Below, piece by piece: positions 1 to 62,370 of a DNA stretch of 62,370 nt. The translations under genes were made by a program, and so were the position numbers. The number at the start of each line of letters is the position of its first letter. Position 1 is the first letter of the stretch. This stretch comes from Gammaproteobacteria bacterium. GTDB taxonomy: Bacteria; Pseudomonadota; Gammaproteobacteria; JAADJB01. The notes below the pieces were generated by a model, which searched no databases, was not told where the DNA came from, and saw only the letters and a program-made list of their open reading frames with translations. Location of the stretch: assembly GCA_013151035.1 (NCBI GenBank), contig JAADJB010000030.1, positions 852 to 63,221 on the forward strand, written 5' to 3'.

Positions 1-900
1 ATCCGTCAAACCATCATTATCGTCATCCAGATCACAGACATCACCACCGTCATTCAACCCATCGGTATTCAACTGATTTGTATTCGCATCAGCCGGACAG
101 TTATCCGCATTATCACCCACGGTATCACTATCGGTATCGGTTGTTTCCGTGGCGTCTAACGGGAAGGCATCGCTGACATCAGGTGTTCCATCCTCATCAT
201 CATCCAGATCACAGACATCACCACCATCATTCAAACCATCAGTATTCAACTGATTCGTATTCGCATCAGTCGGACAGTTATCCGCATTATCACCCACACC
301 ATCACTATCGGTATCGGCTGTCTCTGTGGCATCTAACGGGAAGGCATCACTGGTATCAGGTATTCCATCTTCATCATCATCCAGATCACAGACATCACCA
401 CCATCATTCAGACCATCGGTATTTGTCTGATTCGCATTGGCATCAGCCGGACAATTATCCGCGCCATCATAGGCACCATCTAGATCACTATCCATCAACA
501 ATGGATTAGTACCAGCGGCCGCCTCATCTACATCACTTAAACCATCATTATCATCATCCAGATCACAGGCATCACCACCATCATTCATACCATCGGTATT
601 CAGTTGGTCCGCATTCGCATTAACCAAACAATTATCGGTATTATCACCCACACCATCACTATCGGTGTCGGTTGTTTCTGTGGCATCTAACGGGAAGGCA
701 TCACTGACATCAGGTGTTCCATCCTCATCATCATCCAAATCACAGACATCACCACCATCATTCAAACCATCGGTATTCAACTGATTCGTATTGGTATCAA
801 CAGGACAGTTATCGGTATTATCATTGGTACCATCTGAATCCGTATCAACCAGTAGTGGATCAGTCCCCAGATTGCCTTCAGCCACATCGCTCAGACCATC
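1..900. repeat. Coding tandem repeats, 177-bp period
   Basis: The motif CCAGATCACAG and its surroundings recur at about 27, 204, 381, 558 and 735, exactly 177 bp (59 codons) apart. The array encodes the thrombospondin type 3 units of the cohesin-like protein and continues past the left edge. Copies differ slightly, so they are not all recent duplications. Confidence 0.85.
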
Positions 901-1695
901 GCCATCATCGTCCGTATCACAAGGATCACCCTGACCATCACTATCGGTATCGGTCTGATCAACATCATTAACAGTAGGACAATTATCCACCGAATCACCG
1001 ATACCATCACCATCGGTATCGACAAAGACTGTGCTATTAACTGTGCCGACAGTGTAATTGGAAGTAACTGAAGCTGCATTATCAGAAACAGCAATCACGC
1101 GTGCCGTCACTGTTGATACACCTGCTGATGCACCTGCCTTAACCTTCAATATAATAGAGAAGAGCTCATATTTCGAAATCGGGCTACCACCCTCAAGACG
1201 TGATCCTGTACGTGTATTATTAACGTAGGCTCTGCCCGAGATACCGAACATGGCCTCATTCTCACCATCACTATCACTGTAGCGCAACTGCAATAGATCC
1301 TCAGCACTGGAAAACACCAGATTAACGCTCCCGTTATCATCATTTTGTTCAATACCAAACTCACCATCCGCATAGTGCGTTCCATGCGGATCATTATCAC
1401 CCGCCACACCCAGGCTGTTAGAGGCATCCAGCGCAAAGACTGAGGCATCCCAATCCAGGGTCACTCCTACAGCATTTAACTTAGTTGCTGTTGAATCCAG
1501 CTCAACGGTGTAAGTCACCAAATCACCCGCCACCACTTGCACTATTGTACTTGCTGTCAATGTCACCGAACCACCAACCGCATGAGCGGTCGTCGCGAAT
1601 CCCAACATACTGATCATAAGAAGCAGGCCAGCTCCCAACATGTTCTTGATTCTATGCATGGTGTTATATCCTGAATTCATTGTGTTGATTCGCAT
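1..1695 (-). CDS. Cohesin-like domain protein with thrombospondin type 3 repeats (3' end outside window)
   Basis: A secreted calcium-binding protein read on the minus strand and open at the left edge, so its C-terminus is unseen. Three in-frame ATGs lie at 1695, 1680 and 1659; AAAGGGA before 1695 and AGGA before 1659 could both serve as ribosome sites. A signal peptide (…GFATTAHA) is followed by about 160 residues with the pattern of a cohesin domain: VVAGDLVTYTVEL, then VTLDWDASVFAL, and later FSIILKVKAG. After that come aspartate-rich DxDxDG loops with NCP and DVCDLDDD motifs, the signature of thrombospondin type 3 repeats. It is last in a minus-strand cluster and follows a gene with dockerin-like units, so the two may bind each other; this is inference. 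Partner and cell location are not proven. Confidence 0.75.
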   Translation of the reverse strand, partial: MRINTMNSGYNTMHRIKNMLGAGLLLMISMLGFATTAHAVGGSVTLTASTIVQVVAGDLVTYTVELDSTATKLNAVGVTLDWDASVFALDASNSLGVAGDNDPHGTHYADGEFGIEQNDDNGSVNLVFSSAEDLLQLRYSDSDGENEAMFGISGRAYVNNTRTGSRLEGGSPISKYELFSIILKVKAGASAGVSTVTARVIAVSDNAASVTSNYTVGTVNSTVFVDTDGDGIGDSVDNCPTVNDVDQTDTDSDGQGDPCDTDDDGDGLSDVAEGNLGTDPLLVDTDSDGTNDNTDNCPVDTNTNQLNTDGLNDGGDVCDLDDDEDGTPDVSDAFPLDATETTDTDSDGVGDNTDNCLVNANADQLNTDGMNDGGDACDLDDDNDGLSDVDEAAAGTNPLLMDSDLDGAYDGADNCPADANANQTNTDGLNDGGDVCDLDDDEDGIPDTSDAFPLDATETADTDSDGVGDNADNCPTDANTNQLNTDGLNDGGDVCDLDDDEDGTPDVSDAFPLDATETTDTDSDTVGDNADNCPADANTNQLNTDGLNDGGDVCDLDDDNDGLTD

Positions 1696-1747
1696 TAAAC
1701 TAATCCCTTTAACTTCTAATTACTCAAACGATGAGTTGTATTCTATG

Positions 1748-1765
1748 CAACAATAATTATTGTTG
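1748..1765. repeat. Perfect 18-bp AT-rich palindrome
   Basis: CAACAATAATTATTGTTG is its own reverse complement. It lies in the 79-bp gap between the dockerin-like gene and the cohesin-like gene, with a second weak hairpin (CACCAT…ATGGTG) beside it. It could be a regulator site or a weak processing or termination hairpin; no T-run supports a strong terminator. Confidence 0.5.
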
Positions 1766-1774
1766 CCACCATTA

Positions 1775-3775
1775 TTATGGTGAGACTGCAGGTTTCATGG
1801 CATCGATAACCGCAACCACCTCAGCATCGGTACGTGCACCACTGGTGCCCAAGCCACCAACGCCTGTTGGCAACACCACACCGGAGGCAACAGAACCCGC
1901 ACCGGTCAAGCGCCGCTGTAGCATCAAACCATCATTAGCATCAGCATCAGCATCACCATCCACATCCAGGCCGGTCGCATAACCATCAATCACAGCAACC
2001 ACTTCAGCATCGGTACGTGCACCATTGGTGCCTAAACCACCTACGCCTGTGGGCAGCACCACACCGGATGCCACTGAACCCGCACCGGTTAAACGCCGCT
2101 GGATCATCAAACCATCATTGGCATCAGCATCACCGTCACCATCCACATCCAGGCTAACGCTACCAATGGTCACCGTTACCTCAGAAGATGTCGGATTATT
2201 ACTACCACGAATACCATCATTCGCTGTCACATAAAACGTATAATCACCGGCTATTAACGGTGTAAACACCAGATCCTCTACCGCTCTTGCCAGATCGGTA
2301 AAGCTTATGCTCGACCCCACGGGTTGTGCCGAGAGTGTCCAGAAGAAATTTATACTATCCCCATCGGCATCACTGGAACCTGCGGCTGTCAGAGTTACCG
2401 GGCTATCAATAACCACGCCTGAACCTGCCTTTAAGGCGGCATTGGGTACCGGCGGGGTATCAGCAGTCACCAGCACAGTATCAGCAACCACTGAATCCGT
2501 AGTACCATCATTCACTATCAAGCTAATGGTGTAAACACCCCACAAATCAGCAGTAAAACCAGGGGTCTGGGTAGTTGCATTTGCCAGACTGGCACTGGAA
2601 CCGGTGGGCTTATCGGTCATCGTCCAGCTATAGGTCAAGGTATCCGTGCTGTCAATATCTGTAGCAGAGCCTGACAATGCCACCAGATCACCAGGGTCAA
2701 CATAATCATTGAGCCCGGCATTGGCAACTGGCGGATTATTCGAGGTTGATGAAGTCACGGTATATGTGACCGTATCGACACTACTATTGGCAAACCCATC
2801 ATTCACCACCAAACTAAAGGTATAATCACCCGTAGCGGTCACATTCAGGGTCTTGTTCTCAACCGGATAGGTTGAGTTTACGGTAACACCGGAACTGGCA
2901 AGTGCCGCTGTTGCCGTCCACAGATAGGTTAATGGATCGCTATCGCTATCGGCTGAGGCTGAGGCGGATAGATTAATGGCAACGGTACCACTACTCAGGG
3001 ATAGGTTCTGGTCACTACCGGCATTGGCAACTGGCAGGACATTGGTTGAAATATAGGCCGCTCGACCAACAATACCCTGCCCATGTACACCACCATTGGT
3101 CACGCTCAGGTCGTAGGTACCCGGCGCGGTATTTGCTGGAATAACGGCACTAATCGTATTGGAACCGGTAACATTAACCGAGGTCAGACTTACTGATGGA
3201 TGACTGGTTGCATTATTGACATCCTCAAGCAACTGTAACGTTGCCCCAGTGATAAATTTGCTACCGGTAATCGTTACCGATATAGCACTGGTATGACTGC
3301 CTGTTGCCGGGGCAATCGGTGTTGCTGCCAGGGTCGGTGCAGTATCCAGAATCAGTGGGCCAAAATGCAGGATTGCACTGGTTCCAATAGGAATATCACT
3401 ATCGTAGGCCTGCAGATGAAAATAAAATGTACCATCCACTACGGCATTAAAATCCGCCGTTATTGAACCATTGCTCAGAGTACCACCTATTTTTACCGAG
3501 GTATTTTCACTACCAACCGCTACCGTCATACCTGCCTGATCCAGTATTGCATTCTGATCCAGCACATAATCATAGGTCAGACCACTGGCATCGCTTATTG
3601 CTGCATCCCACGATATTGTAATATCACTCTTTGTTGATGAGATATTAACAGCATGGGTTGAACTGGTGATATTCGATGGATCGGTGGTAATCACCGCCTG
3701 TGCGGGTAAAATTGAACCTAATAGTACACACAACAACGCCTTGCCCATCAGGCTCTTTATTACTTCAATCTTCAT
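1775..3775 (-). CDS. Secreted PKD/Ig-like protein with C-terminal dockerin-like calcium loops
   Basis: 666 residues, ATG at 3775 preceded by GAGGAG at 6-nt spacing. A signal peptide ends near residue 27 (PAQA). Residues ~150-245 resemble an IPT/TIG fold. Three PKD/REJ-like units follow (~245-340, 345-435, 438-535), recognised by PPVANAG openings and TYSWT / ISLIVNDG strands. Residues 542-602 and 603-666 are near-identical 61-residue units. Each has a loop DVDGDGDADAND, the D1-D3-D5-D12 spacing of a dockerin F-hand, followed by a helix GLMIQRRLTG. In cellulosomes dockerins bind cohesins, and the next gene downstream carries a cohesin-like domain. No catalytic domain is visible, so a structural or adhesive role is more likely than enzymatic. 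Confidence 0.8.
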   Translation of the reverse strand: MKIEVIKSLMGKALLCVLLGSILPAQAVITTDPSNITSSTHAVNISSTKSDITISWDAAISDASGLTYDYVLDQNAILDQAGMTVAVGSENTSVKIGGTLSNGSITADFNAVVDGTFYFHLQAYDSDIPIGTSAILHFGPLILDTAPTLAATPIAPATGSHTSAISVTITGSKFITGATLQLLEDVNNATSHPSVSLTSVNVTGSNTISAVIPANTAPGTYDLSVTNGGVHGQGIVGRAAYISTNVLPVANAGSDQNLSLSSGTVAINLSASASADSDSDPLTYLWTATAALASSGVTVNSTYPVENKTLNVTATGDYTFSLVVNDGFANSSVDTVTYTVTSSTSNNPPVANAGLNDYVDPGDLVALSGSATDIDSTDTLTYSWTMTDKPTGSSASLANATTQTPGFTADLWGVYTISLIVNDGTTDSVVADTVLVTADTPPVPNAALKAGSGVVIDSPVTLTAAGSSDADGDSINFFWTLSAQPVGSSISFTDLARAVEDLVFTPLIAGDYTFYVTANDGIRGSNNPTSSEVTVTIGSVSLDVDGDGDADANDGLMIQRRLTGAGSVASGVVLPTGVGGLGTNGARTDAEVVAVIDGYATGLDVDGDADADANDGLMLQRRLTGAGSVASGVVLPTGVGGLGTSGARTDAEVVAVIDAMKPAVSP
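1778..2152. repeat. Tandem duplication, 183-bp unit encoding dockerin-like repeats
   Basis: Two direct copies, split near 1969/1970, encode the two 61-residue calcium-loop units. They differ by few substitutions, pointing to recent duplication or gene conversion. Confidence 0.85.
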
Positions 3776-3854
3776 GCATCGCTCCTCGACACTTTTCTTC
3801 TTCGATTAACCGTGACTATGTCACAGATCTATTCTGGTAATCAAACATTGCCTT

Positions 3855-3914
3855 GGTGCGTGGTACGCACCCTACCTTAAAACATCCAAGCCATAGGGTG
3901 CGCATTGCGCACTA
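3855..3914. repeat. REP/BIME-like pair
   Basis: GGTGCGTGGTACGCACCCTACC (3855-3876) faces TAGGGTGCGCATTGCGCACTA (3894-3914). Each half is an imperfect palindrome and the pair forms a larger inverted repeat. It lies between the giant gene and the dockerin-like gene. Confidence 0.85.
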
Positions 3915-3919
3915 ATATC

Positions 3920-6900
3920 CTACAAAGTGAAATCCTGCGTACTATTATTACCGGTAACACCTGAGGCTGTGCCATCCGCACTGGTAAAATTGGTCGGTGG
4001 TAAAAAGACATCCACACGATAGGTCTTGGCTGGATCCAGATTACCAATACTGTACCCACCATTTGTGCCCGTTGCAGCCGTTGCAGTAAATTTACTCGTC
4101 GACTCATCATAGATATAGATCAAAGCGGAACTCACATTAGCCCCTCCTTGTGTGACAGTACCCGAGATCGAACCTGTTCGTGTGGTAATCACAAGATTAA
4201 CACCTGCTGCATCAGCAGCACTAACATCAACAGGCGACTGTGACTTGGAACCCAACTGAGTCCAGACCTCAACCACATAGTCATTGGCTGGCAACAGACC
4301 GGTGATTGTATATTCACCCGCACTATTGGTACTGGTGCTACCGCCCGAACCGGTGCTGGCAGACCAGGCATTGACCTGGGTGAAAACAATCGGGTTACCA
4401 CCATTGCTCACATAACCCGCAATACTTCGACCTGCCAACAAGGTCACATCCAGACCGGTGACATCCTGATTAACGTCAACATCACCCGTAGTATTTACAC
4501 CCGAGACCCAGTTACCCGCACTACTACTGGTCACTGCACCGCCCGAATCCACCACTACGGCATTCGAGGTGCGCATATTGACACGACCCTGACTACGAAT
4601 TTCAACATTGTAATTAGCCGTTAGTAGTCCTGTGAGCTCATAGCTACCATTACCACTACGACTGACATAGGCCCAACCACCATTATTTGACCATGCCGAG
4701 ATATCCACAATATTACCATTATCGACACCGGCAATCGTACCCGACAGGGTATGCAGACTACCGAGATTAATAATAAAGTCCTTACCTGTCACATCCGCAG
4801 CACTGGCAACCGCAACTGGCGTATGATCACTCCACACTGGCGTTGCACCGCCAACAGCGTAGGCAAACCAGCCGACAGAGGGCGAAATGGACACGACATA
4901 ATCGCTCGCATCTGCCAGGCCTTTAACCTGATAATCTACTGCACCAGTGGCATTAGTCATCAAACTGACACCACCCCAGGCATCCGTGCCGGGTGACCAG
5001 ACATCGACCCAGACCCAGGTGTTAGCAACCAGACCCGAGATACTACCCGCAATACTGCCACCCGCACCGAGGGCAAAGTCCTTACCCGTGACATCGGCAC
5101 CACTCACTACGACAGGATCAATCGCCTGATTGACATAACCATCAGCCGACAGACTGACTCGATAATCAGTGGCATCAATCAAGCCCTTGATCTCGTAAGC
5201 AACCGAGGCAGCCCCTTCCAGTTGTGTGCCACCCCAGGCATAGGTACTATCTGACCAGCTATCAATCCAGCCCCAATCACCCGTTTGCATCCCGGTCACC
5301 GTACCACTGATACTCCAGCCTGCCGGTACCAATATATTGGCATTGGGATAATCGGCACTATTGCCTGAGCTAATATCAATCACCCCAGCACGTTCCCAAC
5401 CGACCAGTGGGCGATACACCGACGTGGCTCCATCCCAGAAACCCGAGGGCACATCATCACCCCAGATATCGAGGCGATAGCCACCCACCAGTGCCAGACC
5501 CTTAATACTATATGCCACATCATCTGCTGCACCATCACCATCACTGTCTACACCTGTAACCTCAACACTATTACCCACCCAGGTGGTATCCGACCAGGCA
5601 TTAATCCACACCCGCTCACCAATAGGTAGATCACGAATAGTACCCGAGATTGAGCCACCTGTTGCCATAGTGACAAGCAACGCCTCATCAATACTCATAT
5701 CAATCAGAGTCGCCTGATCCCAACCCACCAGGGTACCTGCATTACTGTCTGTCAGATCACCCTGATAGTGCCCGTTCATATAAGCACCATTCCAGACATT
5801 AACCGACAAACGATAATCGGTTCCTGTAGGATTAACACCCAATAACTCAACCGTTGCTGCACCCGAGGCATCGGCCGTGCCGTTACCCCAGCCACCCATC
5901 ATCAGACCCTCAGACCATAGATTGGCTTCTACCTGCTCACCATCTCGTAGACCATTAACCACAACGGTCAAGGTGCTACCGGCACTCAATGATATCTGCA
6001 CACCATCCACATTACCGCCACGCGTATCCAGTTCAGTTGCCTGACTCCAGTCTACCGGCCCTGAATCAGGCGTTCCGGGTGTGCCACCGTACTGACCATT
6101 CATATAGTTATCCGAGTACCAACCCAGGCGATAATCACCCGCCTCGGATAGACCACACATCGTAAAATCAAAACTTGTGGTGGTACCATCACCAGTTAGT
6201 TCGGCATAGCTCCCACTGTCAGCCTGCTCTGACCAGACATTCAGCCACAAGGTTTCACCATCAGGTAATGCCGGATTAAGTATAATGTTGCCATTAATCG
6301 TCAGACCCGAGGTCATACGGAAATCAACACCATCAACTGAACCTGCACTGGTATCAATACGATCCGCATCATCCTCTGAGGACTGAGCGTTATAATAAAC
6401 CGTGCGATAACACGAAGACTCACCTCGTACCACAGCCACATAGCTATCAGCCGCTGGCACATTCACATTAAAGGCACCATCCTCATTGGTATTGCCACCA
6501 AACCAGGTATTCGCCAACACCTGCCCTGATTGACCTAAGGCGTAATCATCTGTCGTGTAGATATCAACCCAGAGACCACTGATACCACTACCCGCTTCAT
6601 CGCGCACAAAGCCCGAGATGGCATTACCGCCACCGAGGACAAAATCAACAGACGTTCCAGTAACAGGGGTTCCATCCATTTGCTCAACAGCAGTCACACC
6701 CGTACTATTAACTACCGCAATCAGTGGCTCTGGTGATAGATAAGCCGGATCCCAGATCCCAACCTCGTAATCCACCTCACTAATACCGGGAGCACCCGCA
6801 ACCAACAAGTTATAAGTACCATCAATACCGGTTAGCGCACCGCCATTCTCACCGGTATCCGGTGATTGAGCATTGACCCAGATCCCGGACAAGGGGTTGG

Positions 6901-9865
6901 TTCCATCGGTCACAAGACCCGTGATCGCAACACCACCACCCGCGCTAATCAGCATACCCACAGCACCCGCACCACAGACATCGGCTAATGAATCAAGCTC
7001 ATCACCCGGCCAATTTGAATCATTCTCAACATCACTATTAAACCCGCTTGCCAGGTCCCAATCGGAAACCAGGTCGTAGCCATTACCAGCATCACCTGCC
7101 ACCAGACCGCCAAGGAAGCTCTGTCCTGGCCCCGGCCAAATATTTAACTGGAAGGTCGGAACCGCAACTTGCACCAGGGCTGAATTGGTCATATTCAGGG
7201 TAAAGCAACCGTTATCATCGGTCTCAGTACCACTGGTATCCGTATTGACCCAGGCATTGGCAATACCATTGCCATCCGCATCAACCAAACGACCCTGAAT
7301 TGCTGTGCCACCATCCACCTGCGCCAGGATAGCCATATCCTGATCAACCCGCAGGCGCGTCACGATATTGTCATCGAATATACCCACAACAATACCCAGC
7401 AGATAATCACTGACACCCAGAGCCGCCATATCCGTCGCCATACCTAGCGCACCACCCGGATCAAGCAATAGCATATAGTCAGTAATCGCCTGTTGCGTCA
7501 GCTTACTGGCAATCACTAACGGTACTGTAGACGGGTCACCCATAATGTACGGAGATTCAAACAAACCTGCGGTATTACCAAACTCTGGATGCACCACATA
7601 GCGACCACTGGTGTAGGTTATATCCTGCACCCCGGTCTGGATGTCCCAAGGGGCATTAAACTCAATAGAATAATCCTGACCCGGGGCAACCGAGACCGAG
7701 AAGCTACCATCCAGCACATTAACTGTCGTATTGTAGGTAAAGCTATAATCCTGGTTATAGACAAAGACATCCATAGCAATAGCGATGGGATTCATACTAC
7801 CATCGACAACCACACCCGAGAGGGTAATACCCGCCTGCAAGGTGGCATCCACGACCTGTGGTGTACTCCCTATAGTAAAGACATTGGCAGTTTCCCAACC
7901 CGTCACCCCACCCTGATCATCGGCATAACCACCCGATACACCCGGCACATTAACGGGGTCGCCAGTATTATCATCGGTATAAGCCGTTTCAAAGCGAATC
8001 TTGTAATCACCCGCCGTTACATAGGCGGAATAGGCACCCGTCGGCCCGGTAATGGTCGAGGAGAAACGTCCCAGATCACCTGTTGGCAGACCTAAACCCG
8101 GATCTATATCCGATGACTGTATTCCAAGCCCAGGTTCATTTCCTGGAGTATAAATGGGTTCAATAATGTAGATAGGCTCAATAATGACACGCACACCTTC
8201 AACCGGCGCACCATTGCTATCTCGTACCGTACCCGATACCTCTACGCCACCTTGCAACACGATGTACAAGGTGCCGCCATCATTGAAGTCGGCTATCGCC
8301 GGAATAACCAGGGGATTCCCTTCATCACCCACATTGGCACTGGCTGGATAACTGGCAGGTGGGGTATCCATACCATCACCCGTCCATACACCACCAAATA
8401 GTTCATCACCCTGTGGCCATAGATGGAGATCGAAATCACTGACCGTCGGATCCAGTGACAAAAGAGCATTGCCGTCAGCATCAGTGACACCCTCGGCATA
8501 GGAAGAACTCGACTCAGAGTATGCCTCAACATTAACATTCGAGATCGGCGTACCCGCTTCATTGGTGACAAACACCGTCACCGTATCCGCCGTTGTCGAT
8601 CCCAGAGAAAGCACGGTTGTGGTATTAAACATATCACTGGCTGTATGGGCAGCCGATTGCTCAAAATACACGCTGGCAGAATAGAACAGCGTGAGATCAT
8701 TGCTCCCATCAATTAAAAACAGGGTATGCAGCCCGGCATCATCCGGCACAGCACTCGATGAGGCATAATCAACTATAGGATTGTTATCGGAATCCAGATC
8801 AACATTACCATTATCATCCACCGCATAGACCTCGGCACTCACCCAGGCACCGGCAATATTACTGCTACCACCGGCATCCTGAATATCAACCAGGGCTCTT
8901 TGGATGAGCGAAGGCTCAGTCACTACACCGTCTACGGTATTGGATAACATCCACTGAAAGGTAGTCCTCGTCAATACCCCCTGGGCATTGCTTGATTCTC
9001 TTACACTAAAGACGACACCAACACCCGACTTACGGTATTCGGTCTTTACCACATGATCGGTATCTCCAGTGTCCTTCCAGGTGCGCTCCCTCTCATAGGT
9101 AACCTTAAGCAGACCGTTCAAAAAACCGGGCGCAGCGGTCTGCCAGACATCAATAAACATAGCACCATCCGCTAATGGGTTATCATAGGCTGGATGAGCC
9201 AAATTGGTTAGATCATGCAAAACACCGCCATTATCATCAATGGTTACCGTCAGATTATCGATACGTTTACTGCGTTTATTCAGATTATGTTTAGCCAGAT
9301 CATCCGGGTAATAATCATGAACAACACTGGCATAGGTCTTCTCATAAACCACACCGGGTTCTAGCAACCCCGGAAGAAAAGGGGTTGGTGTATCGAGATT
9401 GCTGCTACTGAATGTTCCTGAAGTAATATAACTGGCTGGATCACTAACAAAAAAACCAGCAGAAAGATTAGCAGGATCACCAACAAAGTCATACCAGTAA
9501 CGAATTTTGTGACCATCAAAGTCATTATCCACACTCTTGGCATGGCGTGTACGACCCGCACTACTATCCTGGGTAAAATAATGACGTTCGGCGAGGGCTG
9601 TTTGATAACTGCTAACCACGGTTTCACTCGTGCCTGGTGGTGTAATAGGGCTATCAACCTCGGCGCGCACCCAGAAGATATCACTTTCTTCATACCCCCA
9701 TGAGGAGACCTGATTATATGCATACACCCGTTCGGTAATATTCGGGAAATAATCACTGGTCTGATAGGTCGTTACCGCATTGGCCATACCCGAGAGTAGA
9801 AACAGCCCGATAAAGAGAGACCAGAATGAAGTAAAGAGTGATTTCATTGTTTGTGTGTTCATCAT
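3920..9865 (-). CDS. Giant secreted protein of repeated carboxypeptidase-regulatory/Ig-like modules
   Basis: About 1981 residues from ATG 9865 (or 9862). An upstream in-frame TTG at 9895 is less likely, because the signal peptide (MKSLFTSFWSLFIGLFLLSG…ANA) starts just after 9865. The first ~450 residues form a region I do not recognise. From about residue 470 the protein is a chain of CarboxypepD_reg-like beta modules, recognised by ISGTV/ISGxIxGL openings, an alternating G-x-Y/W strand and G-x-YxIxGL endings. Many modules contain a WVxVWS / WIDSWS tryptophan motif. No protease, glycosidase or sortase motif is visible, so it probably acts as a long surface or periplasmic scaffold. It follows the STN gene by ~35 bp and precedes the dockerin-like gene. 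Function is unknown. Confidence 0.8.
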   Translation of the reverse strand: MMNTQTMKSLFTSFWSLFIGLFLLSGMANAVTTYQTSDYFPNITERVYAYNQVSSWGYEESDIFWVRAEVDSPITPPGTSETVVSSYQTALAERHYFTQDSSAGRTRHAKSVDNDFDGHKIRYWYDFVGDPANLSAGFFVSDPASYITSGTFSSSNLDTPTPFLPGLLEPGVVYEKTYASVVHDYYPDDLAKHNLNKRSKRIDNLTVTIDDNGGVLHDLTNLAHPAYDNPLADGAMFIDVWQTAAPGFLNGLLKVTYERERTWKDTGDTDHVVKTEYRKSGVGVVFSVRESSNAQGVLTRTTFQWMLSNTVDGVVTEPSLIQRALVDIQDAGGSSNIAGAWVSAEVYAVDDNGNVDLDSDNNPIVDYASSSAVPDDAGLHTLFLIDGSNDLTLFYSASVYFEQSAAHTASDMFNTTTVLSLGSTTADTVTVFVTNEAGTPISNVNVEAYSESSSSYAEGVTDADGNALLSLDPTVSDFDLHLWPQGDELFGGVWTGDGMDTPPASYPASANVGDEGNPLVIPAIADFNDGGTLYIVLQGGVEVSGTVRDSNGAPVEGVRVIIEPIYIIEPIYTPGNEPGLGIQSSDIDPGLGLPTGDLGRFSSTITGPTGAYSAYVTAGDYKIRFETAYTDDNTGDPVNVPGVSGGYADDQGGVTGWETANVFTIGSTPQVVDATLQAGITLSGVVVDGSMNPIAIAMDVFVYNQDYSFTYNTTVNVLDGSFSVSVAPGQDYSIEFNAPWDIQTGVQDITYTSGRYVVHPEFGNTAGLFESPYIMGDPSTVPLVIASKLTQQAITDYMLLLDPGGALGMATDMAALGVSDYLLGIVVGIFDDNIVTRLRVDQDMAILAQVDGGTAIQGRLVDADGNGIANAWVNTDTSGTETDDNGCFTLNMTNSALVQVAVPTFQLNIWPGPGQSFLGGLVAGDAGNGYDLVSDWDLASGFNSDVENDSNWPGDELDSLADVCGAGAVGMLISAGGGVAITGLVTDGTNPLSGIWVNAQSPDTGENGGALTGIDGTYNLLVAGAPGISEVDYEVGIWDPAYLSPEPLIAVVNSTGVTAVEQMDGTPVTGTSVDFVLGGGNAISGFVRDEAGSGISGLWVDIYTTDDYALGQSGQVLANTWFGGNTNEDGAFNVNVPAADSYVAVVRGESSCYRTVYYNAQSSEDDADRIDTSAGSVDGVDFRMTSGLTINGNIILNPALPDGETLWLNVWSEQADSGSYAELTGDGTTTSFDFTMCGLSEAGDYRLGWYSDNYMNGQYGGTPGTPDSGPVDWSQATELDTRGGNVDGVQISLSAGSTLTVVVNGLRDGEQVEANLWSEGLMMGGWGNGTADASGAATVELLGVNPTGTDYRLSVNVWNGAYMNGHYQGDLTDSNAGTLVGWDQATLIDMSIDEALLVTMATGGSISGTIRDLPIGERVWINAWSDTTWVGNSVEVTGVDSDGDGAADDVAYSIKGLALVGGYRLDIWGDDVPSGFWDGATSVYRPLVGWERAGVIDISSGNSADYPNANILVPAGWSISGTVTGMQTGDWGWIDSWSDSTYAWGGTQLEGAASVAYEIKGLIDATDYRVSLSADGYVNQAIDPVVVSGADVTGKDFALGAGGSIAGSISGLVANTWVWVDVWSPGTDAWGGVSLMTNATGAVDYQVKGLADASDYVVSISPSVGWFAYAVGGATPVWSDHTPVAVASAADVTGKDFIINLGSLHTLSGTIAGVDNGNIVDISAWSNNGGWAYVSRSGNGSYELTGLLTANYNVEIRSQGRVNMRTSNAVVVDSGGAVTSSSAGNWVSGVNTTGDVDVNQDVTGLDVTLLAGRSIAGYVSNGGNPIVFTQVNAWSASTGSGGSTSTNSAGEYTITGLLPANDYVVEVWTQLGSKSQSPVDVSAADAAGVNLVITTRTGSISGTVTQGGANVSSALIYIYDESTSKFTATAATGTNGGYSIGNLDPAKTYRVDVFLPPTNFTSADGTASGVTGNNSTQDFTL

Positions 9866-9900
9866 GACACCTGTCATCCAGATTAAATTAATCAAAAGTC

Positions 9901-10866
9901 TTAAAAACGATCGGTGTATTTATTACGCCGTTGTTGCATTTGCGCCTGTTGACCACTGCTGCGGGTCTTACCAGACTGTGTTCTTTGTTGTTGATCTAGC
10001 CGTGTCAGCAATGCTTGCCGCTCCTCAGCCGGGTTCTTGAGTGTTACCAGTTCTTTTTGCAAAACCAGCATATTCTTTTGTTCATTCAACAACATATCTC
10101 GATTATTCTGTGCGCTCTTGGCCTTTTGACCGGTCAAGAACTTAGCCTCATCCAGGCGTTCTTTGACATCCCCTTCCCCCATAGCGGCAAGTCGGCGCTG
10201 TTCTGCAATCTTTCCTTGCAAAATATCACTTTCCACTTGCGCCTTGTGGTTTAACATAGCGATAGTGCGTTGACTCTCATTGAGTGCCTTGATGACCTGG
10301 CTTGGGCTAGTCACACGGGTGTTTTTAGCCGTTTCATTGGCTGAGGTTGAACGGGGTTGCGCAACAGCACCTGATCGAGTCGCTAAACTATTCGCGGAAC
10401 GCGTCGCGGATGAATGCGCTGCGACTGAACTCCCTTCGGCCTCAATCACCTCGTATTCCGCCTGAGCCTGCATACCCTCGCGGAAGATCCGCACCTGCTC
10501 GACAACAAACTGATCCTTGCCAACCTGCTTGAAGAACAGGGCATGACTTTGATGCTTGAGAATACGCCGCAGACCTTCTTCGGCACTAAGATGGGTAAAT
10601 TTGGCACTGACTGTGCCGGTAAGCGCCTTATCAAACAAGACGCGGATATTCAGCTTGTGCGCCAATTGCTCCAGGGCAGTCTTGATGGGGACATCCTTCA
10701 TCAGGACGGTTAATTGATTATTTTGATATTCGACCAGACTAGTTGTAGCGGCATAAGCGGGGTTTGTGAGGGGGAGTAAAAACAGTAATATCGCAAAAAA
10801 ACGTTTGTTGATTGCAATCGTCCCTATATCGCTCAAAGATTGAGCAACGCATCGTACAAAAGTCAT
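9901..10866 (-). CDS. Periplasmic STN-domain protein with coiled-coil C-terminus
   Basis: About 321 residues. Start candidates are GTG 10872, ATG 10869 and ATG 10866; GAGG at 5-nt spacing favours 10866. A signal peptide (FAILLFLLPL…PAYA) is followed by residues ~50-115 that read as a secretin/TonB short N-terminal domain: LKDVPIKTALEQLA-type helix, then GTVSAKFTHLSAEEGLRRIL. The rest is Ser/Ala-rich (~140-185) and then a long charged helix rich in Q, K and E (~190-320). No secretin or TonB barrel follows, so the STN domain stands alone. In known proteins the domain docks signalling or secretion partners in the periplasm. As first gene of the cluster it may anchor or guide the giant protein; that is inference. 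Confidence 0.75.
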   Translation of the reverse strand: MTFVRCVAQSLSDIGTIAINKRFFAILLFLLPLTNPAYAATTSLVEYQNNQLTVLMKDVPIKTALEQLAHKLNIRVLFDKALTGTVSAKFTHLSAEEGLRRILKHQSHALFFKQVGKDQFVVEQVRIFREGMQAQAEYEVIEAEGSSVAAHSSATRSANSLATRSGAVAQPRSTSANETAKNTRVTSPSQVIKALNESQRTIAMLNHKAQVESDILQGKIAEQRRLAAMGEGDVKERLDEAKFLTGQKAKSAQNNRDMLLNEQKNMLVLQKELVTLKNPAEERQALLTRLDQQQRTQSGKTRSSGQQAQMQQRRNKYTDRF

Positions 10867-11013
10867 CATCACCTCGAACCACTCGCGTGGTATGTGTAAG
10901 TTAACTACCCTGAGCCGAGTATAGTCGAAAATATAATGTTTCGCCTATCCAGAAACCATAAAGTCTCACATTGAATGGGTGGCATCAAGGACTTTCATCA
11001 CACTTTTTTATTC

Positions 11014-11072
11014 GGTGCGTGGTACGCACCCTACAAAAACAGCACACCTGGGTAGGGTGCGCACTGCGCACC
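11014..11072. repeat. REP/BIME-like pair
   Basis: GGTGCGTGGTACGCACCCTAC faces GTAGGGTGCGCACTGCGCACC, the same family as at 3855. It lies between dapB and the STN cluster, marking the junction of housekeeping and cluster DNA. Confidence 0.85.
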
Positions 11073-11084
11073 ATTATTACCTAA

Positions 11085-13066
<1,982 letters not shown>

Positions 13067-13078
13067 AAATCAACCATT

Positions 13079-13166
13079 GGTGCGTAGTACGCACCCTACC
13101 GAACAAAAAAACCTTCATACGCAATACGCACCCCACCACAACCTGGTAGGGTGCGTACCACGCACC
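13079..13166. repeat. REP/BIME-like cluster, three copies
   Basis: GGTGCGTAGTACGCACCCTACC (13079-13100), a partial middle copy CGCAATACGCACCCC (~13120-13134) and GGTAGGGTGCGTACCACGCACC (13145-13166). It fills the dnaK-dnaJ gap and may shape mRNA stability between the two cistrons. Confidence 0.85.
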
Positions 13167-13184
13167 ACAATCACCCTTTACGGC

Positions 13185-15107
13185 TTACTTGTCGTCTTTA
13201 ACCTCTTCAAATTCGGCATCCACGACATCTTCACCACCGGCAGACTGTTCACCCGCATCGGCAGCCGTAGCAGCACCGGCATCACCCTGCTTCTTGGCAT
13301 AGGCACGTTCTGCCAATTTGCCTGCAACATCGGTTAACTCTTTGGTCTTTGCCTCAATATCATCCTTATCATCAGCCTTCATGGCTTCACGTAAAGCAGT
13401 GATTGCAGCCTCAATCTTTTCCTTCTCATCCGCTTCGGTTTCATCCGCCAGATCAGCCAATGACTTCACTGTAGCATGAATCATAGCATCGGCCTGATTG
13501 CGCACATCCACTAGCTCATGGAATTTCTTATCTTCATCAGCATGCGCTTCGGCATCCTGTACCATGCGTTCGACTTCATCATCTGACAGACCACTGGATG
13601 CCTTAATGATAATCGACTGTTCCTTACCCGTTGCCTTATCCTTAGCCGACACATTCAAGATACCATTGGCATCAATATCCAGTGACACTTCAATCTGTGG
13701 TACACCGCGTGCAGCCGGAGGAATATCACTCAGATCAAAACGACCCAGTGATTTATTCGCCGATGCCTGATCGCGTTCACCCTGTAACACATGCACTGTC
13801 ACTGCGGTCTGATTATCATCCGCCGTTGAGAACACCTGATTCGCCTTGGTAGGAATCGTGGTATTCTTTTCGATCAACTTGGTCATCACACCACCCATAG
13901 TCTCAATACCCAGAGACAATGGTGTCACATCCAGCAATAATACATCCTTCACATCACCGCCCAGCACACCGCCCTGAATCGAGGCACCAATCGCTACCGC
14001 TTCGTCAGGATTAACATCACGGCGCAGTTCCTTACCGAAGAAATCCTGCATCATCTCGCCAACCTTGGGCATACGGGTCTGACCACCGACCAGGATGACA
14101 TCATCGATCTCACTCACCGAGAGACCAGAATCTTTCAAGGCTGTCTTACAAGGAGCAATGGTACGTTCAATCAGATCTTCAACCAGAGACTCCAGCTTGG
14201 CACGGGTAATTTTCAGATTAAGATGCTTAGGACCACTGGCATCGGCGGTGACATAAGGCAGGTTAATCTCGGTCTGCTGACTATGTGACAACTCGATCTT
14301 GGCCTTTTCTGCCGCCTCTTTCAGACGCTGCATTGCCAATGGGTCACCACGCAGATCCATACCTTGATCTTTCTTGAACTCATCAGCCATGTAATCAATA
14401 ACACGCTTGTCAAAATCTTCACCGCCAAGGAAAGTATCACCATTGGTTGCCAACACCTCAAACTGATGTTCACCATCAATCTCCATGATTTCAATAATGG
14501 AGACATCAAAGGTACCACCACCCAGATCATAGACGGCAATCTTCACATCACCGCGCTTCTTGTCCATACCATAGGCAAGGGCTGCTGCGGTTGGCTCGTT
14601 AATAATACGTTTTACATCCAGACCGGCAATCTTGCCCGCATCCTTGGTTGCCTGACGCTGGGAATCATTGAAATAAGCCGGCACTGTTACCACAGCCTCG
14701 GTGACTTCTTCACCCAGGTAATCCTCTGCGGTCTTCTTCATCTTCTGCAACACACGGGCAGAGATCTCAGGAGCCGCCATCTTATTACCACGCGCTTCAA
14801 CCCAAGCATCACCATTATCAGCCTTAACAATTTTGTAAGGCACCAGATTAATATCACGTTGCACCACATCTTCGTCAAAACGACGACCAATCAGACGTTT
14901 CACCGCAAACAGGGTATTCTCAGGATTAGTCACTGCCTGACGTTTGGCTGACTGACCAACCAATACCTCATTATCCTCGGCAAAGGCCACAATTGATGGC
15001 GTTGTGCGATCACCTTCACTATTTTCAATCACACGCGCCTTACCACCTTCCATCACTGCCACACAGGAATTCGTGGTACCTAAGTCAATTCCGATAATCT
15101 TACCCAT
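13185..15107 (-). CDS. dnaK: Chaperone protein DnaK (Hsp70)
   Basis: About 640 residues. ATP-driven chaperone working with DnaJ and GrpE. The start is set at ATG 15107 ([15 protein letters not shown]), the conserved N-terminus, with GGAG upstream; an in-frame TTG at 15116 would add three residues. The nucleotide-binding domain shows [18 protein letters not shown] and the LVGGQTRMP phosphate loop; the linker [13 protein letters not shown] leads to the substrate domain, and the tail ends in acidic EFEEVKDD. A sigma-32-like promoter lies just upstream. Confidence 0.98.
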
Positions 15108-15150
15108 TTCAATCAATCTCCACTAAAAAGTTATTACTCGCTGTATCCTT

Positions 15151-15178
15151 ATATAAGGGCGGGTTAAATTAAATCAAG
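15151..15178 (-). promoter_or_regulatory. Sigma-32-like heat-shock promoter of dnaK
   Basis: On the minus strand CTTGAT (15178-15173), 13 nt, then CCCTTATAT (15159-15151). This fits the CTTGAA-N13-CCCCATNT pattern of RpoH promoters. Transcription would start near 15144, leaving a leader of ~37 nt before the dnaK ATG. Confidence 0.6.
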
Positions 15179-15207
15179 GCCTCGACCCTTTTTATTTAAT
15201 CTATCAG

Positions 15208-15774
15208 CTACGCGGGTGTCTTTGACACAATCACCATCGCCGGGCGAATCAGGCGTTCATTCAAGAGATAACCCTTCTGTATTACTGTAATGACGGTATT
15301 CGAATCCAGATCATCCCGTTCCTGCATGGTGACTGCCTCATGGAATTCCGGGTTAAAGCGTTCATTAGTCGGATCAAGCATAGTGATACCAAACTTCTCC
15401 AATGCAGAGGAAAGCACTTTCAAGGTCATCTCACTACCTTCAAGCAGTTTTTCCGCATCGGCTGATTCACTGGCAGCGGTAATCCCCATCTCCAGGCTAT
15501 CCTTAACCGGCAACAACTCCACAGCGAATTTTTCCAATGCAAATTTATGGGCATTCTCAACATCACGCCGAGAGCGTTTATGTAGATTATCCAGATCAGC
15601 CTGTAGACGCAGACACTGATTCCAGTGTTCATCCGCCTTGGCACGGGCATCTTCAAGCAAAACGGTTGCATCCTGCTCGGATTCTTCACTATGCCCCTTC
15701 GGAGCCTGCTCTAATTCTCCCTCCAATACCTCTTCTTGTTCTTCGGAAACAGGGTTCTTACCTTCTTCGGACAT
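15208..15774 (-). CDS. grpE: Nucleotide exchange factor GrpE
   Basis: 188 residues from ATG 15774, with AGGAG upstream. GrpE releases ADP from DnaK. An acidic, disordered N-terminus (~1-40) is followed by the long dimerising helix (LEDARAKADEHWNQCLRL) and a C-terminal beta domain with the typical FNPEFHEAV stretch and a VIQKGYLLNERLIRPAMVIV ending. It lies upstream of dnaK in the same direction. Confidence 0.97.
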   Translation of the reverse strand: MSEEGKNPVSEEQEEVLEGELEQAPKGHSEESEQDATVLLEDARAKADEHWNQCLRLQADLDNLHKRSRRDVENAHKFALEKFAVELLPVKDSLEMGITAASESADAEKLLEGSEMTLKVLSSALEKFGITMLDPTNERFNPEFHEAVTMQERDDLDSNTVITVIQKGYLLNERLIRPAMVIVSKTPA

Positions 15775-15809
15775 CAAAATCTCTCCTACACATCAATTAA
15801 ATATTCGAT

Positions 15810-15868
15810 GGTGCGTAATACGCACCCTACCGTAACAATACCCAACCATAGGGTGCGCATTACGCACC
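15810..15868. repeat. REP/BIME-like pair
   Basis: GGTGCGTAATACGCACCCTACC faces TAGGGTGCGCATTACGCACC in the hrcA-grpE gap; same family as the pair at 3855. Confidence 0.85.
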
Positions 15869-15909
15869 AAATGCCACAATAAATGGGCTATTACGAAACG
15901 ATATGGGGT

Positions 15910-16962
15910 CTACTTTTTGAGATTCAAGGCTGCGCCTAAAAGACGTGCCGTGGCATCGACAATCGGAATCACCCGATCATAGGCCATACGCGTTGGACCA
16001 ATCACACCAAGAACACCAACCACTTGATTATCAATGGAATAAGGCGCACTCACTACACTGCATTCATCCAATGCCTGATAACCGGATTCCTCACCAATAA
16101 AAATCTGTACACCATCTGCATCAATACATTGATCCAGCAAGTGCAGGATATCCTGCTTCTGGTTAAAGGCCTCAAACAAGCCACGCAGCTTATCGACATT
16201 ATTCAGGCCACTATTACCCATCAGGTTGGTCTCACCCGCCAGCAAATAATCATTTTTGAGCGGTGCCAAATCAATACCCTGACTCGCCATATCGACTGCC
16301 GCCACCATCATCTGACTCACATCCTCCTGCACCGAACGCAATTCATTAAGCAACAAGCGACGCACCACACTCAGATTCTTACCCGCCAGTAAGGCACTCA
16401 GATAATTACTGGCATATTCCAGTTCGGATGGAGAAAAATCACGCTCGGTATGCATAATCCGATTTTGCACATCGGTATCACCGGCCTCCAGCACCACCAG
16501 AACCCGGGACCGTCCCAAAGACAGGAACTCAACTCGATCAATCAACAGGTGATCCGCTCGTGGCAAGGTCACGATCCCAGCCATCTGTGTCACCCCGGAG
16601 AGTATACTGGAGGCTGATTCCAGCAATATCGCCCGATCCTTTTCCCCCGACAACTGCTGTTGCAACGCCCCCAACTCAGCACATTCCATTGAGGTGACAG
16701 ACAATAAACTATCCACAAAAAAGCGATAACCCTGCACGGTTGGCACACGGCCAGCCGAGGTATGGGGCGACGCAACAAAGCCGGCATCTTCAAGATCCGA
16801 CATCACATTACGAATCGTTGCCGGACTCAATTTTAGTCCGCTATCACGCGATAAGGCGCGTGAACCCACCGGCTGCCCTTCCAGTAAATAACGCTGAATC
16901 AATACCTTCAGCATGTGCTGGGCACGTTCATTCAGCTCTGTTCCTTGCATGATGTCATTCAT
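15910..16962 (-). CDS. hrcA: Heat-inducible transcription repressor HrcA
   Basis: 350 residues. HrcA represses groE/dnaK-type operons by binding CIRCE elements. The N-terminal winged helix (~1-80) contains QPVGSRALSRDSGLKLSPA and TIRNVMSDLEDAGFV; the GAF-like and dimerisation regions follow to the end. I saw no CIRCE repeat (TTAGCACTC-N9-GAGTGCTAA) before hrcA, grpE or dnaK, so its targets may lie elsewhere in the genome, for example groESL. It is divergent from nadK across a ~70-bp gap. Confidence 0.95.
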   Translation of the reverse strand: MNDIMQGTELNERAQHMLKVLIQRYLLEGQPVGSRALSRDSGLKLSPATIRNVMSDLEDAGFVASPHTSAGRVPTVQGYRFFVDSLLSVTSMECAELGALQQQLSGEKDRAILLESASSILSGVTQMAGIVTLPRADHLLIDRVEFLSLGRSRVLVVLEAGDTDVQNRIMHTERDFSPSELEYASNYLSALLAGKNLSVVRRLLLNELRSVQEDVSQMMVAAVDMASQGIDLAPLKNDYLLAGETNLMGNSGLNNVDKLRGLFEAFNQKQDILHLLDQCIDADGVQIFIGEESGYQALDECSVVSAPYSIDNQVVGVLGVIGPTRMAYDRVIPIVDATARLLGAALNLKK

Positions 16963-17033
16963 AGTGCTGATTATATCCCAGAATCACACACAAAACATTT
17001 GCAGTATGCCCCGTTTCGTTTAATCATGAGCAC

Positions 17034-17906
17034 ATGAACAAGCTCTTCAACAAAATCGGGGTGATCGGTAAATACGGCGATCACAACATCAACCCCACGC
17101 TAGAACGCCTGATCCAGTATCTACAGGATCAGGGCAAAGAGGTTCTATTGGAGAGCGGTACCGCCAGCACCATGAATTGTGCATCCTGTTCACACCAGGA
17201 CTATGCCCAACTATCCAACAACTGTGATCTCGTTATTGTTGTTGGTGGCGATGGTAGTCTGCTCAGTGCGGCACGCAACCTGAGTAATCCCGATACCGCG
17301 ATCCTGGGCATCAACCTGGGTCGACTGGGCTTTTTAGTGGATATCTCACCCGATGAGATCGAAGAACGTCTGGATGAAATTCTTGCCGGTAACTACGCCG
17401 AGGAACAACGCAGCCTGTTACAAACACAGGTATTACGTGGGGGCACGATCGTTCACCACAGCACTGCCCTCAATGATATTGTCACCCACAAGCTGAATAT
17501 TGCCCGCATGGTGGAACTGGAAGTCAGTATTGATGGCCACTATCTCTATAACCAACGCTCCGATGGCCTGGTCGTTTCCACCCCAACGGGTTCTACTGCC
17601 TATGCTCTATCCGGTGGTGGCCCCATCCTGCACCCAACACTGGCCGCTATGGTTCTGGTGCCTATCTGTCCACATACCTTGAGTAATCGTCCGATTGTTA
17701 TCGGTAATGATTCCACCATTGAGATTATTATTCGTGCCGATAATAAGGCACAGCTCACCTGCGATGGACAGATCAACTATGAACTTGAGGCCAATGATCA
17801 CATCCTGATCAAAAAGAAAGAACACGCCCTGCGCCTGATTCATCCGCCCGGTCATGATTGTTTCGAGACCCTGCGCGCCAAACTGCATTGGGGCACACAC
17901 CCTTAA
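17034..17906 (+). CDS. nadK: NAD kinase
   Basis: 290 residues, family length. Phosphorylates NAD+ to NADP+ using ATP. The diagnostic GGDGSLL motif lies near residue 73-79. NDIVTHKLN and the TGSTAYALSGGGPI glycine-rich segment form the active-site cleft. It is followed 27 bp later by recN in the usual gammaproteobacterial order. Confidence 0.97.
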   Translation: MNKLFNKIGVIGKYGDHNINPTLERLIQYLQDQGKEVLLESGTASTMNCASCSHQDYAQLSNNCDLVIVVGGDGSLLSAARNLSNPDTAILGINLGRLGFLVDISPDEIEERLDEILAGNYAEEQRSLLQTQVLRGGTIVHHSTALNDIVTHKLNIARMVELEVSIDGHYLYNQRSDGLVVSTPTGSTAYALSGGGPILHPTLAAMVLVPICPHTLSNRPIVIGNDSTIEIIIRADNKAQLTCDGQINYELEANDHILIKKKEHALRLIHPPGHDCFETLRAKLHWGTHP

Positions 17907-17933
17907 GGTTCCTCAAGGAACCTCTAATCAATT

Positions 17934-19604
17934 ATGCTAAGTCATATCCATATCCGCAATTTTGTTATCGTGCAACAACTCGAACTAGAGTTTACCACCG
18001 GCATGACCACCCTCACGGGTGAGACCGGTGCGGGTAAATCTATCCTGGTCGACGCACTAAGTCTGGTGCTGGGTGATCGTGCCGATAGCAAGGTCATCTA
18101 CCAGGATGCCAAACGTGCCGAGATCACTGCCAGCTTCCACTTAAAATCTGTACCCGAGGCGAACGACTGGCTGGTCGCACATGATCTTGATGAGGATAAT
18201 GAGTGTCAGTTACGCCGCACCATCCCACGCGAAGGTCGATCACGCGCCTTCATTAATGGTCGCCCCGTTACCCTGCAACAATTACGCGAACTGGGTGAAT
18301 TATTTGTCAACATTCATGGCCAACACGAACATCAGGCGCTGTTACAACGTCATACCCAACGTCAGATCCTGGATGACTTTGCCGGTCTCGGCAAAACTCT
18401 TGGCAAACTTAGCAAGATCTATCATCAATGGCGCGAAAAACAGGATCAACAGGATCAACTACAACGCAAAAGCCATGAACGTGAGGATCACATCCAGCTA
18501 CTCCGTTTCCAGACCCGTGAACTGGAAGAATTAGGCCTGGGCGAAGATGAACTGGATAGCATTGATCAGGAACATAGCCGCCTTGCCAACAGTGACCGCT
18601 TACTTGATAGTTGCGAACAATCACTACAGACCTTGTACGATGCCGAAGATCAGACTATTCACACCCGTCTGGGCAATATCAATCGAGACATCAGTGAACT
18701 CACTGCTATTGATCCACGCCTGAGTGAGGCCAACGAATTACTCAGCCAGGGCATGATACAAATTGAAGAAGCGATCTCCAGCCTGCGTCATTATCGCGAT
18801 CAGCTGGATACCGACCCAAAACGCCTGCAATGGCTGGAACAACGTCTCGCCGACATCCACCAGATTGCACGCAAACATCAGCGCATGCCCGAACAACTGC
18901 ATCAACATTGGCACGAGCTGCAACAAGAACTGGAACAACTGCAAGGTTCTAGCCAGCAACAGGACAACCTGCAACAGGCAATTGATAGCCTGTATGAAGA
19001 ATACCAACTGCTCGCTGACAAGATCCATCAACAACGCAGCAAGGCGGCTAAAAAACTGGGCAAAAAGATTATTGCTGAACTACAACAACTGGGTATGCCC
19101 AATGCCTGTTTTGAGATTGAGGTTAAGGCGGGGCAGGCACTATCGGCACAGGGACAGGATCAGATCAACTTCCTGGTCAATATGAATCCGGGACAATCCC
19201 CAATGCCACTCAACAAGGTCGCATCGGGCGGTGAACTGTCACGTATCAGCCTGGCGATTCAGGTCATCGCCGCCCATAGCAAACTGGTGCCGACACTAAT
19301 CTATGATGAGGTTGATAGCGGTATTGGTGGAGGCATTGCCGAGGTTGTCGGCAAACAACTGCGTCAGTTAGGAGAGACCCGTCAGGTACTTTGTATCACC
19401 CACCTGCCCCAGGTTGCCAGCCAGGCACATCAACATCTGCAAGTACACAAACAGGCGCATAAGAAACATACCGAGGTCAACATACAGACACTGCTCAAGG
19501 ATGAACGCATTGAAGAACTGGCACGCATGTTAGGCGGCATCAAGATCACCGCATCAACGCGCAAACATGCCAGCGAGATGTTAAGTCAGGGACAGGTAAA
19601 ATAG
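17934..19604 (+). CDS. recN: DNA repair protein RecN
   Basis: 556 residues. SMC-like ATPase acting in double-strand break repair. The Walker A GETGAGKS lies near residue 30. A long Q/E-rich coiled coil covers ~150-375, the signature ASGGELSRISLAIQ ~425-440 and Walker B LIYDEVDSGIGGG ~457. The tail is complete. It converges on fur across an inverted repeat. Confidence 0.97.
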   Translation: MLSHIHIRNFVIVQQLELEFTTGMTTLTGETGAGKSILVDALSLVLGDRADSKVIYQDAKRAEITASFHLKSVPEANDWLVAHDLDEDNECQLRRTIPREGRSRAFINGRPVTLQQLRELGELFVNIHGQHEHQALLQRHTQRQILDDFAGLGKTLGKLSKIYHQWREKQDQQDQLQRKSHEREDHIQLLRFQTRELEELGLGEDELDSIDQEHSRLANSDRLLDSCEQSLQTLYDAEDQTIHTRLGNINRDISELTAIDPRLSEANELLSQGMIQIEEAISSLRHYRDQLDTDPKRLQWLEQRLADIHQIARKHQRMPEQLHQHWHELQQELEQLQGSSQQQDNLQQAIDSLYEEYQLLADKIHQQRSKAAKKLGKKIIAELQQLGMPNACFEIEVKAGQALSAQGQDQINFLVNMNPGQSPMPLNKVASGGELSRISLAIQVIAAHSKLVPTLIYDEVDSGIGGGIAEVVGKQLRQLGETRQVLCITHLPQVASQAHQHLQVHKQAHKKHTEVNIQTLLKDERIEELARMLGGIKITASTRKHASEMLSQGQVK

Positions 19605-19678
19605 GGGACACGGTTTTAAAATAGGGGACAGACCACGGTTAATTCGGTTAATTATAATTAACCGTGGTCTGTCCCTTA
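19605..19678. repeat. Inverted repeat between convergent recN and fur, probable bidirectional terminator
   Basis: Two tandem TAGGGGACA starts, then GGGACAGACCACGGTTAATT facing AATTAACCGTGGTCTGTCCC with a short centre. The arms pair over ~20 bp, enough to stop transcription from both sides. The GGGGACAGACCACG core is of the kind seen in REP elements mobilised by REP-associated tyrosine transposases; the family link is from memory and not tested. Confidence 0.75.
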
Positions 19679-20092
19679 TTATTCCTTCTGACAGTCTCCA
19701 CAGACACCATAAATATGCAGAGAATGATCGGTTATCTGATACCCCTTCTCCCCGGCAATAATACGTTGACGTTGTTCAATGGTTTCATCGACAAATTCAT
19801 CCACACGCCCACACTTCACACACAGGATATGATCGTGATGATGCCCCTGATTCAACTCAAACACCGAGTGTCCGCCCTCAAAATGCAGACGACTTACCAA
19901 ACCGGCGCTCTCAAACTGGGTTAATACTCGATAGACCGTAGCCAGACCAATCTCTTCCTCGGCTTCCAGTAAATCCTTGTACACATCCTCTGCACTCAGA
20001 TGCCTGCCGACATTTTTTTCCAACATCTCTAATATCTTCATACGCGGCAGAGTCACTTTGAGCCCCGCCTTACGAATATCTTGTGATTCCAT
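19679..20092 (-). CDS. fur: Ferric uptake regulator Fur
   Basis: 137 residues from ATG 20092 (MESQDIRKAGLKVTLPR), the conserved start; an in-frame extension to 20137 is unlikely. Fur represses iron-uptake genes when bound to Fe2+. The winged helix covers ~1-85 with the recognition segment EEIGLATVYRVLTQF. The metal sites HHHDH, CVKCG and the C-terminal CGDC pair are present. It is divergent from bamE, as usual. Confidence 0.97.
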   Translation of the reverse strand: MESQDIRKAGLKVTLPRMKILEMLEKNVGRHLSAEDVYKDLLEAEEEIGLATVYRVLTQFESAGLVSRLHFEGGHSVFELNQGHHHDHILCVKCGRVDEFVDETIEQRQRIIAGEKGYQITDHSLHIYGVCGDCQKE

Positions 20093-20178
20093 CAACCTGT
20101 TCCTCAAAAGAAAAAATGACTCCGACCCCTTTTTCAAGCTATCATTGGCTCACTGAAAATCGGAAGAACCTCATCATA

Positions 20179-20667
20179 ATGCAAAAGCTTCTCATTTATA
20201 TTGCCTGTTATGCAACCTTATTATTATCCGGTTGTAGCATAGATCTCCTGTCCTGGACCCATCGTATTGATATTCAACAAGGAAATATCATCGCCCAGGA
20301 AGATGTCGATCAATTAAGACCCGGTATGAACAAGAATCAGGTACGCTTTATTATGGGCACAGCTCTGATACAGGACCCTTTTCATACTGATCGCTGGGAC
20401 TACGTCTACACCCAGAAAAAGGGCAGCGGTGAATATGAGAAAAAACGTATGAGCGTAGAATTTGTGGACGGTCGCCTCGCCCGCATCTTCGGTGACGTGC
20501 ATCCGAATCCCAACGCAACACCCCGTATCACAAAACCTTCTAGTAGTGTCAACGTACCTCATCGAGAAAAGAAAGAAAAAAGCTTCTTCGATCGAGTTAT
20601 GGATTCAGTAACGGCTGGCCCATCCAGTAGCACGGGTGGCGGTGGTGGTGGCGGGCACACCCATTAG
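20179..20667 (+). CDS. bamE: Outer membrane assembly lipoprotein BamE
   Basis: 162 residues from ATG 20179. BamE is a small lipoprotein of the BAM complex that inserts beta-barrels. The signal peptide ends in a lipobox LLSGC. The SmpA/OmlA fold follows: QLRPGMNKNQVRFIMGTALIQDPF, RWDYVY and MSVEFVDGRL. The tail after residue ~115 is longer than in Escherichia coli and ends in a Gly/His run. It is divergent from fur and its stop overlaps the convergent rnfH by 4 bp. Confidence 0.95.
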   Translation: MQKLLIYIACYATLLLSGCSIDLLSWTHRIDIQQGNIIAQEDVDQLRPGMNKNQVRFIMGTALIQDPFHTDRWDYVYTQKKGSGEYEKKRMSVEFVDGRLARIFGDVHPNPNATPRITKPSSSVNVPHREKKEKSFFDRVMDSVTAGPSSSTGGGGGGGHTH

Positions 20668-20990
20668 GTGCTGGCCGTAACGCCACCCCCTTTCTTCATC
20701 CGTTTACCCTCTGCCGCGCGCTGTTTACGCACCTCTTTAGGATCAGCGATCAGCGGGCGGTGGATCTCGACCCGGTCTCCGGCGCGTAACACATAATCCA
20801 GTTTATTCAACTTACCAAAGATACCCACCTTATTTTTGTCTAATTCAATCTCCGGAAAACGATCAAGGATGCCAGATTGCAGAATAGCCTGTTCAATGGT
20901 GGTGCCTTCTTTTACTTCCAGATCCAGCAGTAGTTGTTGATCCAGTAACGCATAAACCAACTCGATTGCGATCTTGTTACCCGTCATCAT
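20664..20990 (-). CDS. rnfH: RnfH family ubiquitin-like protein
   Basis: 108 residues. A small beta-grasp protein usually encoded next to ratA; its molecular role is poorly defined. The core reads ALLDQQLLLDLEVKEGTT, then VGIFGKLNKLDYVLRAGDRV and EIHRPLIADPKEVRKQRA, characteristic of the family. A second ATG at 20987 has better spacing from GGAGG, so that may be the true start. It overlaps ratA by 14 bp, indicating translational coupling. Confidence 0.93.
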   Translation of the reverse strand: MMTGNKIAIELVYALLDQQLLLDLEVKEGTTIEQAILQSGILDRFPEIELDKNKVGIFGKLNKLDYVLRAGDRVEIHRPLIADPKEVRKQRAAEGKRMKKGGGVTAST

Positions 20991-21414
20991 AGACCTCCTG
21001 CGCCCGTTTATGAAAAGACTCCACTAACGAATTAGCAATTTGGGTAAATACCGGGCCCACCATCTTATCCAATATTCGACTGGAAAATGAAAATTCCAGA
21101 TCCAACGTCACCTTGGAACCCAGATCACCCAGTTGTTCAAAACGCCAGATCCCCTCCAGCTGTTTGAAAGGCCCCTCGACTAACTGGATATCAATCACCA
21201 GCCCCTGCTGATGCAGGTTACGCGTAACAAAGGTCTTTTCAACCCCTGCCCAGGATAATGTCACACTGGCCTGTATCCCTTCTTTATCTTGCGACAAAAC
21301 CTCAGAGGCCTTGCACCAGGGCAGGAATTGCGGATAGCTGGCAACATCGCTGACCAATGCAAACATCTGGCTTGCGCTATAAGGTACCAGAGCTGATTTC
21401 TCAACAATCGTCAT
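20977..21414 (-). CDS. ratA: Coenzyme Q-binding START-domain protein RatA
   Basis: 145 residues from ATG 21414. Polyketide cyclase/START-fold protein related to Coq10. In E. coli RatA is reported to block 70S ribosome association, while the family is also linked to ubiquinone handling. Motifs are SASQMFALVSDVASYPQFLPWC near the start and GPFKQLEGIWRFE in the middle. Its ATG overlaps the stop of the upstream transporter (ATGA), and rnfH overlaps its end. Confidence 0.93.
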   Translation of the reverse strand: MTIVEKSALVPYSASQMFALVSDVASYPQFLPWCKASEVLSQDKEGIQASVTLSWAGVEKTFVTRNLHQQGLVIDIQLVEGPFKQLEGIWRFEQLGDLGSKVTLDLEFSFSSRILDKMVGPVFTQIANSLVESFHKRAQEVYDDG

Positions 21415-22814
21415 AATTCCAACACGCCTGTCACATTCAAAAACACCATTAATACCGCTGCCGGGGTGATATAACGCACCAGAAAACGCCAAACCTGATA
21501 GGCCAGACCATCCTCCATTGCCAATTCCTCACAGCTATCCTTACGCATCATCACCCAGGCACTAAAGATCGCAATCAGCAAACCACCCAACGGTAACATG
21601 ATGTTCGAGGTTAGATAATCCAGTAAATCAAAGAAGGTACTTTCTGCAAAAATCGTAATCCCGCCCAGTGGTGTTACCTCCGACCACAGATTAAAGGAAA
21701 ACACCGTCAGCAACCCAACAAACCAGGTCACTAGCCCCGATAAAGAGGCTGCCATTACCCGACTCATTCCCTTGTTTTCAACCAACCAGGAGACCACAGG
21801 TTCAATCAAGGAGATAGATGAAGACCAAGCCGCAAAGACCAGCAGTAGGAAGAACAAGGCACCAAAGAAGGCACCACCCGGCATTTGACCAAAGGCAATA
21901 GGCAAGGTCTGGAAGATCAGCCCCGGCCCTGCACCCGGTTCCAGACCATAGGTAAAGACAATAGGGAAGATAATCATACCGGCGAGTAATGCCACCAGGG
22001 TATCCGCCCCCGCTACAATAATCGAGGTCTTGGCAATCGAGATCCCCTGCGGCAGATAGGAACCATAGACCATAATAGCACCCATACCCAGACTCAGGGT
22101 AAAGAAGGCATGCCCCATCGCGATCAATACCCCGTGAGCAGATATCTTGCTAAAATCCGGGTTAAATAGAAAGGCCAACCCCTGTTGAAAGGCATCCGTC
22201 TGCATCGAATAACCCAACAGGACAATCATTAACACAAACAAGGCCGGCATCAAATAACGCACCGCCGCTTCCAGACCACCCCGCACACCACGCGCCACAA
22301 TCACCATCGTCATCACCATAAAGATAGTGTGCCAGGCAATCAACCGTTCCGGATCTGTGGTCAGACCATTAAAGACATCCCCGACAAATTCCGCACTGGC
22401 ACCATCAAACACCCCAGCCGCCGTACGAAACACATAGGCCAGTGCCCAGCCCGCAATCACACTGTAATAAGACAGAATCAAAAACCCCGCCAACATACCC
22501 GACCAACCGACATAACGCCAGAAAGGGTTCGCAGCCGCCTCCTTCGCCAGATAACGCATACTGTTAATCGGGCTACGACGACCACGACGACCAATCATGA
22601 TCTCCGCCATCATAGTCGGGATACCAATCGCCGCAATACAAAGCAGGTAGACCAGGACAAAGGCACCACCACCATTCTCCCCGGTGATATAAGGGAACTT
22701 CCAGATATTACCCAGCCCCACCGCCGAACCGGTTGCCGCCATAATAAAGGCTAAACGCGAAGACCATTCACCATGAATGGATGTGCGTTGTCCCGCTTGT
22801 TGCTGATCCGACAT
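21411..22814 (-). CDS. Sodium-dependent transporter, SNF/NSS (SLC6) family
   Basis: 467 residues, about 12 membrane segments. LeuT-fold symporter using the sodium gradient to take up amino acids or similar amines. The N-terminal motif SRLAFIMAATGSAVGLGNIWKF marks helix 1 with its unwound sodium site. PVVSWLVENKGMSR and a later bundle complete the fold. Substrate cannot be told. It sits between smpB and ratA, which are usually neighbours, and is translationally coupled to ratA. Confidence 0.93.
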   Translation of the reverse strand: MSDQQQAGQRTSIHGEWSSRLAFIMAATGSAVGLGNIWKFPYITGENGGGAFVLVYLLCIAAIGIPTMMAEIMIGRRGRRSPINSMRYLAKEAAANPFWRYVGWSGMLAGFLILSYYSVIAGWALAYVFRTAAGVFDGASAEFVGDVFNGLTTDPERLIAWHTIFMVMTMVIVARGVRGGLEAAVRYLMPALFVLMIVLLGYSMQTDAFQQGLAFLFNPDFSKISAHGVLIAMGHAFFTLSLGMGAIMVYGSYLPQGISIAKTSIIVAGADTLVALLAGMIIFPIVFTYGLEPGAGPGLIFQTLPIAFGQMPGGAFFGALFFLLLVFAAWSSSISLIEPVVSWLVENKGMSRVMAASLSGLVTWFVGLLTVFSFNLWSEVTPLGGITIFAESTFFDLLDYLTSNIMLPLGGLLIAIFSAWVMMRKDSCEELAMEDGLAYQVWRFLVRYITPAAVLMVFLNVTGVLEL

Positions 22815-22840
22815 ATAAAAACCCTTAATATTAAAATTAT

Positions 22841-22925
22841 CGGGTTACGGCTACGCCTAACCCGACCTACACACAAAAAAATAATCCGTAACCAGATAGG
22901 TTGGGTTAGCATAGCGTAACCCAAC
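22841..22925. repeat. Second REP-like family, facing pair
   Basis: CGGGTTACGGCTACGCCTAACCCG (22841-22864) followed by CCTAC faces TAGGTTGGGTTAGCATAGCG with its TAACCCAAC end (22897-22925). Sequence differs from the GGTGCG family but the architecture is the same. It lies between the transporter and smpB. Confidence 0.75.
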
Positions 22926-23013
22926 AAAGATATAATAAAGTCTATTGTAAGTGCCCAGTGCCTCCAAGTAAATTTACTCTCCCTTAAATCCACTGTACTG
23001 ATATAATCACAGC

Positions 23014-23499
23014 ATGGCGAAAAAGAACAAAAAGACCGGCGCACCCTCCAACACCATTGCACTCAACCGCAAGGCAAGGCACGACTACCATATCGAAGAA
23101 AACTACGAGGCCGGTCTGGTGCTGAATGGCTGGGAGGTCAAGAGCATGCGTGCCGGACGGGTACAGCTTAAAGAAGCCTACGTCATCATCCACCGGGGTG
23201 AGGCCTACCTGCATGGCTGCCACCTCTCCGCATTAAGTAGTGCATCGACCCACGTCAACCCTATCGCCACCCGCAATCGCAAGTTACTGCTACACCGCAA
23301 GGAACTGGATAAATTAATTGGTGCCGTCGAACGCAAAGGTTACACCCTGATCCCCCTCGCCCTGTACTGGAAACATGGACGCGCCAAACTGGATGTAGGC
23401 CTCGCCAAGGGTAAACAAGAACACGATAAACGCGCAACCAAGAAAGATCAGGACTGGAAACGTGAGAAACAACGCATTATGAAAGGCAAGCAGCATTGA
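23014..23499 (+). CDS. smpB: SsrA-binding protein SmpB
   Basis: 161 residues. Binds tmRNA and brings it to stalled ribosomes. The OB-fold core shows [39 protein letters not shown] and a lysine-rich C-terminal tail ([11 protein letters not shown]) that enters the mRNA channel. It lies immediately before ssrA, its RNA partner. Confidence 0.98.
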
Positions 23500-23503
23500 T
23501 CCT

Positions 23504-23525
23504 GGTGCGCAATGCACACCCTACC
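23504..23525. repeat. REP-like single copy
   Basis: GGTGCGCAATGCACACCCTACC between smpB and ssrA; a slightly degenerate member of the GGTGCG family. Confidence 0.75.
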
Positions 23526-23556
23526 GATTTGTGCTAAAATATACTTGTTACCAATA

Positions 23557-23920
23557 GGGGACGACTTGGCTTCGACGCGGGTTGCGAAACTTGAGGTGCA
23601 TGCCGAGGGACAGAATTACCTCGTAAATCCAGTCTGTAAACTTATAGTTGCCAACGACGACAACTACGCACTAGCTGCTTAAAAACCAGTGTAGTGCCTT
23701 CGGCCTGATGTGTGTCTGTACGCTCAGATCACCGGAGTCATCCCATACAGAATCGCGATGAAGCACGTTCAGGGTGGATTCGCTAAAACTTAACTGAACT
23801 CGCTGTTTGTCTTCCCTGCCCGTCGGGTAGCAAACCGTTAAACTTAAAGGCGCGGATAAGCATGTAGAGCCAACAGCAGAGGATCTGCGGACGCGGGTTC
23901 GATTCCCGCCGTCTCCACCA
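23557..23920 (+). ncRNA. ssrA: Transfer-messenger RNA (tmRNA)
   Basis: 364 nt. The 5' end GGGGACG pairs with CGTCTCC before the terminal ACCA, with one G-U pair. The 5' stretch TTGGCTTCGACG and the T-arm GGGTTCGATTCCC are typical. The tag reading frame at 23650-23682 encodes ANDDNYALAA followed by TAA. tmRNA rescues stalled ribosomes and tags the nascent protein for proteolysis. An apparent protein-coding frame on the opposite strand here is a shadow. Confidence 0.98.
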
Positions 23921-23932
23921 AAAGCACAAAAT

Positions 23933-23956
23933 GTCACCGTTATGGTGGCTTTTTTA
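23933..23956 (+). terminator. Rho-independent terminator of ssrA
   Basis: GTCACC pairs with GGTGGC around a 5-nt loop, followed by a run of T. It sits 12 nt after the tmRNA 3' end. Confidence 0.85.
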
Positions 23957-24089
23957 TTGCTCGCGTTAAGGCATTACTAATTCAATTTAACGGCTACTTT
24001 CAAGTGATTTTATCCCTTGATTCAGCAGTAAATATCTGGAGCGGCTTTTCATCGAACAGAACGTATTCAAGTATGGGAGGCATCCATAG

Positions 24090-24809
24090 TTAAAACAACT
24101 TACCCGTCGGCAGATAACGCCACTGACCCGGCGGCAACTTACCCATTGATATACTTCCAATACGAATACGCTTCATAGCTACCACCGTTAAGCCAACACT
24201 CTTACACATAAACGCAATCTGCTCAGCGCGTGCCGATTTAAGGGCAAAGCGCAGACGAATCTCACTTTGTCGACTAACCTTGGTTTTAGGAATAGTCCAG
24301 TTATTAAGCATCATTGGGCCATTCAACTTGGCTAGCTGCTCAGGATCAATCTCGCTACTCACTTCAACAATATACTCCTGCTCGTTTTTTGTCGCATCAT
24401 CCACCAGTCGACGTACCACTCGCCTATCGTTAGTAAACACCAATAGACCCGTAGCCCCCAATTCAAGTGGCGCGGTGACATTGAGCCGACCAAAGTGGCG
24501 TTTAAGCACGCGAATACCCGAGTCATCTTCCTTGGCATGGGTATCAGGGCCGATCAACTGCAACGGTGCAGCGGGATCACACACATCAAAACCCGTTGGC
24601 ATATGTAGCAATAGCGTTACCGGAACAGCTTGCTCTAACGTTGCATCGGCATGCAACTCCACCTTCTGCTCCATCACCTTAAACTGTGGCTGTTCCACAA
24701 CCTCACCATCTACCCGCACCCAGCCACCCTCAATATATTTCTGGGCCTCACCACGAGAGCATGCAATCAACTCAACCAGTCGCTTGTCCAGTCGTATCCG
24801 TTCACACAT
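24090..24809 (-). CDS. S4-domain pseudouridine synthase-like protein (RluF/RsuA family)
   Basis: 239 residues from ATG 24809 (GTG at 24818 possible). An N-terminal S4 RNA-binding domain (RLDKRLVELIACSRGEAQKY) leads into a TruB/RsuA-type synthase fold. Family members convert uridine to pseudouridine in rRNA. The catalytic stretch, usually RLDxxTxGLL, here reads LELGATGLLVFTND, so glutamate stands where the catalytic aspartate is expected. The enzyme may be inactive or use another residue. It lies just after ssrA, at the left edge of a decayed island, and may itself be core. Confidence 0.75.
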   Translation of the reverse strand: MCERIRLDKRLVELIACSRGEAQKYIEGGWVRVDGEVVEQPQFKVMEQKVELHADATLEQAVPVTLLLHMPTGFDVCDPAAPLQLIGPDTHAKEDDSGIRVLKRHFGRLNVTAPLELGATGLLVFTNDRRVVRRLVDDATKNEQEYIVEVSSEIDPEQLAKLNGPMMLNNWTIPKTKVSRQSEIRLRFALKSARAEQIAFMCKSVGLTVVAMKRIRIGSISMGKLPPGQWRYLPTGKLF

Positions 24810-24854
24810 AGCCGTCACACAACAGCAGGATTATTTGAGGTAGCATAAAATATT

Positions 24855-24974
24855 TCATAATGCCCTTGCCTGTAATGATCGAAGATCTCTGGATGATAAA
24901 CGAATATTGATGCGAGCATCTTTTTTGAATGCTGCCTCGGCAACAGCCTTATGTTGCTCAATCTGTTGTTTAGC
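24855..24974 (-). pseudogene. Antitoxin remnant, C-terminal DNA-binding part (CopG/BrnA-like)
   Basis: Reading the minus strand from 24974 gives AKQQIEQHKAVAEAAFKKDA then RINIRLSSRDLRSLQARAL and a stop. This matches the segment RINIRLSGRDLSALQRRAL of the intact antitoxin at 60413-60706, but ends before the final helix and has no start. It is a fragment of a ribbon-helix-helix-type antitoxin. Confidence 0.7.
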
Positions 24975-25125
24975 ATTTTTTGACCGTAGAGTTATTAAAT
25001 TCATCAATTACTTCCAGTAGCCATCTACCTTTTCCATCTCCATAAATATCAACCTGTACAGCCTTACCTCCACTTGATATGGCTTGGCTTAGTGACGACA
25101 TTTTTACCTCGAATTCATCATTCAT
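24970..25125 (-). pseudogene. Truncated small gene of unknown family
   Basis: ATG 25125 opens a 51-residue frame, MNDEFEVKMSSLSQAISSGG then AVQVDIYGDGKGRWLLEVID and EFNNST, ending at a stop where antitoxin-like sequence begins. The look is of a small family often found beside toxin-antitoxin genes, cut at its C-terminus. I cannot name the family. Confidence 0.5.
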
Positions 25126-25153
25126 AGATATTACTCTAATTTCAAAAAAATAT

Positions 25154-25225
25154 TTATTTTCGATGTTGTTGTATGGAATCAACACCATCCATTAACTCAT
25201 CAAATAATTTACGTTTCTTAGTCAT
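25154..25225 (-). pseudogene. HigA/YiaG-type antitoxin N-terminal remnant
   Basis: ATG 25225 encodes 23 residues, MTKKRKLFDELMDGVDSIQQ plus HRK, then a stop. This is the typical first helix of XRE-type antitoxins of the YiaG/HigA sort; the helix-turn-helix part is gone. Confidence 0.6.
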
Positions 25226-25292
25226 AACTTACCTCGCCTGGCTGCCCGTTCCTTTTAGATCGTACATCAGTGAATAATATATTCACTCAGAT

Positions 25293-25829
25293 TTAATCCT
25301 TTGAATACAACGCTAACAACGGACCATAATCTCCCTGATCAGCATATCTCAATGCTGCTATATAATCATTTCTAATTTTAGAATCACTATTTAGGGAATC
25401 ACCTTTCCAGTCAATCGATTTCTTTGCTAGAAGTTGCATCAAGACAGCATCTGCCATAATACGATGATGTAGACGCAACGCTAACTCATAAGGTGGATAA
25501 GTCTTATTTTTAATCCAGTACTGGGCATCTTCGAGCAATACCCTCAGTTGCTGAGATATTTGAACAGGATTGATACCAATATTTTTCTCTGTTTGACGAA
25601 ATGTACCTGCCCAGTTCCATACATTGCCAAATAATTTCTCATGAAGCTTTCGTACAAACTGATTTGTAAACATATCGGTATGCTGAATACGGTTAAGCCA
25701 ACGTAGACCTTCCTGTATATTAACATGCTCCATCTGATCCAGTTGCCCCCTGGTCGTGATATGAGGGAACTTGATTCCATTCATTTCATCTGGATCAAGT
25801 GGTGTTGCACCATCTGGATAGCCCATCAT
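25293..25829 (-). CDS. Mobile mystery protein B, Fic/DOC-like, lacking the Fic motif
   Basis: 178 residues. The N-terminus (GYPDGATPLDPDEMNGIKF) and VWNWAGTFRQTEKNIGI identify mobile mystery protein B, a Fic-fold family. Fic enzymes transfer AMP or similar groups using HPFxxGNGR. Here ALRLHHR is followed directly by IMADAVLMQLL, so the segment containing that motif is missing while the frame and C-terminus (YIAALRYADQGDYGPLLAL) remain intact. It therefore looks catalytically dead. It starts 6 bp after the protein A gene, forming a two-gene operon. Confidence 0.8.
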   Translation of the reverse strand: MMGYPDGATPLDPDEMNGIKFPHITTRGQLDQMEHVNIQEGLRWLNRIQHTDMFTNQFVRKLHEKLFGNVWNWAGTFRQTEKNIGINPVQISQQLRVLLEDAQYWIKNKTYPPYELALRLHHRIMADAVLMQLLAKKSIDWKGDSLNSDSKIRNDYIAALRYADQGDYGPLLALYSKD

Positions 25830-25835
25830 CGCTAC

Positions 25836-26303
25836 CTATAGCTTCCATAGATCATTAGGCATTTCCCGTATGAGCTTCTCTTTTAAACGCAGGATCTCTG
25901 CTTTCAGCTCCTTTGGGGATAAAGATTGAGCCTCTAACACCATCTGAGTATCGACATACTGAGAAAGATGTCTGGCTTTAAGCTCTGCCTGTTTGCTAAT
26001 CGATTCATCAATAGATGTATTAGGAACAAAACCATAGACCAGGTGACAATCCAATGCCTCAGCAGCCTCTTTAAGCTTATTGATAGTAATGCGTCCATCT
26101 ACCTCTGCTTTTTCCAGATAAGCAGCGCCCGTACGGCTACTATTAAGATGCTTACTCAGGTCACTACCTGACATTCCCAGTGCTTTTCTGACCGATCTGA
26201 TCCAGCCTTCTTTGGGAAACACCAACCTAGATAGTGATAGCGCAGCTGTATTAACCAGCGTAGTGTACTGTTCTCTAGCAAGTTGTTTATATGCATTAGC
26301 CAT
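25836..26303 (-). CDS. Mobile mystery protein A, helix-turn-helix regulator
   Basis: 155 residues. An XRE-type helix-turn-helix (WIRSVRKALGMSGSDLSKHL, then SSRTGAAYLEKAEVDGRITI) lies at ~35-90; the rest is helical. Mobile mystery A/B pairs travel on mobile elements and have a toxin-antitoxin-like layout. Protein A probably represses the pair. Confidence 0.85.
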   Translation of the reverse strand: MANAYKQLAREQYTTLVNTAALSLSRLVFPKEGWIRSVRKALGMSGSDLSKHLNSSRTGAAYLEKAEVDGRITINKLKEAAEALDCHLVYGFVPNTSIDESISKQAELKARHLSQYVDTQMVLEAQSLSPKELKAEILRLKEKLIREMPNDLWKL

Positions 26304-26432
26304 AATGATTTAACATATTGATACAATATATATCAAAAAGTATAGCTATATCAATACATATAGCAAGTAATATTGTTAAATTATATTAATAATCAATAGA
26401 TAATGGCATTTATAGCCCTGACTGCCACAAGC

Positions 26433-26453
26433 CCTGTTAACAGGTGCTATAAT
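26433..26453 (+). promoter_or_regulatory. Promoter and palindromic operator of the antitoxin-toxin pair
   Basis: The perfect 12-bp palindrome CCTGTTAACAGG (26433-26444) abuts an extended -10 element TGCTATAAT (26445-26453), 38 bp before the antitoxin ATG. Antitoxins of this class repress their own promoter, so the palindrome is the probable binding site. Confidence 0.6.
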
Positions 26454-26491
26454 CAGGTCTATACATTTATTGCCACCCCGAGGTCAATTCA

Positions 26492-26761
26492 ATGCAAACC
26501 AAATTCTCTGAAGATGTTATCTCCCTCTCAGACCTCAAGGTCAATCCTGGAAAAGTAGTAAATCATGCCAACAATTCTCACCGCCCAATTTTGCTTACCA
26601 GTCGTGGCCGAGGTGTCGCTGTTGTACAGGGTCTTGAAGAATATGAAAAAAATCAGGAAGAAAGAGCATTCATGAAGGCGGTTGCTGAAGGCCTAATGGA
26701 AGTCAGGGAAGGCAAAGAACTGGAACTGGATGATGTAAAGAGAAAATTAGGTATTGAATAA
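26492..26761 (+). CDS. Type II antitoxin, Phd/YefM family
   Basis: 89 residues. The N-terminal DNA-binding fold has SEDVISLSDLKVNPGKVVNH, then RPILLTSRGRGVAVVQGLEE, the typical Phd/YefM pattern. The C-terminal half is the toxin-binding tail. The stop TAA directly abuts the GTG start of the toxin gene. Confidence 0.9.
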   Translation: MQTKFSEDVISLSDLKVNPGKVVNHANNSHRPILLTSRGRGVAVVQGLEEYEKNQEERAFMKAVAEGLMEVREGKELELDDVKRKLGIE

Positions 26762-27049
26762 GTGAAAATATTCATAGCCAATTCTGCATACAGTGATCTG
26801 GATGGCATTAAAGAATATTACGAGAATGAAGATGCCCTTACCGTTGGTACACAATTCTTAACGTCTATTATTGAGCACATCCAGACATTAGCCGATCACC
26901 CTGATATAGGAAGGGTTGTACCCGAGTTTGATGATGTAAAAATCAGGGAGCTTATTCATGTTCCCTTTCGAATTGTTTACCTGAGAGAAAAGAACTCAAT
27001 TCATATTATACGAGTGTGGCGAAGCGAACGATTACTAAGCTTACCCTAA
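26762..27049 (+). CDS. Type II toxin, RelE/ParE family
   Basis: 95 residues from GTG 26762. Family signatures are FIANSAYSDLDGIKEYY, HPDIGRVVPEF and the C-terminal FRIVYLREKNSIHIIRVWRS. ParE-type toxins poison gyrase, RelE-type cut mRNA at the ribosome; the sequence fits ParE better. Complete and paired with an intact antitoxin, so this is the only plainly functional module in the island. Confidence 0.9.
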   Translation: MKIFIANSAYSDLDGIKEYYENEDALTVGTQFLTSIIEHIQTLADHPDIGRVVPEFDDVKIRELIHVPFRIVYLREKNSIHIIRVWRSERLLSLP

Positions 27050-27188
27050 TATTAAACCATGAAGCCAATCAACCTGAAACAGACACCGGATTACTTATGT
27101 AAATCGTATATTATGAAGTAACACGGGCAGTAACACAGTCTGAGATAGAATGTAAAAACTCTTTACAAATCAATAGATTACGATATAT

Positions 27189-27246
27189 GTTCGATTGCAG
27201 CTGTCTCACAAAAAACATAAAAGGCCGCCAATGTGATAGCCTTTTT
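27189..27246. other. Degenerate copy of the tmRNA 3' end with terminator-like hairpin
   Basis: GTTCGATTGCAGCTGTCTC (27189-27207) matches GTTCGATTCCCGCCGTCTC of ssrA (23897-23915) at 15 of 19 positions. It is followed by AAAGGC…GCCTTTTTATTG, resembling the hairpin and T-run behind ssrA. This fits a decayed att site at the far end of an element integrated in ssrA. The remaining ~140 bp before it contain no gene I can support. Confidence 0.45.
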
Positions 27247-27301
27247 ATTGAATAGCCTACAATGGATCAAGGGTACTATCCCCCTTTAATTCAGCAGGGA
27301 T

Positions 27302-27544
27302 TTAACCCTGCTTATTTGCCCACTCTGCCTTGGTAAAGGCCTTAATACCTATTGCATGTAACTCACCAGTTTGAATCAAATTGTTCACCGTGGCATACAC
27401 CATCTTCTGTTCATTCAGCATGCTTTTACCCTCAAAAATATCACTAATAACCGTACATTCAAGGTTACAGCCTTCTCCAGAAATAATGGCCTCAGCGCCT
27501 TCAATACCATCTTCAATCAGTTTTTTCACATCATCCGGGGACAT
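27302..27544 (-). CDS. ibaG: BolA/IbaG family protein
   Basis: 80 residues. Small KH-like protein that pairs with monothiol glutaredoxins in iron-sulfur handling. The core shows VISDIFEGKSMLNEQKMVYA and the C-terminal HAIGIKAFTKAEWA, which is the IbaG form. It probably marks the return to core genome after the island. Confidence 0.9.
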   Translation of the reverse strand: MSPDDVKKLIEDGIEGAEAIISGEGCNLECTVISDIFEGKSMLNEQKMVYATVNNLIQTGELHAIGIKAFTKAEWANKQG

Positions 27545-27731
27545 AGTTATCTCAAAATTGTTTTACGAGCATGAATGGTACACTGCCTTGCCTATTTTTC
27601 AACCAGACTCCGCTCATGGGTTTGTGTTCATGCGAGTATAGGCCCCTAAAAGATCCACTCACAATCATCAACTTTTCTATTTCAATCTTAATTATCAGAC
27701 TTTATGACTCTTTTTATCATCATATTCATGG

Positions 27732-27906
27732 GCTTCTAAGCAGATAACTGAAACACTAGACACATTACTAAGCAAAGCTGAGGAAAGCCAACTAAAGGAT
27801 CTGCATGCTAAAATCAGTGAATTAACACTGAAGAATGATTTTTTAGCCAAAGCACTCAGACGATAAGTAAGGCTAAGCGCAAAAAAAGATTGATCGATAT
27901 TCATTT
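27732..27906 (+). pseudogene. IS3-family transposase OrfA C-terminal remnant
   Basis: The plus strand reads SKQITETLDTLLSKAEESQ, then LKDLHAKISELTLKNDFLAK and ALRR before a stop at 27864. One frame later comes LSAKKRLID. The leucine-zipper stretch and the LSAKxRLID junction are typical of IS3-group elements. No ends, start or OrfB remain. Between IbaG and this remnant I see nothing else. Confidence 0.65.
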
Positions 27907-27911
27907 TATAA

Positions 27912-28832
27912 TCAAATCCCCTGAATACATTCATCCCAATAAGGCATACCCTGAAATCGTTTTACCAGAAAATCAACAAAGGCTCTAACACGTCTGGACA
28001 AATGACGTGTTTGTGGATAAATAGCATAGGCCTCTAATTCAAAGGGTTTGTAATCCTTGAGTATTGGAATCAGAGCACCACTTTCAATCTCTTTATATAC
28101 GATAAAAGAAGGCACCAGAATGATACCCTTGCCTTCTACTGCGGCATCCCTGAGAAACTCACCTGTACTTGATTTCAGATATGGATGTATCCTTATCTTA
28201 TGTACATCGCCTGCGCTATCAGATAAATGCCAGTGTTCGAAATCATGTAACAGGTTGTAAACAAGACATTGATGTTCTGTCAATTCATCCACTGTTTGTG
28301 GTATACCCTGGCTATCAAGGTAAGATGGACTAGCGCACATAACGGTTTTAATAGAAGTCAGACGACGTGCGATAAAACTTGAGTCAGGCAGATTAGCGAT
28401 ACGAATGGCAAGATCAAATCCTTCCTGCATTAAGTCCACTTCACGGTCATTAAAATCAAGATCAAATTCAATCTGTGGATGCGCCTGTAAAAACTCGTTA
28501 ATAGCGGGGCCCATGTGCATAAGACCAAAACTGGAGGGGATGGCAACCTTCAGGCGGCCCTTTAATTCACAATGCGCCTGTGATGTTGCAAGCTCAGCTT
28601 CCAGTAAGTCTTCCAGTATGCGTACAGACTGATGATAAAAAGCACGGCCGCTATCCGTCAGGTTCATGCGTCGAGTGGTGCGGTGAAAAAGCTCAACACC
28701 CAGATGCCCTTCCAGCTCTTTCAGTCGTCGGCTCACCGCTGATTTTGCCACCCCCAGGCGGTCGGCGGCACCGCTGATGCTACCTGCCTCAACCACCCGA
28801 ATGAAGGTATCCATATTATCAAAACGATTCAT
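27912..28832 (-). CDS. LysR-family transcriptional regulator
   Basis: 306 residues from ATG 28832, preceded by AAGGAGGAG. The N-terminal winged helix reads FIRVVEAGSISGAADRLGVA, then KSAVSRRLKELEGHLG. The substrate-binding domain is complete and ends in RVRAFVDFLVKRF, the CrgA/YafC-like group. It is divergent from the pirin operon and probably controls it through the inverted repeat at 28877-28915. Confidence 0.93.
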   Translation of the reverse strand: MNRFDNMDTFIRVVEAGSISGAADRLGVAKSAVSRRLKELEGHLGVELFHRTTRRMNLTDSGRAFYHQSVRILEDLLEAELATSQAHCELKGRLKVAIPSSFGLMHMGPAINEFLQAHPQIEFDLDFNDREVDLMQEGFDLAIRIANLPDSSFIARRLTSIKTVMCASPSYLDSQGIPQTVDELTEHQCLVYNLLHDFEHWHLSDSAGDVHKIRIHPYLKSSTGEFLRDAAVEGKGIILVPSFIVYKEIESGALIPILKDYKPFELEAYAIYPQTRHLSRRVRAFVDFLVKRFQGMPYWDECIQGI

Positions 28833-28876
28833 TACTCTCCTCCTTATTGTTGCCATAAAAAGAACAATTAATTCAC

Positions 28877-28915
28877 ATTATCAATGTTTATTCTTTATTT
28901 AACAACACTGATAAT
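28877..28915. promoter_or_regulatory. Inverted repeat, candidate LysR operator
   Basis: ATTATCAATGTT (28877-28888) faces AACACTGATAAT (28904-28915), with 11 of 12 pairs and a 15-bp spacer. It lies between the divergent lysR and pirin starts, where LysR regulators normally bind. Confidence 0.55.
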
Positions 28916-28938
28916 GCTCCCAACACAAGGAGAACATT

Positions 28939-29796
28939 ATGAATACACAAGCGAGTCCTACTCGACTGATACCTGCGATGGAGATTACTGAAGGTGCAGG
29001 TGTCACCGTACACCGCACTATCGGTACCCCTGCCCTGCGTAATTATGACCCCTTCATGTTGCTGGATCATTTTAATAGTGATGACCCGGATGAATACATT
29101 GCGGGTTTTCCGTCACATCCGCATCGTGGCTTCAGCACCTTCACCTATATGATTGATGGTCAGATGGAACATCAGGATAGTATGGGCAATACGGGCAATC
29201 TTGGCTCCGGTGATGCACAGTGGATGAAAGCAGGCAGTGGCGTTATACACTCAGAGATGCCCAAACAGAAGGATGGTTTAATGCGTGGCTTTCAATTGTG
29301 GATTAACCTGCCAGCAATAAACAAGATGGATATGCCTGAATATCAGGAATTCCCTTCGACTGACTTCCCTGTGATAGAGACAATAGACTTCAATCTCAAA
29401 TTACTCATCGGTCAATTTGGTGATATGCAGGCACCCATCCTGGATAATATTACCCAGGTATCGTATTTCGATGTGCAGGTAAAAGCAGGTAAAAATTTTC
29501 AGCATGCACTACCGGAAGAGAACAATAGTTTTCTGTATGTGTTTGAGGGTGATGGACAAGTCAATGGGCAGAAGATAGCATTACATACACTGATTGCACT
29601 CGGAACAGATGATAACAGAGCTGATTTTTTAGCCGGGAAACAGGGGGCACGATTTGTTTTGATTAGTGGCAAACCCATCAATGAACCCATTGTTCAATAT
29701 GGCCCGTTTGTAATGAATACTCGCGCAGAGGTTGACCAGGCAATGCGTGACTTTAAGTCGAATAATCTTGTACATAATCATGGGTTAAAAAAATGA
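28939..29796 (+). CDS. Pirin family protein (bicupin)
   Basis: 285 residues, ATG preceded by AAGGAGAAC. Pirins are iron cupins; some have quercetin dioxygenase activity. The metal site is FPSHPHRGFSTFTYMIDGQM with HQDS and later GSGVIHSEMP supplying His and Glu ligands. The C-terminal cupin is intact. First gene of the operon controlled by the divergent lysR; ATGA overlap with the next gene. Confidence 0.93.
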   Translation: MNTQASPTRLIPAMEITEGAGVTVHRTIGTPALRNYDPFMLLDHFNSDDPDEYIAGFPSHPHRGFSTFTYMIDGQMEHQDSMGNTGNLGSGDAQWMKAGSGVIHSEMPKQKDGLMRGFQLWINLPAINKMDMPEYQEFPSTDFPVIETIDFNLKLLIGQFGDMQAPILDNITQVSYFDVQVKAGKNFQHALPEENNSFLYVFEGDGQVNGQKIALHTLIALGTDDNRADFLAGKQGARFVLISGKPINEPIVQYGPFVMNTRAEVDQAMRDFKSNNLVHNHGLKK

Positions 29797-30740
29797 CTGT
29801 AAAATTTAAAACCGTTAAGGACGAATTTGTCCGCGTAGAATCAGGGTTCAGAAACTGGATTACTCAGGATGGTCGTGCAGGCCCGAGTGGAGACAGTGGT
29901 TTCATTGCTGAACCGGGGCGTTATCATCTTTATGTTTCATACGCTTGCCCCTGGGCACATAGAACTCTGATTTTTCGTGCATTGAAAGGGCTAAAAGATG
30001 TGATCTCGGTATCCATCGTTCACCCCCTGATGCCAGAAAAGAGCTGGGTATTCGGTGAGTATCCCGGCGCGACAGAGGATCATGTCAACAATACTGATTA
30101 TTTATATCAAAACTACCTGATAGCCGACGCCAACTTTGATGGCCAGGTTACCGTCCCTGTATTGTGGGATAAAGAACGTCAGACCATTGTGAATAATGAG
30201 TCTTCAGAAATCATTCGTATGTTCAACTCTGCCTTTGATAATTACGCAAGGGTTGAGGTGGATTTTTATCCTGAACCATTACGTAAAGAGATTGATGAAA
30301 TCAATAACCTCATATATAACAACATAAATAATGGCGTATACCGTGCTGGATTTTCAACCACGCAAAACGCCTATAACAAGGCCTTTGATCGCTTGTTTAA
30401 CACTATGGATGAACTGGAAGAACGATTGTCAAAACAACGCTATCTTGTTGGTGATCAAATCACAGAGGCAGACTGGCGTTTATTCACCACTCTGGTACGT
30501 TTTGATGCCGTCTATTACAGCCACTTCAAGACCAACAAAAAACGACTAATGGATTACCCGAACCTATGGCCCTACACGCGCGAACTTTATCAGGTACCCG
30601 GCGTAGCAGAGACAGTCAACATGGATCACATCAAACACCACTACTTTGCTAGTCATCACTTAATTAATCCGACCGGGATTATCCCAAAGGGACCGGACAT
30701 TGACTTTTTACAGCCCCATAAGCGGGAAAACCTATCTTAA
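29793..30740 (+). CDS. Glutathionyl-hydroquinone reductase (xi-class glutathione transferase)
   Basis: 315 residues. Uses glutathione to reduce glutathionyl-hydroquinones. The active-site motif YACPWAHRTLIF lies near residues 50-61, with the catalytic cysteine ~52. VPVLWDKERQTIVNNESSEI is the glutathione-binding strand-helix. The C-terminal helical domain and NPTGIIPKGP ending are typical. It overlaps pirin by ATGA. Confidence 0.93.
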   Translation: MTVKFKTVKDEFVRVESGFRNWITQDGRAGPSGDSGFIAEPGRYHLYVSYACPWAHRTLIFRALKGLKDVISVSIVHPLMPEKSWVFGEYPGATEDHVNNTDYLYQNYLIADANFDGQVTVPVLWDKERQTIVNNESSEIIRMFNSAFDNYARVEVDFYPEPLRKEIDEINNLIYNNINNGVYRAGFSTTQNAYNKAFDRLFNTMDELEERLSKQRYLVGDQITEADWRLFTTLVRFDAVYYSHFKTNKKRLMDYPNLWPYTRELYQVPGVAETVNMDHIKHHYFASHHLINPTGIIPKGPDIDFLQPHKRENLS

Positions 30741-30759
30741 CAAAACAAAGGAGAACATT

Positions 30760-30999
30760 ATGTCAAAAGCACTAAACCCACAAAACGCACCCTACACCGT
30801 TAATGTTGAGCAGGGAAAAACTTATTACTGGTGTTCCTGTGGCCGCAGTAAGAGTCAGCCCTATTGCGATGGTTTACACAAAGGTACAGATTTTCAACCC
30901 AAGTCCTTTAGTGCAGAAAAAACAGAAACCATACATTTGTGTGGTTGTAAAAAAACCGGAACCGCACCATTCTGTGATGGTAGTCATAACCAGAAATAA
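30760..30999 (+). CDS. CDGSH iron-sulfur domain protein
   Basis: 79 residues from ATG 30760 with GGAGAAC upstream. Two CDGSH units bind [2Fe-2S] clusters by three Cys and one His each: CSCGRSKSQPYCDGLH and CGCKKTGTAPFCDGSH. Probably a redox or cluster-transfer protein of the cytoplasm. It lies 19 bp behind the glutathione transferase gene and before the permease, in the same operon. Confidence 0.92.
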   Translation: MSKALNPQNAPYTVNVEQGKTYYWCSCGRSKSQPYCDGLHKGTDFQPKSFSAEKTETIHLCGCKKTGTAPFCDGSHNQK

Positions 31000-31004
31000 C
31001 AGAT

Positions 31005-32327
31005 ATGGAGCATTGCACAAAGCACATGACTCAAAATAATACAACTGAAAAACTCAGCCTGATTCAGGTTATATCAATGGGCGTGGGAGGTATGGTAGGC
31101 GGTGGAATATTTTCAGTGCTGGGGCTCGCTATTGTTCAGGCAGGTCATGCAGCACCCATCGCCTTCTTACTGGGTGGCATTATTGCGCTATTAACCGGGC
31201 TCTGCTACGTCAGACTAGGCATCACATTTCAATCAGGTGGTGGCAGTTTTACTTTTCTTGAAAAGGCCTTTTCTTCACCCTTTGTTGCTGGAATAGGTGG
31301 CTGGCTACTACTCACTGGCTATGTAGGCACCATGGCACTCTATGCCTATACCTTTGCTGTTTATGGATCAGCCATGCTGGGTAGCAACGGTGACAATTCA
31401 GCCATGCATCACTTGCTGGAATCACTGGTATTACTGAGTTTTTTAGGTATCAATCTATACGGTGTAAAGGCCAGTGGAAATAGTGAACTAATTATTGTCA
31501 CCATCAAGGTATTAATCCTTTCGCTATTTGCCACTATCGGATTATTCTATGCCAGAGCAGACCATCTGCTACCTGTTTTTAATCAGGGTTACTCGGGGGT
31601 CATTATGGCTGCCGCACTTATTTTTGTTGCCTATGAAGGTTTTGAGCTAATCCCCAATGCCATTAATGAAATGGAAGATCCCGAAAATAACTTACAAAAG
31701 GGGATTATGATTTCAATTATTATTACTATCTTTATTTATGTCTTGGTCTCTCTTGTTGCAGTAGGGAATTTATTACCTGAAGAAATCATAAAATATCAGG
31801 AATATGCACTGGCAGAAGCAGCCAGACCCTTCCTCGGTCATGCGGGTTTTGTTTTGATTGGTGTCGCAGCCCTGTTTTCAACGGCATCAGCGATTAATGC
31901 AACACTTTTTGGTACAGCCCGATTAGGTATGGTAATGGCCCGTGAAAAAGCCCTGCCAGCTGTTTTTGGTTTTCGCCGCCAGCAAAATAATATTCCATGG
32001 GTAAGTTTAACTATTATCACAGCCACCACACTGGTCTTTGTCAACCTAAGTAATCTTAATATTATTTCCTCTTTCGCCAGCGCAACTTTTTTGTTGATCT
32101 TTGCCAGCATTCATCTATCTGCATTTCGGCTCAGAAAAATAATTAACATACATCCAGCCATCCCCTTAATCGGTCTATTACTCACTGTCTCTTCATGGCT
32201 AGCTTTAATTATTTATTTATGGCAATCAGATAAAGATAGTCTGATATGGATCGGGGGTTTTTATATCGGTATTTTCCTGGCAGAAATCCTGTTTAGCCAG
32301 CGTCGATGTATTTGCAAACCTCAGTAG
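31005..32327 (+). CDS. APC-family amino acid permease
   Basis: 440 residues from ATG 31005; ATG 31026 is also possible and would remove seven residues. About 12 membrane segments. The first helix reads VISMGVGGMVGGGIFSVLGL, the unwound substrate-binding helix of APC transporters. YEGFELIPNAINEMEDPENN is the conserved helix 6 / loop region. Substrate unknown. It ends the pirin operon. Confidence 0.9.
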   Translation: MEHCTKHMTQNNTTEKLSLIQVISMGVGGMVGGGIFSVLGLAIVQAGHAAPIAFLLGGIIALLTGLCYVRLGITFQSGGGSFTFLEKAFSSPFVAGIGGWLLLTGYVGTMALYAYTFAVYGSAMLGSNGDNSAMHHLLESLVLLSFLGINLYGVKASGNSELIIVTIKVLILSLFATIGLFYARADHLLPVFNQGYSGVIMAAALIFVAYEGFELIPNAINEMEDPENNLQKGIMISIIITIFIYVLVSLVAVGNLLPEEIIKYQEYALAEAARPFLGHAGFVLIGVAALFSTASAINATLFGTARLGMVMAREKALPAVFGFRRQQNNIPWVSLTIITATTLVFVNLSNLNIISSFASATFLLIFASIHLSAFRLRKIINIHPAIPLIGLLLTVSSWLALIIYLWQSDKDSLIWIGGFYIGIFLAEILFSQRRCICKPQ

Positions 32328-32385
32328 AAAAATAAAGGTAAAACTTTCTGTTGACAAAACACACAGAAACATCGACCATCGAGAC

Positions 32386-32475
32386 ATGAATACATTTACC
32401 CGCCACTCCGTAATTCGATGCATGTGCGTGCTACCTCTATGGCAGTCCCCGCAGTGGCCTTCTGTTGTGTTTTAA
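32386..32475 (+). CDS. Candidate leader peptide of the DMT exporter gene
   Basis: 29 codons from ATG 32386 to TAA 32473. Composition includes two Arg, two Cys and two Trp codons, the latter in PLWQSPQWPS. TTGACA at 32351-32356 could be a -35 box; no clear ribosome site or -10 is visible. The frame overlaps arms 1 and 2 of the attenuator described next, so ribosome position could decide transcription of the exporter gene. Confidence 0.45.
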   Translation: MNTFTRHSVIRCMCVLPLWQSPQWPSVVF

Positions 32476-32537
32476 AACCCATACAGAAAATAGTTTTTCA
32501 TCAGGCCACTACCTAAAAGATAGTGGCCTTTTTTATT
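32402..32537 (+). promoter_or_regulatory. Transcription attenuator upstream of the DMT exporter
   Basis: Four arms are visible: GCCACT (32402-32407), GCAGTGGCCT (32451-32460), AGGCCACTAC (32503-32512) and TAGTGGCCT (32521-32529). Arms 3 and 4 form a perfect 9-bp terminator stem followed by a T-run. Arm 2 can pair with arm 3 at 9 of 10 positions, or with arm 1 over 6 bp. The exporter GTG lies 37 bp after the stem. The mutually exclusive pairing is the hallmark of attenuation. Confidence 0.7.
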
Positions 32538-32566
32538 GTTAATCTTTCACTCACTGGAGAAAAGAC

Positions 32567-33472
32567 GTGTCTGTCCCTGCTGCTTATATCATTGTCATAC
32601 TTGTATGGAGTACAACACCACTTGGCATTAAATGGAGTAGCGCTGGAATTGGCTATGAGTATGGTGTTGCCCTGCGTATGATCATTGGTTTGTTTGCATT
32701 GATAATGATTGCTCGTCTACAGCGTCTACCGCTACCCTGGAACAGACAGGCAAGATACCTTTACATCGTCAGTGGTTTATCATTATTCCTGACCATGGCT
32801 TCTGTCTACTGGGCAGCACAATATATTCCGTCTGGATGGATTTCAGTTATATTTGGTCTTTCACCTGTTTTAACCAGCATCTTCGCTATGTTAATTCTGC
32901 ATGAAAGCACCTTCACCCCTGGACGTATCTTTGGTATGTTACTCGGATTAAGTGGGCTGATAGTCGTGTTTATAGAAGGCCTGAGCATTTCAACCGCCGC
33001 CCTGGCAGGCGTTGCCGCAGTAACGTTTGCTGCATCGGCACAATCTCTTGGTGCGGTTATTATCCGTAAGTTGAAGCCCGATATACCCGCTATTTCTATT
33101 ACTATTGGGAGTCTGATTGTTGCTACGCCATTATTTTTTGCTAATGCCTTTTATAATTCTAACTGGCCACAAACCTGGCCACAGCAATCTGTCATGGCCA
33201 TTGTTTACCTGGCCATTTTGGGTACTGCACTCGGCTTTCCTCTCTACTATTATCTGCTAAAAAACATTAATGTGGAGCGAGTCGCGTTGATCACCCTGAT
33301 TACACCTGTCATGGCATTATTACTGGGGGCTGCGATCAATAATGAGGAAATTGGTTCTCAAGTATGGTTTGGTACCGCCCTGATTTTAAGCGGACTAGCG
33401 ATTTATGAATATGGCAAGTATTTACCTTTCAAAAAGAAATGGCAGATACGTTGGAAACAATGGCCACTTTAA
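32567..33472 (+). CDS. EamA/DMT-family transporter
   Basis: 301 residues from GTG 32567 with GGAG upstream. Ten membrane helices in two EamA halves; the first half has IPSGWISVIFGLSPVLTSIF, the second GTALGFPLYYYLLKNINVER. Members export amino acids and metabolites. Substrate is not shown, though the leader peptide hints that an amino acid or aminoacyl-tRNA may be sensed. The 3' end overlaps convergent nhaD by 4 bp. Confidence 0.92.
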   Translation: MSVPAAYIIVILVWSTTPLGIKWSSAGIGYEYGVALRMIIGLFALIMIARLQRLPLPWNRQARYLYIVSGLSLFLTMASVYWAAQYIPSGWISVIFGLSPVLTSIFAMLILHESTFTPGRIFGMLLGLSGLIVVFIEGLSISTAALAGVAAVTFAASAQSLGAVIIRKLKPDIPAISITIGSLIVATPLFFANAFYNSNWPQTWPQQSVMAIVYLAILGTALGFPLYYYLLKNINVERVALITLITPVMALLLGAAINNEEIGSQVWFGTALILSGLAIYEYGKYLPFKKKWQIRWKQWPL

Positions 33473-34905
33473 AACAGGCTACTGTTCAACCACATGTGGG
33501 TTACGATACTGGCGGCATAGCCCAGTGCAATAACGGGTGACCACTTCAGATGACCAAAGAAGGTATATTTACCACGTGCCTGCCCCATCAATGCCACGCC
33601 TGCGGCTGAACCAATGGATAACAATGAACCGCCAACACCGGCGGTCAGGGTAACCAGTAACCACTGACCTGTCGACATATCCGGATTCATCGTCAGCACG
33701 GCAAACATCACTGGAATATTATCAACAATTGCCGAGATCACACCGACGGCAATATTCGCACTGGTGGCACCCCATTGGTTATACATCACATCCGAGATCA
33801 GTGCCAGGTAGCCAAGGAAACCCAGCCCACCCACACAAAGAACAACACCATAGAAAAAGAATAGAGTATCCCACTCCGCACGCGCGATCTTATTGAAAAT
33901 ATCAAATGGGACGGCACTGGCCTTGTGTCCCTCAGCATCCACCACCTGACTCATGGCATTTACACACTTGTAATTGGTCTTTTTTAGGTAAAAACCAAGT
34001 AATTGTAGATAACCTAAACCGGTGAGCATACCTATTACGGGTGGTAGACCAAGGAAATTATGGAAACTGACTGCGGTAACAATAGTCAACAGAAAAAATA
34101 TAACAATACGTTTGGCACCGCGCTTCATCATCACAGTATCTTCTGTCGTCGCGGGTCTTTCATCAGGGATAGAAAAATGCATGATTGCCGCAGGAACAAT
34201 AAAATTAACCATTGATGGAACAAACAAAGCAAAGAAACCCCAGAAGTCGACCATGCCTTTTTGCCAGACCATCAATGTGGTGATATCACCAAAGGGACTG
34301 AATGCCCCACCGGCATTGGATGCCACCACAATATTAATACAGGACAAGGTAACAAATTTAGGGCTTGATGCACCCACTGCCAATACGACGGCACACATTA
34401 ATAATGCCGTGGTAAGGTTATCCGCTACCGGGGAGATAAAGAAGGCAAGGAAACCCGTGAGCCAAAAGAGCTGACGAAAACCAAAGCCTTTCTTGATTAA
34501 CCATGACCGCAGGGCATCAAAGACCTGACGTTCTTCCATCGAGTTAATATAGGTCATCGCCACCAGCAAGAAGAGCATTAATTCCGAATACTCCAGCAGG
34601 TTATGGCGCACCGCTGCCTCAGCAGCATGGGACATACCATGGCTGGTATAAACCCAACCTATCAAACCCCAGATAATACCTGCCGCAAGAATAACCGGCT
34701 TGGATTTACGCAGATGGGTAAATTCCTCTGCCACAACAAGAATATAGGCGATGGCAAAAATCATGATTGAGGTATAACCGACCCAGCTATCCGTCAGATT
34801 CAGGAGTTGTCCCCCGGCCTCATTAGCCATTGCATTAATGGGCACAAGTAAAGAGAGGATGGTTGTAACACACAGAGCCACCAACGAGCTTGATTTATTA
34901 TTCAT
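33469..34905 (-). CDS. nhaD: Sodium:proton antiporter NhaD
   Basis: 478 residues. An inner-membrane antiporter of the ion transporter superfamily that removes Na+ in exchange for H+. EYSELMLFLLVAMTYINSME, FFISPVADNLTTALLMCAVV and NAGGAFSPFGDITTLMVW are the conserved NhaD segments with buried Asp residues. The gene begins 9 bp after the SLC13 permease gene ends, so they are probably cotranscribed from the sigma-54-type promoter at 37608. Confidence 0.93.
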   Translation of the reverse strand: MNNKSSSLVALCVTTILSLLVPINAMANEAGGQLLNLTDSWVGYTSIMIFAIAYILVVAEEFTHLRKSKPVILAAGIIWGLIGWVYTSHGMSHAAEAAVRHNLLEYSELMLFLLVAMTYINSMEERQVFDALRSWLIKKGFGFRQLFWLTGFLAFFISPVADNLTTALLMCAVVLAVGASSPKFVTLSCINIVVASNAGGAFSPFGDITTLMVWQKGMVDFWGFFALFVPSMVNFIVPAAIMHFSIPDERPATTEDTVMMKRGAKRIVIFFLLTIVTAVSFHNFLGLPPVIGMLTGLGYLQLLGFYLKKTNYKCVNAMSQVVDAEGHKASAVPFDIFNKIARAEWDTLFFFYGVVLCVGGLGFLGYLALISDVMYNQWGATSANIAVGVISAIVDNIPVMFAVLTMNPDMSTGQWLLVTLTAGVGGSLLSIGSAAGVALMGQARGKYTFFGHLKWSPVIALGYAASIVTHMWLNSSLF

Positions 34906-34914
34906 TTTTATTTC

Positions 34915-36903
34915 CTAGAAAACGATATTCATCATAACCATCATCACAACTAAAAACAGCACAGTCATGATTCCGCCAGCCTTCAAGAAATCGGCCACAC
35001 GATAGCCCGCTGGCCCCATAATCAAGGCATTGACCTGATGGGTGGGAATTAAGAAAGAGTTAGAAGTAGCAATAGCAACAGTCAAGGCAAACACCGCAGG
35101 ATTCGCCCCCGCACCAATTGCAATATTAACCGCGAGCGGCACCAACAATACAGTGGCACCCACATTCGACATCACTAATGTAAAGAAGGTTGCCAATACA
35201 GCAATCGCTGTCTGAATCACCCATATTTCCTGATCACCCACAACATACAAAACCTGGTCAGCAATCCATTTAGCGGTACCCGTGGTCTCCACTGCCAGCC
35301 CAAGAGGAATCAGGGAGGCCAACAGGAATACCGTTTTCCATGAAACCGCTTCGTAGGCCTCTTCTATCTTCAACACACCTGAAAGCACCATACCCATAGC
35401 ACCCGTCAATAGCGCTACCGACAAACGAATATCAGTAAACAACACCATAAATAACGCAATACCAAAGAAGATCATTGCCGGTAGAATCTTGTTGGGTCGG
35501 ACTTCCTCCTCATGCGGGTATTCGGTCGTCACGACAACAAAATCATTATCCTTTTCGATACGCTCCAACGCTGTCCATGCCGTATGAACCACCAGCGTAT
35601 CACCTGCCTGAAAGGGATTATTGCGTATATCATCACCCTCACGCATGGTTTTGCCATTACGATGCAGACCAATCATAGCGAGACCATAGGCCTTACGCAT
35701 CCAGACATCACGCGCTGTTTTTCCAATCAATCTTGAACCTGGCGGTATAACCACCTCGGCAATACCGGCCTTTATGCTCGAAAGTGCATCAGAAAATGAA
35801 CGTAGCTCACTGCGCTTTTTAAGTGCATACTTTTCAACAAAATGAGAAAGCACCTGGGGATCAGCGATAACGCCCAGCACCATACCAGACTCAATCTCTG
35901 TATCCCTGGCGATGGTTCCCGGCCCCAGGCGAGATGCCCCACCCGCATGCTTACTAGCAATTATACGCACACGATAAACCGTTTCAACATCATCAAGATG
36001 CATACCAATGATTGCACTGCCATCAGTCACCACCAATTCAGATAATGCGTAGTCCACACCATAAACATCGTGAAAATAGCGCATCGGATCACTACCACTG
36101 GTACTGCTCTCACTTTTAGTCTTTGGCAACACAAAACGACCCGCCAGAACAAAATAAATAATACCGGTAACAATCAGGGCAGCACCCACCGGAGTCACAG
36201 AGAACAAACCCCAGGTATCCATCTGCTGATCCGCAGGCAGAGCCTTATTCGAGGTTAAAATCAGGTCATTCAACAAAATTAGTGGACTTGATCCCACCAT
36301 AGTCATGGTGCCACCCAGAATGGCAGTGAAACCCATAGGCATCAACAGGCGGGATAATGGAATACCGGAACGCGCTGATATACGAGAAACCACGGGCAAA
36401 AAGAGTGCCGCAGCACCCACATTCTGCATAAATGAAGATATGAAACCAACGGTTGCGGAGATGATCGGGATTATTCGTTTTTCGGTGGTACCACCTGCCT
36501 TCAGGATAAAGGCCGCCACCTTACTCATAATGCCCGTCTTATCAAGACCTGCACCGATAATCATAACAGCAATAATTGACATCACCGCATTGGATGAAAA
36601 GCCATCAAACAAGTGTTTATTGTCTACTAAACCCTGTTCCAACCCCATAAAAGGTGCCAATAGCGAGGTCAGTCCCAACAGCACCATAACAGTTGCTGCC
36701 GCAACATCCACACTAACAATTTCAAAAGCAAAAAGATAAATAGTAAGAACCAGCACAGCACTCACCCAGGCTATTTCAATCGTGGGCACCACGGTAGCAA
36801 GAAAGAATGCAAATGCTGTAAATATTATGGCTGCAATAATCTGTTTTGGACTAAAAACCCCTGGCGTTACAATTGTTTGCTCTTCATCAGCAAGTTTATT
36901 CAT
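34915..36903 (-). CDS. SLC13/DASS-family permease with two RCK_C domains
   Basis: 662 residues. An N-terminal membrane half (~20-230) and a C-terminal half (~470-662) enclose two cytoplasmic RCK_C (TrkA-C) domains at ~265-355 and ~375-450, the latter with VVIPPGSRLIGKTARDVWMR. Such proteins transport sulfate, dicarboxylates or similar anions; the RCK_C domains sense ligands. Substrate not determined. NSFLIPTHQVNALIMGPAGY is the conserved second re-entrant motif. Confidence 0.9.
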   Translation of the reverse strand: MNKLADEEQTIVTPGVFSPKQIIAAIIFTAFAFFLATVVPTIEIAWVSAVLVLTIYLFAFEIVSVDVAAATVMVLLGLTSLLAPFMGLEQGLVDNKHLFDGFSSNAVMSIIAVMIIGAGLDKTGIMSKVAAFILKAGGTTEKRIIPIISATVGFISSFMQNVGAAALFLPVVSRISARSGIPLSRLLMPMGFTAILGGTMTMVGSSPLILLNDLILTSNKALPADQQMDTWGLFSVTPVGAALIVTGIIYFVLAGRFVLPKTKSESSTSGSDPMRYFHDVYGVDYALSELVVTDGSAIIGMHLDDVETVYRVRIIASKHAGGASRLGPGTIARDTEIESGMVLGVIADPQVLSHFVEKYALKKRSELRSFSDALSSIKAGIAEVVIPPGSRLIGKTARDVWMRKAYGLAMIGLHRNGKTMREGDDIRNNPFQAGDTLVVHTAWTALERIEKDNDFVVVTTEYPHEEEVRPNKILPAMIFFGIALFMVLFTDIRLSVALLTGAMGMVLSGVLKIEEAYEAVSWKTVFLLASLIPLGLAVETTGTAKWIADQVLYVVGDQEIWVIQTAIAVLATFFTLVMSNVGATVLLVPLAVNIAIGAGANPAVFALTVAIATSNSFLIPTHQVNALIMGPAGYRVADFLKAGGIMTVLFLVVMMVMMNIVF

Positions 36904-36981
36904 TATTTCACTCTTCTTAACTATTTTAGAATTTGGTTATTTATATTGGACCGGTACAGCTGGCTACCTGACCTGATCACA

Positions 36982-37548
36982 TCACCTTAAATGACGAGTA
37001 GGCCTTTTCACTGACAACGCCGAAGTGCTATCCTCAATCAGCACCATAGGCACAAGCAGACGATTATACCGTTTTGGAATCACATCTTCTATAAGTGCCT
37101 TCGCAACAGAATCGTCAGGCATTGCGACCACAAAGATCAGTGCTGACTGATTACTGATATAGTCGGTAATATCCTCAACAGCATTTACCCCGAATTGAGT
37201 CCGTTGACAATCAATACCAGCCTCATAAATATGATTTTCCAATACTGAGATATTGATCATGTCAACCGGTCCGTGAATAAGCAGCTCAATCCTGGCATTT
37301 TGCCGTAAGCAGGTCTCAATGACATAATTAAGCGGTGCTCCTAGCCCCCTGCCATCGCTGATTAAAGCAATACGTTGAGCCCCCGGTTTTTTTACCAGAT
37401 GCAAAGATGGAGAAGAAGGTTGATCCTGCTTTTCTATGACAGCCCCCAACGTCTTCATTTTCTCATCCATAGAGAGAAACTCACCGGCATATTGAGAACC
37501 TAAACCAGACAACAAATTTTTCCAATAACCCGCTGATTTTTTCATCAT
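36982..37548 (-). CDS. UspA-like small cytoplasmic protein, function unknown
   Basis: 188 residues, ATG preceded by GGAG. Residues ~60-180 alternate strand and helix like a universal-stress-protein fold (RIALISDGRGLGAPLNYVIE, then RIELLIHGPVDMINIS), but the ATP-binding G-x2-G-x9-G motif is not clear. It is the first gene behind the sigma-54-type promoter and precedes the SLC13 gene by 78 bp, so it may modulate that transporter; this is inference. Confidence 0.7.
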   Translation of the reverse strand: MMKKSAGYWKNLLSGLGSQYAGEFLSMDEKMKTLGAVIEKQDQPSSPSLHLVKKPGAQRIALISDGRGLGAPLNYVIETCLRQNARIELLIHGPVDMINISVLENHIYEAGIDCQRTQFGVNAVEDITDYISNQSALIFVVAMPDDSVAKALIEDVIPKRYNRLLVPMVLIEDSTSALSVKRPTRHLR

Positions 37549-37607
37549 GTTAACTCCATAATAGAGGTGCCTTTAACTCATACATTCGCCTTACTCCACT
37601 ATGTTAT

Positions 37608-37623
37608 TGCAAAGTATATGCCA
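37608..37623 (-). promoter_or_regulatory. Sigma-54-type promoter (-24/-12)
   Basis: Minus strand TGGCATATACTTTGCA, with GG and GC exactly 12 nt apart, fits TGGCAC-N5-TTGCA. The start of transcription would be near 37596, ~48 nt before the UspA-like ATG. The activator needed for sigma-54 is encoded next door at 39283-40668. Confidence 0.75.
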
Positions 37624-37765
37624 GAACCAATAAATCACAAGCAATTGATTTAAATACAAATAATATAATATAACTCACAACAGGCGTTGCAATATGAATC
37701 ATCATTTACAGGGAAAACCGCTGGAACACTAGAAAATGCACCGAATAGCAAAAACTGCTAGTATT

Positions 37766-37780
37766 GTTTCAAATTGAAAC
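37766..37780. promoter_or_regulatory. Palindrome GTTTCAAATTGAAAC, candidate activator site
   Basis: Two 7-bp arms around one central base. It lies ~150 bp upstream of the sigma-54-type promoter, a usual distance for NtrC-type enhancer sites, and 3 bp before the kinase ATG, where binding could also repress the kinase operon. Confidence 0.5.
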
Positions 37781-37783
37781 AGT

Positions 37784-39286
37784 ATGTTGCGTTTTGTTAT
37801 GGTCAATATTGTTAATACAGGCAGTTTACGTGGGAAAATCACCCGTGCGTATATCGTACTCGTTAGCGGTATTGTCATACTGGGCATCATCGCCTTACTG
37901 GATCTGTTATTTCTTGAACGACAGGTCATTGAAGGAGAAGTGGTTTCTAATCTGCGGGACGCCATCCTGGAAATGCGGCGCGAAGAAAAAAATCTATTTC
38001 TCTACTCAAATAGAAAGACCTTGTCCAGCATCAATGAAAATGCAGCCATATCACTAAGTATCTTGAAACAAAACAAGGCAACCTTGAGTTCAATTATGCA
38101 AGAATCGAACTTGGCAACAATGGTAGCAAATCTACAACATTATCGTAGCCAATTAGACAACTGGCAGCAGTCATCCGGCATAGAGCAACAACGCCTCAAT
38201 GAGGAGATAAGAGATATTGGTCATCAGATTAATCTATCCGTAGAATCAATATCAAGGCAGGAACGCCAACGGCTTAAAGTGGCCGTACAGGAATCCCAAT
38301 GGTTCTTATTCATATCCTTGTTTATAATTGGATTGGCTATTTACATCGTTGGCCATCAACTCAGACGTGTAGCATTAACCCCTCTCAAACTGTTGGAATC
38401 ACGCTTAACAGCCATTGCCCGAGGAGAACTCAATCATATCGAATCACCATCAGATGATCGTGAGTTCATCACCTTCACCAATGTCTTCAATCAGATGTTA
38501 AAGGAACTGGAGATCCATCAGAAACGCACCTTGCAATCTGAAAAACTGGCAGCCCTGGGCATACTCTCCGCAGGTGTTGCCCATGAGCTAAATAACCCAC
38601 TTTCCAACATTTCATCATCCTGCCAGTTACTTATGGAAGAACTCAATAGCGCTGATCAAAAACAACTGAACATCTGGCTGAAACAGATTAATAATGAGAC
38701 CGAACGCGGACGAAATATAGTCAGAAGCCTGCTCGATTTCGGCAGTCAACGGGTCTTTCAAAGAACCCCCCTAAAATTGCTGGATCTGATTAATGAGATC
38801 CAAACCATCATTCGCAAGACATTAGTGGAACATTCCACAATACTCACCATCAACATACCGGATGAACTAGTATTGCAGGTCGATAAACAACGTATTCAAC
38901 AACTCTTTATCAACCTGATCCAAAATGCATTAAATGCCGGAGGGGAAAAAATGCACTTGCACATCAGCGCCCTCATGTATGACCCCGGAGTTAACATTGT
39001 CCCTGATGGTGCTGAGGTTGCTGGCAATCTAAAATGCCTCACCGACAACGAGGAGCAATTCATCGAGATATTAGTCACCGATGATGGGCCAGGCATGAGC
39101 AAAGAAACATTATCAAAGGTCTTTGATCCATTTTTTACTACCAGCGAACCTGGACAGGGTGTCGGACTGGGGCTATTTATTGTGCAAGAGATTGTCAATG
39201 AACATGATGGCTGTCTTGCCATCACCTCCCGCCCCGGAAAAGGCACCCAAGTGGCACTACTTTTTCCAGTTGGAGATAACAGATGA
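37784..39286 (+). CDS. Membrane sensor histidine kinase
   Basis: 500 residues. Transmembrane segment ~21-43, a helical periplasmic region of ~130 residues, a second segment ~172-190 and a HAMP domain ~190-245. The H-box is AAGILSAGVAHELNNPLS type (GVAHELNNPL), the N-box LFINLIQNALNAGG and the G-boxes DDGPGM and GVGLGLFIV. This is the NtrB/ZraS-like group that pairs with NtrC-type regulators. No good ribosome site precedes ATG 37784; ATG 37799 is an alternative. ATGA overlap with the regulator gene. Confidence 0.92.
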   Translation: MLRFVMVNIVNTGSLRGKITRAYIVLVSGIVILGIIALLDLLFLERQVIEGEVVSNLRDAILEMRREEKNLFLYSNRKTLSSINENAAISLSILKQNKATLSSIMQESNLATMVANLQHYRSQLDNWQQSSGIEQQRLNEEIRDIGHQINLSVESISRQERQRLKVAVQESQWFLFISLFIIGLAIYIVGHQLRRVALTPLKLLESRLTAIARGELNHIESPSDDREFITFTNVFNQMLKELEIHQKRTLQSEKLAALGILSAGVAHELNNPLSNISSSCQLLMEELNSADQKQLNIWLKQINNETERGRNIVRSLLDFGSQRVFQRTPLKLLDLINEIQTIIRKTLVEHSTILTINIPDELVLQVDKQRIQQLFINLIQNALNAGGEKMHLHISALMYDPGVNIVPDGAEVAGNLKCLTDNEEQFIEILVTDDGPGMSKETLSKVFDPFFTTSEPGQGVGLGLFIVQEIVNEHDGCLAITSRPGKGTQVALLFPVGDNR

Positions 39287-40668
39287 CTCAAACAGTGGAT
39301 ACTAGCAGAAAGATCCTGATCGTTGATGATGAGGCAACGGCAGTGGAAAATCTTGCCCATGTCTGTCGCAAGGAAGGTTATGAGGTTATCACCCGTACCA
39401 CAGGCATGGGTGCCATCGAGGTATTGGAGAAACAACCATTCGATGTCATCCTGACTGACCTACGCATGGAAAAAATAGATGGTATGGCAATACTTCAACG
39501 CGTCAGAGAACTGGAACTGGAAAGCGCAGTCATTCTAATCACAGGTTATGCCACACTGGACTCCGCAGTAGAGGCTATGAAGGCCGGTGCCTTTCACTAT
39601 ATCGCCAAACCTTTTCGCCTGAATGAGGTACGTGAGGTTATTCGCAATGCCATAGAACTGGTTCGGTTGAAACAGGAAAATCGGCGATTAAAAAAACAAC
39701 TCGTTAATAACAATGATGTCTCCATCATCACTCAAGATGCCTTCATGCAACGGCTGTTAGAGATGACACGACAGATCGCGCCTACCGATACCAATATACT
39801 GATAACCGGAGAGAGTGGAACCGGCAAAGAACTACTAGCTCAATTCATCCATGATCACAGCACTCGGGGGAAAGAGGTGTTCCAGGCAGTCAACTGTGGG
39901 GCACTACAGGAAGATCTCCTTGCCAATGAATTATTTGGTCACGAAAAAGGGGCTTATACCGGGGCAACCGAAGCACGAGCAGGCATTATCGAGGCCGCTG
40001 ATAATGGCACTCTTTTTCTCGATGAGATTGCCGAGATGTCGATTGGAATGCAGGTGAAATTATTGCGCGTCATTCAGGAAAGAAGCGTCCAACGACTGGG
40101 TTCAACCCGTTCGATCCCGGTCAACATTCGTTTGATTACTGCAACACATCGTAATTTACTTGCCGAGGTCACCGCTGGCCGTTTTCGGCAGGATCTTTAT
40201 TATCGTCTTGATGTATTAGGATTACATCTTCCACCATTAGCAGAACGCCGTGATGACATCCCTCTTCTTGCCTTCCACTTTTTGCGTAAACATGCCACAC
40301 GCATGGGGCGTGCCGTCGAGGATATTGAACCTGCCGTAATAGATATATTGATTGACTATGACTATCCGGGAAATATCCGCGAGCTTGAAAACATTATAGA
40401 ACGTGCAGTAACACTGGCTCAAGAAGGCAAACTCACCCTAGCCAATTTACCTGTCACGCTGATAGAGCATGCGGTACATGTCGTGCGTGAAGAGGCTGGA
40501 CGGCTACCGACTCTGATTGAACGTGAAGCGGATTATATCCGTTATGTGCTCAATCGAAGTAGGCAAAATCGCACGCAAGCAGCAAAGATCCTCGGTATTG
40601 ACCGTGTTTCACTGTGGCGAAAATTAAAAAAATATGGTCTTGTTGAGGAAGACCGTAGTGAAAAATAA
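39283..40668 (+). CDS. NtrC-family sigma-54-dependent response regulator
   Basis: 461 residues. Receiver domain 1-~125 with acidic pocket DDE and phospho-acceptor Asp in ILTDLRM. The AAA+ domain has Walker A GESGTGKE, the sigma-54 contact loop as GAYTGA (Tyr for the usual Phe) and Walker B GTLFLDEIAEM. A Fis-type helix-turn-helix (RTQAAKILGIDRVSLWRKLK) ends the protein. It probably activates the sigma-54-type promoter at 37608. Confidence 0.95.
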   Translation: MTQTVDTSRKILIVDDEATAVENLAHVCRKEGYEVITRTTGMGAIEVLEKQPFDVILTDLRMEKIDGMAILQRVRELELESAVILITGYATLDSAVEAMKAGAFHYIAKPFRLNEVREVIRNAIELVRLKQENRRLKKQLVNNNDVSIITQDAFMQRLLEMTRQIAPTDTNILITGESGTGKELLAQFIHDHSTRGKEVFQAVNCGALQEDLLANELFGHEKGAYTGATEARAGIIEAADNGTLFLDEIAEMSIGMQVKLLRVIQERSVQRLGSTRSIPVNIRLITATHRNLLAEVTAGRFRQDLYYRLDVLGLHLPPLAERRDDIPLLAFHFLRKHATRMGRAVEDIEPAVIDILIDYDYPGNIRELENIIERAVTLAQEGKLTLANLPVTLIEHAVHVVREEAGRLPTLIEREADYIRYVLNRSRQNRTQAAKILGIDRVSLWRKLKKYGLVEEDRSEK

Positions 40669-41314
40669 TATTCCACTCAGACCCATAATCTATTTTAGCA
40701 TCATTATCATTGTGCTCATTGCGGGTTACTTGCTCATTGAGCAAACAGGCGCACTGGCATTTTTTGAAAATAGTGACCAGTTAAAGACGTGGATCAAACA
40801 ACAAGGTGCCAACGGACCTTTGCTTATTATTGGGTTAATGATGGCAGCTATCATTATGAGCCCTATCCCAAGCGCACCTATCGCCCTGGCTGCCGGCGCA
40901 CTTTATGGTCATACTCTTGGCACCCTCTATATTGTCATTGGCTCAGTGCTTGGTGCCATTACCGCCTTCCTTCTTGCACGACTCAGCGGTATTGATATTA
41001 CAAAAAAATGGCTGGATTCTACCTATGGAAATAAATTAAAAGGGTCGCAGAATATGTTGATGTTTATTGTTTTCATATCACGCCTACTACCCTTTATATC
41101 CTTTGATATGATCAGCTATGCTGCAGGGGTGACTTCATTAAGCTTCTGGCGTTTTGTTATTGCCACCCTTGCCGGTATTATCCCCGCCAGTTTTTTACTA
41201 GCACACTTTGGTAGTGAACTGGTATCCGCAGAGAATCACCGTATCGGCTTAACGATATTATTACTCGGCATCCTGTCCTTTATTGTTTTTGTTATCAAAC
41301 GATTCCTAAGATGA
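40658..41314 (+). CDS. VTT-domain (TVP38/TMEM64, DedA-like) membrane protein
   Basis: 218 residues from GTG 40658, with GAGGAAG upstream and an 11-bp overlap with the regulator gene; ATG 40634 is an alternative. The VTT core includes MSPIPSAPIALAAGALYG, a G-rich re-entrant loop (LGTLYIVIGSVLGAITAFLL) and SRLLPFISFDMISYAAG. Family members are thought to scramble lipids or transport small ions. Third gene of the two-component operon. Confidence 0.85.
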   Translation: MKNNIPLRPIIYFSIIIIVLIAGYLLIEQTGALAFFENSDQLKTWIKQQGANGPLLIIGLMMAAIIMSPIPSAPIALAAGALYGHTLGTLYIVIGSVLGAITAFLLARLSGIDITKKWLDSTYGNKLKGSQNMLMFIVFISRLLPFISFDMISYAAGVTSLSFWRFVIATLAGIIPASFLLAHFGSELVSAENHRIGLTILLLGILSFIVFVIKRFLR

Positions 41315-41318
41315 TATT

Positions 41319-41340
41319 GGTGCGTGGTACGCACCCTACC
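41319..41340. repeat. REP-like single copy
   Basis: GGTGCGTGGTACGCACCCTACC between the convergent VTT and DUF4124 genes. Confidence 0.85.
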
Positions 41341-41645
41341 TATTTAACCGTGATACGTTCATAACTCACATCCGCAGGAGGGGCATCACCAAAATGCCAG
41401 TTACCATTGGCATCCCTCCACTTATAAACCGTAACAGAGACATCCGATGACCCACTATAAAGATCCGACACATCGGGTAGATCAGGCATGTCAGGAAGAT
41501 CAGATAAAGCAGGCACCTTAAGCTGTTTCGGCATTGATATATCCGACCATTTTAATAATGGCTTACCATCCTTTAACGGTAATATAAAAGGAAAAATACC
41601 CACAATAACAACTAACACTACCAACATACGAATCATTTTATTCAT
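41340..41645 (-). CDS. DUF4124 domain protein
   Basis: 101 residues with an N-terminal membrane anchor or signal (VVLVVIVGIFPFIL). The C-terminal VYKWRDANGNWHFGDAPP is the DUF4124 signature, common in gammaproteobacterial envelope proteins of unknown role. The middle is a Pro/Asp-rich linker (LPDMPDLPDVSDL). It ends inside a REP copy. Confidence 0.8.
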   Translation of the reverse strand: MNKMIRMLVVLVVIVGIFPFILPLKDGKPLLKWSDISMPKQLKVPALSDLPDMPDLPDVSDLYSGSSDVSVTVYKWRDANGNWHFGDAPPADVSYERITVK

Positions 41646-41671
41646 ATACCTCCCCCCTTACCGTAACTCAA

Positions 41672-41785
41672 GAGGCCTGGGTTGCTTCTCTTTAGCAGAG
41701 ACCGTTGGCCGCATGGACGCGGCCATCGAGCCTACATGGATGTATTTACGGCGTGTCGATGATAAAGAGAAGTAACCCAGACCTC
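41672..41785. repeat. MITE-like inverted-repeat element
   Basis: GAGGCCTGGGTTGCTTCTCT plus TTAGC (41672-41696) faces GATAAAGAGAAGTAACCCAG plus ACCTC (41761-41785); the arms pair at 22 of 25 positions. Inside is a second hairpin GGCCGCATGGACGCGGCC (~41708-41725). No coding capacity is seen over its 114 bp. Confidence 0.7.
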
Positions 41786-41805
41786 AAATTTACCAAGTAT
41801 ATTAA

Positions 41806-43452
41806 CTAAAATGGCGCCTCCACCTCAATCTCCAAACGCTCAAAACTCAAAGGATGAGTAAAACATAATCTCTCAGCATGTAACATCAAACGCTCCGCAT
41901 CTTTACCATACAGGCCATCACCCACAATTGCAGCATTCAATCCATCCCGATGTGAGGCATGCACCCGCAATTGATGAGTACGCCCTGTTTCCGGGTAAAA
42001 CCAGACACGGGTTAATGCATCTTCCTGAGCAATCACCCGCCAACGCGTTCTAGCAAGCTTCCCATGTTCATAGCAAACCTGTTGTCGTGGCCGATCATCC
42101 AGATCAACACGCAAGGGTAGATCAATCACTCCCTCAAGCTGATCTATTGCCAGCACCCTGTCCAGTAATGCGACATACCGTTTCTCTATACTCCGTTGTA
42201 AAAACTGCTTTTGCAAGGCCTTATGCGTACGTCTATTCTTTGCCACCAGCAACAAACCGGATGTTGCCATATCCAATCGATGCACCAGGGTCAGTTCAGG
42301 ACAATCAGCATAACGCTGTTGCAGACGCGTGTAGACAGAATCAGACACCACTTTACCCGGCACCGACAATAGACCAGAAGGCTTGTTCAACACCAGTAAA
42401 ACGTCATCTTCATAGACTACACGCGGCTCATTCAGATCAACATTCAGCCCGAACTGCGCCTCTGCTTGAACCTCCAGACCACGCAACATAAAAGGTAATA
42501 TTGGCCTGCATTTTCCACGACAAGCCGGATAAAAATGTGCATGATGGCGCACACCGCCCGATGGTGAAGTTCCCCACCAGAACTCTGCCAAAGCTATCGG
42601 TCGTAGCTTATGTTGATGGGCATAATACAACAGTTTGGGACCCGCACAATCGCCCGCCCCCGCGGGTGGCAAACCCTGCACAAAAAAATCAGTCATGGCA
42701 CGCTGTTCTAGCAAACGATTCGTCAAACGGTACGTGGCACGAATCTTTTTATGCAAAATACGGGATTGATCGGTGCGCTGTTTCTTTAAAACCAGGATCT
42801 GTTGTTCAATAACATCCAGTTTGACCTGTAATAACTGAACCCTGTCAGCCCACATCTTTCGCGTCTCTTTTATCTCACGTTTATCCCGACAGCTTGCCAA
42901 GGACAATAAACTTAATCGTCTTTCTCTTGCCACATCATCGGCTATATCCTGTAACAAGACACGTTGTTGTTTTCGTTCCACCTTCGCCTGACGTTTTCGC
43001 TTACACAGATCATCCAGTGCCTGATCACGCTGCCCCTGCAAACAAAGCAATGTATTCAATAGTTCACACCGTTCCTGTGACTCTTCCAGGCATTGTATTT
43101 CCAATGCCAATTGCTGCAACCCCTGCTCCCCTGAAGATAAAAAAACAGCTTGTTCGGATATATCAAACACCGGGGGTACAAAGCCCGGTAACTGCCACTG
43201 CCCTGCTAACATACCTGAAAACCCCGCGATAAAGCCTATTTTTCTTGCCTCATCACACACCACCAGAACACCCAACATTTTGCCACCGTCATCGGCATCA
43301 AAATCATGCTGCCAGTCAGAAGGAGAGCGCAAGGATTGTTGTAACAACAAAGCCGCTTGTTTTGCCAAGGGATGGGGGGAATTAGAAAAGGGGTCAGGAA
43401 AACATACAGGTAGATCATCAAGGTCAGGTGAACAGGGAAAATAATGGATCAT
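41806..43452 (-). CDS. RluA-family RNA pseudouridine synthase with long coiled-coil N-terminus
   Basis: 548 residues from ATG 43452. The catalytic domain (~360-548) has VLNKPSGLLSVPGK, the active-site HRLDMATSGLLLVAK and a GRTHQLRVH motif, so it is likely active. Residues ~120-260 are a charged coiled coil (VERKQQRVLLQDIADDVARE). Then comes a Cys-containing segment (ACRGKCRPILPFML). This long form is known in some Gammaproteobacteria; its RNA target is not evident. Confidence 0.9.
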   Translation of the reverse strand: MIHYFPCSPDLDDLPVCFPDPFSNSPHPLAKQAALLLQQSLRSPSDWQHDFDADDGGKMLGVLVVCDEARKIGFIAGFSGMLAGQWQLPGFVPPVFDISEQAVFLSSGEQGLQQLALEIQCLEESQERCELLNTLLCLQGQRDQALDDLCKRKRQAKVERKQQRVLLQDIADDVARERRLSLLSLASCRDKREIKETRKMWADRVQLLQVKLDVIEQQILVLKKQRTDQSRILHKKIRATYRLTNRLLEQRAMTDFFVQGLPPAGAGDCAGPKLLYYAHQHKLRPIALAEFWWGTSPSGGVRHHAHFYPACRGKCRPILPFMLRGLEVQAEAQFGLNVDLNEPRVVYEDDVLLVLNKPSGLLSVPGKVVSDSVYTRLQQRYADCPELTLVHRLDMATSGLLLVAKNRRTHKALQKQFLQRSIEKRYVALLDRVLAIDQLEGVIDLPLRVDLDDRPRQQVCYEHGKLARTRWRVIAQEDALTRVWFYPETGRTHQLRVHASHRDGLNAAIVGDGLYGKDAERLMLHAERLCFTHPLSFERLEIEVEAPF

Positions 43453-43535
43453 TAAGGGTTGCCTGTCTCTTGAGTTAACGGGATAGCACTGATAATGATA
43501 TACTAGCGGAAACATCTCAATAAGGAAGCAATAAA

Positions 43536-43826
43536 ATGGCTGAAACCATCGATGAACTAACTGTCAACTACACCGATAGCGGTCAATTAACCGTTAAAGA
43601 ACTGGACAAGATCGTTCTAACCAAGGGCGCATGGTCGACGATCATCTTTCGTTATCAAGATCTGGATCGAAAAACAGAGGAATATGGCAAGGATAAATAC
43701 ACCATACGTCGTTATCAGAAACGCAATGGTGAGTACAACCAAAAGTCAAAATTCAATATTTCCAGCAAGGATCAAGCGGAAAAGATTATTGAAGCACTGC
43801 AAGGATGGATCAAGGACGCCGATTAA
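43536..43826 (+). CDS. Conserved hypothetical protein
   Basis: 96 residues, ATG with AAGGAAG upstream. Mixed charged sequence with a central basic strand region ([19 protein letters not shown]) and a helical tail. No signal peptide or known motif. It is divergent from the synthase gene, and its 3' end abuts a broken chemoreceptor. Function unknown. Confidence 0.75.
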
Positions 43827-43832
43827 ATAACC

Positions 43833-43848
43833 GGTGCGTACCACGCCC
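43833..43848. repeat. Partial REP-like copy at chemoreceptor breakpoint
   Basis: GGTGCGTACCACGCCC; half of a REP copy fused to the end of the chemoreceptor remnant. Confidence 0.6.
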
Positions 43849-44714
43849 CTGCTCACCAGCGCGTGCTGCCTCAATCGCTGCATTCAAGGCAAGCAGGTTG
43901 GTTTGCTCGGATATACCACGAATAACATCCAGTACCACACTAATATTTTCAGTATCCGCTTCCAGCTTGTTAATTACCCCGGAGGCCTTTTCAACATCAT
44001 TCGCCAATAGATTAATAGAAGCGATCGGCTGAGGTCAACTGACCGGCAGAGCATGAAATACTCTGAACAATACCTTGTAACTTGGCAACAAAGGTATTAA
44101 AGGCATCAACCAAACGACCAATCTCATCATTACCCGAGGCAATCAAGCGCTTGGTCAGATCCCCCTCACCCCGCGCCATCTCTTCCAGTGAATCGACCAC
44201 ATTAAGGATATTTTTCGTTACCAGACTACTAATAATCAGCCCCGATACAACCACAACGAGAGCAGCCAATAGACTGACGATCAAGCTCACATCAAAGGCC
44301 TCACGAGAGGATGCATCAACAGTCTGTATACTGTTAATGAATCGCTCATAACTGGCATCACGGAAAGAATTCAAGGTGCTACTAAAACTGTTCAAACTAC
44401 CCCGCATCAAGCTGACTGACTTCAGCAAAGGCATTGTGCATAGCCTCCGCAAGCTCGTCGGTATCCTCCAACATATCCAGCTCAGCGGTACTCGCCGCTG
44501 TATTCATGGTCTCTTTAATCTGATCCAGACGCACCAGATTGGCATCAATACGCTCAAGGGTCGGGAAATAAACATCCTTAATATGATGCAACCTGACCGC
44601 ATTACTGCTCGTCACACTATAATTAAAAACCAAATTAACGCTAAACCCGAGTACAGCGATAAGAACGATCAACAATATTTTGTAACGTATCGAAAGGGAT
44701 CGGAGCCAGTTCAT
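43849..44714 (-). pseudogene. Methyl-accepting chemotaxis protein, broken by frameshift, deletion and truncation
   Basis: The start MNWLRSLSIRYKILLIVLIA (44714) and a ligand-binding helix run to ~44400, where the frame shifts near CAGCTTGATGCGG. A second segment has a membrane helix and HAMP (RGEGDLTKRLIASGNDEIGR). After AGQLTSA a stretch is missing before [18 protein letters not shown], and the signalling tip ([20 protein letters not shown]) is cut after GEQGRG, where a REP copy begins. Intact receptors continue with FAVVADEVR. It cannot signal. Confidence 0.85.
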
Positions 44715-44778
44715 AAGCCAACCTCGGCATTGCAATAATTCCAGGAATCACCTGAGTTAACGGTCATAGATACAATCA

Positions 44779-45210
44779 TTACTGGATATCCAGTACGACC
44801 TTTACAGAGTCATCAACCAAACTACTATCGATGTAACCAATACCTTCAGCATGACCCGCCACCCAGTCCTTGACGGCAGCACCATCATCAACCGATTCTG
44901 GCGGCACACCCTTACCGGAAAAGATCATTTTCGACCAGTAAGATTTCATCTGCGCGCTATTCTTACCCACCACTTTCTGATAAAACTGGCCACGATCAGC
45001 ACTATCATACGATTGATCGATAGCCACCACCTTACCACCACCGGGAAATTTGCTTTTTTTACCCAGAAAGATTCGCTTCACAACACCACTACTCAAACTA
45101 CTATCCGCATTGGATGGATGAACAATAACAGCCACACCCGCCAGTGCAGAAATACTGTACAGGCCAGCAAAAAGGAGACAAGCCAATGATAAAAATTTAC
45201 GATAAACCAT
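44779..45210 (-). CDS. PstS-like phosphate ABC transporter substrate-binding protein
   Basis: 143 residues from ATG 45210. Signal peptide KFLSLACLLFAGLYSISALA, then a short periplasmic binding domain: AVIVHPSNADSSLSSGVVKR, IFLGKKSKFPGG and FYQKVVGKNSAQMKSYWSKM. Such short one-lobe PstS-like proteins occur beside porins in Gammaproteobacteria; their role in phosphate uptake is unproved. It follows the porin remnant by ~10 bp. Confidence 0.8.
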   Translation of the reverse strand: MVYRKFLSLACLLFAGLYSISALAGVAVIVHPSNADSSLSSGVVKRIFLGKKSKFPGGGKVVAIDQSYDSADRGQFYQKVVGKNSAQMKSYWSKMIFSGKGVPPESVDDGAAVKDWVAGHAEGIGYIDSSLVDDSVKVVLDIQ

Positions 45211-45220
45211 TATTAATCCC

Positions 45221-46173
45221 CTAAAATACAGTGTCAATGCCAATGCCAATGCCAATGCCAATGCCAATGCCAAACATATTAACGCTATTGCTACTCGGCC
45301 CGGGAGTAGGCGCAGGGTCAAACAAACCCCGACCGGCATTCAATTTTATGCGGGAGACTTCAAACTTTACTGCCACATCCCTGAGCACATCCCAACGTAG
45401 ACCCAGGGTGGTAATATCCTGATCATCAACCAACGGGGTACCCCGTTGAAAATTTTCAAAGGTAATATTTGGCATAAAATTACCAATACGATAACCGAAT
45501 GTAACATACCAGCTATCCGTCTTCATCATAGCCAGATTACCCATTTTCATATCAGCAATCTCATACATAAACAGGTAATTATCGATATCTACCTTGAGAC
45601 CAAATGTCGTAGCCTCATGATTCTGACCATTCATCACAGGCATAGCAACAACATCTCTCATAGTACCCCGATAGGTCGAGAACTGTAACAACACCAGTTC
45701 ATCCCAATCTGCCTTCAGGGTAACACCACCTAATTGACGGACATTGCCATCGACCATACTAATCTCTCCCTTAAACAGATCAGCACCGGTATAGGCCTCT
45801 CGGGTTATCTGTGGACCATTGCCCCCACACGCAGATCCAAACCCTCGATCAGATTCATGGTACCAAAAGCCCACTCAACACGAACGGTATAGTCATCCTC
45901 CTCTTGGGATGCAAACAACTGACCGGCAAAACGGAACCGCTCATTGATCTTGGCACGTACATTAAGCCCCATACGCGTACCAGAGAAACTACCATCATCG
46001 TCATGACCTTGCCCTGACACTCCATTAAATGGAGCCGAGTCATTGGTCTGATGATAATTAGCACTGGCAAAGCCACTAAAGGCAATACGATCTGTCCAAT
46101 TAGCGGCTTGAGTTTGAATACTTGTTGTTGCCAGAACGGCTATGGTGAGGGTTGTTGTGAGTCTTTTATGCAT
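45221..46173 (-). pseudogene. Outer membrane porin, frameshifted with internal deletion
   Basis: The start (MHKRLTTTLTIAVLATTSIQ with signal peptide) and first beta-strands run to GLDLRVG, after which the frame shifts. The other frame picks up at GPQITREAYTGADLFK and runs to the end (DTVF). Relatives carry about 25-30 residues between these points that are missing here. The final strand contains a (Gly-Ile)6 run from a hexanucleotide repeat. If no sequencing error is involved, it makes no full porin. Confidence 0.75.
45235..45270. repeat. Hexanucleotide tandem repeat (CAATGC)6
   Basis: Six perfect copies on the plus strand, encoding Gly-Ile six times on the minus strand near the porin C-terminus. 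Slippage would add or remove dipeptides without changing the frame. Confidence 0.95.
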
Positions 46174-46280
46174 AAAAATCAGCTCCTGCTTATAGTTATT
46201 ACAATAACTTACCGTAAAGTAGAAGGTAACCCTAAAACAAAAAAACTGCCTATTGTCAATTATTTTTATAGGCGCATAAA

Positions 46281-46310
46281 AAACAAGGGGCTAATTAGCC
46301 CCTTGTTTTT
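46281..46310. terminator. Bidirectional Rho-independent terminator
   Basis: AAACAAGGGGCTAA facing TTAGCCCCTTGTTT, a perfect 28-bp palindrome flanked by A and T runs. It separates the copper cluster from the porin gene. Confidence 0.9.
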
Positions 46311-46351
46311 TATGTGTTTCCGCTTACGTGAGAACGAAAAAATTAACCATT

Positions 46352-46957
46352 TTAATGATGGCCGTGCGATTCACCGCCATGATGTGATTCAGCTTCCTCA
46401 GGGGCACCAATCTTCGATTTAGCAAACATGCCTGCCTCAAAGTGACCGGGGATATTACAGGCGAATATCACCTCATCGTCACCCTTGAACTGCCATGTCA
46501 ACTCCTTGGTCTCACCGGGCTTGATGGTCACGGTATTACCATCCGCATGAACCATACCGGGCATCTTACGCATCATGGCACGATGTTCCTCTTGTTCTTC
46601 CTCATCACCGATAGAAAACTCATGATTAATTTTACCTTCATTGGTAATCACAAACTTCACAATATCACCCGCTTGCAGATCCGGCTTTGACGAAAAATGA
46701 TAACGCATGGTGTCCATTGCGCTAACCCGAATTGTCTTTGTTGCCTGTGATGCCATCGCAGGCTGACCAACAGGACTAATTTCATGACCATGCGAACCCT
46801 CTTCATCACCATGCCCCATTGAGCCCATATCATGCCCTGAATGCCCACCACCCGATGTCATGCCATGATCATCATGACCATGCGAACCACCTGCCAGTAC
46901 CACACCTGAAACGGCACCACTTAATACTATTGCTATAAAAATTTTCTTAATTAACAT
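46352..46957 (-). CDS. Periplasmic cupredoxin-like copper protein
   Basis: 201 residues. After the signal peptide (AIVLSGAVSGVVLA) come His/Met/Gly-rich stretches (GHDMGSMGHGDEEGSHGHE). A plastocyanin/azurin-like domain follows (~75-185) with ligands in NEGKINHEF and FACNIPGHFEAGMF, the Cys-x4-His-x4-Met pattern. The tail is His-rich. It probably binds or ferries periplasmic copper. It lies downstream of cusA in the same direction. Confidence 0.88.
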   Translation of the reverse strand: MLIKKIFIAIVLSGAVSGVVLAGGSHGHDDHGMTSGGGHSGHDMGSMGHGDEEGSHGHEISPVGQPAMASQATKTIRVSAMDTMRYHFSSKPDLQAGDIVKFVITNEGKINHEFSIGDEEEQEEHRAMMRKMPGMVHADGNTVTIKPGETKELTWQFKGDDEVIFACNIPGHFEAGMFAKSKIGAPEEAESHHGGESHGHH

Positions 46958-47056
46958 ACTTCAATCTCCTGATTTAAAAAATAACGCATTAACATCTACA
47001 CCTTTCACACCGCCATTCATGCCTCGAACTTAACAGCGCAGCAGCGACCTTCACTC

Positions 47057-50000
47057 TCAATCCTTCGGCAATTCACATACCTGTTTAATACTGTGTCTGC
47101 GCCAGATAAAATAGATTGCCGGCACCACCAGCAGGGTCAATATCACAGCACTTACCATACCGCCCACCATCGGTGCAGCAATACGACTCATCACTTCCGA
47201 ACCTGTTCCGGTACCATACAAAATAGGTAACAGACCAACGATAATGGCCGCTGCCGTCATCATCACCGGACGCACACGCATACCCGCACCATGTAACACG
47301 GCATGGCGCAGGGTTTCTTCCCGTGGAGCCACACCCTTGCTCTCACACTCATACAACATGTGACTATAAGCCTGGTTTAGATAGACCAGCATAATGACCC
47401 CAATCTCCACTGCCACCCCGGCCAGCGCAATAAAACCAACGCCCACAGCCACCGAGAAATTGAAGCCCTGTAGATACATCAACCAGATACTACCCACCAT
47501 CGCCAGTGGCAAGGTACCCATAATAATTCCGACCTCAACAACATTACGAAAGTTTATAAACAACAACACGATAATAATCGCCAGGGTCAATGGCACCACA
47601 TAGGTTAGTTTTTCCTTGGCACGCAACATATATTCATATTGCCCTGACCAACCAATGGAATAACCGGCAGGCAGCTCAAGCTGTTCATCAACAATCCGTT
47701 GCGCATTAACCACATAGCTACCGACATCCACATCTTCGATATCAATAAATGACCAGCCATTCAAACGTGCATTCTCACTCTTAATACCAGGGGGGCCATC
47801 CTCAATAAAGATATTCGCCACATCGCCCAGCGAGATACGTTGACCGTTCGGTGTTACCACTGGTAACAGAGACAGCTGCTCAGGTGAACTTCGATAGTCC
47901 TGTGGATAACGAATATTCACAGGATAACGCTCCAGCCCCTCAACCGTTTGCGTCACGTTCACACCACCAATCGCGGTCGCCACCACCTGTTGCACATCGG
48001 CAATATTCAGCCCATAACGTGCCGCCTTCTCGCGCTTGATATCCACCTTAATATAACGCCCACCGGCAACACGCTCAGAATAAACCGAGGCAGTACCAGG
48101 TACATCCTTGAGAATAACCTCCAGTTGCTCACCAATCTTCTGGATCTCAATTAACTCCGGCCCGGAAATCTTGATACCAACAGGCGTTTTGATACCCGTT
48201 GCCAACATATCAATACGGGTCTTGATCGGCATCACCCAGGCATTGGTGACACCCGGCAGTTTCACCAGTTGATCAAACTCTTTCTTCAAGCTCTCGGTGG
48301 TAACACCCTCACGCCACTGATCCTTCGGTTTTAACTGAATAAAGGTCTCGATCATGGTTAGAGGGGCAGGGTCAGTCGCTGTTTCTGCCCGTCCAACTTT
48401 ACCAAAGACAGTCTTTACCTCGGGCACCGTATAAATTAATTTATCCGTCTGCTGAAGTAACTCCCTCGCCTTACCCACCGAGATGCCCGGATAAGTCGTT
48501 GGCATATACATCAAATCACCCTCATCCAGTGGTGGAATAAATTCACTACCGATTTTATCCAATGGCCAGATCCCGACACCCAGAATCAGCACGGCTATCA
48601 ACAAGGTAACTTTGGGGAAATTCAATACCTTTTTTAATACCGGCATATAAACAGCGGTCAGCATGCGGTTAACCGGGTTCTTATGTTCGGGTAACACCTT
48701 GCCGCGAATAAAATACCCCATCAATACCGGCACCAGGGTAATTGCCAATGCAGCCGAAGCCGCCATAGCATAGGTCTTGGTGAAGGCGAGTGGTGCAAAC
48801 ATACGCCCTTCCTGTGCCTCCAGCGTAAACACGGGCACAAAACTAACAGTGATAATAAGCAGACTAAAGAATAGTGCCGGCCCCACCTCACTTGCCGATT
48901 CAGCCACAATCTGCCAACGGTTCTCTTTTGTGATCGGCGTTCGTTCCATGTGCTTGTGCATATTCTCGATCATCACAATAGCACCATCGATCATCGCGCC
49001 AATAGCAATCGCAATACCACCCAACGACATGATATTCGCATTCAGACCCTGCATATGCATGACCATAAAAGCAGTCAGGATACCCACCGGCAAACTGACA
49101 ATCGCCACTAGTGATGAACGCACATGGAATAAAAACACCATACAGACTAAGGCAACAACAGCAAATTCCTCCAGCAATTTATGCCACAGGTTTTCAACTG
49201 CGCGTTCAATCAGACCACTACGATCATAGACCGTCACCACTTCAACCCCATCAGGCAGACCCTTCTTGAGTTGTTCCAGCTTGGCCTTGACACCATCAAT
49301 GGTTTTTTGTGCATTCTCACCAAAACGCATCACCACAATGCCACCAACAACTTCACCTTCACCATTAAGCTCGGCAACACCGCGACGCATCTGTGGACCG
49401 ATACCAATATCCGCCACATCCTTTAACAATAAAGGGGTACCATTTTGATTCACACCCAGAGGGATATTTCCCAAATCCTCCTTATTTTGCAGATAGCCAC
49501 TGGCACGCACCATATATTCGGCTTCCGCCATTTCAACCACTGAGGCACCAATCTCCTGATTACCGCGCTTGATTGCCGTCTGTATATGCGACAAAGGGAT
49601 ACCAAAGGCTCTTAGCTTGTCCGGGTTTATCTTGACCTGATATTGCTTGACCATACCGCCCAGAGCCGATACCTCGGATACACCTGGAACCGTTTGTAGC
49701 TCATATTTCAGGAACCAATCCTGCAAACTACGCAATTGGCTAATATCATTCTGACCCGTCTTATCAACCAATGCATACAGATACACCCAACCGACACCCG
49801 TTGCATCCGGGCCTAGTTGCGGTCTGGCATTAGCGGGCAAATCCGGTGCGACCTGACTGAGATATTCCAGCACACGACTTCGTGCCCAATAAAGATCAGT
49901 CTGTTCATCGAAGATGATATAGACATAGGAATCACCAAAGAAGGAATAACCACGCACTGTGACTGCACCAGGCACCGATAACATTGCTGTGGTCAACGGA

Positions 50001-50200
50001 TAGGTCACCTGATCCTCGACCACCTGAGGGGCCTGCCCCGGATAGGTTGTCTTAATAATCACCTGCACATCGGATAAATCCGGCAGTGCATCAACCGGGG
50101 TGTTTTTTAATGAAAACAGTCCCAGACCAACCAGGATCGCCGTTGCCAACAAGACAAAGAAGCGATTATTTACCGACCAATGAATAATAGAAGTAATCAT
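47057..50200 (-). CDS. cusA: CusA-type heavy-metal efflux RND pump
   Basis: 1047 residues, full length. Inner-membrane proton-driven pump exporting Cu(I)/Ag(I) through CusBC. Copper-type signatures include DLMYMPTTYPGIS, APLTMIETFIQLKPKDQWR and MPIKTRIDMLATGIKTPVG, whose methionines form the metal relay. The transmembrane proton site (IAIGAMIDGAIVMIENMHKH) is present. It is encoded 11 bp behind cusB. Confidence 0.95.
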   Translation of the reverse strand: MITSIIHWSVNNRFFVLLATAILVGLGLFSLKNTPVDALPDLSDVQVIIKTTYPGQAPQVVEDQVTYPLTTAMLSVPGAVTVRGYSFFGDSYVYIIFDEQTDLYWARSRVLEYLSQVAPDLPANARPQLGPDATGVGWVYLYALVDKTGQNDISQLRSLQDWFLKYELQTVPGVSEVSALGGMVKQYQVKINPDKLRAFGIPLSHIQTAIKRGNQEIGASVVEMAEAEYMVRASGYLQNKEDLGNIPLGVNQNGTPLLLKDVADIGIGPQMRRGVAELNGEGEVVGGIVVMRFGENAQKTIDGVKAKLEQLKKGLPDGVEVVTVYDRSGLIERAVENLWHKLLEEFAVVALVCMVFLFHVRSSLVAIVSLPVGILTAFMVMHMQGLNANIMSLGGIAIAIGAMIDGAIVMIENMHKHMERTPITKENRWQIVAESASEVGPALFFSLLIITVSFVPVFTLEAQEGRMFAPLAFTKTYAMAASAALAITLVPVLMGYFIRGKVLPEHKNPVNRMLTAVYMPVLKKVLNFPKVTLLIAVLILGVGIWPLDKIGSEFIPPLDEGDLMYMPTTYPGISVGKARELLQQTDKLIYTVPEVKTVFGKVGRAETATDPAPLTMIETFIQLKPKDQWREGVTTESLKKEFDQLVKLPGVTNAWVMPIKTRIDMLATGIKTPVGIKISGPELIEIQKIGEQLEVILKDVPGTASVYSERVAGGRYIKVDIKREKAARYGLNIADVQQVVATAIGGVNVTQTVEGLERYPVNIRYPQDYRSSPEQLSLLPVVTPNGQRISLGDVANIFIEDGPPGIKSENARLNGWSFIDIEDVDVGSYVVNAQRIVDEQLELPAGYSIGWSGQYEYMLRAKEKLTYVVPLTLAIIIVLLFINFRNVVEVGIIMGTLPLAMVGSIWLMYLQGFNFSVAVGVGFIALAGVAVEIGVIMLVYLNQAYSHMLYECESKGVAPREETLRHAVLHGAGMRVRPVMMTAAAIIVGLLPILYGTGTGSEVMSRIAAPMVGGMVSAVILTLLVVPAIYFIWRRHSIKQVCELPKD

Positions 50201-50211
50201 ATTGCCAACCC

Positions 50212-51930
50212 CTATTGATTATTCGACTGGATATCAGTCACAACAAATTCACCATCTGTAATCTGGAAGGTAAACTGGATCTTCATCCCCTCACTCAGCG
50301 TTGACATATCCACCTCATCACTAACGATAAAGTTCATCGTTGCCGCTCCCTTGTTCCATTTTTCAATCGGACCACGACTGATATTCAACATACGATGTCC
50401 CACCATAATGCTATTGATAACACCGTTGGTTGTTGCCGTATTGTTATCACCCGCACTACGCACATCGATGACCTCGAAGTTACCTTCATCTGTTTTACTG
50501 ATCTTGATATCCAGCGTCATGCCTTTTTTCAAGCGCGTAAAATCAACCGCCTCAGAGACAATAAAATCCATCGTCATTGAAGGCCAATCCCATGCCGTAA
50601 TAGCCTGGTGTGAAACATTCAACATTCTATGACCCGCCATCAGACTATTAATCGTTGCCTCGACCCAAACGGAAGTTGCCATTCCGGCATCTTCATCATC
50701 ATTATTCATACGCTTAAAGTCAGAGGTCTTGCTGGATTCAGAATCAAGCAGGAATTGTGCCGATGACACCACTTTCTCACCTTCGTCGATACCCGATATA
50801 ATCTCGGCTGAGTCCTCATCAAACCGACCCACTTCAACCTTGATCGACTTGAAATGTCCTTTACCAAGTGCCAGCACAACACGATCATTACTACCCGTAC
50901 GAATCACAGCCTCACGCGGGATTAGCAGGGTATCATCCGCACTACGCGCGTGAATCACCACCTGTGCAAACATATTAGGTTTCAGCTCTTCGGCTTTATT
51001 ATCAAACCGCAAACGAACCTTGAGTGTGCGTGTTTTGGCATCCAGGGTTGGATAGATATAATCCACCTTGCCTTCCCACTTTCTTCCCGGTAGAAAACCC
51101 AGCGACATGGTAACCAGTGAACCCTCAGCAACCAGAAATGCCTGACGTTCAAACACCTCAGCCTCTACCCAGACCTGATCCAATGCACCAATCGACATAA
51201 TAGTCGTCCCCGGCTGCACGAAGAATCCTTCACGAATATTCAAGTTGTCCACCACCCCACTTTGTGGCGCAAAAAAGGTAATCGTTTGTTTAACCTTTTT
51301 TGTCCTCTTGAGTTGATTAATGGCCACCTGTGGGATCTGTAATGCCTTGAGTCGATCAACCGCCGCCTGTATCAGACGCTGGTTTTTTCGATCCATGGCA
51401 AACACCAATTCTTCCTGTGCATTCACCAACTCAGGTGAATAGATCTCATAAAGTGGCTCCCCTTTCTCCACTGGATCACCTGATGCCTTAATATACAGCT
51501 TTTCAATCCAGCCCTTCACCCTGGGATGAATATGAACCAGTTGATCCTCGTCATACTGCACATAACCCACTGTTTTGATCTCAGAATGCAAGGTACCGTA
51601 TTTTGCCACTGCTGTGCGCACACCCAGATTATTAACCACATCAGGAGAGATTCTGATCGTGCCCGGCCCTTCATCCACTCCAGTATTCGCCTCTTCATAA
51701 AAGGGAATTAGATCCATTCCCATAGGCGACTTCCCTGGTTTATCCCGTTTGTAGTTGGGATCCATCGGGGCAACCCAATACAGTGGTTTTTTCTCAGCCG
51801 TTGCAGCGCCCTGGCTCGATGAGTCTCCAGCAGGTTGAAACCAGACAGAAAAAATACCCACAGTAACAACCGCACCCAAAATCACTCCGGTGATCAACAC
51901 ACCTGTTGAACCTTTATTATCACTCATCAT
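50212..51930 (-). CDS. cusB: CusB-type periplasmic adaptor fused to two CusF-like domains
   Basis: 572 residues. A membrane anchor (~10-32) precedes a heavy-metal-binding motif YWVAPMDPNYKRDKPGKSPM. Lipoyl, hairpin and beta-barrel domains of an efflux adaptor follow to ~400. Then come two CusF-like domains. The first (~425-490) keeps the Cu ligands: HQAITAWDWPSMTMDF with His, Trp and two Met. The second (~505-570) reads RGPIEKWNKGAATMNF and has lost the His and one Met. ATGA-type overlap with cusC. Confidence 0.93.
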   Translation of the reverse strand: MMSDNKGSTGVLITGVILGAVVTVGIFSVWFQPAGDSSSQGAATAEKKPLYWVAPMDPNYKRDKPGKSPMGMDLIPFYEEANTGVDEGPGTIRISPDVVNNLGVRTAVAKYGTLHSEIKTVGYVQYDEDQLVHIHPRVKGWIEKLYIKASGDPVEKGEPLYEIYSPELVNAQEELVFAMDRKNQRLIQAAVDRLKALQIPQVAINQLKRTKKVKQTITFFAPQSGVVDNLNIREGFFVQPGTTIMSIGALDQVWVEAEVFERQAFLVAEGSLVTMSLGFLPGRKWEGKVDYIYPTLDAKTRTLKVRLRFDNKAEELKPNMFAQVVIHARSADDTLLIPREAVIRTGSNDRVVLALGKGHFKSIKVEVGRFDEDSAEIISGIDEGEKVVSSAQFLLDSESSKTSDFKRMNNDDEDAGMATSVWVEATINSLMAGHRMLNVSHQAITAWDWPSMTMDFIVSEAVDFTRLKKGMTLDIKISKTDEGNFEVIDVRSAGDNNTATTNGVINSIMVGHRMLNISRGPIEKWNKGAATMNFIVSDEVDMSTLSEGMKIQFTFQITDGEFVVTDIQSNNQ

Positions 51931-53321
51931 TTATCTCCCATACGATGATCATCGGCAGTAACCGCATCGACACTTGTCTCAAAAAAATAATTTAACTGAA
52001 TAATCGCCCTTTGCCTTTCCACATTGATAATCAACTCATCAATCTCGGCATTCAACTCGGCAATACGCGCACGCACGACCTCGGAAAAATCACCATCATC
52101 ATTGGTATAAGCCGTCAGAGAAGCATCGGCTTGCTCATGCATTTGTGGTAACAACCGTCCCTGATAAAGAGTTTTACGCTCATTCAAACGCTGCAACTTA
52201 GCCCTGCTGGTTTCAAATGATGCCATTAATTTTCTTAACAACAACCATTCCTCGGTCTTCACTGCCTCGGTGCGGGACACCGCAGACTGAAGTTGCTTAT
52301 CCTGACGTTTAGCAGTAAAGACAGGCAGATCAAAACTCACGCCTAACGAGAAAAGATCGGCACGATTATTCCCGACCGGGGTATCCGAGCGATAACCATA
52401 TCCAGCATTAAGTCCCCACGCTGGCTTATACTTTTGTCGAGCCAGTTCAATCCCGGCGCGACTTGCCTTGATCTTCTGCTTCAAGGTCATTACCGCCGGG
52501 TGGCGGGAGAAATAACCTAATAACACAGACGGATCAACCGTTGTTGTGGTGGTATACAACTGAGGGTTCAATAAACCGGTATCCGGCAACTGCCGACTGA
52601 GGGAAAAACCGGATGACAACAAGAATTGTCCTATCCCTGTGTTTTTTGAATATTGATCAACAAAGGAATCACTCAGCCACTCGGAGAGCCGCTGCAATGA
52701 CATTTCCTGGTGCTGATGCAGCACGGTCAAGCGATCATCCAGACGCGTCAATTCCAGTTGTGCCCGCACTATATCCTGCTGTCGAGTGCGACCCAGAGCC
52801 GAAGAATAACTGGCCTGGGCAACATCCGCCAACTGCTCAAATAAGTCCCTGTTCTTATCGATCAGTGCGATGCTTTCCTGTGCCTTGTAAGCATCCAGCC
52901 AAAGCTGACTGACAGTAACCACTATCCTGGCCTTACGATTCTCACGTTGATACGGATATTGTGTACCCATTAACTGTAGTTGTTGCTGACGGATCGACAG
53001 ACTATCACCACGCGGGAACATCTGGGAAATGCCCACCTTGAACTGGGTCATTCCCTCCTGATCAAAATTGAAGGTATCCATTGGCAGGTTAGCCATGCCA
53101 ATCGACATCTTTGGATCAGGCAAGGTGCCAGCAGAAATACTCAATGCATCCACTGCATCCTGTGAATGCTGATTGCCGACCAACCAAGGGTCATTTAACT
53201 GTGCAGCGTTGACTGCCGCATCAAGATTTAACACCCAACGATTACCCTGTGTCGATTCATCCGCATATAGCGAAGAGACACTGATTGCCAGAACACCTGA
53301 CAGTAACACTGCTCGTATCAT
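51927..53321 (-). CDS. cusC: TolC-family outer membrane efflux protein (CusC/CzcC-like)
   Basis: 464 residues with signal peptide. Two outer-membrane-efflux repeats rich in long helices (LARQKYKPAWGLNAGYGYRS and MSIGMANLPMD). It forms the exit duct for CusAB. The start codon directly abuts the upstream DUF411 gene and its 3' end overlaps cusB. Confidence 0.92.
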   Translation of the reverse strand: MIRAVLLSGVLAISVSSLYADESTQGNRWVLNLDAAVNAAQLNDPWLVGNQHSQDAVDALSISAGTLPDPKMSIGMANLPMDTFNFDQEGMTQFKVGISQMFPRGDSLSIRQQQLQLMGTQYPYQRENRKARIVVTVSQLWLDAYKAQESIALIDKNRDLFEQLADVAQASYSSALGRTRQQDIVRAQLELTRLDDRLTVLHQHQEMSLQRLSEWLSDSFVDQYSKNTGIGQFLLSSGFSLSRQLPDTGLLNPQLYTTTTTVDPSVLLGYFSRHPAVMTLKQKIKASRAGIELARQKYKPAWGLNAGYGYRSDTPVGNNRADLFSLGVSFDLPVFTAKRQDKQLQSAVSRTEAVKTEEWLLLRKLMASFETSRAKLQRLNERKTLYQGRLLPQMHEQADASLTAYTNDDGDFSEVVRARIAELNAEIDELIINVERQRAIIQLNYFFETSVDAVTADDHRMGDK

Positions 53322-53845
53322 TAGTATTGCTCCTCTTGAGTATCAATATGGGCATATCTGGCAACCGTGCCATCTGCCTTTAACATCAGCACATCATACG
53401 GCATAAACTTTTTCCCGACTTCCATGCCCGGGCTACCCACAGGCATCGCCGGTACCGTCAAGCCAATCGCACCCGCAGGCTTTTCAGCCAGAAATTGTTG
53501 CACGATACGCGCCGGGATATGACCTTCAAACACATACCCTGTCTCTGAAACAGCGGTATGACAAGACTGATAGTAAGCCGGCACACCCTTCTCTCGTTTT
53601 AACGCCGACAGGTCCTCCAGATTATGTGCAATCACCTGATAACCATTCGTTTCCATATGTGTAATCCATTTACCACAACAGCCACAAGAAGCCCTTTTAT
53701 AGACCTCCAGCACGGGTGACTTATCAGCTTGCGGGGCAATCACTTGTTGTTGCTGACGGCCATCATCATTTTCACTCGCGCAGGCAAGCGTAGACAAAGC
53801 CATAACAGCTATCAATAGATTCTTGGTAAGGTATTGCTTGAACAT
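53321..53845 (-). CDS. DUF411 metal-binding protein
   Basis: 174 residues. The signal peptide ends in ALSTLAC, possibly a lipobox. DUF411 signatures are VYKRASCGCCGKWITHMETN, CHTAVSETGYVFEGHIPA and GLTVPAMPVGSPGME. Such proteins sit in copper-resistance clusters and may bind copper via the CGCC motif. First gene of the cusCBA operon or second after the CopL-like gene. Confidence 0.9.
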   Translation of the reverse strand: MFKQYLTKNLLIAVMALSTLACASENDDGRQQQQVIAPQADKSPVLEVYKRASCGCCGKWITHMETNGYQVIAHNLEDLSALKREKGVPAYYQSCHTAVSETGYVFEGHIPARIVQQFLAEKPAGAIGLTVPAMPVGSPGMEVGKKFMPYDVLMLKADGTVARYAHIDTQEEQY

Positions 53846-53947
53846 AATTATCTCTCATTAACCTGTTTAAAAAAACAAGTATACTACGTGATTAATATCA
53901 GCCTGGATTGAGCGATAAGCGCAAACAGCAGACAGAACTATCTTGTA

Positions 53948-54322
53948 TCAAGCAGTAATCGGAGGACGGTAGAGAGAGATGGGGAATTGGCTAATCGTTA
54001 ATGATCGAGCCGGAGAAACTATCTGAAAGGAGACCGTAACAACATCATTGGAATGAATCACATTGGGCAACATCGCTGATACGCAACCATTCATTGGACA
54101 ATGACATTCTTGTTTACAACAATCGGCAGTCGCCGTTGTCATATCAACCATGCCATGAGAGGTATGATTCATCATACTCATACCCACGTAGGTCGAATCA
54201 TTCTGAACAGTGGCCGGAGCCTCCATCATCGGGGCAGGAATAACCGCAGCCGCTATTGCCTGACTAATAAAGCCCAGCAACATCAGCATTACAATTAAAA
54301 ATCTGCTTCTACCCAATGACAT
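53948..54322 (-). CDS. CopL-like small metal-binding protein
   Basis: 124 residues with signal peptide (IVMLMLLGFISQAIAAA). Met/His-rich centre (MSMMNHTSHGMVDM) and a Cys cluster CCKQECHCPMNGC. It resembles the short copper-induced proteins found upstream of cop operons, at low identity. It is divergent from the ATPase gene across a 161-bp AT-rich gap that must hold both promoters. Confidence 0.65.
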   Translation of the reverse strand: MSLGRSRFLIVMLMLLGFISQAIAAAVIPAPMMEAPATVQNDSTYVGMSMMNHTSHGMVDMTTATADCCKQECHCPMNGCVSAMLPNVIHSNDVVTVSFQIVSPARSLTISQFPISLYRPPITA

Positions 54323-54483
54323 TAATTAAAAAACCTGTCGTGAATGATAAAATGTAGGATACAGCTAAATCAAAAAAGTTCAATATAAAAATTTATTCCC
54401 AAAAACATACAGGCAAGCTGATTCGGTATGCTATATTAAATTTATAATTATCCCAGAGGTTCCATAATTTAAGGAGGCAGGAC

Positions 54484-57081
54484 ATGTCAACTGATCCAGT
54501 GTGCGGTATGCAGGTAACGGATGAGAAGCAGTACCATACCGATTATGCGAATAAAACCTATCACTTTTGTAGTGAACACTGTCAGCATAAATTTGAAGCT
54601 GCCCCCGACGAATATGTAAAAACCGCCTCACTAAAAGACCCGGTATGCGGCATGGATATTACCGAAGACGCGGAAAACCACACCGAATACGAGGGAAAGA
54701 CCTGGTATTTTTGTAGTGAGGGTTGCCTAGGCAAGTTCAAGGCAGCACCACAGCAATACACGCCAACCGAAACAGCCAGCGATGACGAACATAGCTGCTG
54801 TCATGGGCATTCGCATGATGCTCCCCCCGCATCTACCGACACCCCAGCCGATACTGGCGCAACTTATACCTGTCCCATGCACCCTGAGGTTGAACAACAA
54901 GGTCCCGGCGCATGTCCCAAGTGTGGCATGGCACTGGAGCTAAAGGATATCCCACTTTCCAATACAGAAACAAAATACACCTGCCCCATGCATCCCGAAG
55001 TGATTCAGGATCATCCCGGCAGTTGCCCCAAGTGCGGCATGGCACTGGAGGCAATGACTGTCGAAGCTGAAGAAGACACCAGCGAACTGGATTACATGAG
55101 TAAACGTTTTTGGATCAGCGCCGCACTGGCTATCCCGGTATTATTCAGTGCCATGGCCGCTGAGTTCTGGCCGCAGAGCATGGCGGAAATAATCGACCCC
55201 AGCCTGCGCCAATGGCTAGAGATGATTGTATCAACACCAGTAATTATCTGGGGTGGCTGGGTATTCTATGTACGCGCCGTACAATCGGTTATCACACGCA
55301 ACCTGAATATGTTTACCCTCATCGGGCTTGGTGTCTCGGTGGCCTACACCTATAGTATTATCGCTACTATCTTTCCCGAGGTATTCCCGCCAGCGGTATT
55401 TAATGATGTTGGCGTTGTGCCGGTTTATTTCGAAGCAGCAGCCGTCATCACTGCATTGATATTACTGGGACAGGTGCTGGAACTACGCGCACGTAGCCAG
55501 ACCAATGCCGCCATCAAATTATTATTGGGGCTAGCGCCTAAAACGGCACGGATCGTACGTGAAGATGGTAGCGAAGAAGATATCCCCATGGAACATGTAC
55601 AGGTCGGTGATACGCTACGAATTCGTCCGGGTGAAAAGGTTCCAGTGGATGGCTCGGTCATCGAAGGTGAAAGTAATGTCGATGAGTCCATGGTCACTGG
55701 CGAGCCCATACCCGTAGCAAAGACAACGGGCGAACGCCTGATTGGGGCAACCGTTAATGGTACCGGTGGTCTGTTAATGCGCGCCGAAAAAGTGGGCGCA
55801 GATACTTTGTTATCACAGATCGTTAAAATGGTAGCTGATGCCCAGCGTTCACGCGCACCCATTCAGCGATTAGTCGATACTGTAGCCGGTTACTTTGTAC
55901 CTGTCGTAGTCGTGGTTGCCATCATCACCTTCTTTGTCTGGGCTTTATGGGGGCCCGAACCCGCTATCGCCTATGCGGTCATTAATGCTGTTGCGGTATT
56001 AATCATCGCTTGCCCTTGTGCGTTAGGGCTGGCAACCCCCATGTCCATCATGGTGGGTACCGGCAAGGGTGCCATGATGGGTGTGTTGTTCAAGAATGCC
56101 GAGGCCCTGGAGGTACTGAGAAAAGTCGACACCCTGGTGGTAGATAAAACCGGTACGCTAACCGAAGGAAAACCAAAACTGGTCGCCGTAAACCCTGTCG
56201 ACGGTTTCACCGAAGATGAATCGCTACAACTTATTGCCAGTCTGGAACGTGCCAGCGAACACCCCCTGGCAGAGGCCATTGTACAAGGTGCCGAGGAACG
56301 TCAACTGAAACTGGTGAAGGCCGAAAACTTTCAGTCTATCACCGGCAAAGGTGTTACCGGTGATGTCGATGGGCGTAGCGTCGCCATGGGTAATATCAAG
56401 TTACTGGAAGACCTGGGTATCGATGCCGGTAATCTGCCACAACAGGCCGACACACAACGCGCTGATGGTCAGACGGTGATGTTTTTCACTATTGATGGCA
56501 AGGCCGCTGGTCTGATCGGTGTCGCCGATCCGGTCAAAGAGACCACCCCCGAGGCCATTCGCGACTTGCATGCAGCGGGTATCAAGGTTGTCATGCTCAC
56601 CGGTGACAGTCGCAAAACAGCCGAAGCGGTAGCCGCCAAATTAAATATCGATCAGGTTCAGGCCGAAGTCTTGCCCGATCAAAAGGCTGCCGTGGTCAAG
56701 CAACTTCAGGACGAGGGTCACATTGTCGCCATGGCCGGTGACGGTATCAATGATGCTCCCGCTCTGGCACAAGCTCATGTCGGTGTTGCTATGGGTACTG
56801 GTACTGATGTTGCTATGGAAAGTGCCGGAGTCACGTTAATCAAGGGTGATCTACGGGGTATCGTGCGGGCGCGGCGTTTATCACAGGCCACCATGCGCAA
56901 CATCCGTCAGAACCTGTTCTTCGCCTTCATCTATAACGCCGCTGGAGTGCCGATAGCTGCCGGGATACTCTACCCTGTATTTGGCATCCTGCTATCACCT
57001 ATTATTGCTGCAGCAGCCATGAGCTTCAGTTCGGTGTCTGTTATTACTAATGCACTGCGATTGAGGAATGTTAAATTGTAG
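54484..57081 (+). CDS. copA: Copper-translocating P1B-type ATPase
   Basis: 865 residues, ATG preceded by AAGGAGGCAGG. Two YHS domains (1-~45, ~50-95; DPVCGM…HFCSEHC), a Cys/His patch, then two heavy-metal-binding domains ([20 protein letters not shown] and its repeat). The ATPase core follows, with TGE, the membrane CPC site in [13 protein letters not shown], phosphorylation DKTGTLT, HP in SEHPLAEAI and [10 protein letters not shown]. It lacks HMA domains. It exports Cu(I) from the cytoplasm. Confidence 0.95.
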
Positions 57082-57090
57082 ATCGTTTCT

Positions 57091-57143
57091 GGTGCGCAGT
57101 GCGCACCCTACCGGAGATTATAGGTAAGGTGCGTACCACGCAC
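57091..57143. repeat. REP/BIME-like pair
   Basis: GGTGCGCAGTGCGCACCCTACC faces GGTGCGTACCACGCACC. A third, degenerate copy (TGATGTACAGTGCTCACCCTAC) at ~57167-57188 lies just beyond and contains a spurious ATG at 57170. Confidence 0.85.
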
Positions 57144-57199
57144 CATTAAAAAATCGGCGCTGGTTTCTGATGTACAGTGCTCACCCTACATGGAAGCTT

Positions 57200-58351
57200 A
57201 TGGATCATAACGAAGATACAATAGATCCCTCTGCACCAATTGAGATCGCTGGTGCCGGCCCTGCCGGATTAGCCGCCGCCATTACATTGGCGACTGCGGG
57301 TCGTCGGGTTATTGTGCATGAAGCACACCAAGAAGTCGGTCAACGTTTTGATGGAGACTTCCAGGGCATTGAAAACTGGACGACCGAGGAAGATGCCTTA
57401 GCAACATTGAGTACAGCAGGATTAACCACTGCATTTACCGCCAAACCTTACTGCCAGGGCAGCGCCTTTGATGCCAGCGGCAAGCGCTATGAGATCAAGA
57501 CCAATGAACCGCTGTTCTATCTGGTAGAACGGGGTCCCGGTCCTGACACGTTGGATAGCGCCCTGCTCCAACAGGCTCAAGAACTTGGTGTAGAGGTTCG
57601 TTTTAATAGTCGGCTACAACATATTGCCGGTGCCGGCATCCTGGCCTCGGGGCCACATGCAGCGGATGCCATTGCCGTCGGCTATCACTTCGATACTGAT
57701 ATAGAGGATGGCTTTTGGGTTATTTGTGACGACAACCTGGCACCCCAGGGCTATGCCTATCTACTCATAATGGGCGGTAAAGGTACCGTCAAGAGCTGTA
57801 TGTTTAGCGATTTCAAACAAGAAAAGATTTACGTCCAGCGGACAATAGAAGCCTTTCAAAAGCTGACAGGACTAGATATGCACAACCCTCGACCTCACGG
57901 TGGTAGTGGCAACTTTGTCATCCCGGATAGCGCCTATGGTGGCATACACCCCATAGTCGGTGAACAAGCGGGGTTCCAGGATACCTTATGGGGCTTTGGT
58001 ATGCGTCTGGCAATCTCATCCGGGGTTCTTGCCGCACAAAGCCTGTTAAATCATGAGAACTACGACAGGCTATGGCAGCAACAACTAAAACCCCAAATGG
58101 AGACTTCAATCGTAAATCGGGCCATGTTCAGCCTGTTGGGTAATCGCGGCTATCGCTGGTTTCTGCGTAACCAGGCATCCAACCCTGACCTGCGGACATC
58201 ACTGCGTCATCAATACCGGGGGTCATTCTTCAAGCGACTATTACTGCCTCTGGCAAGGCTTCGTTATCAGAGTCAACGCAAGAATGTCAGCTGCAACCAT
58301 GTTGACTGCCAATGCGTCTGGTGTCGTAGCCAACGCTGTAGTCATGGCTGA
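57200..58351 (+). CDS. FAD-dependent oxidoreductase, geranylgeranyl-reductase-like
   Basis: 383 residues from ATG 57200; an in-frame ATG at 57170 lies within a degenerate REP copy and is unlikely. The FAD-binding Rossmann motif IAGAGPAGLAAAITLATAGR opens the protein. GFWVICDDNLAPQGYAYLLI, KSCMFSDFK and a second FAD motif VGEQAGFQDTLWGFGMRLAI follow. The C-terminus carries an unusual Cys/His cluster (CNHVDCQCVWCRSQRCSHG). Substrate unknown. It overlaps the next gene by 8 bp. Confidence 0.85.
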   Translation: MDHNEDTIDPSAPIEIAGAGPAGLAAAITLATAGRRVIVHEAHQEVGQRFDGDFQGIENWTTEEDALATLSTAGLTTAFTAKPYCQGSAFDASGKRYEIKTNEPLFYLVERGPGPDTLDSALLQQAQELGVEVRFNSRLQHIAGAGILASGPHAADAIAVGYHFDTDIEDGFWVICDDNLAPQGYAYLLIMGGKGTVKSCMFSDFKQEKIYVQRTIEAFQKLTGLDMHNPRPHGGSGNFVIPDSAYGGIHPIVGEQAGFQDTLWGFGMRLAISSGVLAAQSLLNHENYDRLWQQQLKPQMETSIVNRAMFSLLGNRGYRWFLRNQASNPDLRTSLRHQYRGSFFKRLLLPLARLRYQSQRKNVSCNHVDCQCVWCRSQRCSHG

Positions 58352-59417
58352 TACGGAAACCATCCAGCTTTATACCGAAGGGGATCGCTTATTCGATGCC
58401 ATGCTGGCAGCCATTGAAAACGCACAAAAACAGGTGTGGCTAGAGACCTATATCTTTGCCGATGACGAGGTAGGCCGCCGCTTTGCCCACGCCTTATCTG
58501 AACGAGCCAAAGCCGGGGTGCAGGTTCGTCTACTGGTCGATGCAGTAGGGTCACTATTTCAGTTTTATCGTTCACTCGGTTCCGATCTCGAACAAGCGGG
58601 GGTACAAGTTCATCACTTCCATCGCTGGTACTGGCGCAAGCCCCTGCGTTATAACCGTCGGGATCATCGTAAGTTACTGGTCGTCGATGGCTGTCATGCC
58701 TTTCTTGGCGGATTCAATATTCATCGGGAAAGCTCACAACACTATTTTGGTAATGCACGCTGGCGCGATACCCACGCCTCTTTTCGAGGCGAACTGGCAC
58801 AACAGGCTGCTGAATTATTTGATGCCTTCTGGCATGGTGATAAACATCACCTGCCGATTGATAACAAGCAGGCTAAAAGCACTCTGGTTGCCAATCAAAC
58901 CCGCTTTTACCGACGCCAACTCAATAGCATCTATAATGATTTCCTCGGCAACGCCAAACAACAGGTGTGCCTGACAACGCCCTATTTTGTGCCGGATCAC
59001 CATACCCAAAAAGTCTTGATAGCCGCCGTAAAACGCGGGGTTGAAGTGCGCTTACTGGTGCCCCATACCGGCGATGTACGTTTGGCTCGTTGGGCCGCTA
59101 ATGCTGTTTATGCTCGATTACTGGATAATGGAGTCAGAATCTTTGAGTACCTTCCCCGCATGCTACATGCCAAGGTTGCCATTGTAGATGGTAACTGGGC
59201 GACATTAGGCACTGCTAACCTCGATTATCGTAGCCTGATTCAGAACTATGAATTAAACCTGGTCAGTCGCGATACCGATTTCTGTCACCAGTTACAGGCA
59301 CAATTTGAAGAAGACCTGAAAGAGGCCTCCGCCGTATGCCCGGTACGCTGGCATCAACGCCGCTGGGTACCACGTCTCGCCGAATTTCTAGGCTGGTGTG
59401 TCCGACGTTGGTTATGA
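58344..59417 (+). CDS. Phospholipase D-family cardiolipin synthase (ClsB-like)
   Basis: 357 residues from ATG 58344; an upstream start at 58284 would overlap the oxidoreductase gene by 68 bp. Two HKD motifs are present: HRKLLVVDGCHAFLGGFNIH and HAKVAIVDGNWATLGTANLD. Together they form one active site that joins or transfers phosphatidyl groups, making cardiolipin in ClsB. It acts at the inner membrane. Confidence 0.9.
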   Translation: MADTETIQLYTEGDRLFDAMLAAIENAQKQVWLETYIFADDEVGRRFAHALSERAKAGVQVRLLVDAVGSLFQFYRSLGSDLEQAGVQVHHFHRWYWRKPLRYNRRDHRKLLVVDGCHAFLGGFNIHRESSQHYFGNARWRDTHASFRGELAQQAAELFDAFWHGDKHHLPIDNKQAKSTLVANQTRFYRRQLNSIYNDFLGNAKQQVCLTTPYFVPDHHTQKVLIAAVKRGVEVRLLVPHTGDVRLARWAANAVYARLLDNGVRIFEYLPRMLHAKVAIVDGNWATLGTANLDYRSLIQNYELNLVSRDTDFCHQLQAQFEEDLKEASAVCPVRWHQRRWVPRLAEFLGWCVRRWL

Positions 59418-59487
59418 TCCCTTAAGAAACTCAAAAACCAGACGTTATATAAAGAACCCCTCTATTCAACCACACGAGCAAAGAACC

Positions 59488-59700
59488 ATGTCCAGCATCC
59501 CCGCTATCAATGCAGCCACTCAGGGAATTCAGCGCGGCCTGCAGGGACTCAGCAAGAGCACTGCCGAAATAGCCAAGGCCGGCGATATTACTCAAGCCAG
59601 TGTTGATATCATACAAAATGAAAATCTGATTGAGGCATCAGCCAAAGCCGTCAAGCTAATTGATGATACCCTTGGATCCATCATAGATACTCAAGCCTGA
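59488..59700 (+). CDS. Small conserved hypothetical protein
   Basis: 70 residues from ATG 59488. Helical, low-complexity pattern SSIPAINAATQGIQRGLQGL, then NENLIEASAKAVKLIDDT. It resembles short proteins with flagellar-rod-like N-termini seen in other Gammaproteobacteria, but no function is established. It follows the synthase gene by 70 bp. Confidence 0.65.
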   Translation: MSSIPAINAATQGIQRGLQGLSKSTAEIAKAGDITQASVDIIQNENLIEASAKAVKLIDDTLGSIIDTQA

Positions 59701-59734
59701 ATTAAATCGGTCATTCATTCCCGCTCAACCTTGT

Positions 59735-59757
59735 CATTCCCACGCAGGCGGGAATCC
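59735..59757. repeat. Short REP-like hairpin
   Basis: CATTCCCACGCAGGCGGGAATCC, with ATTCCC pairing to GGGAAT. It is a very common bacterial intergenic repeat type and unlike the GGTGCG family. The rest of the gap from 59758 to 60140, apart from the tRNA fragment, shows nothing I can identify. Confidence 0.7.
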
Positions 59758-59917
59758 ATAGACAACAATCTAGACAAACGTCAGGATCAAGCTGGAAACA
59801 AATGCTCAAACGGACGGGTATTGAAAACTTCCGATTTACTAACCAGTAATCATAGGTAATGCTACTCATCCTAATCATGACAAAGACCTACGTAAAAACG
59901 TAAGCCTTTGAATTGTT

Positions 59918-59962
59918 TGGCGCGCCCGGAGCGATTCGAACGCCCGACCGCCTGGTTCGTAG
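59918..59962 (-). other. 3' half of tRNA-Arg(ACG), attachment-site remnant
   Basis: Reading the minus strand gives the anticodon loop CTACGAA, the 3' stem CCAGG, variable CGGTC, the T-arm GGGCG-TTCGAAT-CGCTC, acceptor CGGGCGC, G and CCA. No D-arm or 5' acceptor lies beyond 59962, so this is half a gene. Integrases that recombine in the anticodon loop leave such halves at the distal end of islands. An intact copy should lie to the right, beyond the window. Confidence 0.85.
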
Positions 59963-60140
59963 TTCCCAAAAGTGATATTTTATATTTTTCAATTACTTAT
60001 AGACCCGCCCTCGCCTTTAAGTCTCGCCAACACTCGCTGAGTATCGCTGAGCCATTTTGCTTTTCTACGTTAGAATCAATCAACAATACGCCACCTGTTC
60101 GTGATGGCAATAGGCACACGTAGTGCTATAATTGCTCATT

Positions 60141-60416
60141 ATGAAACCTATCAACTGGAATCCAGAAAAAAATCGCAAGCTTATCGAGGAAAGAGATATC
60201 TCTTTTGAGGATATAGTTTTCTCTTTGCAATCAGGCTGTTTGCTCGATGATATTGCTCATCCTAATAATAAAAAATATCCACATCAACGGGTGTTCGTTG
60301 TGGCTATAGATGAGTATGCATACTTGGTTCCATATATTGAAAATGATGAAGAGATATTCCTTAAAACAGTCATGCCTAGTCGGAAAGCGACTAAACATTA
60401 TTTTGGAGAAAAATGA
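60141..60416 (+). CDS. BrnT-like toxin
   Basis: 91 residues from ATG 60141. NWNPEKNRKLIEERDISFED followed by HQRVFVVAIDEYAYLVPYIE and MPSRKATKHY fits the BrnT/RelE-like ribonuclease fold. An extended -10 TGCTATAAT lies 9-17 bp upstream of the ATG. It overlaps the antitoxin gene by 4 bp. Toxin first and antitoxin second is the BrnTA order. Confidence 0.8.
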   Translation: MKPINWNPEKNRKLIEERDISFEDIVFSLQSGCLLDDIAHPNNKKYPHQRVFVVAIDEYAYLVPYIENDEEIFLKTVMPSRKATKHYFGEK

Positions 60417-60706
60417 TGAACAAAATTAATTTAGATAAAGAAGAGCAAGAACTTCTGGATGCTTATGATTCAGGTGAATTTAAATCCGTCATGACTGATG
60501 AACGAAAGAAGTCAATCGAACAGTCAGCCGCACTTACGTTTAAGAAAAACAAAAGGATTAATATTAGATTATCTGGAAGAGATTTATCAGCTCTTCAAAG
60601 GAGAGCACTAGAAGAAGGTATGCCTTATCAAACCTTGGTAGCTAGTATTTTGCATAAATATGTTTCCGGTAGTTTGTATGATGTCACAGCTAACAAGCGC
60701 AATTAA
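60413..60706 (+). CDS. BrnA/CopG-like antitoxin
   Basis: 97 residues. The C-terminal RINIRLSGRDLSALQRRALE followed by EGMPYQTLVASILHKY is a ribbon-helix-helix-type DNA-binding segment of this antitoxin group. The N-terminus binds the toxin. A decayed relative lies at 24855-24974, in the other island. Confidence 0.85.
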   Translation: MMNKINLDKEEQELLDAYDSGEFKSVMTDERKKSIEQSAALTFKKNKRINIRLSGRDLSALQRRALEEGMPYQTLVASILHKYVSGSLYDVTANKRN

Positions 60707-60742
60707 CTCGGATGACAAGTACGAAAACCTACTAAAACCGTA

Positions 60743-60913
60743 GATCGAAAAGAAGCACAGGAGTTGGGAGGCTGGTCTGATGTCCGTATGGTTCAGCGTT
60801 ATGTCCACCTTGCCCCTGAGCATTTCAGACACATTGCCTGGGATGTCTGGTATGGGGGCACATTTTTGGGTACACCCCATATTTCAGGCATAAAAATGGC
60901 CTATCAAATATAG
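60743..60913 (+). pseudogene. Tyrosine recombinase (integrase) C-terminal remnant
   Basis: Translation in this frame gives QELGGWSDVRMVQRYVHLAP then EHFRHIAWDVW. GGWSDVRMVQRYVHL carries the last catalytic residues, including the Tyr nucleophile. The N-terminal and Arg boxes are gone. It is probably the enzyme that inserted the tRNA-Arg island, now dead. Confidence 0.8.
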
Positions 60914-60960
60914 GTTGCTTATATTATATTGCGCCTTGCTATTAATTGGGAAATTAAATC

Positions 60961-61146
60961 ATGGCTGAAAATGCAGTAGTTCGCGCTCGTATTAATGAGC
61001 ACATCAAAGAAGAGGCCGCCACCGTGCTGGCCACAATGGGCCTAACCATATCAGATGCCTTTAGAATGATGTTAATCTATCGAAAACCAAGTGACGAGGT
61101 ATTACAACTTGTTCGTCTTGGTTCGCATAGTGAGCTGGGGCTGTAA
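60961..61146 (+). CDS. RelB/DinJ-family antitoxin, C-terminally truncated
   Basis: 61 residues. ARINEHIKEEAATVLATMGL then TISDAFRMML matches the N-terminal ribbon-helix-helix of RelB/DinJ. The usual toxin-binding end (KALPFEPLIPN-like) is replaced by YRKPSDEVLQLVRLGSHSEL. No toxin gene follows. Between it and the peptidase (61147-61291) I see no supported gene. It may still bind DNA. Confidence 0.6.
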   Translation: MAENAVVRARINEHIKEEAATVLATMGLTISDAFRMMLIYRKPSDEVLQLVRLGSHSELGL

Positions 61147-61291
61147 TAAGCCAGCGCATGGCATCAGCCATCTTAGCGTACGTTTTCGTACCGTTGGGCT
61201 TCAAACCCTGAATATTGCTGAATGTGTAAAGCGCCTGGAGTTCTGAGTACGTTGTGCTTCTGTCCGACAACAGTCATGACTTAATCTAGTT

Positions 61292-61975
61292 TTATCGTCT
61301 GAGTATTGCAATCCAACGCCATAAGTTTAAAAGACTTGCTAACGAACCTGCTAAATACGTTAACGCTGCTGCGCGTAAAATGCGACGTACTTTTGGAATA
61401 TCTTCAGTCTCTATATAACCTGATTCAAGAATAGGTAATGCCTTGTTGAAACTAGCATCTATTTCCACAGGTAAAGTAACCAAATGAACAAGTGCAGCCA
61501 TAAACATTGAACCAATTCCAACAGCAAGTAAAAAACCACCCAGTGCAGGTGCACGAGTTAAAGCTATGACGATTGGCATGATCATCATGGCAGAGACCCC
61601 GAATTTTTGTACCGCATTTGCAAATATAACAAGACGTCCTCGCCATGCTAATAAAGGTTCTTTTCTGTGATGTTGAATCGCGTGTCCTACTTCATGTGCA
61701 GCAACAGCAATTGCAGTTAATGATTTATCGTCAAAATTATTAGGTGATAAGCGTACAACCCGATCCATTGGATCATAGTGATCTGAGTTGGCATCTGTTT
61801 TTTCAACTTTGACGTGTGACATTTCAAATCGATCAAGTAGATATCGAGCAAGCTCTCCACCAGTACCTTGAAGACGATCTAATGATTTTGCATAACGACG
61901 GAAGGTATATTGAGCCCACCATTGTGGACCAAATAAAAGAGCAATAATGAGTAGCAAGATAATTATAAAATGCAT
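61292..61975 (-). CDS. Zinc metallopeptidase, YugP family
   Basis: 227 residues. An N-terminal membrane helix (IIILLLIIALLFGPQWWAQY), the zinc-binding HEVGHAIQH motif near residue 93-101, two to three further membrane helices, and VEIDASFNKALPILE, whose conserved Glu/Asp complete the family core. Role in the cell is unknown. It appears intact within otherwise decayed island DNA. Confidence 0.88.
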   Translation of the reverse strand: MHFIIILLLIIALLFGPQWWAQYTFRRYAKSLDRLQGTGGELARYLLDRFEMSHVKVEKTDANSDHYDPMDRVVRLSPNNFDDKSLTAIAVAAHEVGHAIQHHRKEPLLAWRGRLVIFANAVQKFGVSAMMIMPIVIALTRAPALGGFLLAVGIGSMFMAALVHLVTLPVEIDASFNKALPILESGYIETEDIPKVRRILRAAALTYLAGSLASLLNLWRWIAILRR

Positions 61976-62013
61976 AATGAATAAATATACCAGAAGATCA
62001 AAGAGCCAGGAGG

Positions 62014-62121
62014 CTAGTCTAATGTGCGAATGGTATTGGCCGAAATACCCAGCTCTCTGGCTACTGCTTTCTTGCTCAAGCCATTGCCCTTGTCGAACAG
62101 CGATTTGATTTTATGAATCAT
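62014..62121 (-). pseudogene. IS21-family IstA N-terminal remnant
   Basis: ATG 62121, with AAGGAG upstream, encodes 35 residues: MIHKIKSLFDKGNGLSKKAV then ARELGISANTIRTLD and a stop. This is the first helix-turn-helix of IS21 transposases (ARELGISRNTVR). It breaks off at sequence that matches the integrase remnant. Confidence 0.7.
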
Positions 62122-62237
62122 ATTCCACTCCTTCAAAGCCATCTCCAAAATAAATCTGGGAATGGTACGGGCTATTCACCCAACATAATGAAAAAGGGGG
62201 GCAATTTTGTTGTCCGCTGGGGGATCAGTGTGAACGA

Positions 62238-62300
62238 CTACCGGCTAAAGCCGGTAGCTTCAAATTACGGCTGAAAGCCGTTCATTCCGCCTGAAGGCGG
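62238..62300. repeat. Three consecutive hairpins downstream of a transposase end
   Basis: CTACCGGCTAAAGCCGGTAG (62238-62257), ACGGCTGAAAGCCGT (62267-62281) and CCGCCTGAAGGCGG (62287-62300). Clustered subterminal hairpins are typical of IS200/IS605-type single-strand transposition ends. Confidence 0.6.
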
Positions 62301-62301
62301 G

Positions 62302-62370
62302 CTACAATACACTGAAGTCATCATCAGGGTCATTAGGCTTCTGGTTCTTTATGTATTCTTTCCACACTTC
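62302..62370 (-). CDS. Probable transposase, C-terminal end only (continues beyond window)
   Basis: Minus-strand frame open at the right edge: EVWKEYIKNQKPNDPDDDFS then VL and TAG at 62302-62304. It looks like the end of an IS200/IS605- or REP-associated transposase, and hairpins follow directly, but 22 residues are too few for certainty. Confidence 0.4.
   Translation of the reverse strand, partial: EVWKEYIKNQKPNDPDDDFSVL

Follow-up and report, generated by a model that had tools for sequence, protein, structure and literature searches.

Two adjacent genes at the start of a 62,370-nucleotide stretch of gammaproteobacterial DNA (the whole stretch analysed, hereafter the window) encode a divergent cohesin-like protein (gene A) and a protein that ends in two dockerin units (gene B). 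We consider it likely that these genes belong to a non-cellulosomal cohesin-dockerin docking locus at the cell surface, for which we infer binding, calcium dependence, surface location and export route from the sequences. The gene group recurs in distant bacteria beside protein-export genes and therefore probably serves to retain secreted proteins on the cell surface, in a context other than cellulose degradation. The cohesin-dockerin "plug and socket" is best known from cellulose-degrading machines. To our knowledge, cohesins and dockerins outside cellulosomes have been catalogued for many years with few clues to their binding partners or purpose.

The 666-residue gene B and the gene that follows it lie, as the earlier note had placed them, at 1775-3775 and 1-1695, both on the minus strand. 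The features to which we refer are as follows.

1..1695, minus strand: gene A, with signal peptide, cohesin-like domain and TSP3 repeats (open reading frame, running past the window and contig edge)
1..1020, minus strand: thrombospondin type 3 (TSP3) repeat array of gene A, start of the putative stalk (12 TSP3 stretches, Pfam)
1021..1575, minus strand: cohesin-like domain of gene A, 185 residues (profile comparisons, orthologs)
1207..1233, minus strand: RAYVNNTRT subfamily motif in gene A (ortholog alignment)
1384..1404, minus strand: AGDNDPH subfamily motif in gene A (segment poorly aligned by the cohesin profile)
1775..3775, minus strand: gene B, with signal peptide, PKD/Ig-like domains and C-terminal tandem dockerin (open reading frame, Pfam)
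1784..1966, minus strand: dockerin unit 2 of gene B, calcium loop at 1931-1966
1967..2149, minus strand: dockerin unit 1 of gene B, calcium loop at 2114-2149
2156..3058, minus strand: PKD/Ig-like stalk of gene B (limits approximate; Pfam)
3920..9895, minus strand: giant exported protein, a conserved neighbour (about ten carboxypeptidase-regulatory-like domains)
9901..10872, minus strand: STN-like exported protein (match to STN weak and under the cut-off; ortholog in a related locus, L122)

A tandem DNA repeat occupies positions 11-823, inside the TSP3 region of gene A. Between its signal peptide and its PKD/Ig-like domains, gene B has a stretch without a Pfam match. A short match to PF21027 (31.8 bits against a cut-off of 27), which models the C-terminal domain of a cellulose-binding protein, overlaps the PKD region of gene B.

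Dockerin units of gene B and related proteins

The earlier note had read a dockerin plan in the C-terminal units of gene B, and this reading held. The calcium loops are present (DVDGDGDADAND from residue 543, window position 2149, and DVDGDADADAND from residue 604, window position 1966), and the units alone score 24.6 bits against the Dockerin_1 model (PF00404), over its cut-off of 22.9, the score inside the full-length protein being 21.0 bits. All 11 tandem pairs from this genome and its relatives match PF00404 (best 3.6e-10). In a PDB profile search, the solved structures closest to the units were the cellulosomal dockerin chains 2ccl_B and 1ohz_B (4e-5), whose partner chains in these entries are cohesins. 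When the 11 sequences were aligned, D1, D3 and D12 were invariant in both units, as was the arginine at position 18 of the loop. A single-sequence AlphaFold model of the dockerin region, made without relatives, was of low confidence (pLDDT 43), the helices expected after the loops included.

The two units of gene B are identical at 53 of 56 residues. Among the 55 codons compared, 19 differ and just three of these differences alter the residue, which suggests purifying selection on the units. The 61-residue spacing of the loops, which the note had contrasted with classical dockerin repeats, was confirmed in number, but its reading has to be corrected: most relatives have a spacing of 52 residues, and 61 is this usual spacing plus a 9-residue insertion. 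The insertion recurs in two further proteins of this genome, C19 and C21 (see below), and in one unit of a related locus (L125). The short spacing of classical dockerins was found in neither case. Since both units align jointly as one dockerin and the spacing is that of the family with an insertion, the pair is best read as a single putative dockerin with a long linker.

Units of the gene B type occur at no fewer than five places in this genome, where a PF00404 search gave eight matches. Besides gene B, these are a protease whose HELGHLLGLGH motif is of the metzincin type (contig C53), a PKD-like protein (C19), a protein with a single unit near its N-terminus (C21) and a fragment on C54. The lone C21 unit does not make a two-loop dockerin. 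Among the putative clients that were read (the PKD protein, the metzincin-like protease, the PKD-like protein and a small protein), there were no dockerin-bearing carbohydrate-active enzymes. Likewise, the expectation that neither gene A nor gene B carries a cellulosome-type enzyme was borne out by Pfam, which found no catalytic carbohydrate domain in them, and gene A as assembled has one cohesin-like domain without a cellulose-binding module, unlike a cellulosome scaffoldin.

Cohesin homology of the gene A domain

The note's cohesin-like domain stood as a homology, although not by a direct match: the domain of gene A alone matched no Pfam model, PF00963 included, even at E 10, and its relationship emerged from the profile of its family. 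We built a cohesin profile from 18 gammaproteobacterial domains (of 369 genomes from the window's class, 18 had a PF00963 match over the cut-off), and this profile recovered solved cohesins down to 8e-15. The gene A domain scored 22.1 bits against it, compared with a maximum of 18.8 bits among 40,000 shuffles. When the 4,341 open reading frames of the retrieved loci were ranked, gene A's protein came immediately below the PF00963 proteins (E 7e-4, unfiltered HMMER), and the N- and C-terminal halves of its domain were matched in the correct order. Searches of the window's own genome with PF00963 and with the 18-cohesin profile gave no match, whereas unfiltered HMMER over the open reading frames does pick up the window protein; a single cohesin-like domain of the gene A subfamily was found in this genome.

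A phylum-wide search identified six orthologs of the domain, all from another class and 38-49% identical to it. The resulting seven-member family matched the cohesin profile over its entire length in a profile-profile comparison (95% probability, P 3.3e-8). In the controls, 150 column shuffles reached at most 4.8%, the reversed alignment 0.3%, and, as other beta-sandwich controls, the PKD, gene B N-terminal and carboxypeptidase-regulatory profiles 0.15-0.23%. PF00963 was also the commonest Pfam family in the set (four of seven members, best 1.3e-5). A PDB profile search with the family returned no cohesin, and a single-sequence AlphaFold model of the domain, made without relatives, was of low confidence (pLDDT 32). 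At the level of profile comparison, the homology of the gene A domain to cohesins is established.

The central segment of the domain, largely unaligned by the general cohesin profile, carries two conserved motifs. GDNDxH of the AGDNDPH motif is invariant in all seven members, as are A, N and T of RAYVNNTRT. This segment marks the gene A domain as a distinct subfamily of cohesins. No relative of the domain rose above noise elsewhere among the sampled genomes of this class; weak matches in two of them (L026 and L027) proved unrelated on inspection. Searches for relatives in plasmids, in viral contigs and in genome contigs were negative as well.

The sampled gammaproteobacteria provide a wider context. 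Cohesins were present in 18 of these genomes and dockerins in 36; both were present in five, weakly above the chance expectation (1.8, P = 0.02). In four of these five, a cohesin and a dockerin lie within about 3.5 kb of each other, so physical linkage is a stronger signal than genome-level co-occurrence. Five genomes (L047, L054, L063, L078 and L082) encode proteins with the domain order of gene A (signal, cohesin, TSP3), which are shorter than that of gene A and whose cohesins are typical PF00963 domains lacking the AGDNDPH segment. Some of these cohesins adjoin RHS-type proteins carrying a dockerin.

The conserved locus and the putative anchor

All six related genomes carry, grouped on a single strand, the genes for the giant protein, the tandem dockerin and the cohesin and the type II secretion genes gspC and gspD. 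In each of them the tandem-dockerin gene adjoins the cohesin gene or is one gene away, with the giant protein gene upstream (in L126, only its end is present on the contig) and gspC-gspD downstream, and gspE and gspF come after gspC-gspD where the stretch reaches that far. The tandem-dockerin PKD proteins of the relatives are 36-40% identical to gene B. Three of the six genomes also have, before the cohesin gene, a gene for an adaptor of 315-318 residues with a cohesin-like domain and two dockerin units. An ortholog of the STN-like gene is present in the L122 locus (E 2e-24). As judged from this gene order, the gene A/gene B pair is part of a wider conserved locus, to which the STN-like gene and, among the relatives, the genes for type II secretion also belong. 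Five of the six related genomes are from one genus and the sixth is from another family, giving about three lineages together with the window, and the patchy spread of the domain suggests an old horizontal transfer.

All six cohesin orthologs have a pair of hydrophobic segments at the C-terminus, and the dockerin proteins examined have no hydrophobic segment past the signal region, suggesting that the cohesin protein is an anchored receptor and the dockerin proteins are soluble clients. The earlier note had suggested that the giant protein may hold the complex. We dropped this idea for lack of evidence; the anchor-like C-terminus is on the cohesin protein in every ortholog. The giant protein is a conserved neighbour and not a demonstrated holder.

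Gene A is cut by the contig edge, and the rest of its product, the C-terminal part, is most likely encoded on contig C15. The end of this contig has TSP3 repeats at 83% DNA identity, and a C15 region is 38% identical over 524 amino acids to residues 1167-1672 of the L122 ortholog. As no exact overlap was found between the ends of the two contigs, we infer the join. The tail encoded on C15 is Cys-hydrophobic-Arg and resembles JDVT-CTERM below its cut-off; membership of that family was rejected for the ends on C15 and C7 (13.3 and 15.7 bits, respectively, against the NCBIfam cut-off of 27). A homolog of the MrtJ-type protease scored 59 bits against a cut-off of 75. C15 continues with a VWA protein and carA/carB, and the window side has genes which we take, by reading, to be dapB, dnaJ and dnaK. 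With dapB on one side and carA on the other, the locus seems to have been inserted between them.

Alternative explanations and a docking model

Both domains could be genuine cohesin and dockerin relatives that do not bind each other, each having another partner, or the pair could act elsewhere in the system; we regard this as unlikely. Several further proteins with the same dockerin units in the genome and the adaptor in three relatives could supply such partners, and cohesin-dockerin specificity is not readable from the sequence here; nevertheless, just one cohesin-like domain of this subfamily was found in the genome, PF00963 matches nowhere else in it, and the two genes remain adjacent in distant relatives. 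We also think it quite unlikely that the dockerin units are no more than calcium-stabilised C-terminal caps or export or sorting signals and the gene A cohesin is an adhesin for something else. The position of the units, always terminal in the proteins of the relatives, would suit a C-terminal signal, the adjoining TSP3 and PKD domains are stalk components of a general kind, and EF-hand models also match some members of the dockerin family. This explanation is at odds with the N-terminal position of the C21 unit, with the adaptor, which combines both domain types, and with the adjacency of the two families, which is conserved and also recurs with other cohesins and dockerins.

It is very improbable that gene A carries some generic beta-sandwich in place of a cohesin and lies next to gene B by coincidence. 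The missing Pfam match of the window domain alone and the PDB search of the seven-member family would be compatible with it, whereas the profile-profile comparison with its clean controls, the PF00963 matches in four members, the rank directly after PF00963 proteins and the synteny in six genomes all argue against it.

According to the favoured docking-locus reading, gene A would encode an exported receptor with a divergent N-terminal cohesin, a calcium-binding TSP3/Ig stalk and, at its C-terminus, a membrane or sorting anchor. The product of gene B would be soluble and exported, with a PKD stalk and two C-terminal units that together form one internally symmetric dockerin with a long linker; when calcium is present, this dockerin would plug into the gene A cohesin. 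The C53 metzincin-like protease, the C19 PKD-like protein and perhaps the C21 protein would dock on the same receptor and stay on the cell. The related loci add the cohesin-dockerin adaptor and the type II secretion genes, suggesting a type II exit for the clients. More tentatively, the locus may be a dedicated type II secretion-linked docking system, in which dockerin-tagged exports are caught by the membrane-anchored cohesin receptor of the same locus, directly or via adaptors.

Non-cellulosomal modules of this kind are already known. The marine gammaproteobacterium Saccharophagus degradans has non-cellulosomal dockerin-like and cohesin-like open reading frames (PMC2386152), and bacteria of this type share with the window the presence of both without a classical cellulosome. 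Unlike those modules, the window pair is adjacent, its locus is conserved across classes and adjoins type II secretion genes in the relatives, and its divergent cohesin defines a subfamily. ANME archaea also have non-cellulosomal cohesin and dockerin modules, including S-layer plus dockerin proteins and multi-cohesin scaffolds, and a shared locus of the window type is not described there (PMC9012536). In the accessible literature on dockerin and cohesin domains with type II secretion, no such locus was described; what appears to be new, as judged against that literature, is the conserved locus and its linkage to secretion. The proposed arrangement of an anchored cohesin and soluble dockerin clients, with adaptors bearing both domains in the relatives, resembles that of the cellulosome, from which it differs in the single cohesin of the receptor, the lack of a cellulase or a cellulose-binding scaffold, the diderm host, and the loops 52-61 residues apart in place of the short linker of a classical dockerin.

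Since the receptor, client, adaptor and (in the relatives) secretion genes travel together, likely partners can be named and the question becomes testable. If true, type II-linked docking would be a cellulosome-like display platform in diderms, for proteases and adhesins instead of cellulases, and the plug-and-socket logic of cellulosomes would also serve diderm bacteria in keeping secreted proteins at their surface.

Palindromes in the window

A REP-like palindrome, GGTGCGTACCACGCACC, was found at nine places in the window, with 11 matches when up to two mismatches were allowed, against 0.01 expected. One of these places is in the gap that separates the giant gene from the dockerin gene.

Places of GGTGCGTACCACGCACC in the window
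3855-3871
11014-11030
11908-11924
13079-13095
13150-13166
15810-15826
41319-41335
43833-43849
57128-57144

Between the dockerin and cohesin genes there is a perfect 20-bp palindrome, GCAACAATAATTATTGTTGC (window 1747-1766), which occurs as a single copy within the window and is a candidate operator or terminator.

A hexapeptide repeat in the giant protein

The hexapeptide IIEPIY is present as two copies in the giant protein (window 8150-8185) and as three in a protein from C7, another contig of the same genome (locus L022, 7218-7271), and the copies differ from one another in their synonymous codons.

Cohesin and dockerin matches at other loci

In two other gammaproteobacterial genomes, RHS/SpvB-type genes with an internal dockerin match have cohesin genes close downstream. 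The dockerin match inside the RHS/SpvB-type gene scored 30.8 bits in locus L071 and was below the cut-off in L066 and L078. In the window's own genome, contig C34 encodes an RHS protein whose dockerin scores above the cut-off.

Stretches for the RHS, dockerin and cohesin observation
L066 8772-15566
L078 9241-18419
L071 4710-12056
L016 3687-8972

Locus L107 of genome G100 (449-1096) encodes a cohesin-like protein of 216 aa that has a PEP-CTERM-like tail and was not picked up by the Pfam Cohesin model PF00963; a dockerin match lies on the same stretch.

The signal-cohesin-TSP3 proteins of four genomes (L054, L063, L078 and L082) resemble one another at their ends, where each has a short hydrophobic tail, of the form KLIPxIIxIINSxLL[NDE] in three of them and of a looser form in L054. 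This tail possibly serves in sorting or export.
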